Shown: positions 1-64,000 of the stretch, piece after piece
Layout: each line of letters begins with the position of its first letter
Position numbering within the stretch: position 1 is the stretch's first letter
Source of the DNA: Zwartia panacis
Lineage (GTDB): Bacteria > Pseudomonadota > Gammaproteobacteria > Burkholderiales > Burkholderiaceae_B
Length of the DNA stretch: 64,000 nt
Direction: 5' to 3'
Assembly (NCBI RefSeq): GCF_030410395.1
Contig: NZ_JAUHHF010000001.1
Coordinates: forward strand, 434,001 to 498,000
Notes under the pieces: generated by a model
Databases searched by the model: none
Seen by the model: the letters and a program-made list of their open reading frames with translations, nothing else
Told to the model about the DNA's origin: nothing
Position numbers and translations under genes: made by a program

Positions 1-14
1 AGAGGCTGCGCTAT

Positions 15-914
15 TTAGTAGCTTTCGTGATCGTCTTTCGCCTGGACGAGTCTGACATACAGGGCATGACGCGCTGGGTTGATTTCTTGACGAGCCAACG
101 CCGCAAGCACACCGCAGCCGGGTTCGTGTTGATGTGTGCAATTGTAAAAACGGCAATGTTCACGGTGCGCGCTGAACTCAGGAAAGCCGCGTTCGATTTC
201 CTCCCGACTCAGGTGCAATAAACCAAACCCCTGAAAGCCGGGGGAGTCGATCAGATCTCCGGCGCCATCCGGTAGATGGTAGAGGCGTGTGCTCGTTGTC
301 GTATGACGTCCTGCACCCAAAGCAACGGAGTGCTCCTGTGTCGCCGCCTGTGCCATGGGCGCAAGTGTATTGAGCAAGGTGGACTTGCCCATCGCGCTTT
401 GCCCTAAAAGCAGAGAAGTTTTACCTTTGAGCAGGGGCAAAACTTTGCTTTTGACACTGACCGGGTCGCGTGCGCAGATTTCGATGATTGGCACACCCAG
501 AGAGCGAAAAGGAGCGAGTCTTTCTTGCGCCGCTGGCATGCCGGCAATCAAATCCACTTTATTTAACAGGATAACGGGGGCAATATCGGCAGACCATGCT
601 CCTGCGAGTGAGCGTCCCAAAAGGTCATCAGAAAATGGTGGCTCAACCGCGATCACGATCAAGAGCTGATCGACATTTGCCGCAAATTGCTTGCTTCTGG
701 ATTCGTCGGAACGAAACAGTAGATTTTTACGCTCCAAAATGGACTCGAGCGCACCTTCATCTTGGCCTTGTCGAGAGATGGCGACGTAATCGCCCACCGC
801 GGCATCGTTTTTTTTACCTCTGGGAAAACACTTAATGAGCGTCCCGTCTTCGATTTCAACGGTGTAGTGACGCCCATGCGCCGCGATGACCCGTCCTTGC
901 AGGCGTTCTGTCAT
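15..914 (-). CDS. rsgA: ribosome small subunit-dependent GTPase RsgA
   Basis: Circularly permuted GTPase that assists late maturation of the 30S subunit. The 299 residues show an N-terminal OB fold, then the permuted G motifs: NKVD (118-121, G4), GQSAMGKS (171-178, Walker A, G1) and DSPGF (223-227, G3). A zinc knuckle follows with Cys254, Cys259, His261 and Cys267. Length and motif order are normal for the family. The ATG overlaps the TGA of the upstream M48 protease gene by four bases (TCAT on the plus strand at 911-914), so the two are probably translationally coupled. The stop codon lies at the very edge of the window, so what follows in the operon cannot be seen. Confidence 0.97.
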   Translation of the reverse strand: MTERLQGRVIAAHGRHYTVEIEDGTLIKCFPRGKKNDAAVGDYVAISRQGQDEGALESILERKNLLFRSDESRSKQFAANVDQLLIVIAVEPPFSDDLLGRSLAGAWSADIAPVILLNKVDLIAGMPAAQERLAPFRSLGVPIIEICARDPVSVKSKVLPLLKGKTSLLLGQSAMGKSTLLNTLAPMAQAATQEHSVALGAGRHTTTSTRLYHLPDGAGDLIDSPGFQGFGLLHLSREEIERGFPEFSAHREHCRFYNCTHQHEPGCGVLAALARQEINPARHALYVRLVQAKDDHESY

Positions 915-2155
915 GACGCCAGTAGTTGACGAATGCGGATCGCAACTGGAGGGTGGCTATCATAAAAAGCAGAGTGCAAGGGGTCGGGCGTCAGTGTTGA
1001 GGCATTATCATCCACGAGCTTGACCAGGGCGGAAACGAGTTGCTCCGCAGAGCTCTGGTTGCTGGCGAAACGATCCGCTTCGAACTCGTCTTTGCGTGAA
1101 AACCAGCTAAACAATGGTGTCAGTCCAAATGTAAAAACAGGCACAACCATGAAGAACAAAATCAGAGCCATTGCGTCATTGCGACCACCCAGTTGCGGGA
1201 TCACGCCCAGGTCTGTGTAGAACCAGGTTTGTTGAGCCAGCCAGCCAAGTATCGCGAAAAAAATCAGGGCGCCAGCAAAGCTCATCGCCAGGCGTTTAAA
1301 AATATGATTGTGTTTGAAATGTCCAAGCTCATGCGCCAGTACGGCAATGATTTCGTCCGCGCTCAGACGAGCGAGCAGGGTGTCAAAAAACACAATCCGG
1401 CGCGCGCGGCCGAAGCCAGTGAAATAGGCATTTCCGTGTGCGGAGCGTTTTGAGCCATCCATCACGAACAAGCCGTTGAGGGAAAAACCACAGCGCTGAG
1501 CCAACTCCTGGATCTGCTGGGCAAGTTCCTTGTCTTCAAGAGGGGTGAACTTGTTGAATAGCGGTGCAATCCACGTTGGGAAAATAAACAGCACCAAGAG
1601 GTTGAATACCGACCAGAGACCCCAGGCCCATACCCACCAATACTGGCCTGCTTCTGCCATGAGCCAGAGGACAGCGGCAATCAAGGGCAATCCCAGGACC
1701 GCTCCAATCAAAATACCCTTGATCGAGTCAGAGATGAACAGTTTTGGGGTCATGCGGTTAAAGCCAAACTGAGCTTCCAGTTTGAATTGTCGATAAATGG
1801 AGAAGGGCAGGCCGAGGGCACCGAGCAGCGTCATGACAGCCACGATGAGCAACACCTGTCTCAATAAATCATGGGTCGTCAGTGTGCTGACCCACAGATC
1901 AATCTGCTGCAGACCTCCCAGGAGGGTCAGACCGACTAAGACGACTGCATCGAATACCAGCTCGACCATGTTGAGACGAACCTTGGCTGCCGTGTAGTCA
2001 GCCGCCCGCTGGTGGCTGACAAGCCCGATACGGGAAGCAAACTCGGCAGGAACGGTATCACGGTGGCTGACGACATGCCGAAGCTGGCGACTGGCCAGCC
2101 AGAGCCGGGTGCCGATGGTCGCAAGGAGAAAGGCGATAAACAGTATCGTAAGCAT
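911..2155 (-). CDS. M48 family (Ste24-like) membrane metallopeptidase
   Basis: Integral membrane zinc protease of the Ste24/CAAX-prenyl protease type. The zinc motif HELGH is visible in the sequence AHELGHFKHNH, with a downstream glutamate in the FEADRFA segment as third ligand region. Several hydrophobic segments flank the catalytic part, and an N-terminal membrane helix starts directly at the chosen Met. The reading frame opens further upstream at a GTG (2194), but that codon has no ribosome site; the ATG at 2155 has AAGG about 11 bases upstream and begins with a membrane helix, so I prefer it (414 residues). It is divergent from orn and coupled to rsgA. The substrate is unknown; a general membrane-protein quality-control role is inferred from the family. 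Confidence 0.93.
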   Translation of the reverse strand: MLTILFIAFLLATIGTRLWLASRQLRHVVSHRDTVPAEFASRIGLVSHQRAADYTAAKVRLNMVELVFDAVVLVGLTLLGGLQQIDLWVSTLTTHDLLRQVLLIVAVMTLLGALGLPFSIYRQFKLEAQFGFNRMTPKLFISDSIKGILIGAVLGLPLIAAVLWLMAEAGQYWWVWAWGLWSVFNLLVLFIFPTWIAPLFNKFTPLEDKELAQQIQELAQRCGFSLNGLFVMDGSKRSAHGNAYFTGFGRARRIVFFDTLLARLSADEIIAVLAHELGHFKHNHIFKRLAMSFAGALIFFAILGWLAQQTWFYTDLGVIPQLGGRNDAMALILFFMVVPVFTFGLTPLFSWFSRKDEFEADRFASNQSSAEQLVSALVKLVDDNASTLTPDPLHSAFYDSHPPVAIRIRQLLAS

Positions 2156-2214
2156 GAGTCCAGAGAACCTTATGACAGCATGTGAGAAAATCACGTTTTA
2201 ACTGGATTGATTAT

Positions 2215-2808
2215 ATGGCCAACACCCCCTCTCAGGCATCTGCCGCACAAACTGGAAAAACAATTCCCAACGAGTTCCGCCTAGTGTGGCTGGACATGGA
2301 AATGACGGGGCTGGACCCTGAGAAGGAACGCATTATCGAGGTTGCCGTTGTGGTGACGGAACCGGACTTGACGGTCGTGGCTGAAGGACCCGTTTTGGTC
2401 ATTCACCAGCCGGACAGTTTGCTTGACGCCATGGATAGCTGGAATCGTTCCACCCATGGCAAAAGTGGGCTGACAGAGAAGGTTAAAGCCTCAACGCTGA
2501 CCGAGGCGCAGGCAGAGCAACAGCTCATCGAGTTCCTCTCCCAGTATGTCCCCGCGGGCAAGTCTCCTTTGTGTGGAAATACTGTGAGCCAGGATCGTCG
2601 TTTTATGTTTAATTACATGCCCAAACTGGAACAGTTTTTTCATTATCGAACGATTGATGTCAGCACCCTTAAAGAGCTCGCACGCCGCTGGAAGCCAGAG
2701 CTGTTGAAAGGTTTTGAAAAACGAAGCAAACATGAAGCGCTTGCCGATATCTATGAGTCAATTGACGAGCTCAAATACTATCGGGACACATTCATCAAGC
2801 TCGTTTAA
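2215..2808 (+). CDS. orn: oligoribonuclease Orn
   Basis: 3'-5' exoribonuclease that degrades two- to five-nucleotide RNA ends to mononucleotides, including pGpG from cyclic-di-GMP breakdown. The DEDDh residues are visible: Asp27 and Glu29 in [11 protein letters not shown], the SQDRRF segment, the [12 protein letters not shown] segment, and His-Asp in [11 protein letters not shown]. At 197 residues from the ATG at 2215 it is slightly longer than the E. coli enzyme owing to an N-terminal tail of about 18 residues. A GTG in the same frame at 2182 would add 11 residues that do not look like the family. The 3' end overlaps the convergent MATE gene by 14 bases. Confidence 0.97.
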
Positions 2809-4198
2809 ATCCCTTGATGATGTGACGATACCAGCCGTGGAGCAGCACGGCTGAAATAGCCAGGCCAGTTGTGGCCATCAACCACATACTGCCTGCGCCC
2901 ACAGGAGAGCCAGCCAGGAGCTGGTTGCGCAGTGGTTCGATGAGTCCTTTGCCGGGACCAAAACCGAGCCACCATCCTCCCAGCAATCCAACAACCATCA
3001 GTGCAAAAATCTGCAGACAAAGTGGTACGACTGCGATTTTGTGCGCACGCAAAAGATAGCTGTTGATGCATTGCATCGCATCGACGATGTGAAAAAATGG
3101 CAAGAGCGCTAACAGAGATAAAGCGATGGTGGCAACGGCAGGGTCGCTGGTATAGAGGGCAACAATGACATCTCGACCAAAATACAGTCCACAAGCTGTT
3201 AAGAGCGCCCCAGCCAAACCCACGACCAAGCCCATCATGCTTGTGCGATGTGCCTGGTGTAATTGTCCTGCGCCAATGGCTTGCGCAGCCAACGCTGCGG
3301 TTGCGACACCGATGGCCATTGGCATCATATAAGCCAGCGCTGCGAGATTGGAGGTAATCTGGTGCCCTCCGATGACAGCGGTGCCTTCCTGAGCAACGAG
3401 TAAGGCCATAAAAGTGAAGGCGCTGACCTCGACTAAATAAGACCCTCCCATCGGAATACCCAGTCGCAGAATGCTCCACAGTTCTCCCCAGTGCGGGCGT
3501 CCAAGCTGCAGCTGAAACTGTTTGTAAAAGGGGGTGCGTGTCACGACCCATAAGCCAATGGCGAGGTTGATCCAGAACACGATGGCCGAGGAGATTCCTG
3601 CTCCAGTCGCACCCAGCGCGGGCAGACCCCAGTTTCCAAAAATCAGTAGCCAGTTAAAAAATATTTTGAGAACGATCCCGACCAGATTAATCATCATGAT
3701 CAGCTTGGGGCGTGATACGGCGTTGGCCAATGAATACACGGTGCGAAACATCAGCGCCGCTGGCAGCGCGCAAGTCAGCGCGAGAAGATAGCTTTTCACA
3801 TTGGCGCGAACGACCGGATCGATATCACCAGAGAAGCTCAGCCATACATCCGGGAACAGGAGCACCGCGCCGCCCAGCACAGACAAGAGCAAAGATACCC
3901 AGATTCCTTGCCCCCACGTTTGTCCAACACGCTCAAGTTTGCCTGCGCCCACGAATTGAGCCTGAATGGGAATCAATGCGTGCATGACACCGGTCAGACC
4001 GATAAACACGGTGATGTAAATCGAGATTGATAGTGCCATTGTTGCGAGATCAATCGGCCCGGCATGCCCCGTCATGGCCGTGTCCAGTACGCCAAAAGCC
4101 ATGCTGGCCCACTGACTGATTAGTATGGGCCAAGACTGCTTGAAAATTGCTCGAAGTGTCGCACCAAAAGAGCGAGGCGAGGTGTCGACGACATTCAT
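2795..4198 (-). CDS. MATE family multidrug/toxin exporter
   Basis: Polytopic inner-membrane exporter of the MATE family (NorM-like), which typically uses a sodium or proton gradient to expel cationic compounds. The 467 residues form about twelve hydrophobic segments in two related halves; the N-terminal half begins with the typical [15 protein letters not shown]-type first helix, and [20 protein letters not shown] in the second half matches the family's conserved helix-7 region. The start ATG overlaps the TGA of the upstream glycosyltransferase by four bases, so both belong to one transcript. The 3' end overlaps orn by 14 bases from the opposite strand. Substrate cannot be told from sequence. 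Confidence 0.92.
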
Positions 4199-5925
4199 TG
4201 TTTGGAAAGACGCAAAATACGGTAGCGATCAAAACGATCGGCACCGCGAGAGCCTTGCCAGAGGACTTCAGCATGATCGCTAAATCCTGCCTCACCGTTC
4301 TCGAGTTTTTTAAGCGTTGTCTGCTGCAAAATAAAGGGGCACTTCGTGTCGTAAACCAGCTCAATGTGGTCAAACACGTACAGGGATGCGCGCGGGCCGA
4401 GAGCAAGACCCTGTTCTCTGAGGCAAGCAAGCTCTCCCGGCGTCTCAGATAAGCCTTCAAGTGTTTGCCGTATATCGGCCGACATGGGACGGTAACTCCG
4501 GACGTAGTCAACCGCGGGCAACCACAGCAATACCAGCATGATCCATGTCAGCGTCAATCCGCCAGCTGCGAGCAGGGATCCGCGCCATAACGCATTGGGG
4601 TTTGCTTTGACTCGCCACAAGATCATGGCGATCCAGCAAAGAGTGCACAGGATGGCGAGCAGTACTGCCCACCAGACGATCTGTGGTTCATAGCCCTTTG
4701 TTTGACGTGCGATATTGAGAGAAATTTGTTCTGGTATGCCGAAATGCAGAGCAAACCAACCAATCCAGACGCAGGCCACCGTCACCGAAAAACACATCAG
4801 TGCGAACCAGTCCAAGGTGTTGATCACGCCACGTCGCATAGTCGGAATCGCGAAAGCAGCCAGAATGGCGAGTGGACAAGTAAAAAGCACATACTCCGCC
4901 TCGCCTGATTGTGGCGAAACAAATAGCGTCAGTAGGGCGCCCAGTACAAAAGAAAGGGGAATCCAAATGTGTGGTGCCGTGATCCAGCGGCGCCATTGCC
5001 AGAGCGCCAGGACTGCCAAAGGCCAGATTGGCCAGAGAAACCATGGTAAGTCGCGCAGGGGACGCACGGCATTTTCATACTCCGGCAACCCGAAACTCAT
5101 TTTGTTCCAGTGGAGCCATTCGTTCATCCAGCCGGGGTGCAACTGCATCGCAGGAATCCACCAGCTTGCGATAAGTGCGCAAGCCAGTACTAGCGCAGCC
5201 AGTGCATGGTAGCGAGACGACCACAGTATCGAGCGTCTTTGAAAAGCGATCGGTAAGGCGAGCAAGAGCGGAACGAGCCCGGGCCAAGCGCGCGTCAAGA
5301 AAGCTCCCGTCAGGGCAAGCGCAAGCATCACAGCACCCATTTTGGGTTTGTCCATCATGCGCGCCAGCGAATAAAAACCTAACGCCTGAAAGGCGAGGTT
5401 TGCGGGAACATTGGAGGTTTCGTGAAAACGCAGCAGCACGCCACCGGTTGCGAGAAAGAGGAGTGTTGCGACATCGGCCAACAGTCGACCGTAGTCTTTG
5501 ACGGTCGGCTCTCCGCCAAAAGGAAGCGCCAAGGGCTGGGCCTCGGTGCGGCGCCCTAAGAGGTAAGTCCCGTACCAGACGCACCCCAGTGTGATGCCGA
5601 ACCAGATGATATTGATCAGGCGTGAAGCACCGACTTCACCGATCCAGGGGCCAAAGAGATGGATCAATATGGCACCCAGCCACATCCCCAGGGGGCCATC
5701 CTGGGCAAGTTTAAGTTCGCCCAAATGCGGGACCAACCAGTCCGTGCCCTGAGACTGTAATGCCGAAAGCATGGTGGCCAGGCTCAGCACATCATCCGTT
5801 TTCCAGGGGTCTCTGCCATAGAGCCCTGCCAAAACATAGGCGATCGCTAACAGCAACAGCACCAGCCTGGGAAGCTTGGCTGAGGCGTTGGCGGTTAGTC
5901 TTGCCGGGGTGGACTGAGATGACAT
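4195..5925 (-). CDS. ArnT-like membrane glycosyltransferase
   Basis: Probable lipid-phosphate-sugar-dependent glycosyltransferase of the ArnT/PMT superfamily. The acidic motif of the first periplasmic loop is visible as GRDPWKTDD (about residues 38-46), followed by DWLVPHLGELKLAQDGPLG, typical of ArnT-type enzymes; about twelve membrane segments follow, and a C-terminal periplasmic domain of about 110 residues ends the protein. Enzymes of this kind move an amino sugar from an undecaprenyl-phosphate carrier to lipid A or another envelope acceptor. A TTG lies one codon upstream; the ATG at 5925 has GAAGG seven bases before it. It is coupled to the MATE gene by an ATGA overlap. The GT2 and NaxD-like genes at 34.9-36.7 kb may supply its donor. 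The acceptor is an inference. Confidence 0.82.
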   Translation of the reverse strand: MSSQSTPARLTANASAKLPRLVLLLLAIAYVLAGLYGRDPWKTDDVLSLATMLSALQSQGTDWLVPHLGELKLAQDGPLGMWLGAILIHLFGPWIGEVGASRLINIIWFGITLGCVWYGTYLLGRRTEAQPLALPFGGEPTVKDYGRLLADVATLLFLATGGVLLRFHETSNVPANLAFQALGFYSLARMMDKPKMGAVMLALALTGAFLTRAWPGLVPLLLALPIAFQRRSILWSSRYHALAALVLACALIASWWIPAMQLHPGWMNEWLHWNKMSFGLPEYENAVRPLRDLPWFLWPIWPLAVLALWQWRRWITAPHIWIPLSFVLGALLTLFVSPQSGEAEYVLFTCPLAILAAFAIPTMRRGVINTLDWFALMCFSVTVACVWIGWFALHFGIPEQISLNIARQTKGYEPQIVWWAVLLAILCTLCWIAMILWRVKANPNALWRGSLLAAGGLTLTWIMLVLLWLPAVDYVRSYRPMSADIRQTLEGLSETPGELACLREQGLALGPRASLYVFDHIELVYDTKCPFILQQTTLKKLENGEAGFSDHAEVLWQGSRGADRFDRYRILRLSKQ

Positions 5926-5940
5926 CAATATGCCTTCATC

Positions 5941-5971
5941 AAAAAAAAGGCAGCCATCAGGCCGCCTCTTT
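5941..5971 (-). terminator. rho-independent terminator after rpmE2
   Basis: Reading the minus strand, AGGCGGCC, a four-base loop and GGCTGCCT form a stem (one mismatch) at 5948-5967, followed by eight T residues (5948-5941). It lies just downstream of rpmE2 and upstream of the ArnT-like gene start, so it should separate the ribosomal protein transcript from the glycosyltransferase-MATE unit. Confidence 0.85.
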
Positions 5972-5999
5972 TCGGGAGATCTGATCCGAGAGACTCAGA

Positions 6000-6266
6000 T
6001 TAGGCAGAAGCCTTTTTCGTGCCAGTCGTGCGTGCAAAGCGCGCGCGGAACTTCTCGACTCGACCTGTTTCGACGATACGAGTTTGCGCACCGGTGTAGA
6101 AAGGGTGAGATTCGGAAGTCACGTCACACTTAAACAATGGATAGGTTTTACCATCCATTTCAATGGTTTCGCGGCTGTTGAGCGTGGAACGGGTGATGAA
6201 TTTGTTGCCAGTCTGCAGGTCAACAAACACCACATCGCGGTAATTTGGGTGAATCTCGTCTTTCAT
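6000..6266 (-). CDS. rpmE2: 50S ribosomal protein L31 type B
   Basis: Component of the central protuberance of the large ribosomal subunit. The 88-residue protein starts with the conserved [16 protein letters not shown] and has the extended type B form with [20 protein letters not shown]. Only one cysteine is present, so the CxxC zinc site of the type A paralogue is missing; type B proteins are the zinc-independent version that often replaces type A under zinc shortage. No Zur-like operator is obvious to me in the short upstream region. It is a single-gene transcript ending at the terminator at 5941-5971. Confidence 0.97.
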
Positions 6267-6435
6267 CTAAAGTCCTTTCGGTTGGGCGGGTCGCCAGCCA
6301 CATTCGCCAAACAATCAAAGCGATGTCACCACGTATCCTGAGTCAAGCCCTCGATTCTACAGGTAAAGACGGGATTTCGCAATGTGACGGTGCTATTCTG
6401 CGTACAAACGAAGACAAAAAAGGTGTTTTTTAACA

Positions 6436-7209
6436 ATGGCTTGGAAAAAAAATACAGCCCCCCTGCGGGATATTCCCACAATATCTGAGGGTGGTGGGAT
6501 CCGATATTTGCACTTTGGCACGCCCTGGGTGCAAGGTGCGATGTGGGTCTCCAGACCCGCGGAACTGGTGCTTGAATACACGGCGCAGATGATGGCGTGG
6601 CTTCTTTTTCTCGCCCCTGCGCGTCAGCAGTCCATCACGCTGCTCGGTCTGGGGGCGGGTTCACTAGCTCGTTTCTGTCTCAAACACACCTCTAACAGGG
6701 TCCAGGTGGTGGAGTGGAACCCCATGGTGACGTCTGCCTGCGAGATGTATTTCAAATTACCCCGACCCGCGAGGCTGGTGGTCGAGCATCTCGACGCCGG
6801 TGAATGGGTTGCCGATCCCCGGAATCAAGAACACAGCGCAATATTGATGGTTGACTTGTATGACGGCGAGGCCGCGGGACCCGTGCGAGACTCTCTGGAG
6901 TTTTACCAACAGTGCAGAAATGTGTTGGGAGACGTCGGGGTGATGACTGTCAATCTGTTCGGTGCGCATGCCAGTTTTGAAAAAAATATTCGGCGCTTGA
7001 GTCAGGCATTTGACGGTCGACTGTTGAGCTTGCCTCAGATCGATGCTGGAAATCAGATTGTGCTTGCATTCAAAGGACCGCCGATCGAGGTTTCGATTGA
7101 GCAGTTGCTGGCGCGCGCGGAGGTCGTTGAGTCACAATACGGTTTGCCTGCGAAAAAATGGGTACGCTCCATGATTGGGCGATCCAAAGATGGCGTATTG
7201 ATCGTTTGA
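6436..7209 (+). CDS. spermidine synthase-like SAM-fold protein
   Basis: Class I SAM-dependent-methyltransferase-fold protein resembling the catalytic core of spermidine synthase (SpeE). The glycine-rich nucleotide motif appears as LLGLGAGSLARFC (about residues 70-82), the acidic ribose-binding residue as VVEWNPMV, and a later acidic motif as VDLYDGEAAG. At 257 residues it is a little shorter than true SpeE and lacks the usual N-terminal beta-strand domain in recognisable form, so the product could be an unrelated aminopropyl- or methyltransferase. No speD is nearby. The start is an ATG at 6436; the following ABC binding protein gene begins 17 bases after its stop. Confidence 0.75.
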   Translation: MAWKKNTAPLRDIPTISEGGGIRYLHFGTPWVQGAMWVSRPAELVLEYTAQMMAWLLFLAPARQQSITLLGLGAGSLARFCLKHTSNRVQVVEWNPMVTSACEMYFKLPRPARLVVEHLDAGEWVADPRNQEHSAILMVDLYDGEAAGPVRDSLEFYQQCRNVLGDVGVMTVNLFGAHASFEKNIRRLSQAFDGRLLSLPQIDAGNQIVLAFKGPPIEVSIEQLLARAEVVESQYGLPAKKWVRSMIGRSKDGVLIV

Positions 7210-7226
7210 CTGGTATTAACCCATTG

Positions 7227-8192
7227 ATGAATATGAATAAATTAGGTGCATGGTTTTTGGCGATTGGTATGTTTTTGATCAGTGCCACTACCTTTGCCCA
7301 AACCAAGGCAGTCTCGGTTCTTTCTTACCACCAGGACGAAGACTCAGAGGGAATGATCGACGGGATTCGGGAGGTGCTCAGGTCTGCAGGATTTCGAGAG
7401 GGACGTAACCTGAAGTTGACTCTGGCGGATGCGCAGGGCACGCCAGAACGTGCGCAGCAGCTTGCGCTTGAGCTCGTGCGCGGACGTCCGGATGTCATCG
7501 TGACCTTGTCTTTGCCCGCAACACAGGCTGTGATGACGTACACCAAACAAATTCCTGTTGTTTTCGCGGGTATCACGGATCCGGTTGCCGCCGAAGTCGT
7601 CATGGGTTGGGGACCCTCGGGTACCAACGTTACAGGTGTCTCTGATGCCTTACCTCTGAAAAAAAGAATCGACTTGATCAAGCAGCTCGTGCCTCAGGCT
7701 CGGCGGGTTGGAGTGATTTACAACCCTTCAGATGCGAACTCTGTGGCCCAAGTGCGGGAGTTTCAGGAAAACTTGAGTGGTACGGGTCTCATTGCGATCG
7801 AACTGACCGTCTCAAGACCCGTTGATGTGGGTTCAGCAGCCCGCAGTCTGATCGAAAAAGTAGATGTTTTTCAATCACTCACCGATTCCACAGTGAGCCA
7901 AAGTTATGCTGCCCTTGCTCAGGTCGCCAATGATGCCCGCATTCCGCTGCTTGGCTGGGATGTCAAGGATGTACGCTCAGGGGCTGTCGCGGCTCTCGAT
8001 CTAACCGACCAGGATATCGGTACGGCAGCCGGACGCGTTGCCTTAAGGGTGCTCAGAGGTGTCAAGCCTGGTGCGATTGCCCCGGAAGTGATCGCAAACC
8101 CGCCGATCTATGTCAATTTGCAAGCAGCCAGCAAACAGTCCGTCACATTGTCACCAGCCTTAACAAAAGTAGCCCGTCCACTTGTTAAATAA
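7227..8192 (+). CDS. ABC transporter substrate-binding protein (orphan)
   Basis: Periplasmic binding protein of the ABC_sub_bind family (PF04392, TrpX-like). The N-terminus is a signal peptide: MNMNKLG followed by a hydrophobic stretch and cleavage near TTFAQ. The mature part has the two-lobe Rossmann pattern, for example VIVTLSLPATQAV, VVFAGITDPVAAE and RVGVIYNPSDANS. The frame is open back to 7158 but those extra residues overlap the previous gene, and the signal peptide fixes the start at 7227 or at the ATG two codons later. No permease or ATPase gene of this family accompanies it, which is unusual; partner proteins must be encoded elsewhere or be missing. Confidence 0.85.
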   Translation: MNMNKLGAWFLAIGMFLISATTFAQTKAVSVLSYHQDEDSEGMIDGIREVLRSAGFREGRNLKLTLADAQGTPERAQQLALELVRGRPDVIVTLSLPATQAVMTYTKQIPVVFAGITDPVAAEVVMGWGPSGTNVTGVSDALPLKKRIDLIKQLVPQARRVGVIYNPSDANSVAQVREFQENLSGTGLIAIELTVSRPVDVGSAARSLIEKVDVFQSLTDSTVSQSYAALAQVANDARIPLLGWDVKDVRSGAVAALDLTDQDIGTAAGRVALRVLRGVKPGAIAPEVIANPPIYVNLQAASKQSVTLSPALTKVARPLVK

Positions 8193-8208
8193 CCTACGCA
8201 ACATAAGT

Positions 8209-8251
8209 GATTGGCGACCGTGATAATCTCATGCAGGTACGCATGCCAATC
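8209..8251 (+). repeat. nested inverted repeat upstream of pdxJ
   Basis: GATTGGC (8209-8215) pairs with GCCAATC (8245-8251), and inside it CATGC (8230-8234) pairs with GCATG (8241-8245). There is no T-tract after it, so it is not a standard terminator. It lies in the 106-base gap between the orphan binding-protein gene and pdxJ. Function unknown. Confidence 0.4.
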
Positions 8252-8298
8252 TAGCCATGCCACGCAGATAACAGTCCTTTATAAAAGAGAGTTCCACC

Positions 8299-9063
8299 AT
8301 GATTGATCTTGGCGTCAATATTGATCACGTTGCAACGTTGCGTCAGCAACGTCACACGACTTATCCAGATCCGATCGCGGCCGCACTGCTCGCTGAGGAC
8401 GCGGGTGCAGATCTCATCACACTGCATTTGCGCGAAGACCGTCGACATATCCAGGATGCGGATGTTTTTGCGCTACGTCCAAAGTTGCGAACACGCATGA
8501 ACCTGGAGTGTGCGATTACCCCTGAAATGTTGGCAATAGCTTGCAAAGTCCTGCCTCAGGACGTGTGTCTCGTTCCGGAAAAGCGTACTGAATTAACGAC
8601 TGAGGGTGGTCTGGATGTCATCGGTGGATTTTCAACGGTCAAAGCCGCAGTCGAACAGTTGCAGTCAAATGGAATCCGTGTCTCGTTATTCATCGATCCG
8701 GATGCGCGCCAGATCGGGGCTGCTGTAGACACTGGCGCGACGGTCATTGAGCTGCATACAGGTGCGTATGCGGAAGCCAACACTGAGGAACAGCGCGCAG
8801 CAGAAGTGAGTCGTCTGCAAAAAGCCATCGCTGTAGCGGTTTCCCAAGGTTTACGCACAAATGCCGGTCATGGTTTGCATTTTGGTAATGTGGCCCCGAT
8901 TGCCGCTCTCGATGGAATCGCTGAGCTCAACATTGGACACGCCATTGTTGCGCAAGCGATTTTTGATGGCTGGGAAAATACGATCCGCAACATGAAAGCA
9001 TGCATGATCGAAGCCAGGCTCAAGGCCCAGCGTGGTGCTTTATTGCAACCACGTAAAAACTGA
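8299..9063 (+). CDS. pdxJ: pyridoxine 5'-phosphate synthase
   Basis: Condenses 1-deoxy-xylulose 5-phosphate with 3-amino-2-oxopropyl phosphate to give pyridoxine 5'-phosphate, the last ring-forming step of DXP-dependent vitamin B6 synthesis, in the cytoplasm. The 254 residues begin with the family signature [15 protein letters not shown] and contain [27 protein letters not shown] and LNAGHGL-like segments (here [11 protein letters not shown]) lining the TIM barrel. The GAGAG-type ribosome site lies shortly before the ATG. It opens a five-gene set with acpS, nagZ, uvrC and pgsA; pdxJ-acpS adjacency is common in proteobacteria, but the usual upstream era-recO genes are absent. Confidence 0.98.
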
Positions 9064-9075
9064 TGGTGAACTGAC

Positions 9076-9513
9076 GTGGCTGCAATTGCTGGCATTGGGA
9101 TGGATTTAGTCAAGATGGATCGCATCGACCGCGCATGGCAGCGACATCCCGAACGATTTCCAGAGAAAATTCTGGGTGAGGATGAATTGCGCGTCTTCAA
9201 AGCGAGGGCTGCCCGTGATCGCAGTCGCGGTGTCAGATATCTTGCCACCCGTTTTGCGGCAAAAGAGGCTTTCTCCAAGGCGGTTGGCCTGGGGATGCGT
9301 ATGCCGATGTGGTGGACACGCATGCAGACTTTGAATATGAAAGGTGGACGTCCTGCGGTTGTTCTTTCGGGTCCCTTGGCGCAATGGTATGAGATGAGGT
9401 TTGGTCCTGCCCATGTGTCCTTGACGGATGAATCAGAGTACGGTGCGGCCTATGTCGTGGTTGAAACCCTGCAAGACGCACCCCACAGCACAAATGTTTC
9501 TGGAGCAGAGTAA
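9076..9513 (+). CDS. acpS: holo-[acyl-carrier-protein] synthase
   Basis: Transfers the 4'-phosphopantetheine arm from CoA to the serine of acyl carrier protein, enabling fatty acid synthesis. The 145-residue protein shows the two metal-binding motifs: [12 protein letters not shown] (Asp10) and [12 protein letters not shown] (Glu64). The start is a GTG 13 bases after the pdxJ stop, consistent with the alignment of the N-terminal IGMD motif. nagZ follows within three bases. Confidence 0.97.
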
Positions 9514-9515
9514 TA

Positions 9516-10574
9516 ATGAACGCAATGACAAGGCCTTTTCTTCCCCGCGGTCCATTGGTCGTCGATGTGGCGGGTACGGTGATGACCTCCGCAGAGGAAG
9601 CGCGTCTGCTGCATCCGCTCGTGGGTGGTGTCATTCTTTTTGCACGTAATTTCGAGACGCGTAAACAACTCGTCGCATTGACCAAACGCATTCACGACTT
9701 GCGCTCACCAGCATTGCTGATCGCGGTGGACCACGAAGGTGGGCGCGTACAACGCTTTAGGACGGATGGGTTTACGACTTTGCCTTCCATGCGCTCTTTG
9801 GGTCTCGAATGGCTGAAGGATCCGATGCGCGCGATGCGTATGGCCACGGACGTGGGCTATGTGTTGGGTGCCGAGCTGCGTGCCTGCGGCGTTGATTTGA
9901 GTTTTACGCCTGTGCTGGATTTGGATTTTGGCGTGAGTAGTGTCATTGGCGATCGTGCCTTTGATGGTGATCCTCGCGTGGTAGCCATGCTTGCGCGCGC
10001 ACTTTCGCAAGGTCTTGCTCAAGCGGGCATGGGGGCGTGCGGCAAGCATTTTCCAGGGCACGGCGCTGTCGCTGCGGATTCGCACCATGCGATCCCGCGC
10101 GATAGCCGGTCTTTGAAGAAAATTCTGGAGCACGATGCCGCGCCGTATCAATGGTTGGGTGATCAGGTCATTCCATCTGTTATGCCCGCGCATGTCATCT
10201 ACACCAAAGTCGATCCTATGCCGGCTGGCTTTTCGTCCAAATGGATCAAGCAAATATTGCGTGAAAAGTTAAGCTATGACGGAGTCGTTTTTTCTGACGA
10301 TCTCACGATGGAAGGTGCCTCCGTCGCAGGCGATATCTTGGCGCGTGCGCGCGCAGCTTTGAATGCTGGCTGCGATATGGCTCTGGTCTGTAATCGTCCT
10401 GATCTTGCGGATGACTTACTCTCGCGTCTTCAATGGAAGTCCACCCGTCGTTCTCTTGAGAGAATCGAGCGTCTGATGCCCAAGTCGATGGCGCCTGATT
10501 GGAAATCACTTCAAAAGCAGCTGGCTTATGTTGCAGCTTTGAAATCAGTTCAAGCACTCCATGAGCGAGCCTGA
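9516..10574 (+). CDS. nagZ: beta-N-acetylhexosaminidase (GH3)
   Basis: Cytoplasmic glycoside hydrolase family 3 enzyme that removes GlcNAc from muropeptides during cell-wall recycling. Visible motifs are [12 protein letters not shown], the GH3 loop signature KHFPGHG with catalytic His, and SDDLTMEG containing the nucleophile Asp. Length (352) fits the single-domain proteobacterial NagZ. The ATG follows the acpS stop almost directly, and the 3' end overlaps uvrC by 14 bases. Confidence 0.97.
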
Positions 10575-12396
10575 ATCAACCGCTTTTGATATCAAAGCGT
10601 TCCTCGCGCAGCTGCCGCATTTGCCCGGTGTTTACCGTCATATCGATGCGACAGATGAGGTGTTGTACGTTGGTAAAGCACGCGATCTGAAAAAGAGGGT
10701 GTCCTCCTATTTTCAAAAGACACCCTCAAGTCCTCGCATTGGCCACATGGTGGCGCGCGTGGTGCGGATCGAGGTGACGGTGACGCGTTCCGAGGCTGAG
10801 GCGCTGATTCTTGAAAACAACCTCATCAAAACTCTGCGTCCGCGCTACAACATTCTGTTTCGCGATGACAAGTCATACCCATATTTGATGCTCTCTGGGC
10901 ATGTTGCCCCCCGGATTGCGTATTACCGGGGTTCGACTCAAAAAAAAGGACAGTTTTTTGGTCCCTACCCGAGTGCGTGGGCAGTGCGCGAAACTATTCA
11001 GATCTTGCAAAAGGTTTTTCGCTTGCGCACGTGTGAGGATACGGTTTATGCAAATCGTTCCAGACCTTGTTTGCTTCATCAGATTGGTCGCTGCTCGGCC
11101 CCCTGTGTCGATGAGATTTCTCCGCAAGACTACGCTGCCGATGCGCAACGTGCAGCGCGATTTCTGAATGGCGAGACCCAGGAAATCATGGGAGATATTG
11201 AGCGCCGCATGCAAGCCGCGGCCGAGGCCCTGGAATTCGAGCAGGCGGCGATGCTGCGTGATCAGATGGGGGCGTTGGCCAAGGTCTTGCATCAGCAAAC
11301 CATGGAGGACTCTGACCAAAGCGACACTGACGTGATTGCGGTGGCCTCTTCAGGCGGTAAAGTATGCGTCAACTTGGCCATGGTCAGAGGTGGTCGGCAT
11401 TTGGGAGATCGCGCTTTTTTCCCAACGCACGCCGATGGGGATTCCGGTTCGGAAGTCATCGAAGTTTTTATCGCGCAGCATTATGTGGATCATCCGTTGC
11501 CGGCTGTGATTGTCGGATCCCATGTGTTGCCCGATGCAGAGCTGATCGATTTGCTTGCGGAATCCAAGTCCACAAAATGCAGATTTATCAGTCGTCCCCA
11601 GGGTGTGCGTCGGGCGTGGCTTGAGCAGGCGACACGCAATGCTGAAATGGCGCTGGGGAGCGCGTTGCTGGAATCCGGCGCCCGCAGCGCCCGAACGCTG
11701 GCTTTGGCTGAGGCGCTCGAGCTGGATACGGATCCCGCAGCACTAGAGGCCCTGCACATAGAGTGTTTCGACATTAGTCATACTGCCGGCGAGGCGACGC
11801 AAGCTTCGTGTGTCGTTTACACGCATCACGCGATGCAGCCTTCGATGTACCGACGTTACAACATCGCAGGGATCACGCCTGGCGATGATTATGCAGCGAT
11901 GAGGCAGGTGCTGACTCGTCGATTTGGTAAGGTTGCGGATGGTGAAGCGATCATGCCGGGTTTGGTGCTGATCGATGGCGGCAAGGGGCAGGTGGAAATC
12001 GCCCGCCAAGTGTTTGCGGAGCTCGGTCTGAACACGGATGTGCTGGTAGGTGTGGCAAAAGGTGATCGACGCAAGGTCGGTTTGGAGACCCTTATCTTCC
12101 CGGACGACAGAGCTCCTTTGGTATTGGGAGAGTCCTCTGCGGCACTGATGTTGATTGCTCAAATACGGGACGAGGCGCACCGTTTTGCCATCACTGGCAT
12201 GCGCGCTAAACGCGCCAAAGCCAGAAATGTATCCCGTTTGGAGGATATTGATGGTGTTGGAGCCAAGCGACGGCAGCGTTTATTGGCAAGATTTGGCGGT
12301 TTCAGTGGTGTGGCCAACGCCAGCATCGAAGACTTGGCCTCTGTTGAGGGAATCTCCCCTGAATTGGCCGAGCGCATTTACTTTTCCTTACGCTAA
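10561..12396 (+). CDS. uvrC: excinuclease ABC subunit C
   Basis: Makes the two incisions in nucleotide excision repair after loading by UvrAB. Domains in order: GIY-YIG nuclease ([23 protein letters not shown], about residues 20-42), a Cys-rich segment ([13 protein letters not shown]), UVR motif for UvrB contact ([14 protein letters not shown]), RNase H-like nuclease domain with VLIDGGKGQ, and two helix-hairpin-helix motifs at the C-terminus. The length of 611 is normal. It overlaps the nagZ end by 14 bases and precedes pgsA by 17 bases. Confidence 0.98.
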
Positions 12397-12413
12397 CTGG
12401 GTTAGCATAGCGT

Positions 12414-12992
12414 ATGCCTTTAAACATACCTATCATTTTGACGTGGCTGCGCATCGCCATGATTCCTCTGCTCATCGGACTCTATTATTTGCCCGAGTCC
12501 TGGATGAGTGTGCCTGTGCGTGACACCACGGCCAGCCTGGCGTTCATTTTTGCAGCGCTCACGGACTGGTTTGACGGTTGGTTGGCGCGGCGTTGGAACC
12601 AAACCTCGTCTTTTGGGGCATTTCTGGATCCTGTTGCCGACAAGTTGATGGTTTCGGCGGCCTTGCTTGTTTTGCTCAATTTGGATCGTGTGGATGTCAT
12701 GATCGCCTTGGTGATCATTGGACGAGAAATCACAATCTCCGCTTTGCGCGAGTGGATGGCACAGATTGGTGCCAGCGCTAGCGTTGCTGTGCACTGGCTC
12801 GGCAAGTTCAAAACCGCTGCCCAGATGATCGCGATTCCCTGCCTGCTCTATGACGACACCCTTTTGGGCATGCCTTTTGCCCAGATCGGGCGAGTGCTGA
12901 TTGTGATCGCCGCGATCCTGACTGTCTGGTCCATGTTGTACTACTTGCGTCGGGCGATGCCTGTCATTCGCGAGAAAACCTCGAAAACTTGA
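12414..12992 (+). CDS. pgsA: CDP-diacylglycerol-glycerol-3-phosphate 3-phosphatidyltransferase
   Basis: Inner-membrane enzyme that makes phosphatidylglycerol phosphate, the committed step of phosphatidylglycerol and cardiolipin synthesis. The CDP-alcohol phosphotransferase signature D-G-x2-A-R-x8-G-x3-D-x3-D is complete: DGWLARRW then FGAFLDPVAD. About five hydrophobic segments are seen in 192 residues. It is the last gene of the pdxJ-to-pgsA set; the tRNA genes that follow pgsA in many relatives are not present, and queF converges on it. Confidence 0.96.
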   Translation: MPLNIPIILTWLRIAMIPLLIGLYYLPESWMSVPVRDTTASLAFIFAALTDWFDGWLARRWNQTSSFGAFLDPVADKLMVSAALLVLLNLDRVDVMIALVIIGREITISALREWMAQIGASASVAVHWLGKFKTAAQMIAIPCLLYDDTLLGMPFAQIGRVLIVIAAILTVWSMLYYLRRAMPVIREKTSKT

Positions 12993-13008
12993 TCTGAGTC
13001 AGATTTTC
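12992..13008 (+). terminator. weak terminator between pgsA and queF
   Basis: ATCTG and CAGAT form a five-base stem with a three-base loop at 12992-13004, followed by TTTCTT. The stem overlaps the pgsA stop codon. It is short, so termination may be inefficient. Confidence 0.35.
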
Positions 13009-13018
13009 TTGGGCTCGG

Positions 13019-13864
13019 CTACTGCCTGGCACTTCGATGCAATGAGGGTGCCGCCATATCTGATGTGGCTCGCCAGGGATTGATATCCAGCCCGCCTCGT
13101 CTGGTGTAGCGTGCATACACCGAGAGGGATTCAGGATGACAGCGCGTCAAAATGTCGTTAAAGATGGTCTCCACGCATTGCTCGTGAAATCCGTTGTGCA
13201 TCCGAAAAGAAATGATGTATTTCAACAGGCTGGCCCTGTCGATTTTGGGTCCTGTGTAGTCGATTTTGACGCATGCCCAATCAGGCTGGGATGTCACTGG
13301 ACAATTGGATTTCAACAGTCTGGAAAAGAGGGATTCTGTCACGCGCGCTTGCGTGGTCGTTTCATCGGTTTCCAGGCGCAGAAGGTTTGCATTGGGTTCG
13401 TAACAATCAATATCCAGTACTTGAGTATCCAGGTCGACGCCATCAAATTCCTCGATTAAAAGACTACCAAAGTCCTTGGGTTCGATGAGCTCGACCCAAA
13501 TATCGGTTCCGGCGGCCTGGGAGAGATCGTGCTTGAGCGTTTCAAGCATGCGTTCAGTCGACTCAAAAGGGGTTTGGTTAAAGCTGTTGAGGTAGAGCTT
13601 GAGGGATTTTGACTCAATGATATGAGGGCTCCGACAATCGACCTTCAGCCTGAGTATTCCGACTTTTGGCATTCCCTGGGGCGTCAACCAGGATAATTCG
13701 TAGGCATTCCAGAGATCCCAGCCGATGAAAGGCAAAGAGGCAGGGCTCAGGCCAAGCTCGAGACGCGCTTGCGATCGTTCAATTGGAAATAAAAGTGTCG
13801 GGTCGTAGGCCGTTGGATAGGAAACATCTTGGCCAAGAGGGAGATCGCGCGGGGGCAGCTTCAT
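13019..13864 (-). CDS. queF: NADPH-dependent 7-cyano-7-deazaguanine reductase (type II QueF)
   Basis: Reduces preQ0 to preQ1 in queuosine tRNA modification. The 281 residues match the long, two-domain type II form. The catalytic Cys188 sits in SNCPVTSQPDWA with Asp195, and the NADPH motif is IIESKSLKLYLNS (E84-S85-K86-S87). The C-terminal FHEQCVETIFNDI segment provides the substrate-binding Glu/His. It stands alone, convergent with pgsA and divergent from the cbb3 block. The other queuosine gene in the window, queH, is 23 kb away. Confidence 0.97.
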   Translation of the reverse strand: MKLPPRDLPLGQDVSYPTAYDPTLLFPIERSQARLELGLSPASLPFIGWDLWNAYELSWLTPQGMPKVGILRLKVDCRSPHIIESKSLKLYLNSFNQTPFESTERMLETLKHDLSQAAGTDIWVELIEPKDFGSLLIEEFDGVDLDTQVLDIDCYEPNANLLRLETDETTTQARVTESLFSRLLKSNCPVTSQPDWACVKIDYTGPKIDRASLLKYIISFRMHNGFHEQCVETIFNDILTRCHPESLSVYARYTRRGGLDINPWRATSDMAAPSLHRSARQ

Positions 13865-13901
13865 GAGCTCACATCAAGAAAATAAACTGGATTTTACCTA
13901 G

Positions 13902-13915
13902 TTGATCTATATCAA
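13902..13915 (+). promoter_or_regulatory. FNR box upstream of the CcoI-like gene
   Basis: TTGATctatATCAA is a perfect match to the FNR/ANR consensus TTGAT-N4-ATCAA. A good -10 candidate, TAGAAT (13939-13944), lies at the distance expected for activation from about -42. The -10 hexamer covers the most upstream ATG (13943) of the next gene, which argues for a later translation start. Confidence 0.85.
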
Positions 13916-13954
13916 GGCGCAGAAACACCTACCGCGCCTAGAATGAGCCTCACC

Positions 13955-14926
13955 ATGGCCAAATCAATTTTTGCGTTGAATCGCCCTTTGACTCCTGCTG
14001 AAATGAGCGGGCGCAGGCGCAGCCTTGTGCGGCTGGGATTGGCCTGGCTTGCCATGATGCAGGTGATGATGTTTGCCTTGCCCGGATATCTTAGGGTTGA
14101 AGCAGGTCCCAACGATAGTCTGGAAGTTCTGGATTGGGCTATTTTTCTAATGAATTGGGCTAGCCTTGCCCTGACGGTACCCGTGGTGCTCTATGCTGCC
14201 TGGCCTGTCTGGCAGGGAGTTGGTCTCGCCTATTCAGAGCGACGCGTGACCATGGACATTCCCGTGGCGACGAGTATCGTGGCTGCTTTTATTCCCAGCG
14301 CGTTTGCGACGATCTTGGGTCATGGCGAGGTTTATTACGATTCCGTCACGATGTTTGTCGCCTTTTTGTTGACTGCGCGTTACTTTGAAACCCGCGCCAG
14401 ACAGTCGGTCCAAGCCACGCAGGGTGGGGCGCAGCTCGATGCCCTGTGTCAGCCCTTGATCGTTCAGTCGGATCGAGTCGCCACAGTCTTTATTCTTGTA
14501 CAACTGGCTGTTGCCTTCTTGATTGCCAGTTATTGGTGGCTGACGCAACCCGAGCATGCGCTTTCGGTTCTGGTCGCATTACTTGTGATGAGTTGTCCCT
14601 GTGCCTTGGCCTTGGCTGCCCCCATGTCACTGGCCGCGACGCATGCCAGTCTGGCCGCCTATCCCGAGATGAACGATGCGCAACGTGATGTACTTTTTGC
14701 GCGCACACGTCGTGTCACGCTACAAAATTTGTATGGTGCGTTGATCTGGCATGTTTTGACGATGCCTCTTGCCGCCGTAGGTTGGGTCACGCCCTGGTTG
14801 GCCGCTTTGTTGATGTTCGTTTCTTCGACAGCGGTGGTGATCAACGCCTGGCGGCTTTACGCAATCCCTGCTGATCCAGGGCGTTCGGCGCACGCCGCGA
14901 CCTTTCAAGCCCGGGCGCAGTCCTAG
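13955..14926 (+). CDS. membrane-only relic of CcoI/FixI copper P-type ATPase
   Basis: The sequence is clearly homologous to the membrane part of CcoI (FixI), the P1B copper ATPase that loads cbb3 oxidase with copper: LAMMQVMMFALPGYL, MDIPVA, GHGEVYYDSVTMF and the metal-binding SCPCALALAAP (Cys214, Cys216), ending in the paired helices with QNLYGALIWHVLTMPLA and the SS-x4-NAWRL motif. What is absent is equally clear: no N-terminal metal-binding domain, no actuator TGE loop, no DKTGT phosphorylation site and no nucleotide-binding domain. The cytoplasmic domains are replaced by short linkers and the frame is intact (323 residues against about 750-800). It cannot pump by ATP hydrolysis. An ATG at 13943 is less likely because it overlaps the -10 element. 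ccoS follows at once. Confidence 0.8.
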   Translation: MAKSIFALNRPLTPAEMSGRRRSLVRLGLAWLAMMQVMMFALPGYLRVEAGPNDSLEVLDWAIFLMNWASLALTVPVVLYAAWPVWQGVGLAYSERRVTMDIPVATSIVAAFIPSAFATILGHGEVYYDSVTMFVAFLLTARYFETRARQSVQATQGGAQLDALCQPLIVQSDRVATVFILVQLAVAFLIASYWWLTQPEHALSVLVALLVMSCPCALALAAPMSLAATHASLAAYPEMNDAQRDVLFARTRRVTLQNLYGALIWHVLTMPLAAVGWVTPWLAALLMFVSSTAVVINAWRLYAIPADPGRSAHAATFQARAQS

Positions 14927-14934
14927 GAATCATT

Positions 14935-15117
14935 TTGGAAATACTTTACCTACTGTTGCCTTTGTCGCTAGCCGTGATCGCGCTAGTGGGGGGCATGCTG
15001 TGGTGGGCGGTTTTTTCCGGTCAATACGATGATCCGGATGCGGCAAGTCATTCAATTTTGCTTGACGATGATCGTGCGGATGCTGTTGTGAATGTGTCAA
15101 AAATCGATCAATCCTGA
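14935..15117 (+). CDS. ccoS: cbb3 oxidase assembly protein CcoS
   Basis: Small single-helix membrane protein needed for maturation of cbb3 oxidase cofactors. The 60 residues have the CcoS pattern: EILYLLLPLSLAVIALVGG, then WWAVFSGQYDDPD with the conserved W-A-x-x-x-G-Q-F/Y-D-D motif. It starts with TTG; TAGGA six bases before supports that start. It follows the CcoI-like gene by eight bases, the usual ccoI-ccoS order, which suggests that the relic is still co-expressed with the assembly genes. Confidence 0.9.
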   Translation: MEILYLLLPLSLAVIALVGGMLWWAVFSGQYDDPDAASHSILLDDDRADAVVNVSKIDQS

Positions 15118-15145
15118 AGAGACTCCTGTCAAAAGTCGGTTGGGC

Positions 15146-15187
15146 TTGATATGGATCAAGTGGTTGTCCACATCGTTTTGGCATGAT
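15146..15187 (+). promoter_or_regulatory. class II FNR-dependent promoter of ccoNOQP
   Basis: A perfect FNR box, TTGATatggATCAA, lies at 15146-15159. A -10 hexamer CATGAT is at 15182-15187. If transcription starts at about 15194, the box is centred at -41.5, the exact spacing of class II FNR-activated promoters. This predicts induction of the oxidase at low oxygen. Confidence 0.85.
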
Positions 15188-15223
15188 GGTGTAGTCGGGA
15201 AATATCTCTAATAAGGAAACAAC

Positions 15224-16690
15224 ATGGCTCGCTCAAGCGCGGTAACGGCCGAGACCTTCAACTACGGTGTCGTGAGGCAGTTTGCCATCATGACAGTTGT
15301 CTGGGGTGTCGTAGGGATGCTGGTTGGCGTCATCATCGCCGCCCAATTACTTTGGCCTCAACTCAATCTTGATATCCCTTGGCTGACGTACGGACGCATC
15401 AGACCGCTTCATACAAACGCGGTCATTTTTGCGTTTGGGGGCAGCGCGCTTTTCGCGGCGTCTTACTACGTCGTGCAGCGTACCTGCCAGGCGCGTTTGT
15501 TTGGCGGCTTCCTAATCCCGTTTACCTTCTGGGGCTGGCAGCTCGTGATCGTCGCCGCTGCGATCACCTTGCCTTTGGGTATTACCACCAGCAAGGAATA
15601 CGCTGAGCTCGAGTGGCCGATCGATATCCTGATCACGCTTGTGTGGGTCGCTTATGCGATTGTTTTTTTCGGGACAATCGTCAAGCGAAAGAGTAAGCAT
15701 ATCTACGTCGCAAACTGGTTCTTCGGTTCCTACATTCTGACGATTGCGATTCTGCACATCGTGAACAACATCGAGATGCCCGCAACGCTCTGGAAATCTT
15801 ACTCCGCATATGCCGGCGTGCAGGACGCGATGGTGCAGTGGTGGTACGGTCACAACGCAGTGGGATTCTTTTTGACCACGAGCTTTTTGGGCATGATGTA
15901 CTACTTCATCCCCAAGCAGGCAGAACGTCCCATCTATTCATACCGCTTGTCGATCGTGCACTTTTGGGCGCTTGCGTTCACATACATGTGGGCGGGTCCA
16001 CATCACCTTCTTTACACCTCATTGCCTGACTGGACACAGTCGCTGGGTATGGTGTTCTCACTGATACTGCTGGCACCCTCCTGGGGTGGCATGATCAACG
16101 GCATCATGACTTTATCAGGTGCCTGGTACAAGTTGCGCACCGATCCTATTTTGAAATTTATGGTGGTCTCTCTGTCTTTCTACGGTATGTCGACCTTCGA
16201 AGGCTCGATGATGTCCATCCGAACAGTGAATGCGTTGTCCCACTACACAGACTGGACGGTCGGCCATGTGCACTCGGGTGCACTGGGCTGGGTCGCGATG
16301 ATCACTTTCGGTATGTTGTATTACCTGATTCCCCGACTCTGGGGACGTGAAAGGATGTACAGCACCAAGTTGATCGAGGTGCACTTCTGGATTGCGACCA
16401 TTGGTGTGGTGCTCTATATCGCTTCGATGTGGATTGCCGGCGTGATGCAGGGTCTGATGTGGCGTGCGACGGAGCCGGATGGTTCACTGACGTACAGCTT
16501 TGTCGAGTCCGTCAAGTCCTCAGTCCCTTTCTACGCGATTCGTCTAGTGGGCGGACTCCTGTACCTGAGCGGAATGTTCGTGATGGCCTATAACGTCTTT
16601 AAGACTGTGATTGGTGAAAAAGCTGTCAATCCGGTGATCCCGAAAGACGTTGCTCAACCTGTGTCCGCTGTCGCTGCGGCAAACGCCTGA
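15224..16690 (+). CDS. ccoN: cbb3-type cytochrome c oxidase subunit I
   Basis: Catalytic heme-copper subunit of the high-affinity cbb3 terminal oxidase; twelve membrane helices in 488 residues hold heme b and the heme b3-CuB centre. Histidine ligand segments are visible: [14 protein letters not shown] (low-spin heme), [11 protein letters not shown] (CuB and cross-linked Tyr region), WAGPHHLLY (CuB His pair) and [14 protein letters not shown] (heme b3 and b). AAGGAAACAAC precedes the ATG. It opens the ccoN-O-Q-P transcript, controlled by the FNR promoter at 15146-15187. Confidence 0.98.
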
Positions 16691-16700
16691 GGAGGAAATC

Positions 16701-17372
16701 ATGGCAAATGAAAAGCAAAGTTTCTTCTCGCACCAGACCCTCGAGAAAAATATCGGTTTGATGATTGTTTGCAGCATCATCGTGGTCTTGTTCGCTGGAC
16801 TCGTCCAAATCGTCCCGCTGTTTTTTCAGCACTCCCTGACCAAACCAACAGCGGGCGTCGAGCCTTACGATCCGCTCAGGCTGATGGGGCGCGACCTGTA
16901 TATTCGTGAGGGTTGTGTAGGTTGCCATTCTCAACAGATCCGGATGTTACGCGCTGAGGTTCAGCGTTACGGATCCTACTCTTTGGCGGGTGAATCGGTG
17001 TTTGATCGTCCGTTCTTGTGGGGCTCCAAGCGGACGGGTCCTGATTTGGCCCGTGTCGGCGAGCGTTACTCGGACGAATGGCATCGCGTCCACTTGCGCA
17101 ACCCAAGGTCCGTAGTTCCGGAGTCCAATATGCCCGGTTATCCCTGGCTCGCACAGCGTCAGTTGACTGATACCGATATCAAGGACCGCATGCATGCACT
17201 GCGAATCCTGGGCGTGCCATATACCGATGCGCAAATCGAGAGCGCACCGGCTGCCTTGAAGGGTAAAACAGAAGAAGACGCCATGATTGCCTATTTGCAG
17301 GGCTTGGGCACGGGTGTTCGTAAAGCCGCACAGGCCGCGCAGACGAGTCCGTCTTCAGCAGGAGCGAAATGA
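16701..17372 (+). CDS. ccoO: cbb3-type cytochrome c oxidase subunit II (mono-heme c)
   Basis: Membrane-anchored monoheme cytochrome c that passes electrons from CcoP to CcoN. One N-terminal helix ([20 protein letters not shown]) is followed by the periplasmic heme domain with CVGCH (Cys72, Cys75, His76) and a methionine ligand in the [12 protein letters not shown] segment. GGAGGAAATC directly before the ATG at 16701 is a near-perfect ribosome site and fixes the start; the longer open frame upstream overlaps ccoN. Length 223. The stop overlaps the ccoQ start. Confidence 0.97.
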
Positions 17373-17545
17373 TGCTTGCCTATCTCAATGCCTTTTCAAC
17401 AGTGTTGGCGATGCTGACATTTTTCGGAATTATCTGGTGGGCCTTTTCCAAAGGACGTAAACAAGCAAACGAAGAGGCGGCCATGTTGCCTTTCGTCTTG
17501 CCCGATGAAGGCGCCAAGCAGCAGAAAGAGGAGTCGCGTCCATGA
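17369..17545 (+). CDS. ccoQ: cbb3 oxidase subunit CcoQ
   Basis: Small accessory subunit that stabilises the oxidase complex. The frame runs from an ATG overlapping the ccoO stop (ATGATGA) to a TGA overlapping the ccoP start and encodes 58 residues. One membrane helix ([21 protein letters not shown]) is followed by the typical [16 protein letters not shown] charged tail with the conserved LPF near the end. The position between ccoO and ccoP is diagnostic. Confidence 0.92.
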
Positions 17546-18492
17546 ATGATTTTTTTGATGGTTTTTGGGGTTATTACATCGCAACCGTTGTGTTGGGGGG
17601 AATCATCTGGTGTCTGTGGCTGCTGTTTTCCCAGCGCAAGTGGTTGGTGAAACGCACGCCTGGAGTTGTAGAGGACACGGGCCACGTTTGGGACGGCGAT
17701 TTGCGCGAACTGAATAATCCCGTGCCAAGATGGTGGACGTACATGTACGTACTCATGTGCATTTTCGGCTTGGGTTATTTGGTTCTTTATCCAGGGCTCG
17801 GGGCCTATCAGGGTAGCCTGGGATATACCTCCGCGCTTGAGGTCAAAGAGGATCAAACCAAGCAGAACGAGGAGGTCAAGCCAGTTTATGCACGTTTCGC
17901 TTCCATGGATATCCCCGCGATCGCGGCCGATCCCGAGGCGCGGGTGATTGGTCAACGTTTGTTCCTGAATAACTGTGCACAATGTCATGGATCAGACGCT
18001 CGCGGTGCGGTGAGTTTTCCAAACTTAGCGCAGGGCGATTCGATGTATGGACGCACACCCGAAGCCATTCAGACCTCGATCGCAAAAGGTCGAAATGGTG
18101 TGATGCCGCCCATGAGTGCGACTATTGATGCCAAGACTGCCGGTGAAATCGCTCAGTACGTTCGCTCCATGTCCGGTTTGGCGCATGATCAGATTCGCGT
18201 GATTCCCGGTAAGCGCGCCTATCTCAACAATTGCGTGGCGTGTCATGGTGTCGATGGCAAGGGAAATAAAGCGCTTGGTGCGCCTAATCTCACAGACGAT
18301 GTCTGGCTCTATGGCAGCTCCGAGGCCACGATCGTACATACCATCCTCAATGGTCGTAACAACCGCATGCCTGCCCAGGAGCATGTGCTCACGCCTGAAC
18401 AGATTCGTCTGTTGACTGCTTGGGTATGGGGTTTGTCCGGTGGCAAGGACGTGACCGCTTCGGCAGCGATGTCCTCGGATTCGGCCAAGTAA
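17542..18492 (+). CDS. ccoP: cbb3-type cytochrome c oxidase subunit III (di-heme c)
   Basis: Diheme cytochrome that receives electrons from soluble cytochrome c. The N-terminal CcoP_N region has two membrane helices with DGDLRELNNPVPRWW between them; the periplasmic part carries CAQCH (Cys145-His149) and CVACH (Cys231-His235). The length of 316 residues is normal. The ATG overlaps the ccoQ stop by four bases, so O, Q and P are all coupled. Confidence 0.98.
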   Translation: MNDFFDGFWGYYIATVVLGGIIWCLWLLFSQRKWLVKRTPGVVEDTGHVWDGDLRELNNPVPRWWTYMYVLMCIFGLGYLVLYPGLGAYQGSLGYTSALEVKEDQTKQNEEVKPVYARFASMDIPAIAADPEARVIGQRLFLNNCAQCHGSDARGAVSFPNLAQGDSMYGRTPEAIQTSIAKGRNGVMPPMSATIDAKTAGEIAQYVRSMSGLAHDQIRVIPGKRAYLNNCVACHGVDGKGNKALGAPNLTDDVWLYGSSEATIVHTILNGRNNRMPAQEHVLTPEQIRLLTAWVWGLSGGKDVTASAAMSSDSAK

Positions 18493-18517
18493 ATGATGAC
18501 CAAGTCAGGTGATGCAC

Positions 18518-20056
18518 ATGACCTCTGATTCTCAGACTCCCCAGTCCGAAGAGGTGGCGCCCCTGGCCTGGCGTCCGCTTGGGAGCAAACCGCTGCCACC
18601 CGGGGCCGAGATTCTTGAGCAAACACTTGCGGATGTTCGTCAAAAAATTTATGCCCGTTCCGTTGTAGGTGTGTTCGCACGTTGGCGCATTGCGCTCGTC
18701 CTCCTGACGCAAGCGCTCTTTTATGGTTTGCCGTGGCTCAACTGGAACAGACGTCAAGCAGTTCTGTTTGACCTGGGTGCCCGTAAGTTTTACATCTTCG
18801 ATATGGTGTTGTGGCCTCAGGACGTCATTTATCTGACACTGCTGCTGATTATTTCCGCGTTGGGCTTGTTCCTCTTTACGGCGATTGCTGGTCGACTGTT
18901 TTGCGGGTATGCCTGTCCACAGACTGTTTACACTGAAATTTTCATGTGGATTGAACGCAAGGTCGAAGGAGACCGCGTTGCCCGCATTCGTCTCGATGAG
19001 TCGCCACTATCTTTTAGAAAATTTCGCCTCAAAGCAACCAAGCACGCGCTTTGGCTGGTTGTCGCATTCTGGACAGGGTTCTCGTTTATTGGTTACTTTG
19101 CGCCCATACGCAGTTTGGCGGCTGATTTGTTGGCTTTTACTCTGGGCCCGTGGCAATGGTTCTGGTTGTTTTTCTATAGTTTTGCGACATGGGGTAACGC
19201 AGGCTTTTTGCGGGAACAAGTATGCAAATACATGTGCCCCTACGCACGTTTCCAGAGTGTCATGGTGGATCGTGACACGTTGGTGGTGACCTACGACACG
19301 GTGCGCGGAGAGCCGCGCGGTGCGCGCTCCCGCAAGGTGGATCATCGTGCCCAGGGCATGGGCGATTGCGTAGACTGCAGTATTTGCGTTCAGGTATGTC
19401 CAACAGGGATCGATATCAGGCAAGGACTCCAGTACATGTGCATCGGTTGTGGTGCTTGCGTGGATGCGTGTAATCAGGTCATGGACAAACTTGACTATCC
19501 CAAGGGGCTGATCCGCTATACCTCAGAGAGAGGTATCTTGGAAAAACTCTCGCCAAAAGCTATCCGTAAAAGTCTTTTGCGTCCGAGGGTGTTGATTTAC
19601 TCGGCGTTGATGCTGGTGCTTGTGGCGGTCTTTATCGGTTCTTTAGCCACGCGTACGACTTTGCGTGTGGATGTGATCCGGGATCGAGGAATGCTTGGCA
19701 GGGAAGTTGCAGGCGGATTGATTGAAAACGTTTATCGAATCCAGCTGATCAATGCATCTGAACAGCCACTCGTGCTTTCTTTAGGGGTGGAGGGCGTACC
19801 CGGCATGACGGTAGCTCTGGCGGATCGAACATCCGTTCCACTATCAGGTGCCCAGTCCGGCGATCCGGTGCAGTCAGCAGCGCGGATCAATGTGCCCAGC
19901 GCATCGAATCGATTGATCGCAGTCGTGGTCAGGGCGCCTGCTGAGTCCGCCAAGCCCGGTCCGCAACCGATCAGATTCATTACCCGCTCACTGGGTCCTG
20001 ATGGTGCTGTGTTGACTGAAATCAATGAAGCATCCAGTTTTATATTTCCTAATTAA
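18518..20056 (+). CDS. ccoG: cytochrome oxidase accessory protein CcoG (RdxA/FixG)
   Basis: Membrane-bound iron-sulphur protein that acts as a cupric reductase in CuB delivery to cbb3 oxidase in characterised relatives. Several N-terminal helices are followed by the CGYACPQTVYTEIFMW motif, the CKYMCPYARFQSVM segment and two 4Fe-4S clusters (CVDCSICVQVCP and CIGCGACVDACN). The C-terminal 120 residues form the Ig-like FixG_C domain. GTG and ATG codons at 18509 and 18512 are possible alternative starts; the ATG at 18518 has the better spaced AGGTGA. The first residues are hydrophilic, as in relatives. Confidence 0.95.
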   Translation: MTSDSQTPQSEEVAPLAWRPLGSKPLPPGAEILEQTLADVRQKIYARSVVGVFARWRIALVLLTQALFYGLPWLNWNRRQAVLFDLGARKFYIFDMVLWPQDVIYLTLLLIISALGLFLFTAIAGRLFCGYACPQTVYTEIFMWIERKVEGDRVARIRLDESPLSFRKFRLKATKHALWLVVAFWTGFSFIGYFAPIRSLAADLLAFTLGPWQWFWLFFYSFATWGNAGFLREQVCKYMCPYARFQSVMVDRDTLVVTYDTVRGEPRGARSRKVDHRAQGMGDCVDCSICVQVCPTGIDIRQGLQYMCIGCGACVDACNQVMDKLDYPKGLIRYTSERGILEKLSPKAIRKSLLRPRVLIYSALMLVLVAVFIGSLATRTTLRVDVIRDRGMLGREVAGGLIENVYRIQLINASEQPLVLSLGVEGVPGMTVALADRTSVPLSGAQSGDPVQSAARINVPSASNRLIAVVVRAPAESAKPGPQPIRFITRSLGPDGAVLTEINEASSFIFPN

Positions 20057-20065
20057 GGAGACATT

Positions 20066-20296
20066 ATGAACAGCGCACAACAAAAGACAGAAACAACGCG
20101 CGCTACGCCATGGTGGCGCGAGCCCTGGCCATGGATATTGATGGCAGGCCCCGCGTTAGCCATTGTCGGTTGTGCGATTACGATCGTATTAGCCCTGAAC
20201 AGCTTCTCCGATCAGCCTATTCTGGAGGGCGGCATGAAGCGTGGCTTGGTGGTTGAGAAACTACCTGTCAAGCCGCCTTCAAACGAAGCACGTTAA
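20066..20296 (+). CDS. short FixH-like protein
   Basis: Probable FixH family cbb3 assembly protein. The 76 residues contain a WWREPWPWILM entry into one membrane helix (about residues 22-45) and then DQPILEGGMKRGLVVEK, which resembles the beginning of the FixH periplasmic domain (the Y-Y-K-R-G-L segment). The rest of that domain is absent, since FixH of other bacteria has about 150-170 residues. AAGGAG precedes the ATG, and the gene sits right after ccoG, where fixH is expected. The short form may be ancestral in this group or a truncation. Confidence 0.7.
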   Translation: MNSAQQKTETTRATPWWREPWPWILMAGPALAIVGCAITIVLALNSFSDQPILEGGMKRGLVVEKLPVKPPSNEAR

Positions 20297-20310
20297 TCAA
20301 GGGAGCTACT

Positions 20311-20556
20311 ATGAAGTGGCATTCATTGATGTGGATATTATGGCCGTCTTTCTTGATGGCCGGTTTGGCCAGCGCTGTGGTCTTTGCGCTGGTTGATCCG
20401 CTGGATGTGGCGATTTTTGGCTATATCCGGCCAGAACGTGAAATTTTGTACGCGGCCGGTTTTTTCTTTTTCTGGTCCATTGCGGCGCTATCCAGTTTGC
20501 TGACAACTTTCATGGCGCCTAAAAATGACAAAGAGGCTGGCGAAATCGGGTTTTAG
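20311..20556 (+). CDS. small two-helix membrane protein of the cco cluster
   Basis: I do not recognise a named family. The 81 residues give two hydrophobic segments (about 7-32 and 46-68) with a short loop DPLDVAIFGYIRPER between them and a charged tail. GGGAG lies before the ATG, and it follows the fixH-like gene by 14 bases, so it is likely the last gene of the ccoG transcript and may assist oxidase assembly. Its stop overlaps the convergent MaoC gene by a few bases. Confidence 0.7.
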   Translation: MKWHSLMWILWPSFLMAGLASAVVFALVDPLDVAIFGYIRPEREILYAAGFFFFWSIAALSSLLTTFMAPKNDKEAGEIGF

Positions 20557-21014
20557 TGTCTCTCGCCGGCGAGCATTCTGACCGCTGTATAGGTCATGAC
20601 ATCGATGCCGTCCTGATTTTTGACATCCACGCGAGAGGTGACGACCGCACGGTTATGTTTAGACGTGGGTTTGATCGCCGTGACCTCGACTTCAGCCCAG
20701 ATGGTGTCTCCGGCCAATACCGGTTTGAGCACTTTCTTGTGCACTTCAAGCAGTGCAAGCCCCGTGCCTTGAACCATCCCTTGCATCAGCAGGCCTTCGA
20801 TGAGCCCATAAGTCAAACCTCCGGGCACCGGACGTCCCTGCATGGCGCCGTGTGAAAACGTTTTGTCGATAAAAATTGTCTCGAGCATTCCGGTCACACT
20901 GATGAAGTTGATGATGTCAGTTTCCGTGACGGTGCGTCGATAGGTTCTGAATTTTTGACCGACAGCCAGTTCCTGCCATATGTATCCTGATCCTAAAAGC
21001 TTAGTTTCCGTCAT
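20553..21014 (-). CDS. MaoC-like hot-dog fold hydratase
   Basis: Single hot-dog domain protein (153 residues) of the MaoC/enoyl-CoA hydratase 2 type. The N-terminal WQELAVGQKFRTYRRTVTETDIINF and FSHGAMQGRPVPGGLTYGL correspond to the conserved D-x-N-H-P and G-x-x-V-P-G regions; the exact Asp-His pair is altered here (the motif reads ETIFIDKTFSHG), so catalytic detail is uncertain. It is divergent from two acyl-CoA dehydrogenase genes, which suggests a shared acyl-CoA breakdown pathway with hydration of the enoyl-CoA they make. Confidence 0.82.
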   Translation of the reverse strand: MTETKLLGSGYIWQELAVGQKFRTYRRTVTETDIINFISVTGMLETIFIDKTFSHGAMQGRPVPGGLTYGLIEGLLMQGMVQGTGLALLEVHKKVLKPVLAGDTIWAEVEVTAIKPTSKHNRAVVTSRVDVKNQDGIDVMTYTAVRMLAGERH

Positions 21015-21142
21015 GTCTTCCCCCGTGAGTTGGCTGTAATCGTGGCAAACAAATACAATTCATGCAGTATAAGACGATCACAAATCGCTGTAACCGAGGC
21101 TCGATATCCCATATCATCCAGCTTCTCCAAGACAGGTTAAAT

Positions 21143-22294
21143 ATGCTGACTGCACTTGAATTTACTGAGGTCCCACAGGACGAGCTGGCGTTTCGCGCGG
21201 AGATCCGGGCGTTTCTAAACGATGAAATGCAGGGTGTTCCCAACCATATCAAGGCCCGTTCCTGGATGGGAACAAGCGAAGCGTTCAGTAAAAGTCTCGC
21301 TAAAAAAGGCTGGCTGGGGTTAACGATCCCCAAGGAATACGGGGGTTCAGGCAAAGGCTTTTTTTCACGCTTCGTATTGTCCGAAGAGCTTTTGATCGCA
21401 GGTGCGCCCGTGGCCTCGCACTGGATTGCCGACCGTCAAAGCGGACCGCTGATTTTAAATTTTGGCACCGAGGAGCAACGGCGTTTTTACATTCCTAAAA
21501 TTTGCCGGGGTGAAGCGTTTTTTTGCATCGGCATGAGTGAGCCAAGCTCAGGCTCGGATTTGGCGAGCATCCGGACGCGTGCGACCAGGACCGCCGAGGG
21601 CTGGCTACTCAATGGCAGCAAGATATGGACAACAAACGCGCATGGTTGTCACTACATGATCGCTCTGGTTCGAACCTCAGGCGAAACTTCTGACCGTCAC
21701 AAAGGTTTGTCCCAGGTCATCATCGATTTGAAGTTGCCAGGTGTGACGGTTCGTCCCATCCGGGACATGGCCGGGGATGCTCATTTTTCCGAGGTATTTT
21801 TTGATAACGTCTTGCTCGCGCCCGATGCCTTGGTAGGCGTTGAGGGGCAGGGTTGGGATCAGTGTACGGCTGAGCTTGCTTTCGAACGCAGTGGTCCCGA
21901 GCGGATTTACTCCAGTATTGCCCTGCTAGACAGTTGGATGGATGGCCTGCGGGAGCAAAATGTGACAGATCCCGAGACCGCCGCTTTGGTTGGATCACTG
22001 GTGGCCGAGATGGCTGTGTTGCGGGCTCTCTCTCTGGCTGTCACACAAAAGCTGGTCGATGGTGAGAGCCCTGCGACTGAGGCTTCTGTTGTCAAAGATT
22101 TTGGTACGGATTTTGAGCAAAAGCTTATCCGGCAAATTGCTGCCTGGCTGGGTGCCCATCCGGATTTTGTGGCGAGTCCGGATTTGTTGCAAACACTCGG
22201 CTATCTTGAGCAGATGGGTGTGACGTTTTCCTTGCGGGGCGGAACTCGCGAAATTTTGCGTGGCATCATCGCCCGCGGCTTGGGCTTGAGGTAA
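21143..22294 (+). CDS. acyl-CoA dehydrogenase, alpha-type subunit
   Basis: FAD-dependent acyl-CoA dehydrogenase of 383 residues. Domains in order: N-terminal helical (ELAFRAEIRAFLNDEM), middle beta with FAD motif MSEPSSGSDLASIRTRA (about 131-147) and KIWTTNAH, then C-terminal helical. At the usual MCAD catalytic position (the E of EGT) this protein reads GGT, but Glu248 in LAFERSGPER stands where isovaleryl-CoA-dehydrogenase-like enzymes keep their base. The open frame upstream of 21143 has no family match. A second dehydrogenase gene starts seven bases later, so they may form a heteromer. Confidence 0.9.
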   Translation: MLTALEFTEVPQDELAFRAEIRAFLNDEMQGVPNHIKARSWMGTSEAFSKSLAKKGWLGLTIPKEYGGSGKGFFSRFVLSEELLIAGAPVASHWIADRQSGPLILNFGTEEQRRFYIPKICRGEAFFCIGMSEPSSGSDLASIRTRATRTAEGWLLNGSKIWTTNAHGCHYMIALVRTSGETSDRHKGLSQVIIDLKLPGVTVRPIRDMAGDAHFSEVFFDNVLLAPDALVGVEGQGWDQCTAELAFERSGPERIYSSIALLDSWMDGLREQNVTDPETAALVGSLVAEMAVLRALSLAVTQKLVDGESPATEASVVKDFGTDFEQKLIRQIAAWLGAHPDFVASPDLLQTLGYLEQMGVTFSLRGGTREILRGIIARGLGLR

Positions 22295-22300
22295 TCAAAC

Positions 22301-23317
22301 ATGCAAAATTCTTTCTATGATTCAGCAGATCGTTTTTTCGCCCAAGAGTGCACGCCCGCTCAGTTGCGTCAAATCGAGCAGGGCAGTGATCCCAAGCTCT
22401 TGTGGGAAACATTTTTGTCTGCTGGTTTTGCGGACGGACTGCTTCCCGAAGGGTCTGGCGGTGCCGGTCTGACCTTGGCCGAAGCTTGGCCCATCATGTT
22501 TTGCATGGGACGTCATGCATTGCCGCTTCCTTATGCGCATACGATGCTGGCGCGCGCCTGGTTGAGTCACCATCAGCAAAATATTCCTGACGGGTCTTTG
22601 ACTTTTGCGCCCTTTCAAGTCAACCTCGACGACAAGGGTTTGACGGCGCACGCGGTGAATTTCGGGCTGGTGTCTGACTGGATTTTGGCTCAAAAAGGAA
22701 AGCAGGTCTGGTTATTAGCCACTTCAGAAGCGTCTGTCACACCCTCGGGCGGTCATGGAACCCTGGATGCAACTCTGACATGGTCCGTGCCAATCGCCGA
22801 ACGTTCGTTGCTTGGAAAATGGGATCTCCCTCAATTTCAACACTTGCTGGCGCTCTCTGTTTCTGTACTGATAGCCGGGGCAGCCGACAGAGTCTTTGAA
22901 ATGACGCTTGCCCATGCGAATCAGCGAGAACAGTTTGGAAAGCCGATTGGGCGTTTTCAAGCTTTACAACAGCAGATCAGCGAGATGGCCGAGTTGGTGT
23001 TTGGCGCCAGGATGGCAACCGAGATGGCTTGTCGCAGTAGTGACTGGCAACCCGCGCCCATGCTAGCTGCCTTAGCCAAATCTCAGACAAGTCAGGCGGT
23101 GGCCAGAGTGACAGCCGTCGCACACGCCGTGCATGGTGCGATTGGGGTCACGCATGAATATGATTTGCAGTTATTTACCCGCAGGATGAATGAATGGGCG
23201 CGGGCAGGGGGCGGGCAGGCATTCTGGGCGCAACAGATCGGAAGGAATTTACTCTCATCTGAACGCACAACCCTTGATTTCGTTCGGTCCGAGCTGTTTT
23301 TAGAAGCTAAGAGCTGA
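22301..23317 (+). CDS. acyl-CoA dehydrogenase, beta-type subunit
   Basis: Shorter, divergent acyl-CoA dehydrogenase (338 residues). The N-terminal part is weakly conserved; the C-terminal part is typical, with AHANQREQFGKPIGRFQALQQ (FAD and dimer contact) and a later IGVTHEYDLQLF. No EGT catalytic triplet is present. Such proteins, encoded next to a second family member, form heterotetramers in steroid and some aromatic acid pathways, where one subunit holds catalysis and the other part of the FAD site. Tight spacing to the previous gene supports a joint complex here; the substrate is unknown. Confidence 0.85.
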   Translation: MQNSFYDSADRFFAQECTPAQLRQIEQGSDPKLLWETFLSAGFADGLLPEGSGGAGLTLAEAWPIMFCMGRHALPLPYAHTMLARAWLSHHQQNIPDGSLTFAPFQVNLDDKGLTAHAVNFGLVSDWILAQKGKQVWLLATSEASVTPSGGHGTLDATLTWSVPIAERSLLGKWDLPQFQHLLALSVSVLIAGAADRVFEMTLAHANQREQFGKPIGRFQALQQQISEMAELVFGARMATEMACRSSDWQPAPMLAALAKSQTSQAVARVTAVAHAVHGAIGVTHEYDLQLFTRRMNEWARAGGGQAFWAQQIGRNLLSSERTTLDFVRSELFLEAKS

Positions 23318-23348
23318 GAGATCGTTCATGCGCTTATATGAAACAACC

Positions 23349-23377
23349 GGGCAGCCCTGCATTAACAGGGTTTGCCC
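23349..23377 (-). terminator. hairpin at the 3' end of fnr
   Basis: On the minus strand GGGC, CCCTG, a six-base loop, CAGGG and GCCC make a bipartite stem that includes the fnr stop codon; GGTTGTTTC follows. The T-run is poor. It lies between the convergent dehydrogenase and fnr genes and may serve both. Confidence 0.4.
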
Positions 23378-24087
23378 ACGAGTTCGTTGAGCGCCACCAT
23401 ATCTAAAATCTTGATTTCACGCTGACTCACGCGTATGACGCCATCTCTGGCGAATCTAGAGAACAGTCGACTGACTGTTTCCAGGGTGAGTCCGAGATAG
23501 TTTCCAATCTCTTCCCGACTCATCCGCATAATGAATTCTGTCGACGAGTAGCCCAACGCGGCCAATCGTTGAGACAGATTGATCAGAAAGGCAGCTAGGC
23601 GCTGCTCAGAACGCATAGAACCCAAAGCAAGCAAGACCTGATGGGATCGTGCGATCTCCTTGCTCATCAATCGTCTGATCTGATGCTGAAGTGATGGGAC
23701 GTAGCGGCTGATTTCATCAATGTCATCCAGCTTGACCACACAGACTTCGGAGTCTTCCATTGCCACGGCAGTTGAACTGTGTATGCCATCCATCATGCCG
23801 TCGAGACCCACAATCTCGCCGGGAAGAAAAAAACCAGTAATTTGCTGTTGACCTGAGGATTCGATGATCTGAGTTTTGATCGAGCCTGTACGCAAACCAA
23901 ACAGGGCATCCAGGGGAGTACCATGCTGGAAAAGGGCTTGTCCCTTCTCAATACGCAGTCGCTCTTTGACCAGCTCATCGAGCTGTGCGACTTCATTGGA
24001 AGGCATGCCGACAGGCAGGCAAACGCTTCCCATCATGCATGTTGAGCAATGCGGTGATTCCGAGGTGACCGGTACACGTTTAAGCAT
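23362..24087 (-). CDS. fnr: Fnr/Anr-type oxygen-sensing transcription regulator
   Basis: CRP/FNR family regulator of 241 residues with an oxygen-labile 4Fe-4S cluster. The N-terminal cysteines Cys14, Cys17 and Cys23 have the Fnr spacing (C-x2-C-x5-C) and Cys116 is the fourth ligand. A cyclic-nucleotide-type beta barrel, a long dimer helix and a winged helix follow. The recognition helix reads LTLETVSRLFSRF, with Glu203, Ser206 and Arg207 forming the E-x-x-S-R triad that reads TTGAT half-sites. Perfect targets lie in the same window before the cbb3 genes. A near-consensus site (24180-24193) upstream suggests autoregulation. Divergent from clpB. Confidence 0.96.
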   Translation of the reverse strand: MLKRVPVTSESPHCSTCMMGSVCLPVGMPSNEVAQLDELVKERLRIEKGQALFQHGTPLDALFGLRTGSIKTQIIESSGQQQITGFFLPGEIVGLDGMMDGIHSSTAVAMEDSEVCVVKLDDIDEISRYVPSLQHQIRRLMSKEIARSHQVLLALGSMRSEQRLAAFLINLSQRLAALGYSSTEFIMRMSREEIGNYLGLTLETVSRLFSRFARDGVIRVSQREIKILDMVALNELVGKPC

Positions 24088-24179
24088 GAGCTCCCGACTC
24101 CTTTTGCTGCTTGGGTAACTGCTTTGGCAAATTTGATACTGACCCTACATCCTTATTGTATATCTCTTAGGAATAACCC

Positions 24180-24193
24180 TTGATTTAAGTCAA
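24180..24193 (-). promoter_or_regulatory. near-consensus FNR site between fnr and clpB
   Basis: TTGATttaaGTCAA matches the FNR consensus in nine of ten positions. It is about 93 bases from the fnr start. A minus-strand -10 candidate, TACAAT (24155-24160), puts the site around -38, close to but not exactly at the class II position, so activation or autorepression are both possible. Confidence 0.6.
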
Positions 24194-24208
24194 GTTAAAG
24201 GGCAAGGA

Positions 24209-24224
24209 CTTAGGCTAGCCTAAG
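24209..24224. promoter_or_regulatory. perfect 16-base palindrome
   Basis: CTTAGGCTAGCCTAAG reads identically on both strands, with no spacer. It lies 15 bases from the FNR-like site in the fnr-clpB intergenic region and 30 bases upstream of the heat-shock-type promoter. The shape fits a dimeric repressor operator; I do not recognise the regulator. Confidence 0.5.
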
Positions 24225-24254
24225 CATAGATTGATACAGAATCTGCGAATAGCC

Positions 24255-24280
24255 ATTGAAATCAGGCGAAACGCCCATAT
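24255..24280 (+). promoter_or_regulatory. candidate sigma-32 heat-shock promoter of clpB
   Basis: ATTGAA (24255-24260), a 13-base spacer and CCCATAT (24274-24280) resemble the sigma-32 consensus CTTGAA-N13-15-CCCCATNT. clpB is a classical member of that regulon, which supports the call. Confidence 0.6.
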
Positions 24281-24336
24281 GTAACGACTAACGGAAATTG
24301 GCCACAAGCCACACACATAATGTTAGGAGCAACACC

Positions 24337-26931
24337 ATGCGTTTTGACAAATTAACGACTAAATTTCAACAGGCTCTCGCGGACGCCCAGAGCCTGGCCG
24401 CGCGTAATGACCACCCTTACATCGAACCTGCCCACGTACTTTCGGCGCTTCTCGCTGACAGCGAGAGTGGTGCAGGCAGTCTTCTGGCGCGTGCTGGCGT
24501 GGCGATTAATCGCCTGCAGCCTGCGTTGGATGCGATTGTGAAGGGGTTGCCACAAGTCAAAGGTGGCGATGGAAACATTCAAGTCAGCCGCGACTTGCAG
24601 TCTGTTTTTACGCGCGTAGACAAAGAAGCCGCCAAGCGAGGCGACACTTATATTCCGAGCGAATTATTCCTGCTTGCTTTATCAGAGGATAAGGGCGAAG
24701 TCGGTCGTGCGCTCAAAGAGGCGGGCTTGCAGCGCCAGGCACTAGACTCGGCGATTGATGCTGTGCGAGGCGGTTCGCCCGTGCAAGATCAAGAAGGCGA
24801 GTCCAACCGAGAGGCGCTGGCCAAATACACGACCGATCTGACTGAACGCGCCCGCCAGGGCAAGCTCGATCCAGTGATTGGTCGGGACGATGAAATTCGT
24901 CGTGCGATCCAAATCCTGCAACGCCGCACAAAAAATAATCCTGTGCTGATTGGTGAGCCAGGTGTGGGCAAAACCGCTATTGTCGAAGGGCTGGCTCAAC
25001 GTATCGTTAACGACGAGGTGCCCGAGACTTTGCGTGGCAAGCGCGTGCTGTCGCTGGATTTGGCGAGCCTGCTCGCGGGTGCCAAGTTCCGTGGCGAGTT
25101 CGAAGAGCGACTCAAGGCTGTGCTCAAAGAGCTTGCTCAGGACGATGGCAGCTACATCATATTCATTGATGAAATCCACACCATGGTCGGGGCGGGTAAA
25201 GCCGAAGGCGCCATGGATGCCGGCAATATGCTCAAGCCTGCGTTGGCGCGCGGCGAATTGCATTGCATCGGTGCGACAACGCTGGATGAGTATCGCAAAT
25301 ACATCGAGAAGGATGCCGCACTCGAGCGTCGTTTCCAGAAAGTGCTCGTGGATGAGCCCGATGTCGAGTCGACGATTGCGATTTTGCGTGGTTTGCAGGA
25401 ACGCTACGAATTGCACCACGGTGTGGAAATTACCGATCCCGCGATTGTGGCGGCGGCGGAGCTGTCGCATCGCTACATCACAGATCGTTTCTTGCCGGAT
25501 AAGGCGATCGATCTGATCGATGAGGCCGCCTCGCGGATCCGGATGGAAATCGACTCCAAGCCCGAAGTGATGGATCGGCTGGATCGCCGGATCATTCAAT
25601 TAAAAATTGAACGCGAAGCGGTCAAAAAGGAAACCGATGAGGGATCAATCCGTCGTTTTCAAATCATTGAAGAGGAACTTGAAAAACTTCAACGCGAGTA
25701 CAACGACTTCGAAGTGATCTGGAAGAGTGAAAAAGCCGCTGTGCAGGGCACTCAGTCGATCAAAGAGGAAATCGAGCGTGCGCGTGCTGAAATGGCCGAA
25801 TTACAGCGCAAAGGTCAGTTCGACAAGCTGGCTGAGATTCAATACGGCACCTTGCCAGAACTTGAGTCCAGACTGAAGGCCGCCGAGGGATCTGCGCAGG
25901 CCAAATCACCGGGTGAGCGCCCGAAGTTGCTTCGTACCCAGGTCGGTGCAGAGGAAATCGCCGAAGTCGTGTCCCGTGCGACAGGAATTCCCGTGTCCAA
26001 AATGATGCAGGGCGAACGTGACAAGTTGCTCAAGATGGAAGAGCGTTTGCATGATCGTGTGATCGGCCAGGATGAAGCGGTGGGTCTGGTCGCTGATGCG
26101 ATCCGACGATCCCGTGCCGGCTTGTCAGACCCTTCGCGTCCGTATGGCTCATTCCTTTTCTTGGGCCCGACCGGTGTAGGTAAGACTGAGCTGACCCGTG
26201 CCTTGGCGGACTTCATGTTCGATTCAGATGAGCATCTCATCCGCATCGACATGAGCGAGTTTATGGAGAAACATTCCGTCGCCCGATTGATCGGTGCGCC
26301 TCCAGGCTATGTCGGCTATGAAGAGGGTGGTTACCTGACCGAGGCGGTTCGCCGCAAGCCTTATAGCGTCGTTTTGCTGGATGAGGTGGAAAAAGCGCAT
26401 CCGGATGTATTTAACGTGTTGCTCCAGGTTTTGGATGACGGTCGATTGACGGATGGTCAGGGTCGGACGGTGGATTTCCGTAATACGGTGATCGTCATGA
26501 CCTCGAACCTGGGCTCGCAGCATATCCAGGCGATGGTCGGCAAGCCTTACGAGGCGGTTAAAGAAGTCGTGTGGGAAGAGCTTAAACAGCACTTCCGCCC
26601 AGAGTTTTTGAACCGGATCGACGAGGTTGTGGTGTTCCACGCATTGCAAAGCCAGCACATCGAAAAGATCGCAGGTATTCAGATCAGACGTCTCGCTCGC
26701 AGGATGGAGCAGCAGGAAATGCGTCTCGAGGTCTCTGACGCCGCACTCGCTGAACTTGCGCGCGAGGGGTTCGATCCTGTCTTCGGTGCGAGACCTCTCA
26801 AGCGCTCGATTCAGCAACAGTTGGAAAATCCGATTGCCAAGCTGATTCTTGAGGGCAAGTTCGGACCGAAAGATGTGGTGCCTGTCGACTGGCGTGAAGG
26901 TAAGTTTGTGTTCGAACGTACCCTTCAATAA
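24337..26931 (+). CDS. clpB: ATP-dependent disaggregase ClpB
   Basis: Hexameric AAA+ chaperone that, with DnaK, extracts proteins from aggregates. Domain order: N-terminal Clp repeat ([21 protein letters not shown]), AAA1 with GEPGVGKT and arginine-finger region, the coiled-coil middle domain (roughly residues 400-520, rich in [14 protein letters not shown]-type heptads), AAA2 with GPTGVGKT and [12 protein letters not shown], and the C-terminal small domain. Starting from the ATG at 24337 (AGGAG before it) the protein has 864 residues, the usual length; the frame is open 13 codons further up without family similarity. A sigma-32-like promoter and an Fnr-type site lie upstream. Confidence 0.98.
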
Positions 26932-26979
26932 GTGGATTGAACGCCGTTGGTAGTCACGTTAGTGGCTAATCAATGAACC

Positions 26980-27040
26980 GGCCCACAGTCATTGGCTGAC
27001 CGCTTCGGATGCGGTGGACCAATTTCTGTGGGCCGATTTT
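26980..27040 (+). terminator. long three-tier hairpin after clpB
   Basis: Three stacked stems pair exactly: GGCCCACAG (26980-26988) with CTGTGGGCC (27026-27034), ATTGG with CCAAT, and ACCGC with GCGGT around a seven-base loop, separated by two- and three-base symmetric bulges. GATTTTG follows, so it can act as clpB terminator; the convergent dppD gene ends at 27062. The stem is unusually long. Confidence 0.65.
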
Positions 27041-27061
27041 GTTAGTCGATCGGAACTGGGA

Positions 27062-28102
27062 TCAGACGGCGATTGCCGTCTGATCGGTTCTGTGACAGCG
27101 TGCGCTGTGATCAGGTGTGAGCTTGATGATTTCAGGCACACTCTGTCGACAAGAGTCCAGAGCCAGACTGCAACGATCCGCGAATACACAACCCGGCGGC
27201 AAGTTGCTCAAATCAGGTGGGGATCCGGGAATCGTCTCCAGGCGTGTGCCTTTGGCCACATTGCCATGAGCCAGACTTTTGAGTAGAGCGCGTGTATAGG
27301 GATGGCGCGGGCTACGCATCAGGGTGCGTGTCGTGCCTTCTTCGACGATGCGACCCGCATACATGACCGCGATTCGGTCGGCAACTTCGACTGCCGCACC
27401 AATGTCGTGGGTCACAAATATCACTGACAAACCGAGTTCGCGCTGGAGTTCGCGCAGCAACAGCAAAATCTGAATTTGCACAGTCGCATCCAGCGCTGTT
27501 GTTGGTTCATCCGCGAGTAAAAGTTGAGGATGACTGGCAAGCGCCAAAGAAATCATCGCGCGCTGTCGCATCCCGCCCGACATTTCGTGCGGATAGGCAT
27601 CCAGTCGACGTTCCGGACTCGGGATACGGACTCGTTCGAAAAGGGACAACGCGCGAGCGCGGGCAGCGTCCTTGCCGATCGATTCATGACGCAGGATCGC
27701 TTCGATGATTTGTTCGCCAACCGTATAGACGGGATCCAGCGCCAGCAGAGGTTCCTGAAAAATCATCGAGGCGACTTTGCCCCTGAAACTGGACAAATCG
27801 GCATCGGAAAGTTTGACGACGTCCTGGCCGCCCACGACGATTTGACCTTCAAGTTTTGATTTGTCCGGATTGTGTAGTCTCAGAATCGAGCGCAATGTCA
27901 CGCTTTTCCCGGAGCCTGATTCACCAATCAGCGCGACAACTTCACCGCGTTTGACAGATAAACTGACACCCGAAACTGCCCGCACGGGCTTGCGTCCTCC
28001 GGTAAACGTCACCGTCAGATCTCGAATATCAATAAAAGGTTTTTCTTGAGTCATGGTTGTGCTGCTGTGTGTTGACTTTACTTCCGTAGTTTGGTCCATC
28101 AT
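27062..28102 (-). CDS. peptide/opine ABC transporter ATP-binding protein DppD-like
   Basis: ATPase of a dipeptide/oligopeptide-type importer. Walker A GESGSGKS, the Q-loop, signature LSGGMRQR and Walker B LLLADEPTTALD are visible, followed by the oligo_HPY C-terminal extension with its cysteine-rich segment (GCVFADRC...C...C), typical of the Dpp/Opp pair. 346 residues from the ATG that overlaps the upstream dppF stop (ATGA); a later Met (MTQEKPF) is a possible alternative start, as the first 17 residues are variable. Last gene of the transporter transcript. Confidence 0.92.
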   Translation of the reverse strand: MMDQTTEVKSTHSSTTMTQEKPFIDIRDLTVTFTGGRKPVRAVSGVSLSVKRGEVVALIGESGSGKSVTLRSILRLHNPDKSKLEGQIVVGGQDVVKLSDADLSSFRGKVASMIFQEPLLALDPVYTVGEQIIEAILRHESIGKDAARARALSLFERVRIPSPERRLDAYPHEMSGGMRQRAMISLALASHPQLLLADEPTTALDATVQIQILLLLRELQRELGLSVIFVTHDIGAAVEVADRIAVMYAGRIVEEGTTRTLMRSPRHPYTRALLKSLAHGNVAKGTRLETIPGSPPDLSNLPPGCVFADRCSLALDSCRQSVPEIIKLTPDHSARCHRTDQTAIAV

Positions 28103-29151
28103 GCAGCCTCCTGGGCGACTGTTGGCGCTTCAGTGTGACCACTGTTGACGACATGCATGAGGCAAGCCACACCGTGTCCATCCCTGGACATCGCCAAAGG
28201 AGGCATTTTTTCAGCACAAACAGCTTGAGCGTGCACGCAGCGGGTGTGGAAACGACAGCCAGAGGGCGGATTGATGGGATTCGGGGGATCTCCGGCGAGA
28301 GGAGGCTCTTCGGTCCGGTTGTCGGGATCCATGGAGGGCACAGAGGAGAGCAGTGCGCGCGTGTAGGGGTGCTGGGGACTTTCAAAAAGTGTCTCGCAGT
28401 CACCAATTTCCACGACCTGTCCCAAATACATCACCATCACACGGTCAGAGATATAGCGAACCACGTTCAAGTCATGACTGATGAACACGTAGGTCAGTCC
28501 GAAATCCTCTTTGAGATCAAGCAACAAATTCAGCACTTGCGCTTCTACAGATTTATCGAGCGCTGAAACAGCCTCGTCCAAGATAATTAGACGAGACTGC
28601 AAGGCCAGCGCACGCGCGATATTGACGCGCTGACGTTGGCCACCTGATAGCTCATGGGGGTAACGTTCTGCAAAACGTACGGGATCCAACCCGACGCGGC
28701 GAAGCAGATCCCGAGCGCGTTCGATGGCCTCGTTTTTAGATACGCCATGAACTTGAGGGGCAAAAGCAATGGAGTCTTCGATGGTCAGTCGAGGATTAAG
28801 CGACGCATAGCTGTCCTGAAACACCATCTGCGCCTGACGCCGAAACTCCTTGAGTGAGAGGTCTCTTCCACCAACGGACATCCCGTCAAAAATGATGTCC
28901 CCGTTGTCAGGTTTAATGAGATTCATTAATAAGCGGGCGGTTGTGGATTTTCCACAGCCCGACTCACCGACCACACCGAGTGTTTCACCTTTGCGGACCA
29001 TGAAGTCGATGCCATCGACAGCACGCACAACACCGCCACCTCGCCCCAGCATGTCCTTTTTAAGCGCGAAGTGTTTGATCAGATTTTTAACCATCAGCAG
29101 CGGCTGAGCCTGACCGCCAACATCCGTTTGATTTTTCACAGTCGTATTCAT
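28099..29151 (-). CDS. peptide/opine ABC transporter ATP-binding protein DppF-like
   Basis: Second ATPase of the importer. Walker A GESGCGKST, signature LSGGQRQRV, Walker B LIILDEAVSALD and the oligo_HPY C-terminus (GCRFHTRCVHAQAVC) are all present. The open frame extends 49 codons further upstream into the permease gene, but those residues are out-of-frame translation of dppC; the ATG at 29151 in TAATG, overlapping the dppC stop by one base, is the true start (350 residues). Coupling on both sides shows a strict C-F-D order. Confidence 0.93.
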   Translation of the reverse strand: MNTTVKNQTDVGGQAQPLLMVKNLIKHFALKKDMLGRGGGVVRAVDGIDFMVRKGETLGVVGESGCGKSTTARLLMNLIKPDNGDIIFDGMSVGGRDLSLKEFRRQAQMVFQDSYASLNPRLTIEDSIAFAPQVHGVSKNEAIERARDLLRRVGLDPVRFAERYPHELSGGQRQRVNIARALALQSRLIILDEAVSALDKSVEAQVLNLLLDLKEDFGLTYVFISHDLNVVRYISDRVMVMYLGQVVEIGDCETLFESPQHPYTRALLSSVPSMDPDNRTEEPPLAGDPPNPINPPSGCRFHTRCVHAQAVCAEKMPPLAMSRDGHGVACLMHVVNSGHTEAPTVAQEAA

Positions 29152-30044
29152 TAGTTCTTGATCTCCATGGCGGTGCGCAGGCCATCCGAGAGCAGGTTGA
29201 AAGCAATCGAAGTCACGAAAATCATGACGCCGGGTAGAGCGGCAATCCAAGGCTGGACGTAAATTGCGGTGCGCAATGTATTGAGCATCAGACCCCACTC
29301 AGGCTCGGGAGGCTTGACGCCCAAGCCCAGGAAGCTCAAGCCAGAAGCTAGAATCATCGAAACGGCAATCAAGCTCGTGGCGTATACAAAAATAGGCCCC
29401 AGGACATTGCCCAGAACATGCACGCGAACGATTGTGAACGCATTGGCACCCGATGCGCGGGCCGCATCGACAAAGTCCCGACCCCTGATTTGAGTGGTCA
29501 CGCTCTCGGCGACCCTGGCGATCGGGGGAATGAAGACGATGGTCAGAGAGATCAGAGAGTTGGTGATACCCGCACCCAGAACGCCTGATAACGCAATCGC
29601 CAGCAGCACGGAAGGGAATGCGTAGAAGACGTCAATCGTACGCATAATCACGGTGTTGATTTTGCCACCGGCATAGCCTGCGACCAGGCCGATAACCGAT
29701 CCGATACCAAACGCCAGGATCACGGGCGTGATACCCATAAACAGGGACAATTTTGTACCGACGACCAGTCGACTCAGCATGTCACGCCCAAGCTCGTCTG
29801 TACCCAGGATATGGTCCGGGAATCCAATCGGCTTGAGCCGTTTCATGATGGAAGATTGAAACGGATCATGCGGGACGAGCCATGGTCCGAATATCGCCAT
29901 GATCAAGAGGATCAGAATGACGATGCCGGCAAAAACGGCCACCTTGTCGCGCATAAAGCGTTGACCGACGTTTTTCCAGTAGCCCGTGGATTTCTCCATG
30001 ACAACGGCAGGCACTTTAGAGGGATCTACGGTGATATTAAGCAT
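29151..30044 (-). CDS. peptide/opine ABC transporter permease DppC-like
   Basis: Inner-membrane permease (297 residues) with six helices. The N-terminal cytoplasmic part ends in FMRDKVAVFAGIVILILL; the DDPC signature region HILGTDELGRDMLSRLVVGTKLS precedes the transporter core, and the EAA loop reads DAARASGANAFTIVRVHVLGN. It pairs with the DppB-like gene 16 bases upstream to make the channel. Confidence 0.93.
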   Translation of the reverse strand: MLNITVDPSKVPAVVMEKSTGYWKNVGQRFMRDKVAVFAGIVILILLIMAIFGPWLVPHDPFQSSIMKRLKPIGFPDHILGTDELGRDMLSRLVVGTKLSLFMGITPVILAFGIGSVIGLVAGYAGGKINTVIMRTIDVFYAFPSVLLAIALSGVLGAGITNSLISLTIVFIPPIARVAESVTTQIRGRDFVDAARASGANAFTIVRVHVLGNVLGPIFVYATSLIAVSMILASGLSFLGLGVKPPEPEWGLMLNTLRTAIYVQPWIAALPGVMIFVTSIAFNLLSDGLRTAMEIKN

Positions 30045-30060
30045 GTGAGTTCCCTGTTCC

Positions 30061-31014
30061 TTAGCTACGCGCGATGCGTGGATCGAGCAGGGTCTGAATG
30101 ACGTCTACGATCATGTTGAGTACAACGAAAAACATGGCGAGCACCAGAATCGTGCCTTGGAGTAACGGCAAGTCTCTCTGGAAGATCGCTGCGTTCAATA
30201 AAAATCCGGTACCAGGCCAGGAGAACACTGTTTCGATCAGGATCGAACCGCCCAGCAGATAACCAAGCTGCAAACCCATGACTGCCAAGGCAGTCGGGGC
30301 GGAGTTTTTGACGACATGCATAAAAATACCCACATTCGTCATACCCTTTGCACGCAGACCGACGATAAATTCCTGCGCGAGGATATCCGCGACCAAGGCC
30401 CGAACCGTCCGGGCGATGATTCCCATCGGAATCACACTCATCGTGACAGCAGGTAGGATCAGGTGTTTCATATGCTCCCAGTCCCAGACCCAGTCCGCCG
30501 AACCCCCTGGGCCAGCGCCGCTTGGAGGAAGCATCATGAGTGTCGAGCTGAAAATAATAACTAAGACCATGCCAAGCCAGTAGTGAGGCACGCTCACACC
30601 CAGCACTGAAGTTAGAGAGGCCGCCTTGTCAATCCAGGAGTTTTGAAAGTAGCCTGCGACAAAACCAAACAAGCTGCCGAAAATAAAGCCAATGATGGTC
30701 GCAAACACTGCGAGTCTGAGAGTGTTGCCAACAGCTTTGATGACTTCGTCCGTCACAGGACGATTCGTGGCAATGGATGTTCCAAGATCACCTTGTATCG
30801 CGCGCCATACCCAATGGAAAAATTGTTCAGGATAGGAGCGATTGAAACCATAGAGTTCAATCAACTGATCGCGCAGATCCTGCGAGGCATCGGGAGGCAA
30901 AATTGCCATCAATGGATCGCCAGGTGCCAGATGAACGAGGGAGAAACAGACGAGTGCTACGCCTACCATAATCGGGAGGGTGTAAACCAGACGCCTCAGG
31001 AGAAAGCTAAACAT
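30061..31014 (-). CDS. peptide/opine ABC transporter permease DppB-like
   Basis: First permease of the importer (317 residues). The start at 31014 gives the family N-terminus MFSFLLRRLVYTLPIMVGV; the open frame continues 15 codons upstream without similarity. Conserved DppB features are FSLVHLAPGDP near residue 30, HYWLGMVLV and the EAA loop GLRAKGMTNVGIFMHVVKN. The upstream terminator at 31096-31130 separates it from the binding-protein gene. Confidence 0.93.
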   Translation of the reverse strand: MFSFLLRRLVYTLPIMVGVALVCFSLVHLAPGDPLMAILPPDASQDLRDQLIELYGFNRSYPEQFFHWVWRAIQGDLGTSIATNRPVTDEVIKAVGNTLRLAVFATIIGFIFGSLFGFVAGYFQNSWIDKAASLTSVLGVSVPHYWLGMVLVIIFSSTLMMLPPSGAGPGGSADWVWDWEHMKHLILPAVTMSVIPMGIIARTVRALVADILAQEFIVGLRAKGMTNVGIFMHVVKNSAPTALAVMGLQLGYLLGGSILIETVFSWPGTGFLLNAAIFQRDLPLLQGTILVLAMFFVVLNMIVDVIQTLLDPRIARS

Positions 31015-31095
31015 TAGAGGAGGTCTCAGAAAAAGGGTTGTCGGGCAAAACCAAATCAAACATGCGATTTAAAACAATACGTAAAAAAGATACGC

Positions 31096-31130
31096 AAAAA
31101 AAACTCGCCACATCCTCATGATGTGGCGAG
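31096..31130 (-). terminator. terminator between dppA-like and dppB-like genes
   Basis: On the minus strand CTCGCCACAT pairs with ATGTGGCGAG (31104-31113 with 31121-31130) over a seven-base loop and is followed by eight T residues. It follows the binding-protein stop by 12 bases. Partial read-through would give more binding protein than permease, the usual ratio in such operons. Confidence 0.9.
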
Positions 31131-31141
31131 CTCTCACAAAC

Positions 31142-32818
31142 TTACTGCACGTTCATTGTGGCGAGATCGATGAACCAGTTTTGTGGCTGGACAACATCCT
31201 TCACCTTTTTGCTCATCGCGCGAGGACCTGCGTCGTGGGCAATCCAGACGAAAGGTGCATCGTTGACGATCTGAGTATGCAGGTTCGCGAGCGCAACATC
31301 CCGCTCTTTGGCATCAAACGTGGTGCGTGCCTTGGTCACGAGCGCTTCGACCTCAGGGCTGTTGTAGTAGCCCCAGTTGTTCGACACAGGTGGGAAGGTG
31401 CCCTTGCTGCTAAAGCGGACCATGCCAAAGAAAGGATCCATTGCCGAGAAGCTCACGTTGATCGCGTTAGCACCGTTGGCGGAAGGATCTTTGGCACCTT
31501 TGCGCCAGTTCGTGAACAGTGTGTTCCACTCGATCACGTCGAACTCGACGTTAAAGAAGCACTTTTTGAGTGATTCCTGAACGAATTCGTTCATAGGCAG
31601 CGGTTGCATTTGTCCTGACCCCGATGCTGAAATCTGGACCTTCACCTTCAGAGGCTTGGCAGCCGAAAAACCTGCATCAGCCATCAGCTTTTGGGCGGCT
31701 TTCGGATCGTATTTGACATCGAAAGAGGGTTTGCCAAACCATGGATGATCGGGTGCCATGGTGCCTTTTGGAATACCCATGATGCCGCCCAATAGCGTTT
31801 TCAGACCCTCACGGTCTACACAGAGGTTGGCTGCCTGGCGCACGCGTTTATCAAGCCAGGGTGAGCCTTCTGCGAAAGAAAGCTGCCATGGCCACACGTG
31901 TGGCTGGGGGTTGCTGTAGATGGTGAAGCCACGCTGCTTGATCTGAGGCATGGCATCCGGTGCGGGTGCTTCAATCCAGTCAACCTGGCCGGACAATAGA
32001 GCTGCCGTACGAGCATTTGCCTCGGGGATTGGGAGCAAAACGACGCGATCAATCTTGGGTGTACGCTTGGGATCCCAATAGTCTTTGTTTGCCACCATTT
32101 CAACACGCTCGCGTGGAACGAAACGTGCCATCTTGAATGGACCGCTACCCGACGCGTCGGCTGCAAAAGCAGCCCAAGCTTGTTTGGAACGCTCGGCGGG
32201 GTTGGTGACAGAAGCCGGCACTGCGGCAAGCTTTTTGTTCCAGTGCTCAGGTGAAGCGATAAACAGGTTGGTCAGGTTGATCGGGAGAAAAGCATCTGGT
32301 TCGCTGGTCGTGAGCTCAACCGTCAGATCATCGATCTTTTTGGCGCTGCGCAAAGTTGGCATGCGCGAGGCGGTCACGCCCACTTGTGATGCGTCAAATT
32401 GGGGGGAATCCTTGTCCAGGACTTTTTGAACGTTCCAGACGATGGCGTCTGCATTGACGGGCGAACCATCGTGAAACTTGACGCCAGGACGCAATTTGAA
32501 GACCCATTTCGTCTTGTCATTTGGGTTGACTTCCCAGGATGTCGCCAAACCTGGAATCACCACGCTGGGGACGTCTGCCTTTGAGAGATCCCACTGCGTG
32601 AGCGAGTCATACATTGGGATGCCGGTGAAACGATTGCCTTCGAAACCTTGGTCAGGTTGGCCAAGCGTGCGTGGGATATCAGCGGCCGTCATGCCGATGC
32701 GCAGCACTTTTTCTTGCGCGGAAGCGGGCAATGCGGCGCCGACTGCCAACGCTGCTGACAGAACGGTGAGTCCGAGTGGTTTACCTACCAGGCGGGAAAT
32801 CAACGTATGTTGTTTCAT
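31142..32818 (-). CDS. peptide/opine ABC transporter substrate-binding protein
   Basis: Periplasmic binding protein of SBP_bac_5 family (DppA/OppA-type), 558 residues. A signal peptide is clear (basic start, hydrophobic core LTVLSAALAVGAALPASA, cleavage near SAQ). Family segments such as KLRPGVKFHDGSPVNADAIVWNV and the DRVVLLPIPEANARTAALLSGQVDW region are visible. The ligand is unknown: peptides, opines, heme or nickel all occur in the family. It heads the transporter locus, divergent from a racemase of the Asp/Glu/hydantoin family, suggesting an amino-acid-derived substrate. Confidence 0.92.
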   Translation of the reverse strand: MKQHTLISRLVGKPLGLTVLSAALAVGAALPASAQEKVLRIGMTAADIPRTLGQPDQGFEGNRFTGIPMYDSLTQWDLSKADVPSVVIPGLATSWEVNPNDKTKWVFKLRPGVKFHDGSPVNADAIVWNVQKVLDKDSPQFDASQVGVTASRMPTLRSAKKIDDLTVELTTSEPDAFLPINLTNLFIASPEHWNKKLAAVPASVTNPAERSKQAWAAFAADASGSGPFKMARFVPRERVEMVANKDYWDPKRTPKIDRVVLLPIPEANARTAALLSGQVDWIEAPAPDAMPQIKQRGFTIYSNPQPHVWPWQLSFAEGSPWLDKRVRQAANLCVDREGLKTLLGGIMGIPKGTMAPDHPWFGKPSFDVKYDPKAAQKLMADAGFSAAKPLKVKVQISASGSGQMQPLPMNEFVQESLKKCFFNVEFDVIEWNTLFTNWRKGAKDPSANGANAINVSFSAMDPFFGMVRFSSKGTFPPVSNNWGYYNSPEVEALVTKARTTFDAKERDVALANLHTQIVNDAPFVWIAHDAGPRAMSKKVKDVVQPQNWFIDLATMNVQ

Positions 32819-33177
32819 GGAATCTCCAGTAATTCGGTTGTAAAAATATAGCTAACAGGTTTTGCTGCAAATCTGATACTTTTAGACCGGTCTGTGTTGT
32901 CTGCCTCCAGCTCGGTTGAGCCAACGTGACCGATATATGACCAGTGGTACGTTTTACGTATTGAAATACGTTTTGTTATCAAGCAAAAATCATGCCATGT
33001 TTAGCGCTCATGAATGTACACATTTCGCGATCATTGACGTTGATTTTTTAGTTTTTAAAAAGGTTATTGATTTCAGATGCTCCATACTGGTGTCTCATGT
33101 TCATTTTGGGGCATTTTTGTCCAGTTTGGTGCAAAAGCTTTGTTTCAATAGTAACTAAGGTAAACCAAGAACACACG
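32819..33177. promoter_or_regulatory. divergent regulatory region, dppA-like/racemase
   Basis: A 359-base non-coding, AT-rich region. Two clean palindromes stand out: AGACCGGTCT (32884-32893) and ACGTATT-ga-AATACGT (32956-32971), the second set in a wider run of ACGT-type repeats. They are candidate operators for a regulator that is not encoded in the window. An 80-codon open frame at 32916-33158 has no recognisable product and I do not call it a gene. Confidence 0.5.
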
Positions 33178-33921
33178 ATGAAACTACTTCTCATAAACCC
33201 TAATACGTCTGCACCGATGACCGCAGCCATCGCCAAAGGTGCGCAGGCTGTCGCAAGTTCCAATACCGAGATTATTGCGACTCAACCCAGCTTTGGTCCT
33301 TTGTCCATTGAAGGCCATTATGACGAGGCTTTCGCCGCCGCAGGCGTGGCTGAGCAGGTTAAGCTAGCTGCGTCCTGGGGACCGGATGCGGTTGTACTGG
33401 CTTGTTTTGGCGACCCTGGACTGGAAGCGGCACGAGAGGCAACCTCGGCCCCGGTGCTAGGTATCGCAGAGGCTGCTTTTCACGCGGCGAGCATGCTTGC
33501 GACAGGATTCTCTGTCGTGACAACGATGACCCGCACATGCATCATCGCCGAGCGTCTTGTTCAGCGGTATGGCTTTGAGCATCAGTGTCGCGGTGTGCAC
33601 GGCACTGATATTGCCGTACTGGATCTGGAGGACGGCGGCGAGGAGATCATCGGACAAATCGAGCACGCAGCTCGCGAGGCGCTCAGCCGGGACCGAAGCG
33701 GTGCGATCGTGCTGGGATGCGCGGGGATGACCACGCTTTGTCACACCTTGACTCAGCGTTTGGGTGTTCCAGTGATTGATGGTGTGGCGGTTGCCGTCAA
33801 GTTCGCCGAGGCGCTGAGTGCCTTGGGGCTCGGTACAAGCAAACATGGTGATTACGCGACACCGCTCCCCAAGGTATACACGGGTTGGGCTGCGCCCCTC
33901 GGTTGGCCCAAAGCCCGCTGA
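33178..33921 (+). CDS. aspartate/glutamate/hydantoin racemase family protein
   Basis: Cofactor-independent racemase-fold protein of 247 residues (PF01177). It starts with the hydantoin-racemase signature LLLINPNTS and keeps the two catalytic cysteines in LACFGDPGLEA and LGCAGMTTLC, the first and second thiol of the two-base mechanism. A true start at 33178 follows from the signature, although the frame is open 37 codons upstream. Divergent from the peptide-type importer, it may convert the D/L form of an imported hydantoin or amino acid. Substrate not known. Confidence 0.85.
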   Translation: MKLLLINPNTSAPMTAAIAKGAQAVASSNTEIIATQPSFGPLSIEGHYDEAFAAAGVAEQVKLAASWGPDAVVLACFGDPGLEAAREATSAPVLGIAEAAFHAASMLATGFSVVTTMTRTCIIAERLVQRYGFEHQCRGVHGTDIAVLDLEDGGEEIIGQIEHAAREALSRDRSGAIVLGCAGMTTLCHTLTQRLGVPVIDGVAVAVKFAEALSALGLGTSKHGDYATPLPKVYTGWAAPLGWPKAR

Positions 33922-33945
33922 CACTCCTGAAGGTATAGAGACAGC

Positions 33946-34842
33946 TTGCTCACTCGTCTTCAGTCGCTCTTTGCGATTCATCTCGTCGCCATTCTTTTTG
34001 GAGCGACTGGAATTTTCGGCGCGATCATCCGCGCCGATGCCTTGATCATTACATGGGGACGCGCGTTATTTGCGGTGCTGTCATTATGGATCTTGAGCCG
34101 GTCGCTTGCGTTGATCGCACCTACTCAACAGGTCAAGGCAGGCTCGAGTTGGCATCAGCATTTGGGTGCTTTTGTGATGAGCGGCGCGATGTTGACGCTG
34201 CATTGGGTGACCTTTTTTCACTCAGTCAAAATAGGAGGTGTCGCCGTGGCGACACTCGGATTTGCCAGTTTTCCAGCCTTCATTACACTCATTGAGGCGC
34301 TTGTTCTCAGGGAAAAAGTGGGGCGAGCAGAGTGGCTCAGGCTGTTTCTGGTCAGTTTTGGGCTGGTCTTAATCACGCCCTCGTTCGATTGGGCGAACCA
34401 GGGTACCGAGGGGCTGGTGTGGGGCGTCATTTCTGGTGCTGCTTTTGGTGTTCTTGCTGTCCTCAATCGACGTCAATTGAGTCAAGTCAATGCTTTCAAA
34501 GTCGCAGGCTTTCAGAATGCACTGGTGTTTTTGTTTTTATTGCCTTGGGTGATGCCTAGTTTAAATGAAGTCACGCTGTCTGATTGGCTCTTGATTGCAT
34601 CGCTTGGCGTGGTCTGTACAGGGCTGGCGCATTTGTTGTTTGTCCTGAGTCTGAGGCAGTTGCCTGCGCGCACGGCCGGGTTAGTGGTGGCCTCCGAACC
34701 CCTTTATGCGATCTTCTTTGCCTGGGTTTTGTTTCAAGAGGTCCCTTCTGCCAGGATGCTCCTCGGGGCGGCAGTCATGATGACCGCAATATTTAGTGCA
34801 AGCATGGCTGTCAGGCAGAAAAACACGGAATCGACAAGCTAA
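33946..34842 (+). CDS. EamA/DMT-superfamily transporter
   Basis: Ten-helix drug/metabolite-type transporter of 298 residues with two EamA repeats; the ends of the repeats show FASFPAFITLIEALVLREK and ASEPLYAIFFAWVLFQE. Start is a TTG (33946) 25 bases after the racemase stop, with GAAGG and GAGA upstream. It could export an amino acid made by the neighbours or, since the next two genes look like lipid-linked sugar enzymes, act as ArnE/F-like carrier flippase; I cannot decide. The GT2 gene follows 15 bases on. Confidence 0.85.
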   Translation: MLTRLQSLFAIHLVAILFGATGIFGAIIRADALIITWGRALFAVLSLWILSRSLALIAPTQQVKAGSSWHQHLGAFVMSGAMLTLHWVTFFHSVKIGGVAVATLGFASFPAFITLIEALVLREKVGRAEWLRLFLVSFGLVLITPSFDWANQGTEGLVWGVISGAAFGVLAVLNRRQLSQVNAFKVAGFQNALVFLFLLPWVMPSLNEVTLSDWLLIASLGVVCTGLAHLLFVLSLRQLPARTAGLVVASEPLYAIFFAWVLFQEVPSARMLLGAAVMMTAIFSASMAVRQKNTESTS

Positions 34843-34857
34843 AGTTATGATGTCGAG

Positions 34858-35871
34858 ATGAATTCCAATATTTCCACTCACTCTATGACAGCACAGACGA
34901 CTGCTCCACATACCCGTGAGCTGGCACAATCCATGATTAGCTGCGTGGTGCCTGCCTACAATGAGCACGATAACTTGGGATTGTTATTGCCCAGGCTTCA
35001 GGCAGTTTTGGCCCAGACTGGCGCCAACTGGGAGGTCGTCGTGGTGGATGACGGTAGCAGAGATGCAACCGCCACATTGATGTCGGCTTGGACCCAGAAT
35101 CCAGGTTTTCGCTATGTGCAGTTGTCCCGCAATTTCGGTAAAGAGCCAGCCATCACTGCCGGCATCGAAGCGGCGGTTGGCGATGCCGTGCTCATTCTGG
35201 ATGCTGATCTGCAACATCCTCCCGAGCTATTGCCAAAAATGTTGAGTCGGTGGCAGGCAGGGGTCGATATGGTCTTTGCTGTTCGCGAAAATCGGGATGA
35301 TGAAAGCTTTGGCAAGCGCCTCGGCACTAAGTTGTTTTACTCACTTCTGAGATCTTCGCGCGGTGTGGAGGTGCCTCCTCATGCGGGTGATTTTCGCTTG
35401 ATGGACCGGACGGTGGTTGACGCCTTGCTTCGATTGCCTGAGCGCAACCGTTTCATGAAGGGTTTGTACGCGTGGGTAGGATTCAACACCGAAGCGATTC
35501 AATATGTGCCGGATGCAAGACTGCACGGTGACTCACGATTTAGCGCATTGACATTGCTCAGGCTAGCGATGGCGGGCTTGATGTCTTTCACGACTTGGCC
35601 ATTACGTTTAGTGAGCTTGCTTGGTTTTCTGGTGTCCATTTGCTCTTTTGGGTATGGTCTGTTCATCGTCATCGAGTACTTGCTGTATAAAAATCCTGTT
35701 GATGGTTGGCCCACGATCGTGACCATTCTTCTTTTCTTTTCTGGCATCAACTTGATGTCTCTGGGTGTGGTGGGCGAATACATTGCAGGCATTTTCGATG
35801 AGGTCAAAGGCCGGCCGCTTTACATCGTGCGTCAGTCGCTTGGAAAGCCTTTCAAAAACTCAAAGTCCTGA
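34858..35871 (+). CDS. GT2 glycosyltransferase (ArnC/GtrB/FlmF-like)
   Basis: Membrane-bound family 2 glycosyltransferase that attaches a sugar to undecaprenyl phosphate. The catalytic motifs are ISCVVPAYNEHDNL, VVVDDGSRD and LDADLQHPPELLPKM, followed by DFRLMDRTVV; the C-terminal third holds two membrane helices (LLGFLVSICSFGYGLFIV and IVTILLFFSGINLMSLGVVG) and the EYIAGIFDEVKGRPLYIV end shared with ArnC, GtrB and FlmF-type proteins. 337 residues. The next gene, a YdjC-type deacetylase 12 bases on, is the expected following step for an N-acetylhexosamine carrier lipid. Sugar identity is inferred. Confidence 0.9.
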   Translation: MNSNISTHSMTAQTTAPHTRELAQSMISCVVPAYNEHDNLGLLLPRLQAVLAQTGANWEVVVVDDGSRDATATLMSAWTQNPGFRYVQLSRNFGKEPAITAGIEAAVGDAVLILDADLQHPPELLPKMLSRWQAGVDMVFAVRENRDDESFGKRLGTKLFYSLLRSSRGVEVPPHAGDFRLMDRTVVDALLRLPERNRFMKGLYAWVGFNTEAIQYVPDARLHGDSRFSALTLLRLAMAGLMSFTTWPLRLVSLLGFLVSICSFGYGLFIVIEYLLYKNPVDGWPTIVTILLFFSGINLMSLGVVGEYIAGIFDEVKGRPLYIVRQSLGKPFKNSKS

Positions 35872-35883
35872 GCGTCGATCACA

Positions 35884-36702
35884 ATGATTTCAGAGCCTCG
35901 TCCACTTGTTGTCTGTGCAGATGACTTCGGTATTGAGTCGGGCGTGGATCGCGCGATTGTCGAGCTTGCGCAGACCGGACGTTTGAGCGCGACGGGTTGC
36001 CTAGTCACCTCTGAAAGATTTTCGTCTGCGGCACCTTTGCTTTCAGGATTGCCGATTGATGTCGGCCTTCATCTGAATTTCACCGAGTTTCTGGGATTGC
36101 CAGGGTTTTACACGCCGCTGGGTCGTTTGATCGCGCTGACCTATACGCGACGTATTTCCCGAATCGATGTACGCAGACAGATTGAGGTTCAGCTTGACTT
36201 GTTTGAGCTTCACATGAAGAAGACTCCCGACTTTGTCGACGGTCACTTACATATCCATCAGTTCCCTGTCATCCGAGATGAACTCCTTGCTGCGCTCTCT
36301 CGTCGCTATGCGGGACGTCTACCTTGGTTGCGTGATACACGACCCACTCACATGTCCGGATCGCTGCCGTTCATGCAACGCTTTAAGGCGCATGTGATTG
36401 GTGCGCTGGGAGCGCGTAGGCTGGTGAGTCAAGCCAAACGTGCTGGCATGGTCGTCAATGATGGTTTTATGGGAGCCTACGATTTTTCCCGACCCCACCC
36501 ACCGTATCTGTCGATGTTGAGCGCATGGCTTGAAAACGCACGGATCAACAGTGTATTGATGACACATCCTGCTCAGTATGCGTCAGATAAGCTGGCCTTT
36601 GGTCGTGACCGTGTCGAAGAATACCGGGTGTTAGGTAGTGAGAACTTTGCAGCGCTTCTTGAGCGTCATGGCCTGAAAATAGGGCGCTTAAGCTCAGTTT
36701 AG
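35884..36702 (+). CDS. YdjC/ChbG family sugar deacetylase (NaxD-like)
   Basis: Metal-dependent carbohydrate deacetylase fold (272 residues). The metal-binding Asp pair is in VVCADDFGIESG (Asp13-Asp14); other motifs are GLHLNFTEF, VDGHLHIHQFP and MTHPAQYASD near the end. The family includes ChbG (chitobiose), HpnK (hopanoid-linked) and NaxD, which removes the acetyl group from undecaprenyl-phosphate N-acetylgalactosamine in Francisella before transfer to lipid A. Position directly after a FlmF/ArnC-like transferase favours the NaxD role. No hopanoid genes are near, arguing against HpnK. Convergent with queH. Confidence 0.85.
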   Translation: MISEPRPLVVCADDFGIESGVDRAIVELAQTGRLSATGCLVTSERFSSAAPLLSGLPIDVGLHLNFTEFLGLPGFYTPLGRLIALTYTRRISRIDVRRQIEVQLDLFELHMKKTPDFVDGHLHIHQFPVIRDELLAALSRRYAGRLPWLRDTRPTHMSGSLPFMQRFKAHVIGALGARRLVSQAKRAGMVVNDGFMGAYDFSRPHPPYLSMLSAWLENARINSVLMTHPAQYASDKLAFGRDRVEEYRVLGSENFAALLERHGLKIGRLSSV

Positions 36703-36715
36703 GTTCGGATTCAGT

Positions 36716-37420
36716 TCAGTCCGGTTTGAGGATTTCTTCGCGACCATAAAACTTGACTCCGAGCGTGATTCGATCTCGACCTTGCGAACGGCGATGTCTG
36801 TTGGTGTCTCTTAGGGAATACACACAACCGCAGTACTCTTGCTGGTAAAACTCTTCCCGTTTGCTGATTTCGATCATGCGCGCCGAGCCGCCATGCTTGC
36901 GCCAGTTGTACGTCCAGTACAGCAAGTTTTCATAACGCGATGCGGCACGCTCACCAGAGCCATTGATTTGATTCATGTCCTTCCAACGCGAGATTCCTAG
37001 CGAACTGGTGATCGTGTCGTAGCCATGTTCATACGCATACAAAGCGGTCCGCTCGAAACGCATATCAAAACATTTTGTGCAGCGTTCACCTCGTTCAGGC
37101 TCGTTTTCGAGCCCTTTGATTCTATCGAACCAGTTGTCCACGTCATAGTCTGCGTCGATAAACCCGATTCCGTTTTTTTCAGCGAAACGGATGTTTTCAT
37201 TTTTCCGGATTTCGTATTCTTTTACGGGATGAATATTAGGGTTGTAAAAGAAAATATCGTATTGAATGCCGGCTGCGAGCATGGCTTCCATCACCTCGCC
37301 CGAACAAGGGGCGCAACATGAGTGCAGCAAGACCTTGGAGCGGCCTTCGGGCAGTGCAAGAGAGGGTCTGAGAGCGTCTTTCACGGTGCTGAGTTCAGTT
37401 GAATAAGGTGGTTTGAACAA
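36716..37420 (-). CDS. queH: epoxyqueuosine reductase QueH
   Basis: Performs the last step of queuosine synthesis, reducing epoxyqueuosine in tRNA, as the non-homologous alternative to QueG. The Fe-S/diferrous-type cysteines are visible: [11 protein letters not shown] (Cys35, Cys36, Cys39), [10 protein letters not shown] and YCGCVYSL. The segment [21 protein letters not shown] is family-typical. Start is TTG at 37420; a GTG at 37384 is an alternative that loses only variable residues (length 234 or 222). glnE follows 27 bases away upstream of it in the same direction of reading, i.e. glnE ends at 37448. Confidence 0.93.
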
Positions 37421-37447
37421 ATGGTATTTCTTTGATTTTAGACTGTT

Positions 37448-40255
37448 TCAAATGGCGGATGCGCCCAAAACCGAGTCCCAAAGCTTTCGCACAGATGCGC
37501 GCTCTTTCATGAGTTGATCCTGGGGGACTCTTGCCTTATCTGCTCCTTGCAGGCGGGTCTCGTGCTGCGCACGGCGCAAGTTCCGATAGGCATCACCACC
37601 TTGAGTGGCGAGCTCTGCAGGAATGAGGCCCGCTTCGGCGCTCAGGCGAAGCAGGGCAATATTGCCCAGATTAGCTAATAAAGCGGGGTGATGACGTGCG
37701 TGAGTCAGCACAAGATATTGGGTGACAAACTCCAGGTCCACCATGCCACCCGCGTCATGTTTAATGTCAAATTCTTGACTTGTGTTCGGATGCCCAGCCG
37801 TCATTTTTTTGCGCATTTGCCGGACCTCCTCCGCGAATAACTGCGGTTCCCGGTTGAGCTTCAGTATTTCCTCGCGAATCTCTTCAAAGCGTTTCCCAAC
37901 GGCTGCATCACCCGCCGCATACCTCGCGCGAGTCAGTGCCTGATGCTCCCAGGGCCAGGCTTTATCAAGCTGATAGGCTTTGAATGCCTCGACTGATACG
38001 GCGAGTAAGCCTGCGTCACCATCGGGTCGCAATCTCAGATCGACTTCGTAGAGACGGCCTGACGATGTCATCGTGGAGAGCCAGGATGTCATGCGTCGTC
38101 CCAGCTTTGTGTAGAGTTCAGTCGCGTCATCGCGGGGGTCATCATAAAGATAGACCAGGTCCAGGTCTGATGAGTAGCCGAGCTCTTTTCCGCCTAAGCG
38201 ACCATACGCAATGACGGCAAGTCGCATGGGAGGAAGTACGCCTTGATCATTGGGTTTGGCGACAAGTGGCCATACTCTGTGCAGGGTTTCATTCAACAAC
38301 ATATCCGCAAGCGCAGAAAGCTGATCACCAAGACTCTCGACGGTCAACACCCCTTCAAGATCCTGTGCAAGCAGTTGAAAGCTGATTTGCCTTTGGATGT
38401 CTCGCATCATGTTCATCTGCTGCTCAACGTCCGCACTGCCGTCGGGCAGGACGCAAGCATCCAGATCCGCCCGCATCGCGACTTCCACCCTTTCATAGTC
38501 GACAGGTTCCATCAATGTGCGCCAGGCAATCAGGCTGTCGAGTACGACTGGATTTTGAGTGAGATATTGTGCGGCCCAGGGGCTTGCTGCCATCATGCGA
38601 GCGATACGCGCAAGTGTTTCCGGATATTCGGCGAGTAGCGCCACGTAAGCGCTGCGTTGAGAAATGGACTCGATCAAATCCAGCAAGCGCAAGGCTGTCG
38701 CCATGGGCTGATTGGTTTGCAGCGCAGCATGAAGCGCGATTGGCAGAAGAGTATCGATTCTGTTTCGGCTTGTTGTGGAAAGCGCCCGAATGCGATGTCC
38801 CTCCAAAAAACTGTCAATTCTCGAGGTCAGCGCTTGGGCATGCTCACCAAATTCAGCGATTTTTTGCACGAGGGCAGATCCCTCGGAGCCTTGTCCAGTG
38901 GTGCGACTGCCCGGTGAGATCGCGTGACTGGCAGGATCTATTTGCTCGGTTGCGTCTCCCAGGCCTGCGATCCTGAACGCATCGCGAAAAGTCTGAGCCA
39001 CAAAGTGTCGATGCTTCGCGAGTGTTTGCACAAAGTCTTCGTGCGCCATTCCCAAAGCTGTCGCCAGTTCACTCATCCGTTCAGTCGTTTGTGGCAAAAG
39101 ATGAGTTTGAGCGTCCTCCGCGTATTGAAGGGCATGTTCGACCCGGCGTAAAAAACGGTAAGCCTGCGCTAGCTGATCCGCGCGATCATTTGTCAAAATC
39201 CCCGCGCGTCGCTGCGCTTCGAGAGCGATTAAAAGCCCTCTTTGCTGGAGCGCGGGCATTCTGCCTCCCCGAATGAGCTGGGATAACTGCACGACGAACT
39301 CAATCTCTCTGATCCCGCCATCCCCGAGTTTGATATTGTGAGTGGACTCCACCCCCGGCCGCGCTAGCACTTTGCGTTGCCAGTCCTGCCGGATGCGTTC
39401 GCGAAGCGCGCGCAAAGCTGCCAAGGCATCAAAGTCAAAATATTTCCTGTAAACAAAAGGGATCCGCAGGCTCTCGGCATGCTGAAGACTCGCAGTTGGA
39501 TCACTTTGTTCAAAAGCTTTGGCCGGGATCACCCGACCCTTCAGCCAGGCATAGCGCTCCCATTCTCGACCTTGTGTGAAGAGATATTGCTCAAACGCAT
39601 CCAGGCTCCATGCGACAGGCCCTGAGTCTCCATCGGGCCGCAGTCGCAGATCAGTTCTGAATACTTGTCCATCAGCATCGGCTTCTGACAGGATAGGCAT
39701 CATTTTGCGTGTCAGTCTGGCATAGAACTCATGATGGCTGATCGGTCTGGGACCGTCTGTTTCGCCTTCCTCTCCATAAAGCATGACCAGATCGATATCG
39801 GAGGAAACATTCAGCTCGCAACCGCCTAACTTACCCATGCCAATAATGATCATTTCTTGAGGTAAGTTTGTAGCGGGATCCCTGGGCGTACCATGAACAG
39901 GGAGTAAATCCTGAATCACGCTTCGATAAGCCTGTTCCACGCATCGATCCGCGAGTGCCGTCATCGCACCCACAACTTCCTCTAGATCAGCCAGCCCCCC
40001 AAGATCCCGCACCATGACCAGGTAAAAAGTTCTTTTGCGCAGGAGTCTCAGAACTTTTTTACAAGTTGGAATGTCCAGCTTTGCCTCTGCGACAGGCTGA
40101 CCGGCGAGTTCGTGAAACCACAGATCAATTCGCTCTGGGCTGACCTTTTGGCTACTGGCGGTCTCCAGCCATTGCATGAAATCGGGGTTGGCGCTGCCCA
40201 GCCTGCGCAACACGCCTGACCAGGACAATGCGTTTGTCAGCGGTGATTTATTCAT
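37448..40255 (-). CDS. glnE: bifunctional glutamine synthetase adenylyltransferase/deadenylase
   Basis: Controls glutamine synthetase by adding or removing AMP, responding to PII and glutamine. The 935 residues hold two nucleotidyltransferase domains: the N-terminal removing domain with [20 protein letters not shown] and the C-terminal adding domain with [22 protein letters not shown], with regulatory helices between and after. The middle linker includes a short Ser/Gly-rich stretch ([14 protein letters not shown]). Divergent from yhdP, with a 97-base gap. Confidence 0.97.
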
Positions 40256-40352
40256 GGAGAGCTTGTCGTCAAGTTAAAATGGTTCTTAGTGATAGTGGTA
40301 ATGGTAAGCGCTTTTTTATCAGTCATATACATTTCTAAGGTCATATCAAGTT

Positions 40353-43300
40353 TTGTTATTCGTTCGTAAAACTCTTCGCTATTTGCTGATTACTCTGCTG
40401 TTGCTCTATTTTGTCGCGGCAACCATGATGTTGGGTGTTCGATATTTGGTGTTGCCGCACATCAATGAGTGGCGGCCCCAGATCGAAAAGCGGCTGTCCA
40501 GCGCATTGGGCGCCCAAGTCACGATGGGCGAGATTGCTGCGAGCTGGTCTGGCCTGAATCCGACCCTTGCGCTGGAAAACCTGCGATTACGCGATCGTCA
40601 GTCCAACCTGGAGCTTCTGTATGTGCCCGATGCGTTTGCAGTCGTGTCCTGGCGCAGTCTTCTGGCGCTCGATATTCGGTTAAGACAACTTGAGATTAAC
40701 GGTATCCATCTTTCCGGAAGCCGAAGGGACGATGGTCGGTTTGTATTGGCGGGGAATGTCGTCGAGGAACATAGCAGCGAAAAATTCAAACTTTCGACGG
40801 ATACGCCGGCTGTGCGCTGGCTCCTGAATCAAGGACAAATCGTGATTCGGAATGCGACGTTTCTGTGGGATGATCAGTTGCGTCGCGCGCCCGAACTTGC
40901 GATCGAAGGGATCGACATCACCATTTCCAATGGGATTTTTCGCCATCAGCTGCGCGCGATTGCGACCTTGCCTCCAGAGCTTGGCAGCACTGTCGAAATG
41001 ATTGTGCGTACGGACAATTTAATCAATCCACTCGCATCGCACGAACAAGGTGATGCAGAAGTTTTCTTTGAGATCAATGATGCGCAACCAAGCGCATGGC
41101 GTCCTTGGCTGGATGTGCCTCAAACCGAAGGCCGGTTTGCCACACGCGTCTGGATGACCATGTCGGCGGGACATTTTGGTCGAACAACTGTTGATCTGGC
41201 AGGCTCTCACGCAGCCGTTTTTCTAGGGGAACAAGATCGCACAGTCGTTCGGGCCGACAGGCTTGAACTCCGGCTCAACGGTTGGCTGGGCGATCTTTTT
41301 CCAGAAAATCAGTGGCTGATTTTTGATCGAAGTCCCAATCGACTGGGTACCGCACTTTCGCTCAAAGGGCAGGGCCTGAAAGTAGAAAACGGTATGTTTG
41401 ATCCCCCCGTATTGCTGGTGGGAGACGTTTCGGCTAATACCCAATGGAATCGCACTGAGAATCAAAAGCTTCAAGTGGCCGCGACACGAATTGCTCTCGA
41501 ATCAAAACAATTAAGCGCAGAACTTCAAGGTAAGTGGACGGAGGGGAACAACCCTTCTCCAGGAGTGGTGGATTTGACTGGAACCATACAAAAAGCCGAT
41601 CCGACCCAGCTATACCAGTACGTGTCGACTGCTGTGAGTGCCGAATCGAGGGAGTGGATGCGACGCGCGATTCGAGGTGGCGAGTTAAACCAGATGACGC
41701 TTACTTTTCAGGGCGATCTCGCCAAGTTTCCATTTAATGCGCCTGGCAAAGAGGCGGGGATTTTTCGTCTTGAGGGGCAGTTTGCCAACGTTACATTTGA
41801 TTACGATTACGTCGAGCCACATGAACCCCAGTGGCCGGCCGTGACCGTCGAAAAAGGCATTGTTGAGCTTGACAAGATGGGTCTGTCAATTAAAAGCGAT
41901 CAGGCCCATGTTGTGGGTATGCATGGACGTCCCATCCAGATATCCTCGCTCGAAATCAAGGCGCCTGATCTTGAGCTCAATCCTAATATTTCTATCCGGC
42001 TAAATAGTCATGGATTGATACAGGATTACATGGCGACCTTAAATCGCACGCCCATTTCTCATGATTTGGGAGCACAGCTGGAGTCGATGGAGATCAAAGG
42101 TCAAGCTTCAATGCCTTTAGCCGTTGACTTCGATCTAGAGCAAAATAAAACCTTGACGGTTAATGGCCAATTCAAACTCAATGATGTCTCAGTTGCACTT
42201 TCTAAGGGAAGCATTCCAGTTGAAAAAATCAATGGAATGATCGACTTTGACGATGAAATGCTGGTGGTCAGAGATTTGCAAGGTCAGGCTTTGGGTGGCC
42301 CCGTTTTATTGACTGGCCAGTGGGGTTTTAAAAAACAAAGTCTCTCTCTGCGGGGTGAGTTGACGACCCTTGCATCAGAGAAACATCAAAAAATCAGCGC
42401 CATGCTCGCCATCACGGGTCGAACGAGCTATCAGGCTGACATCAAGGGGAATGAAAAAGGTGGAATAGAAGTTGAAGTGAAATCCAGTCTCGAAGGGCTG
42501 ACAGTCAAACTTCCTCCTCCGCTTGGTAAGTCCGCGGCTCAGAAATGGCCGCTTTCAGTGCGTTTTGTGAGCACAAAGGACGGAAAGCTTGAACGTTCTG
42601 CACTCACTTTTACACTTGCCAATTTAATGAATGGTCGATTTGAGCATGTCCCGAATGGCAAGGGACAGCCTTACTTTTCGCGCGGTTCAGTCGTAATGGG
42701 AGGGCCTGCAGTGTTGCCCGCCTCTGGACTTTCAGTCAACCTTGGTTTTGATCGCGTGAACTGGGATGATTGGAAAGCATTATCTGATCAGTTGACGGCC
42801 CCGTCTCATAACAATGCAGTCAGTGCGCAGACTCCAATTTTTCCTGATTTGCAGCAACTGCGCGTGCGTTCCCCTGAATTCATTTTCGCTGAGTTGAATC
42901 TTCATCAAATGGATTTGATGGTGAGCAAAACAGCGTCTCAAAAATGGGCGGCTCGTCTGGAGTCGAAGGAGACACAGGGCGTTGCCTCATGGTCAACCGA
43001 TCCCCGCGGGCGGATTGGACCCGTTGTCGCCAGGTTTTCCAGGCTTTCTGTAGGAACCGAGGGGACATCGACTGGCGAGCCGCCTAAAACGGAGGTGATT
43101 GATGATAAGCAATGGTCATCCATGCCCGCAATTGACCTGACAGTTGATGACTTTACTTTGTATGGAAGTCGACTTGGCACTTTGCGTCTTGTGGGTCAAA
43201 ACGCGGACAACGGCACGCGCTGGATGATCAATGAGTTAGAAGTGACCAATCCGCATGCCAAAATGTCTGCAAAGGGTTTGTGGCTGTTGAAAGGGCCAGA

Positions 43301-43973
43301 GCGTGGCGTCAGTCTGGATGGCAAGATTGATATTTCCAGCTTGGGCAAGCTTTCGGATCAAATGGGGTATGAAAACCGGGCCGCAGAGGGATCTGGCACG
43401 ATTACGGCAAAGGTGAACTGGACAAACTTTCCTTGGGTTTTCAGCTATGCAGGCTTGAATGGGCAAGTCAACATCGATTTGAAAAACGGCGTTTTTCAGC
43501 ACGTCAATTCTCGTAGCGCTCGGCTCCTCGAGGTCTTATCCTTACAGTCTCTCCAGAGAATTTTGAGCTTTAATTTCCGCACGGGTGATGAATTTAAGGA
43601 TGGCTTTCCCTGGAACAGCATTAGTGGGGATCTTTCTCTGAAGCAGGGTGTTGTCCATACCACGGATCTTGTCGTGCGCAGTCCTATCGCACGTATAGCA
43701 TTGACCGGTGGCTCAGACCTCACTCAAAAAGTGTGGAACATGGAGGCGGATGTCCGTCCCGTCTTGGACATGAGTGGAGCAGCCGTTGCCACCGCGTTTG
43801 TCGTCAATCCGCTCGCAGGATTGAGCGCGCTTGTGACGCAGTTTTTGTTGCGCAATCCGATTGAGCGTGCGATGAGTGCAAAGTATGAGGTCAAGGGTCC
43901 TTGGGATGAGCCTGAACTCATCCCAATCGGAGTGCCGACTCCTGTCCAGACTCAGACGAGTCCAGGAGGATAG
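40353..43973 (+). CDS. yhdP: YhdP-family AsmA-like giant envelope protein
   Basis: Very long (1206 residues) inner-membrane-anchored periplasmic protein of the AsmA-like group (DUF3971 plus AsmA C-terminal domain), thought in E. coli to help carry phospholipids to the outer membrane along a repeated beta-groove. One N-terminal helix (LRYLLITLLLLYFVAATMMLGVRYL) is followed by long beta-rich sequence and the C-terminal AsmA_2 block (SRSARLLEVLSLQSLQRIL). The start is TTG, with AAGG 12 bases before it. Convergent with rho. Confidence 0.93.
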   Translation: MLFVRKTLRYLLITLLLLYFVAATMMLGVRYLVLPHINEWRPQIEKRLSSALGAQVTMGEIAASWSGLNPTLALENLRLRDRQSNLELLYVPDAFAVVSWRSLLALDIRLRQLEINGIHLSGSRRDDGRFVLAGNVVEEHSSEKFKLSTDTPAVRWLLNQGQIVIRNATFLWDDQLRRAPELAIEGIDITISNGIFRHQLRAIATLPPELGSTVEMIVRTDNLINPLASHEQGDAEVFFEINDAQPSAWRPWLDVPQTEGRFATRVWMTMSAGHFGRTTVDLAGSHAAVFLGEQDRTVVRADRLELRLNGWLGDLFPENQWLIFDRSPNRLGTALSLKGQGLKVENGMFDPPVLLVGDVSANTQWNRTENQKLQVAATRIALESKQLSAELQGKWTEGNNPSPGVVDLTGTIQKADPTQLYQYVSTAVSAESREWMRRAIRGGELNQMTLTFQGDLAKFPFNAPGKEAGIFRLEGQFANVTFDYDYVEPHEPQWPAVTVEKGIVELDKMGLSIKSDQAHVVGMHGRPIQISSLEIKAPDLELNPNISIRLNSHGLIQDYMATLNRTPISHDLGAQLESMEIKGQASMPLAVDFDLEQNKTLTVNGQFKLNDVSVALSKGSIPVEKINGMIDFDDEMLVVRDLQGQALGGPVLLTGQWGFKKQSLSLRGELTTLASEKHQKISAMLAITGRTSYQADIKGNEKGGIEVEVKSSLEGLTVKLPPPLGKSAAQKWPLSVRFVSTKDGKLERSALTFTLANLMNGRFEHVPNGKGQPYFSRGSVVMGGPAVLPASGLSVNLGFDRVNWDDWKALSDQLTAPSHNNAVSAQTPIFPDLQQLRVRSPEFIFAELNLHQMDLMVSKTASQKWAARLESKETQGVASWSTDPRGRIGPVVARFSRLSVGTEGTSTGEPPKTEVIDDKQWSSMPAIDLTVDDFTLYGSRLGTLRLVGQNADNGTRWMINELEVTNPHAKMSAKGLWLLKGPERGVSLDGKIDISSLGKLSDQMGYENRAAEGSGTITAKVNWTNFPWVFSYAGLNGQVNIDLKNGVFQHVNSRSARLLEVLSLQSLQRILSFNFRTGDEFKDGFPWNSISGDLSLKQGVVHTTDLVVRSPIARIALTGGSDLTQKVWNMEADVRPVLDMSGAAVATAFVVNPLAGLSALVTQFLLRNPIERAMSAKYEVKGPWDEPELIPIGVPTPVQTQTSPGG

Positions 43974-43996
43974 TCAAGTTTCTTGACTAGTTTCCG
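43971..43996 (+). terminator. hairpin after yhdP
   Basis: TAGTCAAG and CTTGACTA (43971-43978 and 43982-43989) form a perfect eight-base stem with a TTT loop, beginning with the yhdP stop codon and followed by GTTTCC. It lies between convergent yhdP and rho and might serve both strands; the T-run is short. Confidence 0.5.
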
Positions 43997-44002
43997 GATA
44001 CC

Positions 44003-45259
44003 TTACTTCTTCATCATGTCAAAAAATTCGGCGTTGTTTTTAGTCGAACGCATTTTGTCCATGATGAATTCCATGGCTTCCACTTCGTCCATATCATGGA
44101 TGAATTTGCGAAGGACCCAGATTTTTTGCAACAAGTCTGGTTTGATCAGTAGCTCTTCGCGTCGTGTGCCTGACTTGTTCAAGTTGATCGCAGGGTAGAC
44201 GCGTTTCTCGGCCAGGCGGCGCTCGAGGTGAACCTCCGAGTTACCCGTACCTTTGAATTCTTCGTAGATGACTTCATCCATGCGGCTGCCCGTTTCAATC
44301 AGTGCAGTACCGATGATCGTCAATGAGCCGCCTTCCTCGAGGTTGCGAGCCGCACCAAAAAAACGCTTGGGGCGTTGGAGGGCGTTGGCATCGACACCGC
44401 CTGTCAACACCTTGCCCGAAGCAGGAACAACGGTGTTGTAGGCGCGAGCCAGTCGGGTGATGGAATCAAGCAAAATCACCACGTCTTTTTTCATTTCTAC
44501 CAGACGTTTCGCGCGTTCTATGACCATTTCAGCGACTTGGACGTGGCGTGTAGCGGGCTCGTCAAAGGTTGAGGCAACAACCTCTCCACGAACAGTGCGC
44601 TGCATTTCAGTCACTTCTTCAGGACGCTCATCGACCAGCATCACAATCATTACCGCTTCGGGAAAGTTGGTGGTGATCGCATGAGCGATATGTTGCATCA
44701 TGACCGTCTTGCCTGACTTAGGGCTCGCAACGATCAGACCGCGCTGGCCTTTGCCGATTGGAGCAAAAATATCCAGGATGCGACCCGTCAAATTTTCTTC
44801 GCTCTTGATGTCGCGCTCAAGTGTCATGACCTTGTCAGGATGCAGCGGAGTCAGGTTCTCAAACATGATCCGATGCTTAATTGCCTCGGGCGGAAAACCG
44901 TTGACCTTGTCAACTTTGACCAAAGCGAAATAGCGCTCCCCGTCCTTCGGCGTGCGCACCTCACCCTCGATTGAGTCACCGGTATGCAGGTTAAAGCGAC
45001 GAATCTGAGATGGGGAGATATAGATGTCGTCCGTGCTGGCCAAATAAGAAGTGTCAGGCGAGCGCAGGAAACCAAAACCATCTGGCAACACTTCGAGTAC
45101 GCCATCACCAAAAATCTGTTCGCCTTGTTTCGCACGCCGCTTCATGATCGCAAACATCAGTTCTTGCTTGCGGAGTCGGTTTGCGTTTTCGATTTCGAGG
45201 CCTGCGGCCATTTCGAGCAGCTGCGAAACGTGCTGCGCCTTTAGTTCATTCAGGTGCAT
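44003..45259 (-). CDS. rho: transcription termination factor Rho
   Basis: Hexameric RNA-dependent ATPase that ends untranslated transcripts. The N-terminal domain ([17 protein letters not shown]) and the RNA-binding fold with [14 protein letters not shown] are followed by the ATPase with the P-loop [12 protein letters not shown], Walker [18 protein letters not shown] and the Q- and R-loop segment with [20 protein letters not shown]-type sequence. The 418 residues match the standard Rho. A trxA gene lies 121 bases upstream in the same direction, the classical trxA-rho order. Confidence 0.98.
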
Positions 45260-45346
45260 TGATATTTATCTGGAAAAGTGACTTCTTTAGAGAAGACAAG
45301 GGTCAAAAGTAAGAGGGAGGTCAAGACGCGCTAAGAAGAGTCTGTG

Positions 45347-45367
45347 GCGGGCCTCGGACGGGCCCGC
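45347..45367 (-). terminator. GC-rich hairpin between trxA and rho
   Basis: GCGGGCC (45347-45353) pairs with GGCCCGC (45361-45367) over a seven-base loop, 13 bases after the trxA stop on the minus strand. Only a poor T-run follows, so it is an attenuator or an incomplete terminator. The rho leader is a known autoregulation point in other bacteria. Confidence 0.5.
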
Positions 45368-45380
45368 GCGTGGAAACGAA

Positions 45381-45707
45381 TTAGATCGCGCCGTTTAAAA
45401 ATTCTGTCAGTTGAGATTTGGAGAGGGCACCGACTTTGGTCGCTGCGACTTTGCCGTCCTTGAACAACATCAATGTTGGAATGCCACGGATACCAAATTT
45501 TGCTGCGGTTTCCTGATTTTCATCAACGTTAAGCTTGGCGACGGTCACCTTGCCTGCGAACTCAGCAGCAACTTCCTCAAGCATGGGGGCGATCATTTTG
45601 CATGGACCACACCAAGCGGCCCAATAATCCACCAGAACAGGCTGAGACGAATTCAATACGTCGGCGTCAAAGCTGACATCGCTCACGTTTTTAATGTGTT
45701 CACTCAT
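45381..45707 (-). CDS. trxA: thioredoxin 1
   Basis: Cytoplasmic disulphide reductase of 108 residues. The active site WCGPCK (Cys33, Cys36) lies after the YWAAW segment and the cis-proline loop is [10 protein letters not shown]. Length and start fit thioredoxin. Upstream of rho as in enterobacteria and betaproteobacteria. Confidence 0.98.
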
Positions 45708-45984
45708 GATTTTCTCTAGGGTATTTCAGTGATGGGTCTGTACGACTGTCAGACGCGTCCACCAGATGGGATGTAAAGACCACGGCGGGACATTTTTCGA
45801 CTGTGTTACTTCATTAAAGCACAAATTAAGCGGATCAGATGAACTAGCAAGACACTTTTTGACTGATGGGTCATCTTTACCACATTAAAAGCTTGCTCAG
45901 ATTTTGAGCAGTCCGGTGATCAATGCACCCTAATTGCCAATTTCCGTAAAATGGGCAATCTTTTCCACAGATCTTGGGGATAAC

Positions 45985-47946
45985 TTGAGTACGAAGTCCT
46001 ACAACGAATCATCCATACGTGTCCTGAAAGGGCTTGAGCCGGTCCGACAACGACCTGGCATGTACACCCGTACCGAAAATCCTCTCCACATCATCCAGGA
46101 AGTGATTGACAACGCAGCTGACGAAGCACTCGCGGGTTTCGGCAAACACATTCAGGTGACGATGCAGGCGGACGGCAGCATGACGATCGAAGACGATGGT
46201 CGCGGCATACCTGTCGGTTTGCACCCTGAGGAAAAAGCGCCTGTCGCTGAGTTAGTCTTTACTCGATTGCATGCGGGCGGAAAGTTCGACAAAAAAGGTG
46301 GCGGAGCATACGCTTTTTCAGGCGGTTTGCACGGTGTGGGCGTCTCCGTGACGAACGCACTCTCAAAAAAGCTTGAACTCGTGGTGTGGAGAGACGGGGC
46401 TGCCCACCGGATGGTGTTCGCCAATGGAGACGTCGCCGAACCTCTGAAAGTGATGCCAGAGCTTGCGCGTAAAAAGTCTGGCACCCGCGTGCGCGTCTGG
46501 CCGGATGCATCATTTTTTGACTCTGCCACGATTCCAACGCATGAGCTGATGCATTTGCTGCGCAGCAAAGCTGTCTTGATGGCTGGCGTCAAGGTCACCT
46601 ATGTGAATGAAAAGACCGGCGAGTCGCGTACCTGGCAATATCAGGATGGACTAGCGGGTTATCTCACCGAAGCACTTCAAGGCCTCGAGTTGCGCGTTCC
46701 GCTTTTTGGGGGGGAGCAGTTCGCCTCCGCAGATCACGAGACCTTTGCAGAGGGAGAGGGCGCTCAATGGGTAGTCGCTTGGGCTGATGAAGGCAACGTC
46801 GTGCGCGAGTCCTATGTCAACCTGATTCCTACTCCGGCTGGCGGAACGCATGAGTCGGGCTTGCGGGAAGGACTCTTCGCTGCCGTCAAGGGATTTGCCG
46901 AGTTGCATAGTTTGCTTCCCAAGGGCGTCAAGCTATTGCCCGAGGATGTTTTTGCGCGTGCCAGCTTCGTATTGTCCGCCAAGGTGCTGGATCCCCAGTT
47001 TCAAGGTCAGATCAAAGAACGTCTAAACAGCCGCGATGCGGTTCGCTTGGTGGGGGGATTTGTGCGGACATCCCTGGATCTTTGGCTCAATAGCCACGTT
47101 GAATATGGAAAAAAGCTCGCCGAATTAGCGATTCGTCAGGCCCAGGCGCGTGCCCGATCCGCTCAAAAGGTTGAAAAGCGCAAGAGCTCCGGTGTTGCTG
47201 TTTTGCCTGGCAAGCTCACGGATTGCGAGTCTACAGATACGTCGCGAACCGAGGTGTTTTTGGTTGAGGGCGACTCCGCGGGAGGCTCTGCCAAAATGGG
47301 TCGGGACAAGGAGTTTCAGGCCATCCTTCCGCTTCGCGGCAAGGTCCTGAACTCTTGGGAAGTCGACCGGGATCGCCTGTTTGCGAACAATGAAATCCAC
47401 GATATTGCTGTCGCAATCGGCGTGGATCCGCATGGTCCCAACGACTCTCCCGATCTATCAGGATTGCGATACGGTCGAGTGTGCATCCTGTCTGATGCGG
47501 ACGTCGATGGCTCTCACATTCAGGTGCTGTTGTTGACCCTTTTCTATCGGCACTTCCCGAGGCTCGTGGAGTTGGGGCATGTGTTTGTCGCGCGTCCGCC
47601 ACTATTCCGTGTGGATGTGCCGGCATTAGGCAAACGACCTGCCCGTAAAGTGTATTGTCTGGATGCTGGCGAGTTGGAAGCCGTCCAGGACAAGCTCCGC
47701 AAAGAAGGGGTGCGGGAGGGCTCTTGGGATATCAGCCGGTTCAAAGGGTTGGGTGAAATGAGCCCCACTCAGCTGTGGGAAACCACCATGAATCCTGATA
47801 CGCGACGCATGCTGCCGGTTGGTTATGGATCGCTTGATCAGTCTGCAACAACACAAATGTTTGACATGTTGATGGGCAAGGGCGAGTCCGGCGCCCGCCG
47901 TACTTGGCTTGAAGAAAAAGGCAATCTCGCAGAGGTTGATATCTAA
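45985..47946 (+). CDS. parE: DNA topoisomerase IV subunit B
   Basis: ATPase subunit of topoisomerase IV, which separates daughter chromosomes. GHKL ATP site motifs are DNAADEAL, DDGRGIPVG and LHGVGVSVTNALS; the toprim domain shows EGDSAGGSAKMGRD and DADVDGSHI. I place the start at TTG 45985 because GGGGA lies five bases before it and the family N-terminus begins there (653 residues); an in-frame TTG 17 codons upstream lacks both. parC follows with no gap. Confidence 0.96.
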   Translation: MSTKSYNESSIRVLKGLEPVRQRPGMYTRTENPLHIIQEVIDNAADEALAGFGKHIQVTMQADGSMTIEDDGRGIPVGLHPEEKAPVAELVFTRLHAGGKFDKKGGGAYAFSGGLHGVGVSVTNALSKKLELVVWRDGAAHRMVFANGDVAEPLKVMPELARKKSGTRVRVWPDASFFDSATIPTHELMHLLRSKAVLMAGVKVTYVNEKTGESRTWQYQDGLAGYLTEALQGLELRVPLFGGEQFASADHETFAEGEGAQWVVAWADEGNVVRESYVNLIPTPAGGTHESGLREGLFAAVKGFAELHSLLPKGVKLLPEDVFARASFVLSAKVLDPQFQGQIKERLNSRDAVRLVGGFVRTSLDLWLNSHVEYGKKLAELAIRQAQARARSAQKVEKRKSSGVAVLPGKLTDCESTDTSRTEVFLVEGDSAGGSAKMGRDKEFQAILPLRGKVLNSWEVDRDRLFANNEIHDIAVAIGVDPHGPNDSPDLSGLRYGRVCILSDADVDGSHIQVLLLTLFYRHFPRLVELGHVFVARPPLFRVDVPALGKRPARKVYCLDAGELEAVQDKLRKEGVREGSWDISRFKGLGEMSPTQLWETTMNPDTRRMLPVGYGSLDQSATTQMFDMLMGKGESGARRTWLEEKGNLAEVDI

Positions 47947-50256
47947 ATGACCGACAGTTCTCAACCTGGTTTGTTCGACCCGAGTGATGCGGATGCATCT
48001 TTGACACTCGGCTTATACGCTGAGCAGGCGTATCTTGATTATGCCGTTTCCGTTGTCCGAGGGCGCGCTTTGCCCGATGTGGGGGACGGCCAAAAACCGG
48101 TGCAGCGCAGGATTTTGTATGCCATGCAAGCCATGGGTTTGCAGTCTGGCGCCAAGCCCGTGAAATCCGCCCGCGTCGTGGGTGATGTGTTGGGTAAGTA
48201 TCATCCGCATGGTGATCAGGCCGCATATGACGCGCTTGTGAGGATGGCGCAACAGTTTTCTTTGCGTTATCCCTTGATCGATGGTCAGGGTAACTTCGGC
48301 TCCCGGGACGGAGACAACGCAGCTGCGATGCGCTACACGGAAGCCCGTCTCACGCCCTTTGCGCGATTGTTGTTAGACGAGCTTGACGAGGGAACTGTTG
48401 ACTTCATTCCCAATTATGACGGCAGTCATCAAGAACCATCGATGCTGCCCGCCCGTTTGCCTGTCATGCTCCTCAATGGCGCGTCCGGAATCGCAGTGGG
48501 TATGGCGACAGAAATCCCCGCCCACAACTTGAGAGAAGTCGCTCAGGCATGTGTTGCGTTGATTAAAAATCCCGCGCTCCCAGATCCGGATCTCTACGAG
48601 ATGATCCCTGGGCCTGACTTTGCAGGGGGCGGTCAGATCATCACGGCCGCTGCCGAAATTGCGCAGATCTATCAGACTGGGCGTGGTTCACTCAAGGCGC
48701 GTGCCCGCTGGCAGTTCGAAGAGCTGGCTCGCGGACAATGGCAGCTGGTTGTGCATGAATTGCCGCCTGGAGCCTCATGTCAAAAAGTCCTCGAGGAGAT
48801 TGAGGATCTGACGAACCCCAAGGTCAAGGCTGGCAAGAAAGCACTTACGACAGAGCAGCAGCAGACCAAGGCGCAGATGTTGGCGTTGCTCGATGCCGTG
48901 CGCGACGAGTCCGGCAAGGATGCTGCCGTGCGCCTGGTGTTCGAACCTAAGACTTCGAAGATCGATCGCGAGGAATTTGTCACAACGCTGCTCGCACTAA
49001 CCAGCATGGAGACTAGTGTTCCGATCAATCTTGTTTGTATCGGTACGGATCACAGGCCTCGCCAGAAAGGTTTGCGCGACGTGTTGCTCGAGTGGATCGG
49101 TTTCAGGACGAGCACGGTGTTGCGTCGCACGCGTTACCGGTTTGACAAGATCACTGACCGCATTCATGTGCTCGAAGGGCGCATGTTGGTCTACCTGAAT
49201 GTGGATGAGGTCATCCAGACGATTCGCGAGTCCGACGAGCCCCGTCCCGCCCTGATGACCCGCTTTAAATTAAGCGAGCGTCAGGCAGATGACATTCTTG
49301 ATATGCGTCTGCGTCAGCTCGCACGCCTGGAGGGCATCAAAATCGAGCAAGAACTGGCCGAAAAGCGCGAAGAACAGCAAAAGCTTCAGGAACTGATCGA
49401 ACAGCCTGCAGCCCTCAAAAAGCTGGTTGTTAAAGAAATCGAGGCTGATTCCAAGCTTTATGGCGATGAGCGTCGCACATTGATTCAGGTTGCTGAGCGC
49501 GCCGTCAAAGAAGTGCGTGTTCTCGATGAACCTGTGACAGTCATCGTTTCGCAGAAAGGTTGGTTAAGATCGCGTCAAGGGCATGGGCACGATGCCTCGC
49601 AATTCAATTTCAAAGCGGGCGACGGTCCATATGGCGTGTTTGAGTGTCGCAGTACGGATACTCTGATTGCTCTGGGAGATAACGGTCGCGCATACAGCGT
49701 CGCGGTTTCCGGCTTGCCATCCGCCAGAGGCGATGGCGCGCCAGTCACATCGATGATCGATCTTGAGCCCGGTTCACACGTGGAGCATATGATTGCTGCA
49801 GCCCCCGATACCAAGTGGCTGTTAAGTACAAAACAAGGATTTGGTTTCTCGACCAAACTCTCCGATATGACAAGCCGACAGCGAGCAGGCAAGCAGTTTG
49901 TGACGCTTGAGGAAAATGATCGTTTGCTTCGTCCGGTTCCATTATTTCCCCAGGCGACACAGGTTGCGTTTTTGACAACGCGCGGCAAATTACTGGTGAT
50001 TGCGTTGGAAGAGGTCAAGAGTCTTTCCTCTGGCGGTCGTGGAACGATTCTGATGGGAATCGATGCGCCTGACACGTTGGCGCAGACGGTGCCTGTTTCA
50101 AAAGCGGGTTTACGCGTGACAGGTATTTATAGAACCAAGCAAGTAGAAGACATTTTGAGTGGTGCTTTGCTTGAGATTTATGTCTCCAAGCGTGCCCGCA
50201 AAGGCAGACTGCTCGACGTCCGATCTAAAGAGCCGGTCCTTTCGCCCGTGCTTTAA
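47947..50256 (+). CDS. parC: DNA topoisomerase IV subunit A
   Basis: DNA-cleaving subunit of topoisomerase IV (769 residues). The winged helix carries the active-site Tyr130 in [14 protein letters not shown]. The quinolone-contact helix reads [14 protein letters not shown], with Gln91 at the place of the Ser that contacts drug in E. coli ParC. A long coiled coil ([19 protein letters not shown]) and a C-terminal beta-propeller follow; the length suits ParC, not GyrA. It starts three bases after the parE stop codon begins, giving an adjacent pair. Confidence 0.96.
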
Positions 50257-50317
50257 AGGATAAAATGCCGCAGGTCACGATTCACGTCTTAGATTCACGT
50301 TTTAATTAGGTATTCTC

Positions 50318-51361
50318 ATGTCGTTTCAAGTCACCATACAGCCTAGTCAGCACCAGTTTCCTGCAGACTCCGACAAAAGCGTACTGGATGCCGCGCTTGC
50401 TGCCGGGATATTACTGCCCTACAGTTGCAGGAGCGGGGCATGTTCGACGTGCAAGGCGCGTGTGGTTTCAGGTACGGTCGAGGCCGGCCACAGCGCCGAA
50501 CAGATTTTGACGCCTCAAGAGATTCATGAAGGCTTTACCCTTTTGTGTCAAGCGCGGGCGACTTCGGATCTGGTGATCGAGTCCCGCGAAATTCGCCTGG
50601 CCTCCGACATTCAGGTTCGGAAATTGCCCTCCCGTGTGACCTCGATTCAGCGTCCCGCGCCTGATGTCGCCGTGTTGCAATTGCAGTTGCCCGCTACGGA
50701 GAGCTTTCGTTTTTACGCAGGTCAGTATGTGGAAATCATCCTCAAAGACGGAAAGCGTCGCAGCTATTCGATGGCCAATCCCCCGCATGCGTCTTCCGCA
50801 TTGGAGCTTCACGTCCGTCACTTGCCCGGCGGTTTATTCACAGACCATGTTTTCGGTGCAGGCGCGACACAAATGAAAGAGCGCGAAATCCTGCGCATTG
50901 AGGGGCCTTTCGGCTCGTTTTTCCTGCGTGAAGACAGCGATTTGCCGATTATCATGCTCGCCAGCGGCACAGGCTTCGCACCTATCAAGTCCATCGTGGA
51001 ACACATGATCCATCAAAATATTCAACGCCCGGTTGCACTATATTGGGGCGGCCGGCGACCCGTGGATCTGTATATGGACGGTCTTGCTCGCCAATGGGCT
51101 CAGGATTTGCCTCATTTCACTTATATTCCTGTTGTCTCTGATGCACTCCCCGAAGATGCGTGGACCGGTCGCACGGGTTTTGTGCATCGCGCCGTGATGG
51201 AGGATTTTCCTAGCCTGATGGGGCATCAGGTCTATGCTTGCGGCGCACCCATCGTGGTGGAGTCTGCGAGGCGAGAGTTTATCGCCCAGTGCTCTTTACC
51301 GGACGATGCATTCTTTGCTGACTCTTTTACTTCCGAAGCAGATATTGCCGCAGTAAAATAG
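50318..51361 (+). CDS. 2Fe-2S ferredoxin:NAD(P)H reductase (CDP-6-deoxyglucoseen reductase-like)
   Basis: Single-chain electron-transfer protein (347 residues). The N-terminal plant-type ferredoxin has the cluster motif CRSGACSTC plus a fourth cysteine in TLLCQAR; a ferredoxin-reductase FAD domain (RRSYSMANPP) and an NAD domain (IIMLASGTGFAPIKSI and a CGAP end) follow. The best-known relative is the E3 reductase of ascarylose synthesis, but similar proteins serve oxygenases and methane/phenol systems. No sugar-dehydrase partner is near, so the physiological partner is unknown. Confidence 0.88.
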   Translation: MSFQVTIQPSQHQFPADSDKSVLDAALAAGILLPYSCRSGACSTCKARVVSGTVEAGHSAEQILTPQEIHEGFTLLCQARATSDLVIESREIRLASDIQVRKLPSRVTSIQRPAPDVAVLQLQLPATESFRFYAGQYVEIILKDGKRRSYSMANPPHASSALELHVRHLPGGLFTDHVFGAGATQMKEREILRIEGPFGSFFLREDSDLPIIMLASGTGFAPIKSIVEHMIHQNIQRPVALYWGGRRPVDLYMDGLARQWAQDLPHFTYIPVVSDALPEDAWTGRTGFVHRAVMEDFPSLMGHQVYACGAPIVVESARREFIAQCSLPDDAFFADSFTSEADIAAVK

Positions 51362-51420
51362 GCGTTTGTACCTTGCACAAAGGTTTTGTGCATTCGAATT
51401 TTATTCTTGGGATTTCCAGC

Positions 51421-52749
51421 GTGACCTTTCTAAAACGTATTGCCGCGGTGCTCGGTGTGTCCTGTGTGTTTGCTGTGTCTGTGCAGGCCAATCCTGTCAA
51501 TATCGAGGTCTGGCACACAATGACCTCCACACATAAATCTGAATTCGAAAAAATCGCACGTCGATTCAACAACGAACAGAAAGACGTTAATGTTGTTTTA
51601 AAAGCTTTCCCAAACCAGGAAGCGCTTCGTAAAGCCGGTGAGCAAGCTGTCGCCGAAAAACGCAAGCCCAACTTGGTTCAACTGCCTGACAATCGCTCAC
51701 CCGAGATGATTGCCCAGCACAAAGACATCATTCCTTTTCATCAGCTGCTCAAACAGTATCCGATGAAAGACGCCAACTGGTTTGTTCCGCAGACAACAGG
51801 CTTTATGCGCGATAGCAAGGGCCTGTTGATGGCATTCCCATACATGGCTGAAATTCCAGTGATGTTCTACAACGTCGACGGATACAAAAAAGCAGGTCTG
51901 GACTCAAACAAGCCCGCCAGAACTTGGCCCGAATTGCAAAATCATCTGCTCGCTTTGAGAGATAAGGCGCATTACCAGTGTCCGTTTGCGACGAGCCATC
52001 AGGTCACGACCCACCTTGAAAACACAGCGCCGCTCAATGGCGCCTTGTATGTCACACCTAAAAATGGTTTGGACAACGTCAAGGGCGCTCATCTCAATCT
52101 GCTTGACGCCGTGTTCATGCGCCATCTCTCGATTATGGTGAGCTGGAAGCGTTCGGATCTCTTCCCGCACAACAGTAATGGCACAGAGGCCGACAGCATG
52201 TTTGCGGATAATCGCTGCGCTGTGATTACAACGACCTCTGGCGCGCTGGCGCGGATCCAAGAAATGAAAGGGCTCAATTTTGGCGTCGCGCCAATGCCTT
52301 TCTATGACCAGGTTGTCAAAACTCCTGGCGCTCCTTACGTTAGTGGATCAGCCTTGTGGGCGACATCAGGTCACACCAAGGATCAAGACAAAGCAACAAT
52401 GGCTTTCCTGTCCTTTTTGGCTCAGCCAGTCATTGCCTCGGCTTGGCATCAGCGTACCGGATTCCTGCCACTGACTGACGCAGCCTTCCGCACAGGTGAC
52501 GCGGCCTTCTATGATCGTATCCCCGGCGCACGTCAGCTCGTGGACAGCATGCGCAGTGTAAAGGATCCCAACAGCCGTGGGTTCCGCTTGCGTGATTACC
52601 CACGTATCGAGCCCATCCTGAGTCGCGAGTTTGATGCGGCTTTATCAGGGAACACTCCGCCTGTCGAAGCGCTGACTAAAGCCGTTGATCAAGCAAAAGT
52701 TCTTTCTCAAGACCCTCCAGGCGCAGCGCCTGCGGCCAAGCGTAGGTAA
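51421..52749 (+). CDS. UgpB-like extracellular solute-binding protein (orphan)
   Basis: Periplasmic family 1 solute-binding protein (442 residues) resembling UgpB, the binding protein for glycerol-3-phosphate and its diesters. A signal peptide follows the GTG at 51421 (KRIAAVLGVSCVFAVSVQA), which has GGGA eight bases upstream; the TTG further up (51373) adds a non-hydrophobic tail. Features are VNIEVWHTMTSTHKSEFEKIA, LPDNRSPEMI and the ligand-binding segment FGVAPMPFYDQVVKTPGAPYVSG, which fit UgpB-type ligand recognition. ugpA, ugpE and ugpC are absent in the window. Confidence 0.85.
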   Translation: MTFLKRIAAVLGVSCVFAVSVQANPVNIEVWHTMTSTHKSEFEKIARRFNNEQKDVNVVLKAFPNQEALRKAGEQAVAEKRKPNLVQLPDNRSPEMIAQHKDIIPFHQLLKQYPMKDANWFVPQTTGFMRDSKGLLMAFPYMAEIPVMFYNVDGYKKAGLDSNKPARTWPELQNHLLALRDKAHYQCPFATSHQVTTHLENTAPLNGALYVTPKNGLDNVKGAHLNLLDAVFMRHLSIMVSWKRSDLFPHNSNGTEADSMFADNRCAVITTTSGALARIQEMKGLNFGVAPMPFYDQVVKTPGAPYVSGSALWATSGHTKDQDKATMAFLSFLAQPVIASAWHQRTGFLPLTDAAFRTGDAAFYDRIPGARQLVDSMRSVKDPNSRGFRLRDYPRIEPILSREFDAALSGNTPPVEALTKAVDQAKVLSQDPPGAAPAAKRR

Positions 52750-52760
52750 TACGCGCGGGT

Positions 52761-52800
52761 CATGAAAAAAACGGAGCCTCATGGCTCCGTTTTTTTCATG
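52761..52800 (+). terminator. perfect 18-base inverted-repeat terminator
   Basis: The arms CATGAAAAAAACGGAGCC and GGCTCCGTTTTTTTCATG pair perfectly over a four-base loop. The GC core with flanking A and T runs makes a textbook terminator in both directions. It closes the UgpB-like gene and insulates the pilus operon from it. Confidence 0.92.
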
Positions 52801-52889
52801 GGAACGTTTTATCCATTCGTATTACATGCAATTGTTATTCGCCTGAATGAGCCCCAACATAGGCGCCCTCGAACAAATGCGATGCGAAT

Positions 52890-53690
52890 ATGTTGGCGAC
52901 ATGGATAGGAACGGTATTTTTAATTCTTGCGTTGTCTCTTCAAGGCTGCGGGTTTAGTCAGATCCGTCCTGGCGCAAGACCGAACAATCATCAGACGATC
53001 ACGCCTTCGGGACCCCTGGATTTTTCCTGGAAACTATCTGGCGATCGTTCGGTTGCGCCAGTTCAGGTTTTTTCAGATGCAACGCATACATGGTTGCAAT
53101 GGCAACCGAATCAGACATTACCCGCTATTTTTGGGGCTGCTGGTACCGACGAACAGCTTGCGTCCTATGTGAAATCAGGGCCCTACACACGCATTGAAGG
53201 TCACTGGGTTGCCCTCGTTTTTCGCGGAGCGCACCAACAGGCGAGGGCACGTCGTGTTCAAAAAACACCAGAAACTCAAGTGTTAGTAACTGAATCTGTT
53301 TCAGTTGCTTCAGCGGCTGTCTCCACAGCTGTTCTGGAGTCCACGCCTGCTTCTAAAAAAGCTCTGCCTGCATCACCGGCAACTTTGAGCTCCCAACCGT
53401 TCTATGCCATCACACAGTCAGATAAAAATCTTCGACAAGCCTTATCAAGATGGGCAAATTTGAGCGGTTGGAAATTTCAAGCGGAACACTGGGCTGTGGA
53501 TGTAGACATTCCCTTGACTGCAACGGCTAATTTCTCGGATGAATTTGTCAGTTCAGTACGTGCGTTGATTGAGGCGACTGAATTGTCTGAACGACCTCTG
53601 CAGCCATGCTTTTACGCAAATCAAGTTTTACGGGTTGTGCCGATCACTGAGGCCTGCGATCGTACGATCGCCGAAGGAGTCCGAGCATGA
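52890..53690 (+). CDS. pilL: PilL-like lipoprotein of type IVb pilus
   Basis: First gene of the R64-type thin-pilus operon. A lipoprotein signal ends in the lipobox LSLQGC (Cys20). The N-terminal half resembles the VirB9/CagX-type region (PVQVFSDATHTWLQW with a following LPAIF), and the C-terminal part matches the TcpQ/PilL C-terminal domain (LRQALSRWANLSGWKF, then VLRVVP), the piece that assists secretin assembly. At 266 residues it is shorter than R64 PilL. A spacer rich in Ala and Ser/Thr joins the two halves. The stop overlaps pilN by ATGA. The name rests on position and domain, not on close identity. Confidence 0.72.
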   Translation: MLATWIGTVFLILALSLQGCGFSQIRPGARPNNHQTITPSGPLDFSWKLSGDRSVAPVQVFSDATHTWLQWQPNQTLPAIFGAAGTDEQLASYVKSGPYTRIEGHWVALVFRGAHQQARARRVQKTPETQVLVTESVSVASAAVSTAVLESTPASKKALPASPATLSSQPFYAITQSDKNLRQALSRWANLSGWKFQAEHWAVDVDIPLTATANFSDEFVSSVRALIEATELSERPLQPCFYANQVLRVVPITEACDRTIAEGVRA

Positions 53691-55312
53691 GCGGATTGAC
53701 TTCACATCCCTACTATTTTTGCAGAACAACTTTCGCACTTGTCATGGTTTCATCACTGGCAGCTTGCACTTTACAAAAGCGCATGCAGCAACAGGATGGT
53801 CGCGTCCAAGAAGCAAGAAGCCTGATTGATCAAACGCAGGAGAAATTTGTTTCAGCAACACGCTCGGCACAGCATCGTACCCAGGCTCAAAACGTTTCAA
53901 AGCCTTGGTTGATGGGGCGAGCCATACCTCTAGGGCGTGAGGTGACTTTGCCGATGGCTCTGCGAGCCAAAATTGACACGACACTGATGTATCGCCATGG
54001 CAAGGTTGATCTGTCCACGCTTTCTGAGCGAATCACTCAGGCAACCGGAATTCCCGTTCGTATTAAGCCTGAAGCCTTGTTGCCAGTAGATCATTTCTTG
54101 CCGCGCTTAAGTACAGCAACAGCCCAGACACCGTTGACGACATTGACACAAGCAGAGTTTCCGATGGGGGCACGTCCCTTGCCAGAGGTGTTGGATATCC
54201 TGACCAGGCGTTTGGGTGTGCAGTGGCGGTATCACGACAGGGCACTTGAGTTTTATCGAACCGAAACGCGAGTATTTGACGTGCGCGCACTCACTTTATC
54301 CGCACAGACGGACGCTCGGCTTGGCCGGACCGCGAACAGCAAGACAGGAGGATTCGATAATTCTTCTCGCACATCGTTAATCGCCTCAGATCAGCACGTT
54401 TTACTTGCCATTAAGCAAAGGCTTGAACCATTTTTGACACGGGCTGCGATTATCGCTGCGCAACCTGGCGCCTCAACCTCAATTGTGGTGACTGATACAC
54501 CAGAGGTGTTGGCCGAAATTTCCCGTTATCTGGAAAGGGAAAATCGAGTCTTAACCAGACGTGTCCGATTGATATTCGAAGAGATCACGCTTGTCACGCA
54601 TCAGGACGCAGAGTTTGGTTTGGATTGGGACTCGCTCTGGGAGCAAGGTAAGATGACTGCCTCTCTTTCCAGCACACTCTCCGGAGCGCCGATTGCAGGT
54701 GCCAAGGCAATGCTCAGCGGCGCGCCCAATCATGCGATACGCAGTCAGGCGGTATTGCGTGCACTGTCCAAATATGGAACGGTGTTGCGACATGTGACGA
54801 TCCCTGTTCTGACTTTGAATCGCAGGCCGGTCACGCATGCGGTCAGAACAACTTTTTCATACATTGATCAAGTCAAGTCGACTCAAAACGCAGAGTCAAA
54901 TTTTGCCGCATCACGATCTGGATCGAGTTCGGTGTCTGTGAGTCAGAAAGAAGAGACCGTTGGCGCATTTCTCACTCTCGTTCCGGATGCCCAGGAAAAC
55001 GGACAAGTGTTGTTATCCGTTGCGTATGACAATACGGTTGCTCAGCCGTTGAAGTCAGTTGTTGTGGGAGATCCCAGTAGTCGTCTGCAAATTCAACAAA
55101 TCACCATTGATGGTCATGGAACCGTTCAGCAGATCGCGCTGCAGAACGGACAACCAATGTTGATCTCTGGTTTTGATTCCAAGCAGGATGAGTCAGATCG
55201 TGCACGCTTGACGCCGGATGCGCCTCTCGCCCTGGGCGGTTCGGATCGCGCTAAACAGGCTCGAACGGCAACTCTGATCATGGTGACAGCCCAAGTGGAA
55301 GAGGGAATATGA
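53687..55312 (+). CDS. pilN: PilN-like outer-membrane secretin
   Basis: Lipoprotein secretin that makes the outer-membrane pore for the type IVb pilus. The signal ends in LAAC (Cys27). An N-domain region (TQATGIPVRIKPEALLP) is followed by a short coil, the repeat-like VVTDTPEVLAEISRYLERENR, and the beta-domain of the secretin C-terminus (ending AQVEEG). 541 residues, like PilN of R64. It is coupled to the previous gene and to the next by ATGA overlaps. Confidence 0.88.
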   Translation: MSGLTSHPYYFCRTTFALVMVSSLAACTLQKRMQQQDGRVQEARSLIDQTQEKFVSATRSAQHRTQAQNVSKPWLMGRAIPLGREVTLPMALRAKIDTTLMYRHGKVDLSTLSERITQATGIPVRIKPEALLPVDHFLPRLSTATAQTPLTTLTQAEFPMGARPLPEVLDILTRRLGVQWRYHDRALEFYRTETRVFDVRALTLSAQTDARLGRTANSKTGGFDNSSRTSLIASDQHVLLAIKQRLEPFLTRAAIIAAQPGASTSIVVTDTPEVLAEISRYLERENRVLTRRVRLIFEEITLVTHQDAEFGLDWDSLWEQGKMTASLSSTLSGAPIAGAKAMLSGAPNHAIRSQAVLRALSKYGTVLRHVTIPVLTLNRRPVTHAVRTTFSYIDQVKSTQNAESNFAASRSGSSSVSVSQKEETVGAFLTLVPDAQENGQVLLSVAYDNTVAQPLKSVVVGDPSSRLQIQQITIDGHGTVQQIALQNGQPMLISGFDSKQDESDRARLTPDAPLALGGSDRAKQARTATLIMVTAQVEEGI

Positions 55313-56637
55313 GCATGCCCGGTGATCTTGGGCTCGCGGATCAATCTGGCACATTGTTATGGTCACGTGCAGATGGGGTTGAAGTTGTTTTTGGTCTGGA
55401 TTGGTCCCCTTTGGTTGGCGGGGAGCCTAGTGTGCTTGGTCGGCGACGTGCTCGAGCATTGCGAGCGACCCATTATCTAGTCATGGGTGACCTCGCAGCC
55501 GTCGTTGGGTGCGGTGTTGTGCCAAAACGAAATCGTCAAGATCAACATAAAAATCGCGTCTCAGGAAGACGCTTACATGCAGCTGCAGCAATGTTTGCCT
55601 CGGCGCACTCGGAGGGCGTGATTGCTGCTGTTTATGCGATGGCACCGAGAGGCTATTGGCTTGTTGCAGTCAATGCAGGTTTGATTCTGGCGCAGACTGA
55701 CAGATGGTATGCCGAGCGAGAGGAGGTCGATTCAGTACTTTTCGCTCTCAAAGCACGTTTTCCGAGTATGCACATCATGAAAACAGATGTGTTGGATGAA
55801 GAAAGTCCTCCTGAGTGGATGGCCCGTCATTCAAGTATCCGGACGCAACTTCAGAGTCTTGTCCACCCCGTTTGGAAACGGACGCGTCTGATGAGTTTGA
55901 TGCTCGTAGTCGGAGTCGTTGTTTGGATCATGATGGATCGCGGCTCAGATCGTCCGGCTGAATTGCCACAAGAACAGCCAGATATGCTTTGGCGTCAAAT
56001 TTATGCTGACTTCAGCAGAAATCATCCCGTTCATCATCCTGATCAAATATTCAAGGTTGTGAGCACTTGGCATCAGGCGCCTTTAAATCCTGGTGGCTGG
56101 AAACTTAAGCAGATTATGTGTGAGCCCATGGCGATGGACTGGTATTGCGCGGCGCGCTATCAGCGTCGCAAGATGCTTGCACTGAGTGAAAAATTAGATG
56201 CAGTCAAGCCGCAAGGTTGGACGGCAGAATTTATTGACCTTGATCACGGAATATTACGATGGCAGGTGCTGGCCGCGGCAAGCGCGTTCGAACCTGTTCC
56301 CGCCTCAATCCCCATGAAGGAATGGATCAGTTATTTGCAAAGTATGACACCTGTTTTTGAAGCGATTCAAATCGGAACAGGTACTTCAGTTTCGTTTGCT
56401 GCACCCGTCGGGCGTCAAGGAATGATTTTGGAGCGTCCTCCATTTATCAAACCTCTCAAGCGAAGAACAATTTCAATCAAGGGCCCCATGCGATCAATTT
56501 CCACTCTACGTGGACTGACTATTCCTGTGCGATGGCGGGGTCTTCAGCTCGATATCGGGCAGTCAACAGGTCAAGGCATTCGTCGAAGTGAGTTAACAGT
56601 GAGCTTAACTGGAGAGATTTTTGAGATTTCTGAATAA
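55309..56637 (+). CDS. pilO: PilO-like pilus assembly protein
   Basis: Inner-membrane protein of 442 residues of the PilO2 type, with an N-terminal cytoplasmic part, one membrane helix near residue 200 (LMSLMLVVGVVVWIMM), and a periplasmic remainder. R64 PilO is of similar size and is required for pilus formation, probably as a link between ATPase/inner membrane and secretin. The identification rests on order and topology; the residues are weakly conserved. Its end overlaps pilP by 17 bases. Confidence 0.78.
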   Translation: MSMPGDLGLADQSGTLLWSRADGVEVVFGLDWSPLVGGEPSVLGRRRARALRATHYLVMGDLAAVVGCGVVPKRNRQDQHKNRVSGRRLHAAAAMFASAHSEGVIAAVYAMAPRGYWLVAVNAGLILAQTDRWYAEREEVDSVLFALKARFPSMHIMKTDVLDEESPPEWMARHSSIRTQLQSLVHPVWKRTRLMSLMLVVGVVVWIMMDRGSDRPAELPQEQPDMLWRQIYADFSRNHPVHHPDQIFKVVSTWHQAPLNPGGWKLKQIMCEPMAMDWYCAARYQRRKMLALSEKLDAVKPQGWTAEFIDLDHGILRWQVLAAASAFEPVPASIPMKEWISYLQSMTPVFEAIQIGTGTSVSFAAPVGRQGMILERPPFIKPLKRRTISIKGPMRSISTLRGLTIPVRWRGLQLDIGQSTGQGIRRSELTVSLTGEIFEISE

Positions 56638-57019
56638 ATATGCTGCCCCATTGATATTGCTCGGTATGTCGCATTGTGCTGTTGCCCAGGAGCCTGCAGT
56701 GGTTGAGGAGCTTTTGCAGTTGGATACACAGGCCGCATTACATGCCGCTCGTCAAAACTTGATCGGATCGATGACTGTCCCGGGTCCGGTGACAAGTCTC
56801 AGCTCAGAAAATATGTTGCTGGCGATCTATGGAGTTGGTCAATCGCTGACTGCGGAGGTATTGCTTGAGACAGAAAAGCATGTATTTAAAAATCTCCGCA
56901 AAAAAGCGGTTCTGGGTCGATCTGCTCTTTATACCCTGGAGCGTATTACTCCACCTTGCGTTCATTTGAAAAAGTCGGAGCAAACGGAGACTTTATGCTT
57001 GGGGCAGCGGGTTCAATGA
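56621..57019 (+). CDS. pilP: PilP-like pilus assembly protein
   Basis: Small secreted protein (132 residues) with signal peptide (MRFLNKYAAPLILLGMSHCAVAQ). The mature part contains helical QLDTQAALHAARQNLIG and a beta region with two cysteines (TPPCVHLKK and TLCLGQ) that could form a disulphide. The size and place between pilO and pilQ match PilP of R64, which is needed for thin pilus formation. The stop overlaps the pilQ start by ATGA. Confidence 0.78.
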   Translation: MRFLNKYAAPLILLGMSHCAVAQEPAVVEELLQLDTQAALHAARQNLIGSMTVPGPVTSLSSENMLLAIYGVGQSLTAEVLLETEKHVFKNLRKKAVLGRSALYTLERITPPCVHLKKSEQTETLCLGQRVQ

Positions 57020-58761
57020 ATAAAAATTTCTCAGTTCAGCTGGATGGGTTGACTAAAGAGCAAATGCCAAAGGACCCAATGCCAGAGGAGCTTCGAACGC
57101 AGGGAGAGCTTGAACGCTTGGCTCCTCCCGTGACCCGAATCCTATGCAAGGAGTTGGATGTCATGAGTTTAGTGATCCGAATGTGTCCAGTTCTCTTTGC
57201 GGATGGTACTTCGGGAGTATTTGTACTGAGTGATTTTTATTATGACGATCAGACCATCGCGCTTTTACAGTTACTTAAGCAACGAGGGTATCGCCTGAAT
57301 TCAAACTCTTTATTCGTTTTATCGCCGGCGTTACTGATTGCTGTCACCAAGTCGATACGTGGCTCTTCAAAGAGCGCGCCTCAGATGACAGAGACGACGA
57401 CCAATGGGGGTGCTTTAGTCATGGCAATGAACGCTATCCTGGTTTGGGGTCTGAGGCGGCGCGCGAGTGATATTCACTTTAATGTGAGGCGTTTCAAGAG
57501 CGAATCTCCCGTCATGTTCACGATCGATGGCCGTTACGTTTGTCCTGAAAGATATGCGCACATTCCAACCGCAACCATGCTTGCAATGCTTGCTGTGACA
57601 TGGATGGAGGTTGAAGGGGGAAATGGAGCAGTCTTTGATCCAACCATAGAGCAACAGGGCAGGATCAATCGTGAGCTTGACGGTCATCGAATCAGTTTGA
57701 GGTGGGCATCGCTCGCAACTGACCTGGGACCTTCGGTATGTTTACGTATATTGGTTCTTGATGACTCTGAATTAACACCGGATTTGGCCGATCTAGGCTA
57801 CCTTGATTCACAAATCACAGCCCTTCGTCGAGCCACTCTTTCCCAGGGCGGAGCAATCGTACTGGCGGGAACCGTCGGTTCTGGAAAGTCTACGACGCTT
57901 GCGACGCTGATGCGAGAAATTCCTTCATACCGGAAAATCATCACTCTTGAAGATCCTGCTGAATATTTAATACCCAACGCTTTACAAAATACTGTATCGA
58001 GATCGTTAGATGAAAATGAATTGAATGTTTTTGATAATAAGCTCAGGGCATTCAAGCGCTCCGCCATGAATGATTTGTTGATTGGTGAAATAAGAGATTC
58101 CGCAGGTGGAAGGGCATTTTCAGATCTTGCAGGTACGGGTGTGAGTCTCTACACCACTGTTCATGCTGGATCCGCCCTTTTGGTTCCTGATAGATTGTCT
58201 TCGAGCTTTATTGGAGTGCCCAGAGACTTGTTGGCAACACCGGGTATTCTCAAATTACTCGTATTTCAATGCCTTCTGCCGCAAGTTTGTCAGATTTGCG
58301 CGCAGACGCACGAGGAAATACTTCGGATGCCGAACTGGAGATGTTCTGTTGACCAATCACGGTCTCTTCAGTGGAAGCTGGGATGGTTAGCCGCACTTGA
58401 AGAACACTCTGGTTTGTCGAGAGAGCGTTTGAGATTTCGATCTGAAATAGGTTGTGAGAACTGTGCAAAGGGATTATCCGCTTTGGTTGGAACCTCTGGT
58501 CGCACGGTCGCTGCCGAGTTCATTGAGCCTGCAGAGGAACCTGATTTTTTGATGGTGCTCAAAGAAAATGATGCGCTGATGTTGCAGCGTTGGTTTGATG
58601 CGCGTGAACGCGGTCCGCTATCAAGCGCAGAGATGAGTGGGAAAAGTGTAAAAGAATGTGCATTACACAAAGTTTGGAATGGACAGGTGGACCCCCGAAC
58701 GGTTGAGCAGTTTTTTGGAAGGAAGCATGTTGCCGGGAGTTTCGCGCATGAATCCAGATAA
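57016..58761 (+). CDS. pilQ: PilQ-like secretion ATPase
   Basis: GspE-type hexameric ATPase (581 residues) that powers pilus assembly. Walker A is GTVGSGKS (about 285-292), the Asp box is LEDPAE, Walker B is LLIGEIRD and the His box reads VSLYTTVHAGSA. CxxC pairs in CQIC and CENC form the C-terminal zinc motif. A middle region near SDIHFN has the usual arginine/aspartate segment. The start at 57016 is coupled to the pilP stop; the frame is open upstream but in-gene. The only ATPase here: no PilT-like retraction ATPase is present. Confidence 0.93.
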   Translation: MNKNFSVQLDGLTKEQMPKDPMPEELRTQGELERLAPPVTRILCKELDVMSLVIRMCPVLFADGTSGVFVLSDFYYDDQTIALLQLLKQRGYRLNSNSLFVLSPALLIAVTKSIRGSSKSAPQMTETTTNGGALVMAMNAILVWGLRRRASDIHFNVRRFKSESPVMFTIDGRYVCPERYAHIPTATMLAMLAVTWMEVEGGNGAVFDPTIEQQGRINRELDGHRISLRWASLATDLGPSVCLRILVLDDSELTPDLADLGYLDSQITALRRATLSQGGAIVLAGTVGSGKSTTLATLMREIPSYRKIITLEDPAEYLIPNALQNTVSRSLDENELNVFDNKLRAFKRSAMNDLLIGEIRDSAGGRAFSDLAGTGVSLYTTVHAGSALLVPDRLSSSFIGVPRDLLATPGILKLLVFQCLLPQVCQICAQTHEEILRMPNWRCSVDQSRSLQWKLGWLAALEEHSGLSRERLRFRSEIGCENCAKGLSALVGTSGRTVAAEFIEPAEEPDFLMVLKENDALMLQRWFDARERGPLSSAEMSGKSVKECALHKVWNGQVDPRTVEQFFGRKHVAGSFAHESR

Positions 58762-59893
58762 GTTCTTTTCCTTGCGACTCATTCATGACATCAGATCGCT
58801 ATTTCACAAAGTGTGGATCATGTTTGCTGCTCAAGATTTTAGGGCACAGCGTGCGGACTATTACGAATATCTTGCTGATCTGATTGATACGACAGCAGGA
58901 GCCAAAACACTTCAAAGCGTGTTTCAGGACGATGCGATTCGTTACGCTCAAACCTCTTCCCGTGGCTTTTTGTCACGCCTATGGTTAGCCAGGTTCCCGC
59001 AAACGGGCGGAGACTTATTTTCCACTTGGAATGGGACGTTGCCATTGGAGGATCTCTTAGCGATACAGTCCGCACAATACGCTGGTGCGCAAGCGTTGAC
59101 CAAAGCACTTAGACAACTCGCCTCAGTCGTCAGACTTGTAGATCATGCGCGTGAACTATTGTGGACGACTGCATTCGTCGGTTTCGCGGGTTTGTTCATG
59201 GCTTTTGGCTCAGTAGCTTCCATCCCGACATTTACGGTCAAGCAACTTAAAAAAGTATTTGAAGCAGTTCCTTCAGAGTTTTATTTGGCCTGGACGAAAG
59301 CATTATTTGCCACGGCTGAAGGATTGAGTGAGTGTTGGCCTTATTTATTGATCGCGTTGCTTATAGGTGTATTTGCGCTGGCTTGGTCCTTTGCAAACTG
59401 GACGGGTGCGCTGCGTCAAATCGCAGATTCGTGGGGTCCCTGGGCTTTTTACAGGCGGGTTCAAACAGTTCGTTTTGTGTCATTGCTTGCGGTGACGCTC
59501 TGCCCGGGTGCTAGTCAGACTACGCGGTTGCGCGAGGCGATCAACTTGCAGAGACACGGGGCGTCCCCTTGGTTTGGGAGACACTTGCAAATCATGGTGA
59601 CACGTCTGGATTTAGGCGGACAGGCAACGGATGCCTTGGACACAGGGTTGATCGATCCAGAAATTTGGTGGTATTTCACGGACCTGATGGGTACGCTTGG
59701 ACTTGATGAGGCGCTGTATCGCACACGCCTGAGGACTGAGGTCCATGCGCTTAAACGGATCAAGAAACAAGCACAATATTTACGCTGGGGAGCCTTGTTG
59801 CTGGCCTTGTCGATTGTGTTGAGTATCGCATTCTGGCACGTTCAAGTATTCGAGGAGCTCAGACAAGCACTGAGCCTGCACTATTCACGCTGA
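58748..59893 (+). CDS. pilR: PilR-like inner-membrane pilus platform protein
   Basis: GspF/PilC-type platform protein (381 residues) with two T2SSF-like repeats and three hydrophobic segments (LLWTTAFVGFAGLFMAFGS, YLLIALLIGVFALAWSF and LRWGALLLALSIVLSIAFW). Starting at ATG 58748 it overlaps pilQ by 14 bases and has GGGAG eight bases before it; an ATG at 58727 preceded by GGAAGGAAG is an alternative that adds seven residues. It should anchor the ATPase in the inner membrane. Confidence 0.86.
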   Translation: MNPDKFFSLRLIHDIRSLFHKVWIMFAAQDFRAQRADYYEYLADLIDTTAGAKTLQSVFQDDAIRYAQTSSRGFLSRLWLARFPQTGGDLFSTWNGTLPLEDLLAIQSAQYAGAQALTKALRQLASVVRLVDHARELLWTTAFVGFAGLFMAFGSVASIPTFTVKQLKKVFEAVPSEFYLAWTKALFATAEGLSECWPYLLIALLIGVFALAWSFANWTGALRQIADSWGPWAFYRRVQTVRFVSLLAVTLCPGASQTTRLREAINLQRHGASPWFGRHLQIMVTRLDLGGQATDALDTGLIDPEIWWYFTDLMGTLGLDEALYRTRLRTEVHALKRIKKQAQYLRWGALLLALSIVLSIAFWHVQVFEELRQALSLHYSR

Positions 59894-59975
59894 GTGAGCG
59901 TTCTTGAATAGGCATTCTTTTTATTTGCAATCATATTTACAACGTTTCTCATCCCATTTAAAAGGTCATCACTCA

Positions 59976-60647
59976 ATGCCGATTGAAATCGCCTCGCAGC
60001 GCGCAATACCGTCTTCATTTTTTGTTCATGTTTTTTCTGGATTTTTTTCTTCTTCCACAGTCGAGCGTCAGCGCGGTTTTTCTCTGATAGAAATTTCGAT
60101 TGTGACGACCATTATGATGCTGCTCGCAATTGTTGGTATCCCTGCGATACAGGGCTATGTCGTTGAGAGCAAAGTTCCTCGGGTCGCTGAGGAGCTTCAG
60201 CGCTTTGTGGCGCGCCTCAAAGTGACCACCAATGGTTTTGGTGCCAGTCCTTATGTGAACGTGGATACAAGAGTTCTTGCCAATTCACTGCGTGGCTCGA
60301 GTGTGGTTGCTGTTTCCGGAGAGGGCGCTGGGGCGAACGTGGCGCACGGGCTGGGTGGACCGGGCGTCTCTGGCCGCGGTGTTGTGCGCATTGCACCGTA
60401 CGCTTTATCTGGCGCGCCTGTTGGATCGGCGTTTCTATTGACTCTTAATGACGTCAATCATGCGGCGTGTCCCGGACTGGCCTCCATCTTGCAACGTATC
60501 GCAGAGGTGGTCAAGATTTCAGGTACGTCGGGACCTGTGACTGTTAAAGACAATTTGAATCAGCCCGTTTCAGCCTATGACCCTTTACTGGCTGATGCGC
60601 AGTGTTTAAACGGTGACCGTAATGTTTTTGAATTTGTGATTCGCTGA
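59976..60647 (+). CDS. pilS: PilS-like major type IVb prepilin
   Basis: Prepilin with a long leader of 34 residues and the cleavage site RQRG|FSLIE, with Glu at +5, followed by the helix ISIVTTIMMLLAIVGIPAIQGY. The mature pilin would have about 189 residues, in the size range of major type IVb pilins, with two cysteines near the end (AACPG and AQCLNG) as for a pilin disulphide. I prefer the ATG at 59976 (AAAGG upstream) to a TTG at 59904. The stop overlaps the pilV start by one base. Confidence 0.88.
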   Translation: MPIEIASQRAIPSSFFVHVFSGFFSSSTVERQRGFSLIEISIVTTIMMLLAIVGIPAIQGYVVESKVPRVAEELQRFVARLKVTTNGFGASPYVNVDTRVLANSLRGSSVVAVSGEGAGANVAHGLGGPGVSGRGVVRIAPYALSGAPVGSAFLLTLNDVNHAACPGLASILQRIAEVVKISGTSGPVTVKDNLNQPVSAYDPLLADAQCLNGDRNVFEFVIR

Positions 60648-61696
60648 TGCGTCAGAATCAAAACGGTTTTTCACTGCTTGAGATGATCGTTGCGACAGCG
60701 TTGACGTCGCTGATTGGAGTCTGGTCTGCAACGACCTGGGTTCAGCAGTCCGAAGATGCTGCTTCGCAAGCCATGGGTCGCTGGTTGCTGACGGTTAAAG
60801 ATTCGGTGGATAAGATGCTCATCCGGCAAGCCGACTTCTTGGTAGGCTTGTCTTCTGCCAATCAGAGTCAGGAAGCATATCAAGATGTATGGCGACCAAC
60901 CTTGAGCGAGCTCATTCGGGCGGGTCATTTGAGTGCAAGTTTTTCTTTGCGACCGCCTCTGGGCTATGACCTCAGTATTAGAGTGCTCAAGCCTGTCGGA
61001 AAATGTTTGACGCTAGGTTGCAAGGTTGAGGTGTTCACTATCGCAACCCCTCAAGCTTCCCAGTATGAACAGTCGGGACAGGTCACGCGTATTGGAAAAA
61101 TCATGTCCTCACTGGATGGACATGGGGCGACGGTCACACCTCTGTCGCCGCAGTGGATTCGAGGTCCAAACCTGCAGCTCGCAAACCCTCCGTCACCCGA
61201 TATGACGTCTTTGCCGATCGGATCCATTGTGCTGCACAGTTTTCACGACTCAAGTGCGCAGGTCAGTTTTTTAAGGCAAGGTGAAAAGCGTGATGTGCAT
61301 CTGGGTGCAAATCTTGATCTGGCAGGCAGGCTGACCGCAAAGGGGAATATTGTCGCGGCCGGTCGAGTGGCCGCCTCAGGTCATCTTCAGCTTGGTGCGA
61401 TCGGCAGGCCGGGTGAGCCGTGCGATGAAGGGGGGCTGTTGGCCCAGTCAAGCGCTGGAGGGTTGTTAGTTTGCCAGGGAGGGGTCTGGCAAAAGAGCGC
61501 GAATGGCTCAGGTGGCCAGTACATCGAACGCGCAGGCTTTCCTTGTCACCTTCGCGATGGAGTCGATATCGAACGTCGTAACCCGATGACAGGTGATTGC
61601 ACGTGTCCCGAGGGCTATAAGCCCTATCTGATTTCAGTCTGGCGGTTTCCATTTTGGTCTTACAACGAATTTCAGACTTTTCAATGCGTAAACTGA
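60647..61696 (+). CDS. pilV: PilV-like minor pilin/tip adhesin
   Basis: Prepilin with a short leader MRQNQNG|FSLLE followed by the pilin helix MIVATALTSLIGVWSATTW. The body (349 residues) is that of shufflon-type PilV: the GEPC and LLVCQGGVW segments mark the start of the tip domain, and the end is a cysteine-rich domain (FPCHLRDG, DCTCPEGYKPY, FQCVN). In R64 this part is changed by a shufflon; here the domain is fixed and no recombinase gene or repeated sites follow. Confidence 0.86.
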   Translation: MRQNQNGFSLLEMIVATALTSLIGVWSATTWVQQSEDAASQAMGRWLLTVKDSVDKMLIRQADFLVGLSSANQSQEAYQDVWRPTLSELIRAGHLSASFSLRPPLGYDLSIRVLKPVGKCLTLGCKVEVFTIATPQASQYEQSGQVTRIGKIMSSLDGHGATVTPLSPQWIRGPNLQLANPPSPDMTSLPIGSIVLHSFHDSSAQVSFLRQGEKRDVHLGANLDLAGRLTAKGNIVAAGRVAASGHLQLGAIGRPGEPCDEGGLLAQSSAGGLLVCQGGVWQKSANGSGGQYIERAGFPCHLRDGVDIERRNPMTGDCTCPEGYKPYLISVWRFPFWSYNEFQTFQCVN

Positions 61697-61783
61697 TCGA
61701 GGCAGGAAAATTGTCCTCTCAAATGCGGGGCGGTTTGGCCTGAATGGACGAGGGGGCTGCCTGAATTCATGGGCACAAGCCCG

Positions 61784-61827
61784 TATAATCGACCACCAAG
61801 CTTGAGGGGGACTGTCATGATGTCCCC
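61784..61827 (+). promoter_or_regulatory. alaS promoter and leader hairpin
   Basis: A perfect -10 hexamer TATAAT (61784-61789) lies 70 bases before the alaS ATG; the -35 region (CTGAAT) is poor. In the leader GGGGAC (61807-61812) pairs with GTCCCC (61822-61827). E. coli AlaRS binds a palindrome at its own promoter, so this could be autoregulatory, but that is not shown here. Confidence 0.5.
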
Positions 61828-61858
61828 TTCGTCTTTTCCTCTCATTTGATGCCGTACG

Positions 61859-64000
61859 ATGAAAACGACCGAAATTCGCCAGAAATTCTTGCAGTTCTTC
61901 CAGTCCAAGGGACATACGATTGTGCCTTCGTCGTCATTGGTGCCGGGAAATGATCCGACGCTGCTGTTTACCAACTCTGGGATGGTCCAATTCAAAGACG
62001 TCTTTACTGGCAAGGATTCACGCCCGTATAAACGTGCGACTTCCTCACAGCGCAGTGTTCGCGCGGGTGGCAAACATAACGATTTGGAAAATGTGGGCTA
62101 CACCGCTCGCCACCATACTTTCTTTGAAATGCTGGGTAACTTTAGTTTTGGTGACTATTTCAAACGCGATGCCATTGCGTATGCCTGGGAAATGCTGACG
62201 GGTGTTTATGGCTTACCCAAGGAAAAGCTTTGGGTCACTGTTTATCAAGAGGATGACGAGGCTTACGGAATTTGGGAAAAGGAAATTGGTGTTCCACCCG
62301 AACGCATCATCCGCATAGGCGACAACAAAGGCGCGCGTTACGCGTCTGACAACTTTTGGCAGATGGCCGATACGGGTCCTTGCGGTCCTTGCACCGAGAT
62401 TTTTTATGATCATGGTGCCGATATCTGGGGCGGACCACCGGGATCTCCCGAAGAGGATGGTGATCGCTACATTGAAATCTGGAATCTGGTTTTCATGCAA
62501 TTCGAGCGTGATGCAGCCGGAAATATGACGCCTTTGCCAAAGCCTTGTGTTGATACTGGCATGGGCCTGGAGCGCATTGCCGCGGTCTTGCAGCATGTGC
62601 ACTCGAATTACGAGATTGATTTGTTTGTGGCGCTGATCGAGGCGGCTGCGCGCGAGACTGGTTGTAAAGACTTGTCCAATAACTCCCTCAAGGTGATTGC
62701 CGACCATATCCGGGCTTGTTGCTTCCTTGTCGTCGATGGTGTGATTCCGAGTAACGAGGGTAGAGGATACGTACTGCGTCGCATCATTCGTCGCGCGTTG
62801 CGTCATGGTTACCAGTTGGGTCAGAGCAAGCCGTTTTTTTACAAAATGGTGCCTGATCTGGTTAAACAAATGGGTGAGGCATATCCCGAGCTCACTAAAA
62901 ATGCAGCTCGTGTAGAGCAAGTCCTACGTCAAGAAGAGGAACGTTTTGGCGAAACTCTTGAGCATGGCATGAAAATTCTGGATGCCGCTTTGGCCGCCTT
63001 GCCAAAAGTTTCCCAAGGTCAGTTACAGGTCCTGGATGGCAATACACTGTTTACTCTTTACGACACCTATGGCTTCCCAGTCGATCTGACAGCGGATATT
63101 TGCCGAGAGCGTGGCGTAGATGTTGATCAGGCTGGGTTTGAATCCGCAATGAATCGACAAAGAGATCAGGCTCGGGCGGCAGGGAAATTCAAAATGGCTG
63201 AGGGGCTCGCTTACTCAGGTACCCAAACTGTTTTTGAGGGATACGATCACCTCCAGCGCTCGGGCAAAGTCCTGGCACTTTATGTGGGTGGCGCTTCAGT
63301 CGACCGTGTTGTGGCGGGGCAGGATGCCATCGCCGTCCTCGATAATACCCCTTTCTACGCGGAGTCTGGCGGACAGGTCGGGGATACGGGTGCATTGACA
63401 TCAGGCGCTGCAATGTTTGAGGTTCTTGATACGCAAAAGATTCAGCCAGGCGTATTTGGACACCATGGTCGAGTCGCAACAGGTGCGCTTTCGGTTGGCG
63501 ATACGGTGACTGCGACTGTCGATGCTGAACAGCGTGCCCGGACGGTGCGCAATCACTCTGCGACACATTTGATGCACAAGGCATTGAGGGAAGTGCTGGG
63601 AGGGCATGTCCAGCAAAGAGGCTCCTTGGTCGATGCGGACAAGACGCGATTTGACTTTGCGCATGATGCGCCTTTGTCCGAACAAGAGATCGCCCGAGTT
63701 GAATCAATTGTCAACGCAGAAATTTTGAAAAATCAGGCTGCTATGGCGCAAACAATGTCCTATGACGATGCCGTGAAAGGCGGTGCGATGGCGTTGTTTG
63801 GCGAGAAATATGGCGATACTGTGCGTGTGCTCGATATCGGTTTTTCTCGCGAGTTGTGCGGTGGCACGCATGTTGCCCGCACGGGTGACATTGGTCTTTT
63901 CAAGGTGGTGGCTGAGGGTGGTGTTGCCGCTGGGGTGCGCCGGATCGAGGCTGTTACGGGTTTGAATGCGCTCGCCTGGGTGCAAAACCTGAATGCGACT
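61859..64000 (+). CDS. alaS: alanyl-tRNA synthetase (3' end outside window)
   Basis: Class II synthetase that charges tRNA-Ala. The window contains 714 codons, of about 875 expected; no stop is reached. N-terminal catalytic motifs are [34 protein letters not shown] and [10 protein letters not shown]; the editing domain has HSATH (His566, His570) and CGGTH (Cys667, His671), the zinc tetrad. The C-Ala domain is beyond the edge. It starts after the pilus operon under its own TATAAT promoter. Confidence 0.98.

Follow-up and report, generated by a model that had tools for sequence, protein, structure and literature searches.

The closest described relatives of the protein analysed here are the P1B-1 ATPases of the CcoI/FixI/CopA2 type. 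For R. capsulatus, the cited parts of PMC8475189 describe that CcoI transports Cu(I) with ATP, that extra CopA is no substitute for CcoI, that extra copper has little effect, that a CPC mutant of CcoI has about 2% activity, or 10% with copper, and that in one assay extra copper raised the activity of a ccoI deletion from <10% to about 30%. An earlier paper on the same bacterium states that copper excess does not bypass the loss of CcoI (PMC5829832), and the same was stated for FixI in the sections of a Caulobacter study cited here, which also report that the levels of cbb3 subunits were not lowered without FixI (PMC12617631). A second known system is the CopA1 type, represented by AfCopA (7r0g) and LpCopA (4bbj), in which CopA is a full ATP-driven detoxification exporter. 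A third is E. coli CopA(Z), a product of a frameshift in copA that corresponds to the soluble metal-binding N-terminus.

Here we show that the ORF at positions 13955-14926 of the window, that is, of the whole stretch of 64,000 nucleotides of Zwartia panacis DNA that was analysed, encodes the membrane domain, with its eight helices, of a CcoI/CopA2 copper ATPase. The protein shares with the CcoI/FixI/CopA2 type the eight helices, the CPC and MxxSS motifs, the Met-Asp pair at the entry and the place before ccoS-ccoN, with about 40-54% identity in the best membrane segment. Unlike CcoI, however, it has no metal-binding N-terminus, actuator, phosphorylation domain or nucleotide domain, as indicated by sequence searches, alignment and AlphaFold, and it has Trp/Phe-His for Tyr-Asn in M5. 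It shares with the CopA1 type the membrane fold (the top Foldseek and PDB sequence matches) and the CPC and MxxSS motifs, but it is engine-less and located in a cbb3 operon. The likeness to CopA(Z) is that a piece of a copper ATPase serves without pumping; the difference is that CopA(Z) is the N-terminal part, which is exactly what the short form has lost while keeping the membrane part. The short form is a variant of CcoI, a relative by descent that is no longer an ATPase by anatomy, and we did not find an earlier description of it in the open-licence PMC literature. The features of the locus are as follows.

13902..13915, + strand: FNR/Anr-type box TTGAT-N4-ATCAA, TTGATCTATATCAA, before the short ccoI
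13955..14926, + strand: short ccoI, coding for 323 aa that form the membrane domain of a CcoI/CopA2 copper ATPase
14390..14479, + strand: place of the missing actuator, residues 150-179, 30 residues flanked by the conserved E149 and A180 in the alignment to 29 full-length CcoI proteins
14594..14602, + strand: CPC motif in M4, residues 218-220, present in 79/79 short and 29/29 full-length proteins
14603..14728, + strand: end of M4, linker that stands in for the P and N domains, and start of M5, residues 221-262
14735..14752, + strand: M5 signature G265, W269, H270 (W, Y, N in full-length CcoI)
14813..14827, + strand: MxxSS motif in M6, residues 291-295, with M291, S294 and S295 in 79/79 short and 29/29 full-length proteins
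14935..15117, + strand: ccoS (TIGR00847, 47.3 bits; PF03597)
15146..15159, + strand: second FNR/Anr-type box, before ccoN
15224..16690, + strand: ccoN, catalytic subunit of the cbb3 oxidase (TIGR00780, 790 bits)
16701..17372, + strand: ccoO (PF02433)
17369..17545, + strand: ccoQ (PF05545)
17542..18492, + strand: ccoP (PF14715, PF13442)
18509..20056, + strand: ccoG (FixG; PF13746, PF11614)
20066..20296, + strand: 76-residue ORF resembling the membrane anchor only of CcoH (FixH) (PF05751 positions 1-36/150, 22.1 bits, below the cut-off of 23)

Residue numbers throughout are counted from an alternative start at 13943, which would extend the short ccoI to 13943-14926 (327 aa); the ATG at 13955 is backed by relatives, whose proteins begin M-x-KSIF. 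Several lines of evidence define what the protein contains. Firstly, profile searches recognized fragments: Pfam found the tail of E1-E2_ATPase alone (residues 170-238), NCBIfam found pieces of ATPase-IB1_Cu scoring 58.6 bits against a cut-off of 397, and in a PDB sequence search the protein aligned to CopA in three collinear pieces, the third of which is weak. Secondly, we compared 79 short proteins with 29 full-length CcoI proteins, the 79 being 81 minus L054, which reaches a contig end, and L085, which reaches a contig end and is without residues 127-173. The actuator slot holds 30-64 residues (median 30) in the short proteins versus 130-137 in full-length CcoI, the P/N slot 40-42 versus 224-356, and the residues before Q40 number 33-57 (median 36) versus 7-264 (median 201). 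DKTGT, GDGxND and the N-terminal CxxC were each found in 0/79 of the aligned short proteins, and the 'TGE' strings present in 5/79 all lie in the M1-M2 loop, leaving no actuator TGE. Thirdly, an AlphaFold model built with 36 sequences (pLDDT 86.1, pTM 0.81) has eight long membrane helices, and AlphaFold and Foldseek together identify the P1B-type helices MA, MB and M1-M6, as the sequence-only reading had expected of a structure prediction. The best eight PDB matches of the model in Foldseek are all P1B ATPases, the first alone (4bbj, E 5e-4) lying below 0.001, and the query-length TM-scores are modest (0.35-0.47). Thus, profiles, the 79-protein alignment and the AlphaFold model confirm the initial proposal that the ATPase domains are absent and the membrane domain is kept. 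The residues missing from L085, which ends at a contig edge, correspond to M2, and may reflect an assembly fault or a further reduction.

The short form is widespread among relatives. A scan of the genome contigs of 84,980 species gave 308 relatives, of which the best 80 were kept, and all 80 kept loci carry the short form with CPC present and DKTGT absent, L054 and L085 being cut by contig ends. As anticipated from the window, close genomes have the same form upstream of ccoS: ccoS and ccoN follow it in 78 of the 80 loci, the misses being L054 and L085. The short ccoI of the window adjoins ccoS under an FNR box, as had been read from the sequence, and queF lies upstream on the opposite strand. 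The perfect FNR consensus occurs in 2 copies in the window versus 0.17 expected, and a looser box, TTGA[TC]-N4-[AG]TCAA, was found 37-72 bp (median 48) before the chosen ORF start in 75 of the 78 loci, out of 80, that have 250 bp upstream, against a background of 0.04 per 250 bp. In a few GC-rich loci there are long open frames upstream of the short ccoI, without any ATPase motif. Two contigs of a single Achromobacter ruhlandii LMG 1866 assembly (L076 and L090) each carry a short ccoI, ccoS and ccoN. The short form occurs in records titled Zwartia, Sheuella, Achromobacter, Pusillimonas, Alcaligenes, Paenalcaligenes and Bordetella; we call the family Alcaligenaceae after these record titles, several of which, for MAGs, look misnamed.

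The distribution follows that of the cbb3 oxidase. Among 31 other genomes of the window's genus there are 25 short-form matches, at least two of them (G011 and G029) incomplete, one full-length CcoI (G014) and 5 genomes with no match; four of 5 genomes from other genera of the family have the short form. A draw of 151 family genomes, read from tallies and the top-ranked rows among the matches listed, contains 113 with ccoN over the cut-off, of which 102 have the short form, 9 have a full-length CcoI near ccoN (G014, G438, G439, G450, G475, G483, G536, G539 and G548) and 2 (G513 and G556) are cut by contig ends just beyond ccoS. Relatives with a full-length gene at this place, the situation that would have spoken against the initial reading, therefore exist, but as a minority of 9, one of them in the genus (G014), versus 102 with the short form. 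None of the 113 ccoN genomes (0/113) has the short form and a full-length CcoI together. The short form is absent from 34 of the 38 family genomes without an over-cut-off ccoN, and the genomes that have it without such a ccoN either reach contig ends (G029 and G505) or have a broken ccoN (G500 and G509). Since its presence follows ccoN across the 151 family genomes, the short protein is retained along with cbb3. G500 (L173, about 3458-7364) has a broken ccoN as well as a short ccoI interrupted by about 1 kb, and the two genes seem to decay together. In G450 and G475 (L169 and L170), the cbb3 operon is divergent, with ccoI and ccoS after ccoP (ccoS in L169 only), and the CcoI keeps DKTGT and has no plain TGE or CxxC.

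Outside the family, a full-length CcoI lies near ccoN in 12 of 20 stretches, the other 8 being stretches without a visible CcoN. Wider draws were made at the level of the order (399 genomes), the class (370) and the phylum (397); they overlap, each includes some family genomes, and their figures are tallies and the top-ranked rows among the matches listed. Among these, no whole-length match to the short form was found in another family: the other-family matches listed are pieces inside longer frames. The lists end among weak matches, and a complete short form would have stood near their top. Eleven listed frames of <650 residues were considered as independent short forms elsewhere and rejected, all of them lying about 1 kb or less from a contig end on the translation side. 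A plasmid origin was likewise rejected, as none of the 43 matching plasmid records covers over 80% of the short protein, and a search of a defence library gave no match for the short CcoI.

Some features of the surrounding operon deserve mention in their own right. CcoH/FixH in the window seems reduced to a 76-residue membrane anchor. A search of the window's whole genome for FixH gave no match at E 0.001, and FixH was matched in 60 of the 151 family genomes, nearly always, among the matches listed, over the first 35-60 of 150 positions only. The idea that CcoH was lost together with the ATPase domains was rejected: since the genomes G014 and G536, which have full-length CcoI, also match the start of FixH alone, the shortening of CcoH and the loss of the ATPase domains are not linked. 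Two residues of CcoN follow the form of CcoI: residue 266 is S in 34/35 short-associated sequences versus A in 20/21 others (A266->S), and residue 333 is R in 35/35 versus K in 21/21 (K333->R). These switches may reflect either co-adaptation or shared descent. In G487 (contig C15, 491188-493644), the short ccoI and ccoN are on opposite strands, so joint transcription of the two genes is not universal.

The membrane domain itself has been kept with one local change. Defining as conserved those positions that are constant in at least 90% of the 79 short and at least 80% of the 29 full-length proteins, 65 positions are conserved in both sets and the residue is identical at 62, including M104-D105, C218-P219-C220, M291 and S294-S295. 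The three that differ are all in M5: W265->G, Y269->W (F in some) and N270->H. The last is His in 79/79 short versus Asn in 29/29 full-length proteins, and His was also found in all 52 further loci that cover M5; these come from 53 that were read out of 58 (L015, L019, L030, L032 and L120 were left out by a text filter, L023 ends before M5), L005 being the window itself and others partly repeating species of the first set. Thus, a new property of the short form is that the invariant Tyr-Asn of M5 is replaced by Trp/Phe-His while CPC and MxxSS stay. The statement that the protein keeps every CcoI membrane signature holds for the latter two motifs, but was too strong because of this change in M5. 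In CopA, the text of PMC9433437 cited here describes the YN and MxxSS motifs as expected at the high-affinity copper site, with impaired binding when they are mutated, presents copper entry from CopZ on the cytosolic side as involving MB', M158, E205 and D336, and puts the release path between MA, M2 and M6.

When sets of matched diversity were compared (35 short proteins, mean identity 0.61, versus 20 full-length proteins, 0.59), the numbers of invariant sites in the short versus the full-length form were 13 vs 6 in MA, 10 vs 6 in MB, 9 vs 6 in M1, 12 vs 6 in M2, 9 vs 9 in M4, 4 vs 7 in M5 and 10 vs 9 in M6, and a fourth switch, A118->P, appeared. Conservation was lost in the short form at W94, R95, G103, D177 and R246, and also inside helices at L222, L224 and A229 (M4), A273 (M5) and G290, L296 and V299 (M6). 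By our own reading of the PDB sequence alignment, D177 would correspond to CopA D336 and M104 to CopA M158. The pattern suggests that in the short form the cytosolic entry side may have lost importance and the release side may have retained it.

The short ccoI is under purifying selection. Nei-Gojobori comparisons of the 79 sequences gave a median dN/dS of 0.24 and a maximum of 0.52, with none > 1, for the 968 of 3081 pairs with dS 0.05-1.5; the other 2113 pairs fell outside the dS limits or were without dN. The window and its five nearest sequences (pS 0.71-0.76, pN 0.11-0.22) are too distant for a good dS. In a tree of CcoI (302 membrane columns; 35 of the 79 short and 29 full-length proteins) the short forms are one group with an SH-aLRT of 100, and a tree of CcoN (35 short-associated and 21 full-associated sequences, the outside loci being the 12 out of 20 whose stretch shows a CcoN) gives the same split with an SH-aLRT of 96; both trees are quick ones with drawn roots and no bootstrap, and several full-length rows are long-branched. 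Because the short forms group together on both trees, a single origin would be the simplest reading. This grouping, the dN/dS values and the presence of the short form before ccoS-ccoN in relatives bear out the view that the form is selected and not a product of random decay. In the window's own genus, G014 has a full-length CcoI of 827 aa before ccoN (L164, 6422-8905, - strand). It could be taken for the ancestor left in place, but against this, its CcoI and CcoN both lie outside the short group. Since both trees agree on this, operon replacement or an older split appears likelier, its long branch leaving the placement of G014 unsure.

In addition, the genome of the window contains other copper genes: a CopA1-type ATPase (L002), two Sco/SenC proteins and one PCuAC, besides a ZntA-like ATPase (L001) and a P2-like cation ATPase (L003). 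The expectation that another intact copper ATPase would be present was thus borne out by the CopA1-type protein, next to the ZntA-like one, and no full-length CcoI was found in this genome. The copper ATPase model matches 143 of the 151 family genomes, 139 of them over the cut-off, and the eight genomes missing it have 0.7-0.9 Mb and are also without ccoN.

What, then, does the short form do? We consider it probable that it serves in the assembly of the cbb3 oxidase as a factor that needs no ATP and probably binds copper, that is, CcoI minus ATP hydrolysis. The membrane part was kept and every ATP-using part lost, which suggests that a pump has turned into an energy-free assembly helper. A single loss of ATP hydrolysis from CcoI, in an ancestor of the Alcaligenaceae, would be the simplest course, and the remaining protein would have been kept as a membrane-embedded cbb3 assembly factor. 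It may bind Cu(I) at the Cys-Cys-Met site, with His as a possible added ligand, and could hold copper for, or hand it to, CcoN during CuB insertion, with no pumping across the membrane. Less firmly, it might act from the periplasm, where Sco/SenC or PCuAC would load it, and the CopA1-type ATPase could supply the periplasm with copper. The higher invariance of MA and M2 and the release of W94, R95 and D177 may be counted in favor of an assembly factor; counted against it, the lost conservation does not appear confined to the cytosolic side, since sites in M4, M5 and M6 are affected too, and the Trp-His of M5 could have a purely structural meaning, unrelated to metal. The data on R. capsulatus point both ways: transport by CcoI and the copper-raised activity of the ccoI deletion would count against an ATP-free reading, and the results with CopA, with the CPC mutant and, in Caulobacter as well, with copper excess would count for it. 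Against it, the unchanged levels of cbb3 subunits in Caulobacter without FixI (PMC12617631) disfavor a general scaffold role. Also counted against it, for Bordetella bronchiseptica, irrespective of the form of its own ccoI, the cited part of PMC11257404 reports that a cbb3-only strain was not obtainable despite high transcription of ccoN, so cbb3 may assemble poorly in Alcaligenaceae; ccoN of B. pertussis is reported as broken in the cited part of PMC13038864.

A more specific version of the assembly factor, which we put forward tentatively, is an intramembrane chaperone that, having lost its engine and gained a His at the Cys-Cys-Met site, receives Cu(I) from chaperones of the periplasm, holds it within the membrane and delivers it laterally to the CuB site of CcoN. 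A pure protein scaffold, whose helices would only offer a docking site to CcoN, CcoS or other assembly factors, with no involvement of copper, seems unlikely to us. Its fixed link to ccoS and ccoN and the greater number of invariant sites in MA, MB and M2 than in full-length CcoI would suit such a role, but CPC and MxxSS are unchanged in 79/79 proteins and would be needless for a metal-free scaffold.

Among the functions proposed by the sequence-only reading, an assembly platform fits best, and an ATP-independent channel is less likely. A P-type reaction cycle needs both actuator and phosphorylation domains; these are missing from the sequence, so that ATP-driven export of Cu(I) by the short form would be impossible. 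A channel or facilitator would instead let Cu(I) pass down its gradient, and the conservation of the metal-path residues M104-D105, CPC, M291 and S294-S295 counts in its favor. The cytosol, however, has less free copper than the periplasm, and passive flow would be inward, opposite to that of CcoI; moreover, W94, R95 and D177 of the cytosolic entry side lost conservation, and a His added to the site would suggest holding over fast passage. Because no P-type cycle is possible and passive flow would be inward, we favor the assembly factor and regard a channel as rather improbable, slightly behind the scaffold.

Less probable still is a split or partnered ATPase, in which another protein provides the ATP-using domains or the CopA1-type pump includes the short protein as a subunit. 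The genome has a complete CopA1-type ATPase, and the copper ATPase model is matched in 143 of the 151 family genomes; however, actuator matches in the window's genome come from the three complete ATPases and the tail match of the window only, and hence no free actuator domain was found there. Finally, a functionless vestige, whether pseudogene or assembly error, is very improbable: all catalytic domains are lost and G500 has a split short gene with a broken ccoN, but the short form is found in 80/80 kept loci, dN/dS is at most 0.52, the M5 switch is conserved and presence follows ccoN, and the same loci and dN/dS values already refute a recent event or assembly error.

The assembly factor would have implications for how CcoI is understood. 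In R. capsulatus, CcoI cannot be replaced in cbb3 assembly by CopA or by much extra copper. A family with the membrane half of CcoI only is a natural experiment on this point: that the whole family kept only that half implies that it has an ATP-free job. As a compact protein, the short CcoI also allows the P1B copper site to be studied without the catalytic cycle, W265G, Y269W and N270H being the few residue changes of interest, and as the gene is present in records named Achromobacter, Alcaligenes and Bordetella, it is testable in cultured bacteria. If the protein is indeed an intramembrane chaperone, this family would build its cbb3 oxidase without the dedicated CcoI export step that has been thought necessary.
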